20,256 bases of DNA from a virus. A model generated the notes under the pieces. It worked only from the letters and a program-made list of their open reading frames with translations, was not told where the DNA came from and ran no database searches. Each line of letters starts with the position of its first letter. The first letter of the stretch is position 1. Of this stretch, positions 1 through 20,256 are shown one piece after another. Both the position numbers and the translations under genes were made by a program. Where the stretch lies: the IMG/VR virus record IMGVR_UViG_3300009506_000218, positions 1 to 20,256 of that record; one strand, 5' to 3'.

Positions 1-78
1 CTGTATGTCGCGCATCGCACTCTTTTTCTACTGACAGAATTTTTATCGTTTTTCAATAAAATTGGAATCTGAGGCTTG

Positions 79-105
79 ACCTGAAATGATAAAAATCAGG
101 TTTTT
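79..105 (+). terminator. Weak terminator-like hairpin or small palindromic site
   Basis: ACCTGA (79-84) and TCAGGT (96-101) are exact reverse complements separated by 11 A-rich bases, and the 3' arm runs into five T (101-105). That is the shape of a short intrinsic terminator, but a 6-bp stem with a large loop is weak. It could equally be an operator. It lies upstream of the first gene of the late operon, so it would separate that operon from whatever lies to the left. Confidence 0.3.
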
Positions 106-107
106 GG

Positions 108-148
108 GATTCAAATTTTATTCAAGCTTTTATTGCAAAGTTTGAATC
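108..148. promoter_or_regulatory. Perfect 8-bp inverted repeat upstream of small terminase
   Basis: GATTCAAA at 108-115 and TTTGAATC at 141-148 are exact reverse complements separated by 25 AT-rich bases, and the right arm ends 19 bases before the start codon of the small terminase gene. A TTTAAT at 154-159 resembles a -10 box, but no convincing -35 box lies at the right distance (TTGCAA at 133-138 leaves only 15 bp). Late genes of Mu-type phages usually need an activator, so a binding site here is plausible, but this is inference. Confidence 0.3.
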
Positions 149-167
149 GGAGCTTTAATCTTGAACT

Positions 168-761
168 ATGGGAGAGAAAAAACAGAAGCAAGGAATGACT
201 AAGGCATCGATTGCTCGAAAGCTTGGTCTGGACAATTCGGCGATCACCTATGCTGTAAGGCGCTGCGACCTAGTATTGAATGAGGATGGCAGAATCAATC
301 CTGATGATGAGCGCAATCAAGCCTATTTTCGAAAGCACAAGACGGCTATTAAGGCATCTGGTGTCGGTGGGAGGGGCAAGCCTATTGTTACTGAAGACCC
401 CGACGAAATTGTGGGCAATTCTGTTGAACAGGGACGATTGCTGGATAACCAACTCAAGAAAGTTAAAATTCAGAGGGAACGGGTGGCCTATTTTGAAACT
501 ATACGAAGAGTTTATCCACGGGAAGTGGTGGCCAGAACCTTGAGTCTCATTCGTTCTCTGATAGATGAAAACTTCAAGGGCTTCGATGACCGATATGGAT
601 TCGAGATTTGGGAGACTGCGCGGGAACTAGAGCACCGTGAATTCTGTTTGTTTCTCTATCAGAAAATTGACGAATCAATGAGGGCGGTCTTTGCCGGCCT
701 AGATAGAGAACTTGAGAGAATCAAATCGGCCAAGCAGTTGCAACAAGACTTTGAAGCATGA
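168..761 (+). CDS. Small terminase subunit (Nu1-like, helix-turn-helix)
   Basis: Predicted DNA-recognition subunit of the packaging motor. The 197-aa product (lambda Nu1 is 181 aa) has an N-terminal helix-turn-helix-like segment at about residues 10-38 (TKASIARKLGLDNSAIT...), as expected for binding the packaging site. A charged, helical C-terminal half would contact the large subunit. The identification rests on this and on its position directly before the GpA-type large terminase, with which it shares an ATGA overlap. The ATG at 168 has only a distant GGAG (149-152). An in-frame ATG at 195 (residue 10) is the alternative start, but its AAGGA touches the ATG. I did not recognise a specific family by sequence alone. 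Confidence 0.7.
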   Translation: MGEKKQKQGMTKASIARKLGLDNSAITYAVRRCDLVLNEDGRINPDDERNQAYFRKHKTAIKASGVGGRGKPIVTEDPDEIVGNSVEQGRLLDNQLKKVKIQRERVAYFETIRRVYPREVVARTLSLIRSLIDENFKGFDDRYGFEIWETARELEHREFCLFLYQKIDESMRAVFAGLDRELERIKSAKQLQQDFEA

Positions 762-2770
762 AAAAGAAAGACGACCTGTCAACAAGCGAGCTCTTGATCG
801 GAGTAGGAAACATTCGCCGAGACTGCTCCGGTATGTGGACTCCAAAATCTTACCTGACTGTTTCTCAGTGTGCTGCTCAAAATCGTGTGATGCCCGCAGG
901 ATCGCAATTTCCCGGCCCATGGTCGAATGAAAGGACTCCTTATCTTATTGAGATAATGGACAACCTTTCGGCCTATTCTGGAATACAAAGGACGATAGTT
1001 GTAAAGGGTACCCAATTAGGTCTGACTTCGGCGGCAGAAAATGCCGTTGGCTATTGGATGGATATTCACCCAACAAAAATACTTTTTACAAGTGCCACTC
1101 AGGAAATTCTAGATGTATGGGTTACTGTCCGCCTCGAGAAGATGATTGATGACTGGGGCTTGAGACAAAAAATATTTGCCCAAAGCGTAAACCGGGCCAA
1201 CAAGAAAACCGGAGACACAACTTTCCTGAAAGAATTCTTAGGAGGTTATCTACGCTTGGCAACCGCTCAATCTGGACCCTCGCTGAGAAACGTTGACGTC
1301 AGGGCGCTTTTCCGTGATGAAATTGCCGGCTATCCCAAATCTCTAAAAGGGGGCGAAGGAAATCCTCTAACTGTATCTATGGCAAGGACGGACTCATGGG
1401 GAGATCGAAAGAAAATTTTCGACTTCTCAACTCCAATTGCTTTTGATGATTTGATTTGGCCCGAATACGAAGCGGCTGACATGAGGAGATTTTTTCTACC
1501 ATGTCCGCATTGTGGAGAAATGCAAATACTTGAATTTGGGCACGGTTACGGATTTGATGATCCCAGTAAGGGCATGCAATGGGAGATTGCCGACGGTCAG
1601 ATAAAGCGCGTTTGGTACGCCTGTGAATATTGCAAGGGGGAAATTCAAAACAAGGATAAACGAGGAATGCTTCTAAAGGGTGAGTGGAGGCCAACCTCTA
1701 AAGGGGTTTCCAATCTAGTTAGAAGTTATCACGTTTCATCTCTATATTCACCCCCTGGAATGCTCGATTGGCAAGATATCGTTCAAAGTTATTTAGAAGC
1801 GGAATTGTCTGGCGCGGACAAAATGCGTTCGTTCGTCAACACACGTCTCGGTCTCCCCTACCGCGAAACGGGAGCCCGTCCGGACTGGACAAAAGTAATT
1901 GAGCTTCAAGGTAACTACCGATCCGGGGCGGTTCCCGATGGAGTCATATTCCTTACCGCCTCGGTGGACGTGCAACGCGGCTCTGAGAAGGAAGGGGAGA
2001 AACCGGCGCGTCTCGAGATGGAGGTTTGCGGTCATGGGGTTGGTTATCGCTCCTGGTCGATTGAACACAAGGTCTTCGAGGGTCCGGTAGATAACGAGCA
2101 TGATGGCGCATGGCGAGACCTAGCGGAATACTGGCAAAAGACAGCGATGACCTACACTCGGAGAGATGGAGCCCGGTTCCAAATTCAGAGGGTACTAGTG
2201 GACTCAGGTGACAACACAAGCACGGTCTATGCATTTTGCGGACAGTGGAACGCGATATTTCCTTCCAAGGGTATGACCACTATCAAACCTCGCAAGGATG
2301 AACCACCTGACCAAGAAATGAACCGGTCGATACGACGGTTTAGGGTTGCTCGCTTGGAGGGTGGTCAAGTGCTTGTGGAGGTCAACACGGTTTTTTACAA
2401 GCGACAAGTCTACACCAATATCAAAATCAAAAGGAAGTCTGAGGCAGTTCAACAACCAGCAAACTTTTGCGATTTTCCAATCGACTACAGTGAGGAGTAC
2501 TTCAAGCAACTCACGGCTGAGGATATGGTTATTGACTCGGTTACGGGCGAAGTCAAATTCAGGGGTTCCCGAGCTCGACCGAATGAGGCCTTGGACTTAC
2601 GTGTTCTCAATCTATGTGCCCGAGACCAATTTCTTGACACCGTGGTCAATTGGCTCAAGGCAGAAGCCAAAAACAAAGGCTACACGGCAGACGCCCTTGA
2701 CACAATCAATTCCAAAACCGCTCTCGACTGGCTTGGACGGTCGATAAAGGCGGTTAAGAAAAAAACGTAA
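758..2770 (+). CDS. Terminase large subunit, GpA family (lambda type)
   Basis: ATPase and nuclease of the DNA-packaging motor. At 670 aa it is close to lambda gpA (641 aa). Visible landmarks are a Walker A-like KGTQLGLTS (residues 83-91), a Walker B-like LFRDEI (D187, E188), and a zinc-ribbon pair CPHC (249-252) and CEYC (289-292) typical of this family. The C-terminal nuclease domain carries SVDVQ (D404), VDSGDN (D482) and the family end motif RPNEALDLRVL (607-617). The start overlaps the small terminase stop as ATGA, implying translational coupling. GpA-type terminases usually cut at specific cos-like sites or initiate defined ends, but the packaging mode cannot be read from this window. 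Confidence 0.95.
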   Translation: MKKKDDLSTSELLIGVGNIRRDCSGMWTPKSYLTVSQCAAQNRVMPAGSQFPGPWSNERTPYLIEIMDNLSAYSGIQRTIVVKGTQLGLTSAAENAVGYWMDIHPTKILFTSATQEILDVWVTVRLEKMIDDWGLRQKIFAQSVNRANKKTGDTTFLKEFLGGYLRLATAQSGPSLRNVDVRALFRDEIAGYPKSLKGGEGNPLTVSMARTDSWGDRKKIFDFSTPIAFDDLIWPEYEAADMRRFFLPCPHCGEMQILEFGHGYGFDDPSKGMQWEIADGQIKRVWYACEYCKGEIQNKDKRGMLLKGEWRPTSKGVSNLVRSYHVSSLYSPPGMLDWQDIVQSYLEAELSGADKMRSFVNTRLGLPYRETGARPDWTKVIELQGNYRSGAVPDGVIFLTASVDVQRGSEKEGEKPARLEMEVCGHGVGYRSWSIEHKVFEGPVDNEHDGAWRDLAEYWQKTAMTYTRRDGARFQIQRVLVDSGDNTSTVYAFCGQWNAIFPSKGMTTIKPRKDEPPDQEMNRSIRRFRVARLEGGQVLVEVNTVFYKRQVYTNIKIKRKSEAVQQPANFCDFPIDYSEEYFKQLTAEDMVIDSVTGEVKFRGSRARPNEALDLRVLNLCARDQFLDTVVNWLKAEAKNKGYTADALDTINSKTALDWLGRSIKAVKKKT

Positions 2771-2780
2771 AAACACCAAT

Positions 2781-2810
2781 TTGACATTTTTAAAATTCTA
2801 AGCCTTAAAT
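2781..2810 (+). promoter_or_regulatory. Possible sigma70-like promoter in the only internal gap
   Basis: The 45-base gap after the large terminase gene is the longest internal spacer in the window and is AT-rich. It contains a consensus -35 box TTGACA (2781-2786) and, 18 bases on, TTAAAT (2805-2810), which matches 4 of 6 bases of a -10 box. A transcript from here would start very close to the next ATG (2816). That would leave almost no leader, which weakens the case. Confidence 0.2.
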
Positions 2811-2815
2811 GGAAT

Positions 2816-3079
2816 ATGGCGAGTTCCGACACACTTACTACCCGTTTAGCTACAAGACAGGCACAACTAGCCACAGCCGAGACCACCTATGCAACATTAC
2901 TTGAGAAGCTTAATCGCTCCTATATGTTTGCCGGCGGCGAGGGCTCGCAGCAGGCTACCAAAATTCGACTCAAGGAAATCAGAGAAGAGATTGAGTGGCT
3001 ACAGCAAGAAATCGATGCTATCGAAAATAGACTCCACGGCGGCGGCGTTGTCCGGTTACATACTTCGAGGTGGAAGTAA
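2816..3079 (+). CDS. Head-tail joining protein, gpW/DUF6148-like
   Basis: A small 87-aa, mostly helical protein in the lambda gpW position, between terminase and portal. In lambda, gpW (68 aa) seals the portal after packaging and gives the tail its attachment site. Residues about 35-72 (YMFAGGEGSQQATKIRLKEI onward to a heptad-like EEIEWLQQEIDAIENRL) have the layout I associate with the small gpW/DUF6148 group: a short beta-hairpin followed by a helix. The start at 2816 is the only ATG in frame. It has no proper ribosome-binding site (GGA only 2 bases away), so expression may depend on coupling or a very short leader. The stop overlaps the portal start as TAATG. Confidence 0.6.
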   Translation: MASSDTLTTRLATRQAQLATAETTYATLLEKLNRSYMFAGGEGSQQATKIRLKEIREEIEWLQQEIDAIENRLHGGGVVRLHTSRWK

Positions 3080-4785
3080 TGACTAATCCAGTAGCTTCGT
3101 TTTTCGGGCGAATATTCAACCGACCTGAGACTTCGGAGAGTATCAAAGTACACCGAACAGTCCCGGCTTTTGTGGAGAAACAAATAGAGGATAGGCGAGC
3201 TCAAATAGAACAACAACTAGCAATTGCAAAGGCTCGCAATTCTCAATATGAGGCTTTTTTTCCTATGTCCGGTTATTGGGGCGGCTCATATCTCAGCGAT
3301 GGGCAAAAAATACAGAATGGGATAGTCTTTAGGGGTTCCGCTCCTACGATAGACCACAATATGACGCTTCGCAATTCTCGCGATGCGTTCCACACCTCAC
3401 CGGTCGCACGGGCCATCGTGGAAAGAAAAACTGAGGCTATCGTCGGGGATGGAATCCGTTTAGAACCAAAAATCAGAGCGACATTGCTAGGGATGACTCC
3501 TGAACAAGCAGAATCCAAAGCACGCGAGATAAAAGAACGATTCGGACTCTGGGCAGAATCCAGGTTTTGTTCTCTCGATGAGACTATGAATCTGTATCAA
3601 AGACAACGGCTCTCTTGCATTCAATCAATTCGCGATGGTGAGTATTTCATCCGATTCCACTATCTTGATGATGGTGACAGACCAAACTCATTGGCTCTAA
3701 GTTCCATCGACCCGAATCAGATTGTAGGGTACCCATACACCTATACAGCGGACTTACCTTGGACTCAAGACGGAATCATTCGAGACGAGAGGGGACGCGA
3801 AACGGCCTATCAAGTGCGAGTACGAAATAGTAATGGTGAATATGTGACTCGTACTATTCCGGCGTATGAGAATGGTAGGCGTATGATGATACACGGGTTT
3901 ACCCCGGAATACGCCGGTCAAGTTCGAGGTTACTCGCAACTACACCACGCAATACAGGAGTTTTCCCAAGCCACTGACTTCACGATGGCTCAAATTTCCA
4001 AGGCCATAAAACAAAGCTCGATTATTATGGCTAACCAAACCGAGCCGGGTTCGACGCCTATGGGCAATCTGTTTACTCTTGCGGGGGCTGGACCACTGGA
4101 AACAGTTGTAGAAGATGCAACGGCAACTACTTCGACTGAGGTCGGCAATGTGCCGCCCTATGTTCCCACTGATGTTTACCTATCCCCTGGCGGTATCGGC
4201 ATGTTCGATGTCAAGGCAGGCAACAAGATAGATTTTCTCAAGGAGACTGCCCCGTCTGATACATTCGCTGGGTTTATGGAGATGTTTATTTCCCTAGTCG
4301 CTGCATCATGTTCTATTCCCTACGAGGTTGTTTTGCAGCGATTCTCAAGCAACTACACTGCAAGTAGGGGAGCCCTTGTTCAATTCTATCGACATGCTTT
4401 GATACTTCGAGGTGAGCAGAAATCCGATTTTCTCATGCAGGTTTATGAGGCATGGTTCGCGGAGGAAATAGCGGCGGGTAGAATAGCGGCGAAAGGTTGG
4501 CTCAATCCACTAATGAGACTGGCTTGGTTAAGTGCCGATTGGGTAGGACCCTTGATGCCAGACATCGACCCGCAAAAGAGTGTAGATGCGGCGCGCGATG
4601 CGGTTGAGGCTAACCTTTCCAACATTGCTCTTGAGTCTCAAAAGTACAACGGCTCCGATGCAGCAATGAACAGAGCAACAAACGAAAGAATATTGAGCGG
4701 GGCGGGGCGGGCTCCTTGGAATAGCAACGAGCGGTCAGACCAGAAGCAGCAAACGAAAACTATCAGAAAAGCTATGGAGGAGTAG
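3079..4785 (+). CDS. Portal protein, lambda gpB family
   Basis: Forms the dodecameric ring at one capsid vertex through which DNA is pumped and to which the neck attaches. 568 aa from the ATG at 3079 (lambda gpB is 533 aa). Family landmarks include the N-terminal stretch NSRDAFHTSPVARAIVERKT followed by VGDGIRLEP, and the later segment CSIPYEVVLQRFSSNYTASR, which is characteristic of lambda-type portals. I prefer ATG 3079 over an in-frame GTG at 3070 because GAGG (3067-3070) lies 8 bases before it and it overlaps the upstream stop as TAATG. The C-terminus is charged and likely disordered. The next gene starts immediately after the stop. Confidence 0.93.
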   Translation: MTNPVASFFGRIFNRPETSESIKVHRTVPAFVEKQIEDRRAQIEQQLAIAKARNSQYEAFFPMSGYWGGSYLSDGQKIQNGIVFRGSAPTIDHNMTLRNSRDAFHTSPVARAIVERKTEAIVGDGIRLEPKIRATLLGMTPEQAESKAREIKERFGLWAESRFCSLDETMNLYQRQRLSCIQSIRDGEYFIRFHYLDDGDRPNSLALSSIDPNQIVGYPYTYTADLPWTQDGIIRDERGRETAYQVRVRNSNGEYVTRTIPAYENGRRMMIHGFTPEYAGQVRGYSQLHHAIQEFSQATDFTMAQISKAIKQSSIIMANQTEPGSTPMGNLFTLAGAGPLETVVEDATATTSTEVGNVPPYVPTDVYLSPGGIGMFDVKAGNKIDFLKETAPSDTFAGFMEMFISLVAASCSIPYEVVLQRFSSNYTASRGALVQFYRHALILRGEQKSDFLMQVYEAWFAEEIAAGRIAAKGWLNPLMRLAWLSADWVGPLMPDIDPQKSVDAARDAVEANLSNIALESQKYNGSDAAMNRATNERILSGAGRAPWNSNERSDQKQQTKTIRKAMEE

Positions 4786-5112
4786 ATGCCACCAAAAGAC
4801 AATGACGATATGCTATTTGCTTGGCTCAAAGAGGAAACTGTACATATACGAAACTCATTAGGCGAGATACACAAAAAACTTGATACTCATCCCAAAGAAT
4901 GTCCGGCCCTGCAGGCATGGTTAAAAAAACCATCATTGCCACCCATGTCAAATGTTCCTTGGTGGAGTCTATTGGTAAAACTAGGCCCTTTCGTCTTAGC
5001 GGCGGCCCTTGGGTTACTTGGCCTTGGAGCGTATTACGGGAGCCAACAAAACACAGAAAAACTCGAAAACGACCTCAAGGCAGTAAGACAACTGCTTAAG
5101 GAGAGTGAATGA
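4786..5112 (+). CDS. Small single-pass membrane protein with coiled-coil flanks
   Basis: A 108-aa protein of unknown role. Residues 1-55 are charged and helical, with a CPAL cysteine at about 39. A hydrophobic segment of about 22 residues (about 59-80, LLVKLGPFVLAAALGLLGLG) should span the membrane, and residues 83-108 are again charged and helical. It starts on the base after the portal stop, with GGAGGAG at 4776-4782, and ends in an ATGA overlap with the protease gene, so it belongs to the operon. The N-helix/membrane/C-helix layout recalls small holin-associated proteins of the XhlA type, but the similarity is only in architecture. A membrane protein is not part of the lambda head gene order. 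No function is assigned. Confidence 0.8.
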   Translation: MPPKDNDDMLFAWLKEETVHIRNSLGEIHKKLDTHPKECPALQAWLKKPSLPPMSNVPWWSLLVKLGPFVLAAALGLLGLGAYYGSQQNTEKLENDLKAVRQLLKESE

Positions 5113-6518
5113 TGTATATTAGGGTACTTGAGGAAATATCACGCCATCTTTGGGCTATTTCTCAACCTGCCATTGATGCAATTATACGCATCGTGACAAT
5201 AGGCGAGGAACTTGAAGAGAGGTCCATTTTTCACGGCTCGGTTGTTACTGTTGAGGAACGAAAGGAACAAATAGAGGCGGCGGCGGGCAAGGCGCAAGAG
5301 TCTTATAAATACGGAGAGGTTTATGGTTCGATGGGTATTCTCCATGTGGATGGTCCTCTTGTTCCACGCGGGCAAGCTCAACCAGAGTCTTTGCCACAAA
5401 TTACTACCACATACGGACTACTTGCCGATTATGAAGCGATGCAATCCAACAAAAAGATTGATAGGATTGCGATGATTTTTGATACACCAGGAGGAGCGGT
5501 AACAGGTGGCACGGAGCTAGCGTCCGCAATCGCATCGGGTAAAAAACCAGTTGTTGCCTATGTGGAAGGGATGGCAGCTAGTCTGGGTTATCTCATAGCG
5601 AGTCACTGTGATGCTATTGTGGCAGCAAATACTGCTAGTTTAGGTAGTGTCGGAGTAGTAGCAAAAATCGAAGCAGGGCGAGACAAAAACATGGTTAAAT
5701 TTGTTTCTACTCAATCCCCTATGAAAAATGCAGACCCTACCACGGAAGATGGAGCAAAGTCATATCAGAAAATAGTCGATGATATGGCGGACGTTATAAT
5801 AGATTCTATTGCAACCGCTAGAGGCACAGACCGAGAAGACGTGATGGAAAATTACGGTCAAGGCGGGGTGGTAATCGCTTCGAGGGCAAAGGCCAAGAGT
5901 ATGATTGATGCGGTCATGACCCGAAAGCAATTCCTAACTGACTTCTCGGGTGATCTTGTAGCCGGATGTGGATGGCTCAAAAAAGGTCAAAGTAGAAAAT
6001 CAAAGGCACTGTCTCCAAAACATCAATTTGATTTAACCGAAAAAATGAGTACACAATCAAATAATGACGAACCGGCGCGAGCCGAAGAAACTAACGAAAG
6101 GACAGAAAACATGAAATTGGAAGAGCTTTTGACAGCGAATCCCGAAGCAAAAGGGGAATTCGACGCGGCTATTTCCAAGGCAAAAGAGGAGGCTCGCACC
6201 GCTTTGAGAACCGAGCTCAAGATTGCCGCTGAGACGGCATCCGGTGATGAGTACCCCTTGCCCGTCCGCAAAATAGCGGGCGAGGTTATCAAGGGTGAAA
6301 AGTCAATGGAAACCCTTGACGCCGTTATGGTGATTGCCGAAATGGAAAAAGAAAAAAAGAATTCCATGGCTGCACAGACCGCCACTAAAACACATGGGGA
6401 TACCCCTCCTGATGTGAGCATGAATAGCGGTCCTAGCTCGGATGGAAAAATTCGTAACACGGCGGACTATTACAAGGCCCTTGGTAAACCAGTGCCTATC
6501 GCCGGGGAGGTTAATTAA
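5109..6518 (+). CDS. Capsid maturation protease, peptidase S49 (lambda gpC-like) with C-terminal scaffold region
   Basis: Predicted serine protease that trims procapsid proteins. 469 aa (lambda gpC is 439 aa). The N-terminal part (about 70-290) is a ClpP/SppA-type fold with IFDTPGGAVTGG (123-134). The nucleophile is in GMAAS (Ser158), followed by YLIAS and ASLGSVGVV, and the likely general base is Lys206 in SPMKNADP. The Ser-Lys spacing of 48 resembles lambda gpC (Ser166/Lys218). Residues about 313-469 are charged, helical and scaffold-like and may also be made separately (see nested CDS). It starts at 5109 in an ATGA overlap with the membrane protein; a second ATG follows directly at 5112. 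Confidence 0.92.
   Translation: MMYIRVLEEISRHLWAISQPAIDAIIRIVTIGEELEERSIFHGSVVTVEERKEQIEAAAGKAQESYKYGEVYGSMGILHVDGPLVPRGQAQPESLPQITTTYGLLADYEAMQSNKKIDRIAMIFDTPGGAVTGGTELASAIASGKKPVVAYVEGMAASLGYLIASHCDAIVAANTASLGSVGVVAKIEAGRDKNMVKFVSTQSPMKNADPTTEDGAKSYQKIVDDMADVIIDSIATARGTDREDVMENYGQGGVVIASRAKAKSMIDAVMTRKQFLTDFSGDLVAGCGWLKKGQSRKSKALSPKHQFDLTEKMSTQSNNDEPARAEETNERTENMKLEELLTANPEAKGEFDAAISKAKEEARTALRTELKIAAETASGDEYPLPVRKIAGEVIKGEKSMETLDAVMVIAEMEKEKKNSMAAQTATKTHGDTPPDVSMNSGPSSDGKIRNTADYYKALGKPVPIAGEVN
6097..6102 (+). promoter_or_regulatory. Internal ribosome-binding site for nested scaffold
   Basis: AAAGGA lies inside the protease gene, 8 bases before the in-frame ATG at 6111. Its strength and spacing match those used by other genes in this operon. 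The earlier in-frame ATG at 6045 has no comparable sequence upstream, which is why I place the internal start at 6111. Confidence 0.55.
6111..6518 (+). CDS. Probable nested capsid scaffold protein (Nu3-like), in frame within the protease gene
   Basis: In lambda, the scaffold Nu3 is translated from an in-frame start inside gene C, so its sequence equals the protease C-terminus. The same arrangement is likely here. An ATG at 6111 (protease residue 335, MKLEELLTANPEAKGEF) has AAAGGA at 6097-6102, giving a 135-aa product ending at the shared stop. The product is rich in Glu, Lys and Ala, predicted helical from about its residue 1 to 85, then low-complexity, and ends in KIRNTADYYKALGKPV, a plausible capsid-binding tail. 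Supporting this, the protease domain proper ends near residue 290 and no other scaffold gene is present. Inferred from sequence and lambda precedent. Confidence 0.6.
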   Translation: MKLEELLTANPEAKGEFDAAISKAKEEARTALRTELKIAAETASGDEYPLPVRKIAGEVIKGEKSMETLDAVMVIAEMEKEKKNSMAAQTATKTHGDTPPDVSMNSGPSSDGKIRNTADYYKALGKPVPIAGEVN

Positions 6519-6520
6519 TC

Positions 6521-8074
6521 ATGGCTACTACACCTCTTTTTGTATCTCAGGCCGAGACTGACCACACGAATGTCCCTGTAATTCAGGGTGATGTGGTATA
6601 CCTCGAAGATGAGACAATCGCACAAGATGCCGCTAGAGTAGCTGCTCTTGCCGATATGACCTTAATGGCCAAAGTGGCCAGCTCCGGACAGTGGACTCCG
6701 CTTCGAGACGTTGACCCAGCGGCTACCCCTGGTTCGATGCTCACCGGGGCAATCGGAGCGGTCGAGACTTTCCAAGCCGTTTCGAACGGTTCATTCGGAA
6801 TCGCAATCGATGGAGAGACAGCATTCCAGGTATCAGCTCTGGACTTTTCAGATATCGAAGCTCCGACGGCAACCGGGGCAAGCTGCTTGACAGGCGCTCT
6901 CGGATGCACACTGGCAACCATGCAGGCAATTACGGACGGTGAGTTTGGAATTACCGTGGATGGCAATGCTCTGAGTATCACCGGACTCGATTTCAGTGAC
7001 ATCTACTCGATTTCGGATACAGCGGCGAAAGCAGTTTGCGGAGCAAACGGAACAAACCTGGCAGGATGGCAAGCGGTCGGTAACGGCGGTTTTGCAATCA
7101 CAGTAGACGGAATTACCTACACTTTCACTGACATGGATTTTGCAGGTATTTCCAAGCTCGCAGAGGTTGCGACTGTAATCAACGCACACGCAAAGGGAAC
7201 TCGCGTAAAATGCGCTTATGACAACGCTGGCGATGCATATCATTTCTACTCAACTACACGTGGACGGACTTCGACCATCACAGTTCTATCGGCTGGTACG
7301 ACAACTGATATTTCTGGAGCTGGATACCTCAACGGTACTGGCGCGACTCTAACGCAGGGCACCGGCGGCGATGGTCTGGGAACAAGTATCGCAGACGTAA
7401 TCAATCTTGCAGCGGCTGGGAAATTCGAGGTTTTCTACGATGCTGCTACTACCAAATTCCTCTTTCTCTCACCGAGGCGCGGAGCTATGAGCACAATCAC
7501 AGCTCTAAGCGACCCGAGCGGCGGCGGTACTGACATCTCCGACTCTGGACATCTCAACGGTAGGACGGGAACTGCTACTCTGACACAGGGTACAGGCGAT
7601 GCAGGAGCGGATACGACCATCGTTGACGTAATCAATGACAAGGCGGCGGGTAGATTTACCGCTTACTGGTCTGGTACTAAAATCAGGTTCGTTTCGCCTA
7701 CACTGGGAGTCAATTCAGCGGTTGCAGTACTCACGGCGGGTACTACCGGAACTGACATCTCAGGAGCTTCCTACCTGAACGGGTTGACCGGTACAGGAGT
7801 TGCAACGGCGGGAACTGGTCTCGATGGTTCTCACCTCCCAGCGGGTATTTACCGAGGTGGCTCAATCGCAGCGGCTTCAATCGTAGCAGGTACTACGACC
7901 GGATGCATAGTCATCCCGAACAAAAACATAGTCATGGAGGATTACTTGGTACTTGAGAATTCGCTTGACCTGGATAGCTCAATCATAACTCAATTCCCTA
8001 TGACTATAAGAGATTATCTACATTCAATTGGGTTCATTCCACAAACCGTCAAGTTGGCTGACGCGAATGCATAA
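6521..8074 (+). CDS. Head decoration protein, gpD-like, split by a large tandem-repeat insert
   Basis: It sits in the lambda D position, between protease/scaffold and major capsid protein. Residues about 1-73 (ETIAQDAARVAALADMTLMA...DPAATPGS) and about 438-517 (LPAGIYRGGSIAAASIVAGT...IRDYLHSIGFIP) read as the two halves of one gpD-like capsid-stabilising protein. Joined, they would be about 153 aa, against 110 for lambda gpD. Between them are about 365 residues of Gly/Thr/Ala/Asp-rich repeats: three ~50-aa units (F/WQAV.NG.F.I.VDG...DFS) and three ~75-aa units (INA..G...TDISG..YLNG..AT.TQGTG). The second kind resembles modules I associate with DUF3383-type tail sheath proteins. GGGGAGG (6504-6510) precedes the ATG. 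The insert would project from the capsid surface. The decoration assignment rests on position and on the flanking halves. Confidence 0.72.
   Translation: MATTPLFVSQAETDHTNVPVIQGDVVYLEDETIAQDAARVAALADMTLMAKVASSGQWTPLRDVDPAATPGSMLTGAIGAVETFQAVSNGSFGIAIDGETAFQVSALDFSDIEAPTATGASCLTGALGCTLATMQAITDGEFGITVDGNALSITGLDFSDIYSISDTAAKAVCGANGTNLAGWQAVGNGGFAITVDGITYTFTDMDFAGISKLAEVATVINAHAKGTRVKCAYDNAGDAYHFYSTTRGRTSTITVLSAGTTTDISGAGYLNGTGATLTQGTGGDGLGTSIADVINLAAAGKFEVFYDAATTKFLFLSPRRGAMSTITALSDPSGGGTDISDSGHLNGRTGTATLTQGTGDAGADTTIVDVINDKAAGRFTAYWSGTKIRFVSPTLGVNSAVAVLTAGTTGTDISGASYLNGLTGTGVATAGTGLDGSHLPAGIYRGGSIAAASIVAGTTTGCIVIPNKNIVMEDYLVLENSLDLDSSIITQFPMTIRDYLHSIGFIPQTVKLADANA
6740..7159 (+). repeat. Type A tandem repeats in decoration protein (3 units of ~50 aa)
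   Basis: Three consecutive protein-level repeats occupy residues about 74-122, 123-172 and 173-213. Each begins with a TGA(I/L)G- or GANG-like segment and continues as a beta-rich core, (F/M/W)QA(V/I).(N/D)G.F.I.VDG, followed by (L/M)DF(S/A)(D/G)I. The QA positions (85, 135, 184) are 50 and 49 residues apart. The third unit runs directly into the first type B unit. Codons have diverged, so these are old duplications rather than fresh DNA repeats. Confidence 0.75.
7160..7816 (+). repeat. Type B tandem repeats in decoration protein (3 units of ~75 aa)
   Basis: Three protein-level repeats at residues about 214-281, 287-358 and 365-432. Each has a (A/V)(T/D)VIN....G helix (the IN pairs are at 220, 294 and 371), then a strand pair ending in F.S...G..S.(I/V), then TDIS(G/D)..(Y/H)LNG and a T..GTG. 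motif. The spacing is 74 and 77 residues. Unit 3 is followed directly by the second half of the decoration domain. Confidence 0.78.
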
Positions 8075-8084
8075 GGAGTAAAAA

Positions 8085-9308
8085 ATGAATACTGAGACAT
8101 TAGCAGCACAGAGCCTCTTCAGTCGTTTAATGATTGAAGGGATTGACCTGTCCAAGCTGCTCGCAGTCCCTTGCGGTTTTCAGTCGCTGTTCGGTCCGCC
8201 AATGGGCAACGGTGGACGGACGCGCTATGTGACCGACTCGCGAGCAATTGACGTCGATGTCCGAAAAGGTAACAGAGGATTTTCGACACCGCTACACCGT
8301 GGTATTGTCGGCAAGGCAATGAACAAACCAAAACACGTATCAGGTAAGTTCACAAGCTTTGCGCGAACATTCCCACTCTTGCATGATACCGGGCTTGTAA
8401 CTGCCGACCAGTTACTTGAGCGCGTATTCGACGAGGAGCCTTGGCAACCTCTTACTCAGTTTGCCAGAGCACAACGTAACGCACGTGACGTAGTTGCTGA
8501 CATCGTACTCGACCATATTTATTGGATGGAGTATGCAGCGGTTCAGATGGTCAAAACCGGTAAGATGGATTTGATTTACGGTACGTCCTCGAGCGATGAG
8601 CGGATAGACACTAAGCGCGATTCAAACCACACCTATACGGCTCCGGCATCGTGGGCAACGGCTGGGACTTCGATTCTCGACCACCTTGACTCGATGGCTA
8701 CACTGATTATTGAGGATGCAAACAAGGTTCCCGATGTTCTCATAGTCGGTGGAAGTGTACCGGGGTATCTGGCAGCAAATACCGAAATACAGACGTACGC
8801 GAATCTAAAGGCGGCTGGCACGGCTGGTTTCTCAATTGTTTGGTTCGGTGACAACTATGTGGTAGAGCCTAGATTTGCTCACATGATTGCAAATGGTTTC
8901 AACCCACTGTGTAAAGTGATTACCAAGAAAGGTCGCAAGATTAATATCTTCACCTACGAGGGTAACTACGTCGTATCTGGCTCATCGACTTACTACATGG
9001 GAGCCGACGAGGTTGTCATGATGAGCTCCAAGGCTGCATGTGATAGGTACTTCGGGCCACCGGAGAAACTAACTCCTACTCAACAGATGCAAGCGGATTG
9101 GAATTCTCTGTTCGGTTTCGACCCTGAGAATATCCAGTTACCGCCAAACATAGACGCGACTCCTGAGGTTATTGATAGACGATGCTTCTCTTGCGACGTA
9201 AGACGTAACGAGCAGAACACTGCTTTCGAGGTATCAGTCCAGGCGGCTCCGATGTATGTAACCCGCGACACTGACGCATTTGTGTATTGTGCCGACGTGA
9301 CACCATAG
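8085..9308 (+). CDS. Major capsid protein, lambda gpE family
   Basis: Forms the icosahedral shell. 407 aa (lambda gpE is 341 aa). The order of elements fits the gpE/HK97-type fold: an N-terminal arm, RTRYVTDSRAIDVDVRKGNRG, a beta-rich E-loop-like region with FSTPLHRGIVGKAMNKP, a long helical segment around QLLERVFDEEPWQPLTQFAR and later P-domain and A-domain strands ending in VQAAPMYVTRDTDAFVYCADV. It has one of the strongest ribosome-binding sites in the window (AAGGAG at 8073-8078, 6 bases before ATG), as expected for the most abundant structural protein. It lies directly after the decoration gene, as in lambda D-E. Confidence 0.9.
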   Translation: MNTETLAAQSLFSRLMIEGIDLSKLLAVPCGFQSLFGPPMGNGGRTRYVTDSRAIDVDVRKGNRGFSTPLHRGIVGKAMNKPKHVSGKFTSFARTFPLLHDTGLVTADQLLERVFDEEPWQPLTQFARAQRNARDVVADIVLDHIYWMEYAAVQMVKTGKMDLIYGTSSSDERIDTKRDSNHTYTAPASWATAGTSILDHLDSMATLIIEDANKVPDVLIVGGSVPGYLAANTEIQTYANLKAAGTAGFSIVWFGDNYVVEPRFAHMIANGFNPLCKVITKKGRKINIFTYEGNYVVSGSSTYYMGADEVVMMSSKAACDRYFGPPEKLTPTQQMQADWNSLFGFDPENIQLPPNIDATPEVIDRRCFSCDVRRNEQNTAFEVSVQAAPMYVTRDTDAFVYCADVTP

Positions 9309-9319
9309 GAGATTGACAA

Positions 9320-9580
9320 ATGAGTGACAAGAAAAAATATACTCATGTTTGGTTGGCACCTTGCACAGGCTCGAAAGGGCTTTTGCTTAGAACGGGTAAA
9401 CCATTCGACGCATCTGAGCATGACTACATCAGTATTGTAGACGCGGTTGCAGCGGGCAAGGCCAAACCACTAAAGGAAAGTGATACTAAGGTTGTGGCAG
9501 TCGAAGCGAAGCCAATGACAGAGGCCGACTTTTTGCCTCCAGGGGCAGGACCAAAACCGACTGCCAAGAAAGGTAAATAG
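9320..9580 (+). CDS. Small lysine-rich protein in the lambda FI position
   Basis: An 86-aa protein with no family I can name. It has a short folded-looking N-terminal half (THVWLAPCTGSKGLLLRTGKPFDASEHDY) and a disordered Lys/Pro/Ala-rich tail ending in KPTAKKGK. AGGAGA (9307-9312) overlaps the capsid gene stop and lies 7 bases before the ATG. Position after the major capsid gene matches lambda FI, a packaging accessory protein, but sequence does not establish that role. Confidence 0.7.
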   Translation: MSDKKKYTHVWLAPCTGSKGLLLRTGKPFDASEHDYISIVDAVAAGKAKPLKESDTKVVAVEAKPMTEADFLPPGAGPKPTAKKGK

Positions 9581-9582
9581 CT

Positions 9583-9777
9583 ATGGCCGACAAAGACAAA
9601 GAAAAGGAGAACACCGAATTGAAGGTAACTCCCGAAGTGGAAGAGGCCAAAGCTCCACCTAAAAAACCGAGGTTGAAACCGATTATCGAATATAGAGACT
9701 GCAAAAAGATAGTAGTCGGATATATCGATATTGACACTGGTAAGAAGAGTGTAGTCAAGGCCAGTAAGAAGAAGTAA
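9583..9777 (+). CDS. Small highly charged protein, unknown function
   Basis: A 64-aa, Lys/Glu-rich protein. Residues 1-32 are low-complexity (DKDKEKEN..., then a proline/lysine patch), 33-55 look like a beta-hairpin (IIEYRDCKKIVVGYIDIDTG), and it ends in KASKKK. It begins 2 bases after the previous stop, with AAAGG about 10 bases upstream, and its stop overlaps the next start as TAATG. Tight coupling on both sides argues that it is real despite its size. The general style resembles the preceding gene. Confidence 0.65.
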   Translation: MADKDKEKENTELKVTPEVEEAKAPPKKPRLKPIIEYRDCKKIVVGYIDIDTGKKSVVKASKKK

Positions 9778-10169
9778 TGGGACTTCGCGCCGATATAGAG
9801 GAAGACCTGCTCGAAACCTTGGAGGAGCCAGAAGATTTTGGCTTACCAGTTGTTTTGATTGCTCCTGATGGTACGGTCTACAACACGTCTGAAAACGATG
9901 ACGGTACTCTATACGGTAGAATTGTTTATGATACGATTGAGCAAGACGAGGATGGTAACGAAGTGATAGTTCACAAACCAATGGTGACGCTACGTCTATC
10001 CTCTCTTGCTCGTGTCCCTGAGAACGGTGAGACATGGGTTGTAAAGATTCCCGATGGTCCACGAGATGACGCTAGTGTTGTGTCCTACATACTCGAAAGG
10101 GCTCCTGAAGATGGCCGGTCAATTGGGTATATCAATCTTTATCTTCGAAAGACGGAGCAGTCATCATGA
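9777..10169 (+). CDS. Head-tail connector protein candidate (gpFII position)
   Basis: A 130-aa acidic, beta-rich protein. It has the arrangement LPVVLIAPDG / LYGRIVYDTIEQDEDGNEVI / KPMVTLRLSSLARVPENGET / WVVKIPDG / GRSIGYINLYLRKTEQS, which I recognise from proteins placed between major capsid and tail genes in many lambda-headed phages. In lambda this slot holds FII, which joins head and tail. The function is inferred from position and layout. Overlaps are TAATG upstream and ATGA downstream. Confidence 0.65.
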   Translation: MGLRADIEEDLLETLEEPEDFGLPVVLIAPDGTVYNTSENDDGTLYGRIVYDTIEQDEDGNEVIVHKPMVTLRLSSLARVPENGETWVVKIPDGPRDDASVVSYILERAPEDGRSIGYINLYLRKTEQSS

Positions 10170-10825
10170 CAATGAACTTTCGTCTAGTAAAGACAGGGAT
10201 TGAAGGTATCCTGAGTAACTATGCCTCAACGGGTGGCTATCGAGTATTGGGGTACAATGATGACGCAATCGACGCAGAAGATTTGCTAGGTACTCGAAGA
10301 TTAGTCCAAGTTTATGCGGACGGTGGAGACTTCAACGGTGGAGGATTCAACGGGCCAGCAAAGCACGATGTCACATTCGCAATTGATTTGCTGACAAGTG
10401 CAAAGGCTCAAGTAGACCTTACCGTTATTGACGATGAGACCTCGACAGCGGTTGAGATAGCGGCTGCAATGGCAGCGGCTCAAGCTGCATCCAAACTAGC
10501 AAACGATGACCTAGACGAATTCATTGACGTGATTTTCAATCTACTCATGGATAATACTAATCTGAATATGGGAGTTAGTGAATTGGTTGCGAGCGTTGGT
10601 AATCGATGGATACCAAAGTGGAAAAAAAGTAAGCCCATGACTCGTGGCGATATGGTTGTTCTCCATGCTACTATGGACTTAACATGTCGCGTAATGGAAG
10701 ACTTCGCCGGGGTAACGCCAGTGGCAGCAACCGAGGGTGAAGCAGTAAAAACTATTTTCAAACTGAAAACTGACGAGGACGCCGAGCTGGATGACGGGCT
10801 CGCCGCATCCCAGGCAGGAGGTTAA
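10166..10825 (+). CDS. Neck or tail-terminator protein candidate
   Basis: A 219-aa protein between the connector and the tail sheath, where tailed phages carry tail-completion/terminator genes (lambda Z/U; Mu 37-38). It has an N-terminal segment, a mid-region with YADGGDFNGGGFNGPAKHDVTFAIDLL, an Ala-rich helix around residues 96-112, and a C-terminal beta-rich part ending in VLHATMDLTCRV before an acidic tail. The alternation of strands and a central helix is compatible with a tail terminator fold, but no diagnostic motif was recognised. ATGA overlap with the preceding gene. The ribosome-binding site of the next gene lies across its stop codon. Confidence 0.5.
   Translation: MTMNFRLVKTGIEGILSNYASTGGYRVLGYNDDAIDAEDLLGTRRLVQVYADGGDFNGGGFNGPAKHDVTFAIDLLTSAKAQVDLTVIDDETSTAVEIAAAMAAAQAASKLANDDLDEFIDVIFNLLMDNTNLNMGVSELVASVGNRWIPKWKKSKPMTRGDMVVLHATMDLTCRVMEDFAGVTPVAATEGEAVKTIFKLKTDEDAELDDGLAASQAGG
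10816..10821 (+). promoter_or_regulatory. Strong ribosome-binding site deciding the sheath start
   Basis: AGGAGG lies 8 bases before ATG 10830 and sits inside the last codons of the preceding gene. It makes 10830 the start of the sheath gene rather than an upstream in-frame ATG at 10791, which has no such site and would add 13 unrelated residues. Confidence 0.8.
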
Positions 10826-10829
10826 AAAG

Positions 10830-12425
10830 ATGGGAAATATCATAACCGCCGATAGCTACGCAGCGGGCGTCGGAGTCGGCATAGAAAACAAAGCCTTTGC
10901 GCTTGCCATAGAAAACCGACCTCAAAAGATTTTGATTGTCGGAGCGGCACTTGCAGCAAAGGCAGGAACATACGTCGCCAACACCCCGAGACGAATGTAC
11001 TCAGGAGATGAGGCTGGCGGACGGTACGGTCTGGGTGGCTCCTTGGATATCACTCTGAGGGCTTGTTGGGCAGTCCATAAAGGAGCAGTTGAGACTTATG
11101 TTGCACCTCAAGCAGAGAGTGGAACTGGAGTTGCTGCTACAGTAGGCGGAATTGAATTCACTAACGCGGTTACAACTAACGGTTACATGTACATCTATGT
11201 AGCTGGTACCTTGTACAAAATATGGGCTACGACTGATGATACTATTAGTGAGCTCGGTGACCTGCTTGTAGCGGCTCTAGCGGCAGACCCTCATTGTCCG
11301 GTAACAGGTGTCAATACTGCGGGTGACGTGGTATTCACGTGCAAAGAGAAGGGCACTTGGGGTAATGACATCTCCATATCGTTCAACGAAAAGGGAGAGG
11401 ATACCCCGGCTGGATTGGCATACACAATCACCCCACTCTCGACCGGAGCGAATGACCCGAGTATTGCTGATGTATTGGCAGTTATGGGAGCGGATGACAA
11501 CGCGAACGCGGACGCATACACAATCATAGTACCAACTTATGACAAACTCGGTGATACCACGATGGATGCTCTGTCTGAGTACAACGGTACTGGTAACGAG
11601 ATTGAGGGTTGTTATGCCGAGACCGTAAGACGTCCTTTTGTGGCTCTGTATGGCGATAACGATGAGGGTACCGATGCAAAGGCGGCGCTTGTAGTGATAG
11701 GGACTGCCAGGAGAGCGCTCGACCGGACCAATGGAGTTGTCCCGGTTCCCTGCTCGCCCAATCATCCTAGCGCGATTGCTGGCGCGGCGGCGGGACTCAT
11801 TGCAAAGACTGCTCACATCAGACCGAACGAGGATTACTATGACAAGGTTCTGACAGGTATTCTGCCAGGACTAAGAGCAACGATTGCGGCATCTACCGGT
11901 CGATGGACTGACAATTATGTGAACCGTAAAGCAGCGGTTGAGGCTGGCGTAGGGACTACGGTCATCGAGGAGAACGTTGTCAAGCTCCAAAACATGCTCA
12001 CTTTCTATCACCCTGAATCGGTTGCAATGGCATCGAACGGATACAGGGCAATTCGTGATATCATGATTTCGATGAGTGTCATCAAGGCTCACTACGATAT
12101 ATTCAATACTGAGGAGTGGGATGGTATCTCGATTGTGGCGGACGTGGCCAAGGTAGGCAACGCAACGGCCAAAGCAAAGGTCCGAGATTGGAGGTCAGTT
12201 TTTGGAACGCTTTGTCAGCTTGCAGATGAATTTGAGAATCGTGGATGGATTTATGAATCTGCGTGGACCAAAGAGACCATAGCCGCAGACATAGATACAT
12301 ACATATCACTAAGAGAAGGCGGCACGGGATGGGATACCATTCTACCTCTGGTCTATAGTGGCAAGGGTGGAATACTCAACGCGACGGTTCAGTTTGATGT
12401 AAACTTGGCCGTAATAACCGGTTAA
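10830..12425 (+). CDS. Contractile tail sheath protein (Mu gpL-like)
   Basis: Forms the outer tube that contracts to drive the tail tube through the host envelope. 531 aa (Mu gpL is 495 aa). The N-terminus (NIITADSYAAGVGVGIENKA... QKILIVGAALA) and the central inserted beta-domain (GGIEFTNAV...TLYKIWATTDDTISELGDLL...GTWGNDISISFNEKGE) match Mu-type sheaths. So does the C-terminal conserved region (ENVVKLQNMLTFYHP ... NTEEWDGISIVADV). The start at 10830 is chosen by AGGAGG at 10816-10821. The tail-tube gene follows 13 bases later, the usual sheath-tube pair. Confidence 0.9.
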   Translation: MGNIITADSYAAGVGVGIENKAFALAIENRPQKILIVGAALAAKAGTYVANTPRRMYSGDEAGGRYGLGGSLDITLRACWAVHKGAVETYVAPQAESGTGVAATVGGIEFTNAVTTNGYMYIYVAGTLYKIWATTDDTISELGDLLVAALAADPHCPVTGVNTAGDVVFTCKEKGTWGNDISISFNEKGEDTPAGLAYTITPLSTGANDPSIADVLAVMGADDNANADAYTIIVPTYDKLGDTTMDALSEYNGTGNEIEGCYAETVRRPFVALYGDNDEGTDAKAALVVIGTARRALDRTNGVVPVPCSPNHPSAIAGAAAGLIAKTAHIRPNEDYYDKVLTGILPGLRATIAASTGRWTDNYVNRKAAVEAGVGTTVIEENVVKLQNMLTFYHPESVAMASNGYRAIRDIMISMSVIKAHYDIFNTEEWDGISIVADVAKVGNATAKAKVRDWRSVFGTLCQLADEFENRGWIYESAWTKETIAADIDTYISLREGGTGWDTILPLVYSGKGGILNATVQFDVNLAVITG

Positions 12426-12438
12426 AGGAGGCTGAACT

Positions 12439-12816
12439 ATGGGTTTAAGAGATGGTGTCGGAACTCCGCGACAAATCATTATCGCGAATGTTCCATATAA
12501 CGCTCATGCTGATTGTGACATCAGTCAGATATTGCACGAGTGGGAAACCGAGTTCATAGCCACTTCGGGAGCGCCTATTCCGAAGATGACCAAGGTTGTT
12601 CCAAGTGCCAAAAATGTTGACTTGGCAGTGAATCCAGACCAGGCACAATTGATTGCTTTGGTTGGTTCGTCTCCTGTAGATTTGCCTCATGGTTTCATAA
12701 CCACGGGTTTTGTAACCTATATGGGACCGGGGCGAATCAAATGCGGTGAGTACAGCCACGCCAACGGAAAACTGCCAGTAGAAATCTACTGGACTACAGC
12801 ACCTACAAAGGTTTAG
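12439..12816 (+). CDS. Tail tube protein (Mu gpM-like)
   Basis: Subunit of the inner tail tube through which DNA passes. 125 aa (Mu gpM is 118 aa). It is beta-rich with IEWNY-like strands replaced here by PVEIYWTTAPTKV at the C-terminus, and VDLAVNPDQAQLIALVGSSP and GFITTGFVTYMGPGRIKCGEY in the middle. It follows the sheath gene directly, with AAAGGAGG (12425-12432) 6 bases before the ATG. A strong site fits a protein needed in many copies. Confidence 0.85.
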   Translation: MGLRDGVGTPRQIIIANVPYNAHADCDISQILHEWETEFIATSGAPIPKMTKVVPSAKNVDLAVNPDQAQLIALVGSSPVDLPHGFITTGFVTYMGPGRIKCGEYSHANGKLPVEIYWTTAPTKV

Positions 12817-12846
12817 TAAATTGCAATGCAAAAAGGAGAGACAACT

Positions 12847-13326
12847 ATGGAGGAAAAAGTACCTAAAAAGCTCGCTAGAATGAGAGTAGAGGAGTCCGTT
12901 GTACAGTTACAATGGGCTCTATTTGCCGATGAATACAACATCCCAGACGATGCAGAACTCAAAGGCGACGATAACAATAGCCAGATACTCAGAGCATTAA
13001 AAGCCTCTTGGTTAAGAATGATGAGAGCTGGTATGGTTGAGATTGTCAGTGATGCCAATGAGGGAATAATTGTCAAGCAATATCTTGCTCACAGAGTAGA
13101 GGGAATCAGTGGGGAGCATCAATGTCTTATTTGGAAAGCTCCTACAGTGTCTACAATCGCTCAGGCACGTATGGGTACTCGAAGTAGTGAGGAGACTCCC
13201 AGTATTCAACAGTGGCAAAAATACGCGGCATCTGCTACGAATGTTGCAGAGCCTCTTTTGTTACAACTCAAGGGAGGTGACCAATCGCGTATGGCTACGA
13301 TTGCGCAGCTTTTTATATCCGCGTAG
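12847..13326 (+). CDS. Tail assembly chaperone, zero-frame product
   Basis: A 159-aa, mainly helical protein located between tail tube and tape measure, where tailed phages encode the chaperone that coats the tape measure during tail assembly (lambda G, P2 E, Mu 41). I choose ATG 12847 because AAGGAG (12833-12838) lies 8 bases upstream; an in-frame ATG at 12826 would place that site inside the gene. Sequence similarity to a known chaperone family is not obvious to me, so the call rests on position, size and the downstream frameshift extension. The end (…RMATIAQLFISA) coincides with the slip site. Confidence 0.72.
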   Translation: MEEKVPKKLARMRVEESVVQLQWALFADEYNIPDDAELKGDDNNSQILRALKASWLRMMRAGMVEIVSDANEGIIVKQYLAHRVEGISGEHQCLIWKAPTVSTIAQARMGTRSSEETPSIQQWQKYAASATNVAEPLLLQLKGGDQSRMATIAQLFISA

Positions 13327-13466
13327 CTCCGAACGTCCAGGTAATGGGCGATAACCTGTTTGCGTTTGGGGTTGCGCCGTCGGAGTTACGAAAGATGCCC
13401 TATCCAGAGCTTAAATATTTCAACGAATCTTTGAGGCGAATTATGCCTAAGAAACCCAAGAGCTAG
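12847..13466 (+). CDS. Tail assembly chaperone, -1 frameshift fusion product
   Basis: Past the zero-frame stop (13324-13326) the -1 frame is open from 13281 to a stop at 13464-13466 and encodes YIRVAPNVQVMGDNLFAFG... then the motif MPYPELKYFNE and a basic end. A slip near 13310-13315 would fuse 156 residues of the chaperone to 50 new residues, about 206 aa. The stop lies 3 bases before the tape-measure ATG. A standalone reading from ATG 13344 (40 aa) is possible, but it has no good ribosome-binding site (AGG only 2 bases away). Frameshifted chaperone pairs at this location are conserved in tailed phages (lambda G/GT). The frameshift itself is inferred. Confidence 0.65.
13308..13389 (+). promoter_or_regulatory. 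Putative -1 frameshift signal: T-run slip site plus downstream stem
   Basis: Zero-frame codons are CAG CTT TTT ATA TCC GCG TAG. The TTT codon at 13312-13314 can re-pair perfectly one base back (13311-13313). After an 8-base spacer, 13323-13332 (GTAGCTCCGA) can pair with 13380-13389 (TCGGAGTTAC) as a 10-bp stem with one G-U pair. An inner hairpin CAGGT/ACCTG (13338-13342 with 13354-13358) lies in its loop. Slip site, spacer and stem fit the layout of stimulated -1 frameshifting, though the heptamer is not a canonical X XXY YYZ. Confidence 0.5.
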
Positions 13467-13469
13467 GTA

Positions 13470-15743
13470 ATGGCTGACTATCTGGTAACCACTGATTTCA
13501 AGGCTCATGATATGGTGAGTCCGACCTTGAGGGCAATCGAGGCTCAAAACAATCGCTTCGCTCATCAGACGAAAAGAACATTTAGCCAGGTTTTTAAAGG
13601 CTCCTTTATGGGCACCATGGGAGCCAATCTTGTGACATCTGGACTGAATCAAGTTCGGATGGGTGTCATGAATGTGGTTGAAGAGTACAAGGATTTTGAT
13701 ACCACAATCAACCAGGCGGCGGTCAAGTTTGGAAATATTGATTATGGTTCTGAGAAGTTCAAGGAGATAGGAGCGGTTGCGCGAGAAGTAGGACGTACTA
13801 CTAAATTCACAGCCGGCGATGCGGCTGGCGGATTGATGGCCATGGCCGGCGCTGGTTTTGAAGCGGAGAACGCTTTAAAGCTATTGGCACCAATGGCAAA
13901 CTTCGCAGCGGCTGCAAAGATGGATTTGGCGGAAGCGACCGAGGTTGCCGGCGGAGCTCTAAATGCATTCTCGATGAATTCCAAAGACGCAGCGGTTCAA
14001 TCAAAGAATCTGACCAGGATAGCCGATGTCATGGCGGAAGCAGACCGGATGTCAATGGCATCCATGCAGGGATTGAGTGAGTCTGTGGCTTGGGGTGCAA
14101 CGGACTTTACAACCGCTGGTCAAAGTATTGAGTCATTCATGGCAATCGCTGCCGGTCTCGCAGACGTTAAAAAAACAGGCTCGGTAGCTGGTACTATTCT
14201 GCGAGGTATGGCGGTCGATTTTGCTACTCTTAGTAACAAGGGTAAAAAGTCGATGGAGAAATTAGCAGGTCCAATCGATTGGAAGGGGCCTGTAGATTTC
14301 ATTGATGTACTCAAAAAAATGGAGCCAAGACTCAAAAACTTGAGCGACCTAGAGAAAACAAAAGTACTGTCCAAAATATTTGACCGTCGAGTGGCGAGTG
14401 GTATTTCTGCTATGTTCACGCAAGGTATCGATAAAATTGAGAAGTATCGCGAGAGACTTGAAGACACATCAGGCACGGCAAAAAGAGCAGGAGACCAGCT
14501 TAATCAATCACTGACGTTTAGGGTTATGGCTCTTCAGAATGCTTTCCAGGAAAAGGGTTTCCAGATATTCGAGAAGTTTTTGACCGATGGTCGCGGCGGT
14601 ATCGAGAGTATGATTGAGGCCGTCAACAAATGGGACATCGACCCGATAGCAGATGCACTAAAGCAGATAGCAAAGGCACTTGCTTTTGCGGCTAGACACA
14701 CTGATGATTTGATACGAATTGGTAAAGCCTTTTTAATCATCAAAGGCGCTACGATGGCAATAGATGGAGTTCGATGGCTCCGACAGTTGCCTGGAATAAT
14801 AAGCGGACTAGGGGCCTCTGCCGGGTGGGGTACGTCTTTGGGTGCAGCAATGAGGGGCGGAGGTATGGTACCTAGCGCCATGCCATTCATGCCACCTACA
14901 CCGGCACAAATGGGAGGCGGTGGTCCTGCTCTGGCTATGTCTGCTCCACAATTTAGAGGCAGACACGATAACTTCGGAGCCCCTGTGTCTATTGCCAATG
15001 CTGGAAAACTTTCAATTAGCTCGGTCGCAAATGTGGCTTTTGCCGCTGGTACCGCTGGCGTTATTGGTTATCAATTGGGTGATTTGATTCGCTCTAATTT
15101 TATAGACCCGTTAATAGATGATTATTTCAAGGCGAGGGAAGATTTACAAGCGGCTCAATTCAATCTTAGAAGACAACTTGAAAAGGGTACTATAGATACT
15201 GGTACGGCAGAATCGGAATTAAAGAAACAAGAGAGAATGTTCGGAAAAGCCAGTAGTCCGCTCGCCCTTGGCATGGGCATACTAACAGGAGATACAGCCG
15301 CGATAACTGGTATGTTTAAACAAGCTCAAAACATGAGAGAAATAACGGATGCAATTCGTTCTCAGAAAATAATGAGCGAGATGGAGTCTGGAGGTCCTAC
15401 TCCCACAATAGATAAGTATAAATCAAGCATTGAACAAGCCATGCGTCAAATAGATACTTTGAGGCGCAACGAAAATCTCTGGTACGATAATATGTACTAC
15501 AAGAGTGACAAGGTAATCGAGAATCATGAGGGGAAAATAAAGGAGATGGATAGCCTTTACGAGTCCTACATGAAGCGCCTCGAAGACCTCAACGAAGCTA
15601 CCCGCGAGGCGGCGGCGCAAGGTGGCAGCGCGGTTGTCACTGTACATGTAGAGGGTCCGGGCGCTGGCAATGTTACTACCAAGACATCAACCAAAGGACC
15701 AAAGGCACCGAGCGTTGACGTATCCAAGGGAGGGCCTAACTAA
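13470..15743 (+). CDS. Tail tape measure protein
   Basis: Sets tail length and is threaded through the tube, later helping DNA passage into the cell. At 757 aa, and by the usual ~0.15 nm per residue rule, it would allow a tail of roughly 110 nm. Residues about 70-360 show the conserved tape-measure core (FDTTINQAAVKFGNIDYGS, AREVGRTTKFTAGDAAGGLM, GALNAFSMNSKDA, ARIADV-like helix, QSLTFRVMALQNAFQE). A Gly/Pro/Met-rich linker follows (about 450-490), then a hydrophobic segment at about 513-540 that could span a membrane, a coiled-coil stretch and a Ser/Thr/Lys-rich tail. It starts 3 bases after the frameshift product stop and overlaps the next start as TAATG. Confidence 0.9.
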   Translation: MADYLVTTDFKAHDMVSPTLRAIEAQNNRFAHQTKRTFSQVFKGSFMGTMGANLVTSGLNQVRMGVMNVVEEYKDFDTTINQAAVKFGNIDYGSEKFKEIGAVAREVGRTTKFTAGDAAGGLMAMAGAGFEAENALKLLAPMANFAAAAKMDLAEATEVAGGALNAFSMNSKDAAVQSKNLTRIADVMAEADRMSMASMQGLSESVAWGATDFTTAGQSIESFMAIAAGLADVKKTGSVAGTILRGMAVDFATLSNKGKKSMEKLAGPIDWKGPVDFIDVLKKMEPRLKNLSDLEKTKVLSKIFDRRVASGISAMFTQGIDKIEKYRERLEDTSGTAKRAGDQLNQSLTFRVMALQNAFQEKGFQIFEKFLTDGRGGIESMIEAVNKWDIDPIADALKQIAKALAFAARHTDDLIRIGKAFLIIKGATMAIDGVRWLRQLPGIISGLGASAGWGTSLGAAMRGGGMVPSAMPFMPPTPAQMGGGGPALAMSAPQFRGRHDNFGAPVSIANAGKLSISSVANVAFAAGTAGVIGYQLGDLIRSNFIDPLIDDYFKAREDLQAAQFNLRRQLEKGTIDTGTAESELKKQERMFGKASSPLALGMGILTGDTAAITGMFKQAQNMREITDAIRSQKIMSEMESGGPTPTIDKYKSSIEQAMRQIDTLRRNENLWYDNMYYKSDKVIENHEGKIKEMDSLYESYMKRLEDLNEATREAAAQGGSAVVTVHVEGPGAGNVTTKTSTKGPKAPSVDVSKGGPN

Positions 15744-17062
15744 TGGTTGATATACCTGGATGGAGAACTAGAACTAGTCCAGTAATGACGCTTATTTCTC
15801 CCTTTGGTGAGACCTATACGCCTAAATGGGCGGGTGATTCCATATCCATGACCAAACATGTTCAAAGGGATGGGTTCCCCCTGATTGCTGGCGAGTATGG
15901 AAAAGACCTTGGTGGTACCTCATCAGATTTCAACTCAACTATTTATTTCGATGGTCTGAACTGCGATTTATTTGCGGCTGCATTCGAGGCGGCATGTACT
16001 CAGGTCGGATACTGGCAGATGGTGCACCCAGTCAAGGGATACAAGAGGGTGCTACTTGTAAGTATCAAACAAGACAACGACCCGATTAAGAGCGGAGGGG
16101 TGGTATCTTTCGAGACTGTTTGGTTCCAAGGATTTGAACTTATTGAACTTGGGTATGTGACCAGTTTGGCGGCTTTGGTTGCTGGACTCTCTGATGTATC
16201 GGTCCCTGTAGTTGCCACGGCATTCGATACGAGCCTTTTAATGAACGGCATGGGAGCGGTCCTAGCGGTCGGAGGTATGGCTCAGATTGTCTCACAGATA
16301 ACCTACGCGGCGGTCAATGGGACATCGTGGCTAGTGTCTGTCAGTAGCTCATTTGCTGAAATTGCGAAGGACAAATGGGACAACTCCAATAATGATTTGG
16401 ATGAAGCCATCGCACAGGCTCAAGAGGATGAAGCCAATTTTGACGCGGTCGCTATTTCCACGGCTATGTCTGGGATGCTCATGGCAACGGCTTACGGAAA
16501 TGAGGACACAAACAAGGTCTTGAACAATATGGAAACGGCGGTTGATGGAATGATTGCCGCGCTTCCAAGTGGTACGTTTACTGGTATCTTAGAAATGAAC
16601 CGAGCTTATACCCTCCAGACAGCTATGGAGGGCGCTATAATCGCCGCTTGTTACGGCACATCTTACGGGGTTCGGACAACCCGAAGACAGGCAATAGACG
16701 CCTCCACGCGCTTGACTACCCTATGGGAAAGCATTGTAGAGGCTCTCGATGGAGTAGCAGCGGCTTTTGAGGGAAATAGAGCTGACAGACAGTACTACTC
16801 CCAGACCGAGACCTATGCGACCATTCATAATCTGGTATCGCAAACCAAAAAGATGCTCGGTCAACAGATATACGACCTGGCAATCGAGAAGGTTTTTACC
16901 CTCGAAGAAGACAAAACACCGATACGGATTTGCTTCGAGGAGTTCAAGGAAAAGGGTGAAGACTACATTGATTTGTTTATCGAGTGGAATGAATTAGAGG
17001 GTGACGATATTCTGCTTTTACAGGCAGGCAGGGAAGTGAAAGTGTATGTTGAGGCGGCGTAA
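15743..17062 (+). CDS. Tail/DNA circularisation protein (Mu gpN-like)
   Basis: 439 aa (Mu gpN is 491 aa). The N-terminal ~135 residues match the DNA_circ_N domain: PFGETYTPKWAGDSISMTKHVQRDGFPLIAGEYGKDLGG, then FEAACTQVGYWQMVHPVKGYKRVLLVSIKQDND and SFETVWFQGFEL. The rest is an Ala-rich helical region with NNSNNDLDEAIAQ and a C-terminal basic/acidic segment ending LLLQAGREVKVYVEAA. In Mu the protein is a baseplate/tail component; the 'circularisation' name comes from related Sf6/P22-group annotations. It lies between tape measure and hub, as in Mu. TAATG overlap upstream; the next gene starts on the following base. Confidence 0.85.
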   Translation: MVDIPGWRTRTSPVMTLISPFGETYTPKWAGDSISMTKHVQRDGFPLIAGEYGKDLGGTSSDFNSTIYFDGLNCDLFAAAFEAACTQVGYWQMVHPVKGYKRVLLVSIKQDNDPIKSGGVVSFETVWFQGFELIELGYVTSLAALVAGLSDVSVPVVATAFDTSLLMNGMGAVLAVGGMAQIVSQITYAAVNGTSWLVSVSSSFAEIAKDKWDNSNNDLDEAIAQAQEDEANFDAVAISTAMSGMLMATAYGNEDTNKVLNNMETAVDGMIAALPSGTFTGILEMNRAYTLQTAMEGAIIAACYGTSYGVRTTRRQAIDASTRLTTLWESIVEALDGVAAAFEGNRADRQYYSQTETYATIHNLVSQTKKMLGQQIYDLAIEKVFTLEEDKTPIRICFEEFKEKGEDYIDLFIEWNELEGDDILLLQAGREVKVYVEAA

Positions 17063-18220
17063 TTGACTATAACGGTTCAACAAAAGTACCTCTATGCGCC
17101 AGTTGTAAAGGCGGCGGCGGCGGCGGTGAAAGCCACTCTTGCAACCGAGCTCGCAGCGGCGAAGGCTATGGAGTCGGCTTTTGTTGCCGATGACAAACAC
17201 AAGTTTAGACTTGTGATAAATCACATTCCGGTTGATGAGGTAATCAGCGCTTCTCTAACTTGTTCGATAGACCTTGCCGCTCGTGGATGGTCTGCGGTTG
17301 TACCATTTGACCCCTTGAGACTTGACCGATGGGCATTGTATAAGCCCTATCAGTACCACATAGCCAGCGTTTATCTAGGCGGCAAGCTCATGTGCTTCGG
17401 TCGGTGTTACGGGACTCAACCGTCATTTAACGACTCTGGACGCCATGTCACCTTGACCGGATGGTCTCCAGTGGCGGACGCCCTGGATAGTACTCCATTT
17501 CCTCCATACGAGGGAACGATGGTCAATTTGATGGCATGGACAACTACTCAACTGACACCATTCGGACTTACGGTTAAATGGAATCCGACAAACACATCGA
17601 TAGACAAGCCGTTCAAGCGAGCAACCATTGGTAAGACCGAGAAAATAGGCGAGCATCTGATGGGATTAACCCGCCAGAGAAATTTGCTCATGATGTCCGA
17701 CGAGGGTGGCAATGTCATTTTTCACGAGGTCATGGCCGGGGTTTCTACAATTTTAATCAAAGAGGGTTCCCCACCGTTCAAGGATATGTCATTCAATTTC
17801 GACGGTCGGCAACGCTACGGACTCTACACGGTTCTTTCATCGAGTCCCGGTAGGAACAACAATGCCACGGCTATCGATACTGATATTCCTATGTACCGAC
17901 ACACAACCGTACAGGCAAACGACGCGGATGACGCGGACATGAAAGCTACTGGTACAAGAGAGGCATCCAGGGCGCTTGCGAATGCCTTGACGATACCTTT
18001 ACCAATGCCTACCTGGTACAGCGACCCGGCGTATATCAATCTTTGGGAGCCTAACACACTTGTCAGAATTATCTCTGATTCGCTGTTTATACCGTTACCA
18101 GGTTTTGACTTTTTGGTTCGTAGCGTCGAATATATATTTAGTAAGGATGGAACAAGGGCAGTAGTCAACGTTGTTCCACCTCAAGCCTATACCGGCTTGC
18201 CGATGGTGTTATGGGTGTAG
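17063..18220 (+). CDS. Baseplate hub protein (Mu gpP/gp44-like)
   Basis: Central hub of the baseplate that carries the spike. 385 aa (Mu gp44 is 379 aa). The core begins around residue 49 with FRLVINHIPVDEVISASLTCSIDLAARGWSA and continues with beta-barrel strands (VYLGGKLMCFGRCYGTQPSF, RHVTLTGWSPVADALDST). A helical region around RATIGKTEKIGEHLMGLTRQRN follows, then GLYTVLSSSPGRNN, ASRALANAL and FLVRSVEYIFSKDGTRAVVNVV. It starts with TTG at 17063, the base after the previous stop, with GAGG (17051-17054) 8 bases upstream; no ATG is available nearby. Residues 10-45 form an unusual Ala-rich N-terminal helix encoded partly by a GCG run. Confidence 0.88.
   Translation: MTITVQQKYLYAPVVKAAAAAVKATLATELAAAKAMESAFVADDKHKFRLVINHIPVDEVISASLTCSIDLAARGWSAVVPFDPLRLDRWALYKPYQYHIASVYLGGKLMCFGRCYGTQPSFNDSGRHVTLTGWSPVADALDSTPFPPYEGTMVNLMAWTTTQLTPFGLTVKWNPTNTSIDKPFKRATIGKTEKIGEHLMGLTRQRNLLMMSDEGGNVIFHEVMAGVSTILIKEGSPPFKDMSFNFDGRQRYGLYTVLSSSPGRNNNATAIDTDIPMYRHTTVQANDADDADMKATGTREASRALANALTIPLPMPTWYSDPAYINLWEPNTLVRIISDSLFIPLPGFDFLVRSVEYIFSKDGTRAVVNVVPPQAYTGLPMVLWV
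17111..17126 (+). repeat. GCG trinucleotide run
   Basis: Sixteen bases of perfect GCG repeat encode Ala-Ala-Ala-Ala-Ala within the N-terminal helix of the hub protein. It is a simple in-frame microsatellite that could change in length by whole codons. Confidence 0.85.
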
Positions 18221-18221
18221 A

Positions 18222-18626
18222 ATGGCAGAGATAGGGACAGTACTTGTATCAAGTGTAGGTCCAAACAAAGACCAAATACTACCCGTGCGCCTTTGCAAGT
18301 GTACGATGAGCAGTGATGACGACATCCAAACTATTCAACTAGCGGGCAGTCTCGATGATGCTCCTGTTGTTGGTACTCAACTACTGATATTTGATGTCGG
18401 ACAAGCTTTCAAAATCGGATTTGTTTTGAACGACTTCGTATTACCGGCGGCGGTCATTGGTGAGCAGTGGATTTATTCTTACATTGTTGGCGGAATAACG
18501 ATGGCAACTATAAAATGCAAAGTAGACGGCGGAATAGAGATACTCGGCTTATTGGGATGGGTAACAATTGATGGAATAACTGGACAAGTGAACATCAATA
18601 ATAATCTGACGGTGGATTTATTATGA
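18222..18626 (+). CDS. Short baseplate spike protein (Mu gp45-like)
   Basis: 134 aa, between hub and tip. The N-terminal part looks like an OB-fold (LPVRLCKCTMSSDDDIQTIQLAGSLDDAPVVGTQLLIFDVGQAFKIGFVLNDFV). The rest is short beta strands of the triple-helix spike type (GEQWIYSYIVGG, MATIKCKVDGGIEILG, WVTIDGITGQVNINNNLTVDLL). Mu gp45 (197 aa) has the same two-part plan. ATG 18222 follows the hub stop by one base, so I use it rather than an upstream ATG at 18171 inside the hub gene. It overlaps the next gene as ATGA. Confidence 0.72.
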   Translation: MAEIGTVLVSSVGPNKDQILPVRLCKCTMSSDDDIQTIQLAGSLDDAPVVGTQLLIFDVGQAFKIGFVLNDFVLPAAVIGEQWIYSYIVGGITMATIKCKVDGGIEILGLLGWVTIDGITGQVNINNNLTVDLL

Positions 18627-19009
18627 GCCTTGAACCGATAGCGGTAATTGGATGTGTAATAGAGCATGGTTCGGGCTCAGTGATTACCGGTGGAACATTT
18701 GTTATTACATCCACGCCGAGCACTAAAGTGAAGCCAGGTGGGTTAGGTGCCTACAAAGGAACTACAATAGCATTCACTTTTTCAGGTGGTAGCGGTGGAG
18801 GATGCACTGATGGTACTGTTACTGGTTCTGGGACCATATCGGCAAGCGCTCTAAAAGTTAAAGCCGAAAATCAACTAGTAATAAGAGAGGGTGATATTGG
18901 TACTATGAACTGGACAGGGACCAATCCAAGTCCTCCTCCTACTAATCTAACTGGAACTTCAAACGTGGTTATCTCAAGTGCCGGACAGACAAAGGTAAAA
19001 GCAGCATGA
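18623..19009 (+). CDS. PAAR-like spike-tip candidate
   Basis: 128 aa, Gly/Ser/Thr-rich and beta-rich. It has a PAAR-like rhythm: ITSTPSTKVKPGGLGAYKG, FSGGSGGGCTDGTVTGSGTI, then ALKVKAENQLVIREGDIG, which resembles the 'V..nG.pv.r.GD' signature of PAAR-type tips, and a final SSAGQTKVKA. It sits directly after the short spike gene and is coupled to it and to the next gene by ATGA overlaps, so it is probably the cap of the spike that punctures the outer membrane. It is called from pattern and position; no metal-binding set of histidines is seen. Confidence 0.55.
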   Translation: MSLEPIAVIGCVIEHGSGSVITGGTFVITSTPSTKVKPGGLGAYKGTTIAFTFSGGSGGGCTDGTVTGSGTISASALKVKAENQLVIREGDIGTMNWTGTNPSPPPTNLTGTSNVVISSAGQTKVKAA

Positions 19010-19515
19010 CCAATTTTTACTACAAGATACCTACTGGTTATGTTTGGGATGGTGAGCCTCGAATGTGTATGGTTGATGGAGGCGTTGACTGGGAGGTTAG
19101 AGGTGGTCAACCGGTCATGGATGCAGGTATTGAGAATTGGGCTCTCATTTCTTTGTTCACCGAATCAGACCCTTATTGGTGGGGTAATTATGTTCTCGAT
19201 GGTGAATACAGATTAGGGGACTCCAACTTTGTAGCAATCCTCAAAGACTCCATAACTAGGACGGGATTGATAGACGCTGACAAAGAGGTAAGGCGAGCTC
19301 TCGAATTGATGAAAGAAAAACGAATAGCCTCAGAGATAAAGGCAGAGCTTGCAATTAACGAGCAAGGCGGACTTGATTTAGTAGTGCAAGTATATGGTCC
19401 AGTAAGTACGCTTTTAAATCTGCTCATACAAAAACACGGCCTTAACTGGGTAATGCAAGCGACAGACCCGGCGAATGAAAGGTTAACCGATGAGTATCGC
19501 GGAAACATCTCTTAG
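19006..19515 (+). CDS. Baseplate protein, Mu GP46 family
   Basis: 169 aa (Mu gp46 is 147 aa). The features are typical of the GP46 group: DWEVRGGQPVMDAGIENWALISLFTESDPYWWGNYVLDG, then a helical IDADKEVRRALELMKEKRIASEIKAEL, then strands LDLVVQVYGPVSTLLNLL. In Mu the protein is part of the baseplate wedge next to gp47 (the J protein). ATGA overlap with the tip gene; its last 26 bases overlap the start of the J gene. Confidence 0.82.
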   Translation: MTNFYYKIPTGYVWDGEPRMCMVDGGVDWEVRGGQPVMDAGIENWALISLFTESDPYWWGNYVLDGEYRLGDSNFVAILKDSITRTGLIDADKEVRRALELMKEKRIASEIKAELAINEQGGLDLVVQVYGPVSTLLNLLIQKHGLNWVMQATDPANERLTDEYRGNIS

Positions 19516-20256
19516 TGATTTACAAGACCAATGTCTTGCGAATAAAGAGTCTCAACTGAATCAGACGGTACCTTTGCAACCTCGCGCTTTTTTGCGGGTT
19601 GAATCGGTTGTGAATGCTGGCAGTCTAAAAAGCCTCGAAAAGCGCGCCGTATATGGTCAAAAGCAATGTCTCGCAGCTACTGCTTTAAGAGAGGGACTAC
19701 GGGCGATAGCTAGAGACTATGGCGAAGACATCAACCCAGCGGTCAAGGCAGTGTTTACAGTGGAAGCAGATGCGAGTCCCGGTGATAGCGTATCTGCCGG
19801 GGCAGAGTTAACCTCTGATGATACAGGGGCATATTACATATGTACGACCGGAGGTAGTGAGAGTGGTGGAGTAGTCGAGTTTGTAATAACGGCTTTGATT
19901 GCTGGCGAGGATGCAAACCTTGAAGCAGCGCAGACACTCACATTCACCTCGTCAACCGGTCGTACTGCCACTGTAGATGACTCAGCGGAGATAACCTCAG
20001 TTGATACCTATGGTGAAGATGAAGAAGACCTCGAAGACTTTAGGCGGCGAGTACTTGCTCTCCAAAGGAAGACCAGCGGCGGCGGTAATAATAGTGACTA
20101 TAGGGAATGGGCGGAAGCAGTATCAGGAGTAGCGCGGGCTTTTCCGTACAGTGGCAAGCCGGTAACTTTTCAGGTTACCAGGAGCATCATATCATTCGCG
20201 GCCTCTGACAATTCTATAAATATAGAATTTATAGGATGGGATACAGCCGGATTGGG
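19490..20256 (+). CDS. Baseplate J protein (Mu gp47-like), 3' end outside window
   Basis: Partial gene, cut by the right edge after 255 codons. It starts at ATG 19490 with AAAGG (19478-19482) 7 bases upstream, overlapping the GP46 gene by 26 bases. The N-terminal part shows the J-family order: FLRVESVVNAGSLKSLEKRA, YGQKQCLAATALREGLRAIARDYG, a strand set AVFTVEADASPGDSVSAGAEL with ESGGVVEFVITALIAGEDANL, and TYGEDEEDLEDFRRRVLALQ ... GGGNNSDYREWAEAVSGVARAFPYSG. After that, instead of the usual short PGTV strand, it continues as KPVTFQVTRSIISFAASDNSINIEF, which looks like an inserted beta-module. It forms the wedge that surrounds the hub. Confidence 0.85.
   Translation, partial: MSIAETSLSDLQDQCLANKESQLNQTVPLQPRAFLRVESVVNAGSLKSLEKRAVYGQKQCLAATALREGLRAIARDYGEDINPAVKAVFTVEADASPGDSVSAGAELTSDDTGAYYICTTGGSESGGVVEFVITALIAGEDANLEAAQTLTFTSSTGRTATVDDSAEITSVDTYGEDEEDLEDFRRRVLALQRKTSGGGNNSDYREWAEAVSGVARAFPYSGKPVTFQVTRSIISFAASDNSINIEFIGWDTAGL

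Follow-up and report, generated by a model that had tools for sequence, protein, structure and literature searches.

A gpD-like phage decoration protein that probably carries a triple-nested DUF3383-type module spike

The gpD-family proteins that we fetched are 99-140 aa long, and an insert is absent from all 80 of 80, whereas a 517-aa viral protein that we assign to the same kind of gene slot has 365 aa inserted after an ATxDG motif and before xPAGI. The question raised by this locus is what the inserted residues are and how they are arranged within the protein. The stretch of DNA that was analysed (the window) is an entire IMG/VR viral record of 20,256 bases carrying contractile tail genes and lambda-type packaging genes. 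The gene of interest is an open reading frame that begins with ATG and has a GGGAGG-like ribosome site upstream; its product is labelled P0001 in our comparisons. The gene, the two parts of its core and the neighbours that mark the slot are as follows.

6521..8074, + strand: decoration protein gene (517 aa), gpD-like core with a probable triple nested module (open reading frame; gene slot)
6521..6736, + strand: N-terminal part of the gpD core, aa 1-72 (homology to the empty-site proteins of L174, L259, L260, L261 and L335)
7832..8074, + strand: C-terminal part of the gpD core, aa 438-517, plus stop (homology to empty-site decoration proteins)
5109..6518, + strand: S49/ClpP-like prohead protease, upstream slot marker (Pfam PF01343, E 7.8e-16)
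8085..9308, + strand: major head protein, downstream slot marker (phrog_29, E 5e-23)

The order of S49 protease, decoration gene and gpE-type major capsid gene is that of the lambda-type decoration slot, and it is identical in seven annotated phages (Vib1009, Lily, WO, SNW-1, X29, AcaML1 and ZRG1). Because the slot gene in these seven phages is short (117-131 aa) and is named ‘head decoration protein’ in most of them, the 517-aa protein can be assigned to the decoration slot. Clade relatives of the window keep this synteny as well. Two of them have an additional 1.5-3 kb between portal and protease (L174:5744-7261 and L255:5723-8936), where the window has only a small open reading frame (4786-5112).

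The original prediction read the two ends of the protein as one gpD-like decoration protein. Direct comparisons did not reveal this kinship: neither the 517-aa protein nor its joined ends matched HDPD or phrog_49 in Pfam and PHROGs, the same queries did not reveal gpD among PDB sequences or by tblastn in phages, and the single spliced sequence gave no significant hhalign match to a profile of 87 gpD sequences (3 of 200 shuffles were equally good). The joined ends do, however, match gpD by way of relatives. They align over nearly their full length with the empty-site protein of L174 (34% identity, 57 bits), which in turn matches HDPD (PF02924) with 27.7 bits and E 3.2e-6, slightly below the Pfam cut-off of 29.1, and phrog_49 (head decoration) with E 1.6e-7. 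When the core alignment of ten clade sequences is compared with the independent profile of 87 gpD sequences, hhalign returns a probability of 97% and E 1.3e-10. An AF2 model of the L174 protein is weak (pLDDT 59) and was built from clade sequences only, with gpD left out of the alignment; in Foldseek its top match is lambda gpD (1c5e; prob 0.98, E 0.025), and next come pD, SHP and further decoration proteins (VIA Z 4-6). The likeness to lambda gpD (HDPD; PF02924, phrog_49) and to phage 21 SHP extends to gene slot, short core, profile and probably the fold of the empty-site relatives, which in gpD is a beta-tulip. Slot synteny and the family match support the predicted gpD-like core, although the direct match of the joined ends is not significant alone, and the kinship is visible only through relatives. 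The predicted break point was right within a few residues, as empty-site relatives read ...DETATDGTQ followed at once by FPAGIL... where the window reads ...DVDPAATPGS, then the 365 aa, then HLPAGIY....

The insert itself had been described as six tandem repeats of two types, the second of which was said to resemble modules of DUF3383 tail sheaths. The resemblance is real: Pfam DUF3383 (PF11863) matches the 517-aa protein in three stretches with E 3.2e-20, using only profile positions 97-199 of 493, so that the matched region is the insertion domain only and the sheath NTD and CTD are absent from the match. The proteins that tblastn matched in annotated phages either are tail sheaths or lack an annotation, and those inspected sit in the sheath position. 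To locate the pieces, half-module HMMs were made from 28 sheath modules of other phages, with A as the N-half (helix plus hairpin) and B as the C-half (helix plus three strands). Exactly three A stretches were found (aa 82-110, 130-159 and 176-209; E 8e-12, 2e-11 and 2e-11), and after them three B stretches (211-280, 290-357 and 370-427; E 3e-13, 1e-9 and 2e-9), giving the order A1 A2 A3 B1 B2 B3 with all E <= 2.4e-9. Among 1000 shuffled inserts there were no A matches and three B matches, the best with E 0.015. Self-comparison yields periods of 49-50 aa for A and 73-77 aa for B. The six halves, with the evidence for each, lie as follows.

6737..6883, + strand: A1 half-module, aa 73-121, helix-hairpin, profile positions 7-36 (half-module HMMs, module profile, model)
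6884..7024, + strand: A2 half-module, aa 122-168, profile positions 6-45 (half-module HMMs, module profile, model)
7025..7150, + strand: A3 half-module, aa 169-210, running straight on into B1 so that profile positions 4-105 are covered without a break (HMMs, profile, model)
7151..7372, + strand: B1 half-module, aa 211-284, which together with A3 makes up the complete module at the centre and has the fold of the XM1 sheath insertion domain (HMMs, profile; VIA Z 13.7 to 7kh1)
7373..7600, + strand: B2 half-module, aa 285-360, profile positions 42-105, probable partner A2 (HMMs, profile, model, Cys test)
7601..7831, + strand: B3 half-module, aa 361-437, profile positions 45-98, probable partner A1 (HMMs, profile, model, Cys test)

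Other families gave little: Flagellin_IN (PF07196) scored 15.4 bits on the insert against a cut-off of 22.7 (E 0.022), no Ig family matched in Pfam, and Ig chains appeared only as weak Foldseek rows with E 0.4 and worse. We considered whether the insert had been derived from the sheath that this phage itself encodes (10830-12425, phrog_165) and rejected the idea, as hhalign found no similarity. The probable start of that sheath gene is the ATG at 10830, with AGGAGG upstream and relatives aligning from there, and not the longest-frame start at 10791.

When the halves are placed on a profile of the whole module (105 positions), their arrangement becomes apparent, and their ranges complement each other: A1 covers 7-36 and B3 covers 45-98, A2 covers 6-45 and B2 covers 42-105, while A3-B1 runs unbroken from 4 to 105. 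By these profile coordinates, one complete module is central and two others are split around it. A and B are therefore complementary halves of one module of ~123 aa and not two kinds of unit, and instead of six tandem repeats of two types the protein contains a single domain three times over, divided into halves in the order AAABBB. The regular periods of about 50 and 75 aa might also be taken to indicate six independent small repeats, with an A hairpin array and a B array that fold and pack separately. We consider this very improbable, given that A plus B is one contiguous AB module in about 80 other proteins and a single domain in 7kh1. Recursive insertion is the simplest reading of the order, the complementary halves and the equal counts. 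The architecture that we judge very probable is gpD-N(A1(A2(A3 B1)B2)B3)gpD-C, a triple-nested DUF3383-type module spike in a gpD-like decoration protein.

A scan for half-modules in 330 loci revealed a single AB in 79 open reading frames and the AAABBB order in three places, namely the window gene, L255 and L115. The last of these (L115:1063-3987) is a DUF3383-type tail sheath with an open frame of 974 aa. Its profile pieces are A1 6-31 with B3 29-100, A2 3-29 with B2 30-95, and a complete copy at 4-101, with a break that falls earlier than in the window. This tail sheath appears to show the same nesting as the window decoration protein, and the fact that the module is broken elsewhere while its halves are again complementary argues against separate tandem arrays. 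One B half of this sheath also contains an additional insert that is unrelated. In L097 (open reading frame from 2201) and L113 (from about 2200), a domain of another type splits the B half of the sheath module, a different case in which an inserted domain has itself received an insert. Contrasting with nesting, the sheaths of L161 and L164 (open reading frame from 2153) have two modules in ordinary tandem, AB AB. The module also occurs in non-sheath open reading frames of L112, L114, L139 and L145, of which that of L112 reads as baseplate-spike-like with collagen-like repeats. Its presence in such non-sheath frames suggests that the module moves among virion proteins.

Relatives of the decoration protein were less easily obtained. 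First scans of viral contigs with the decoration protein, capsid protein and terminase found no relative, and a scan of genome contigs found one distant terminase only; relatives were reached only via alignments of the terminase (window plus L174) and of the decoration protein. Ten clade decoration genes, that of the window included, were then read. Three have the AAABBB order (P0001, L255 and L332), two have AABB (L333 and L334), and five have an empty site and a protein of 144-157 aa (L174, L259, L260, L261 and L335). Repeat number is variable among homologues, as had been suggested for inspection, and the repeats are not a constant part of a long family, since five relatives lack the insert and two have a shorter one. 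The number of A halves equals the number of B halves in every one of the ten proteins (3, 2 or 0). Separate arrays predict no such parity, which is seen as 3/3, 3/3, 3/3, 2/2 and 2/2 in the insert carriers.

The closest relative found is L334, with 60% identity to the window in TerL, 58% in the portal, 62% in the MCP and 70% in the sheath. It has two modules and the window three, so the change in depth is fairly recent. Relative to the window, 49 + 74 aa, or one module, are missing from both L333 and L334. In the L334 alignment, removal of a single block (aa 166-288) scores 1188, nearly as good as the 1199 of the best removal of two blocks. A tree of the core places the insert carriers together with weak support (0.75), joins the window and L334 at 0.99, and adds L332 at 0.97. 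The contigs of L255 (depth three) and L334 (depth two) both come from metagenome 3300009506, a single sample.

Nesting implies a specific pairing of the halves, and cysteines provide one way to examine it. The comparison is between a Cys in the first strand of A and one in the B strand that follows the helix; nested pairing is concordant in 11 of 13 cases and parallel pairing in 5 of 13. The test is post hoc; its value of 11 is the maximum over 864 pairings and is reached by 32 of them. One pair consists of aa 173 (7037-7039, xCGAxG, innermost A) and aa 231 (7211-7213, VxCxYD, innermost B); it is present in four of the five proteins that bear an insert, and a disulphide between Cys173 and Cys231 in the innermost module is possible. 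Congruence of identities is best for nesting when P0001 is compared with L255 and not when it is compared with L332; being supportive in one protein pair and not in the other, it was rejected as proof of pairing. The idea of a faster-evolving tip domain was likewise dropped, as it is true against L255 and the opposite holds against L332. The inner pairing A3-B1 is solid, and we infer the outer pairings in space, A1-B3 and A2-B2. These outer pairings leave some room for three AB domains with crossed or domain-swapped halves, for example between subunits of a trimer. The gpD protein forms trimers at three-fold sites of the capsid, where it stabilises the head, and an exchange between neighbours is thinkable. 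We nevertheless regard swapping as quite improbable, given that nested pairing alone needs no chain crossing, that cysteine concordance is maximal for nesting, and that parity and the one-block change in depth fit nesting directly.

AF2 was applied to the full 517-aa protein with 28 alignment rows, giving a mean pLDDT of 71.6 and pTM 0.40, with the outer modules mostly at pLDDT 50-80. The model has two strands in every A half and a helix-strand-strand-strand order in every B half. In VIA comparisons, the modelled A3-B1 resembles the XM1 sheath insertion domain (7kh1, residues 95-214) with Z 13.7 over 113 residues at 2.1 A and 34% identity, the E217 and Pa193 sheaths with Z 11-13, Vibrio flagellins with Z 8.2-8.6 and FliD with Z about 7. 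The likeness to FliD and flagellin is taken as a resemblance of fold only, and the Z range for FliD may mean just a common arrangement. Two discontinuous VIA rows span model residues 70..490 (9yh1_A1) and 67..426 (9d94_Jh), and these would fit packing of A1 against B3 without proving it.

Patchy presence, with some relatives lacking the insert, could be explained if the insert had no function on the virion, being either an artefact of assembly or a passenger that is neutral or in decay. This explanation is hardly credible, as L255, an independent contig, shares the architecture at 54% identity and its frame is intact. Between the window and L255, pN/pS is 0.27-0.47 across the six halves and 0.27-0.56 in all parts, with synonymous sites saturated, and this range shows that every part is under constraint. 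The insert modules are also better conserved (48-69% identity) than the core (45%), TerL (45%), portal (39%) and MCP (33%).

If the nested reading is correct, a surface domain of ~123 aa, the InD of DUF3383 sheaths, would have been inserted into one loop of a gpD-like protein; the beta2-alpha1 loop of this domain would have received a second copy, and the corresponding loop of that copy a third. The chain would then lead outward via A1, A2 and A3, reverse direction in the tip domain A3-B1 and come back via B1, B2 and B3, with two strands or chain crossings joining each domain to the next, as in flagellin D1-D2-D3. The result would be a stiff three-domain spike on each decoration subunit, presumably exposed outside the capsid. 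Because the innermost module is contiguous, a single deletion or insertion of ~123 aa would shift the spike by one domain and leave the fold intact. That recursive insertion of the module into its own loop serves as a growth rule, at work separately in a tail sheath and in a decoration protein of the capsid, with spike length adjusted in whole domains by indels at the innermost site, seems to us reasonably likely.

The lambda capsid is coated with hundreds of gpD molecules, and at such numbers the spikes would cover the virion. If Hoc and FliD are taken as analogues, the likeliest use would be weak adhesion to the host or to surfaces in the environment; the adhesion to host or mucus named in the original prediction is a hypothesis of the same kind. 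The main rival on function accepts the same nested architecture and assigns it to capsid stabilisation or shielding, through spacing of virions or hiding of the capsid. We hold this role to be a tentative but real possibility: gpD proteins cement capsids, some decoration domains serve dispersal or stability, and loss of T4 Hoc promotes aggregation (PMC7602432). However, the short core alone fills the slot in five relatives, which implies that cementing proceeds without the insert, and the kin of the insert sit on exposed parts of tails and flagella.

Several known systems share some of these properties. The solved InD of XM1 gp6 (aa 95-214) is an inserted domain that its authors liken to FliD D3 (PMC10457771). 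It is the same module by sequence and fold and is likewise inserted, but XM1 has one copy in a tail sheath whereas the window has three nested copies in a capsid protein. In flagellins, the N- and C-terminal moieties of domains are nested and some domains are mutually homologous (PMC8306008). The outer domains D2-D3 (-D4, D5) of flagellin and FliD thus offer a related fold with nested moieties, although in a cellular appendage rather than in a capsid protein with self-nesting of variable depth. Hoc-type decoration proteins have two or three Ig domains among related phages (PMC11821841), and T4 Hoc, Sf14 gp20 and T5 pb10 are capsid-borne spikes whose domain number varies, as here. Their Ig domains are strung one after another next to the domain that binds the capsid, in contrast to a different fold nested inside a gpD core. 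Deep nesting, up to six levels, is also seen in SI3 of cyanobacterial RNA polymerase (PMC13114784), which is part of a cellular enzyme and has another fold. Displayed domains on decoration proteins, variable Ig number, the InD fold, and nesting in flagellins and RNA polymerase are therefore already known. The literature searched, which lacks most subscription journals, yielded no paper on gpD-type proteins with inserts that are nested or differ in depth, nor any account of a single module self-nested at variable depth in a capsid protein of this type.

If true, the finding would represent a natural form of phage display on gpD, achieved by internal insertion instead of terminal fusion, and would mark a gpD loop that tolerates 250-370 residues. 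It would also provide a compact case of recursive nesting, with depths of zero, two and three in related phages that include one pair of close sisters. Such a case would make testable the origin and loss of nested domains, the relationship of depth to spike length, and the involvement of capsid spikes in binding to hosts or surfaces.
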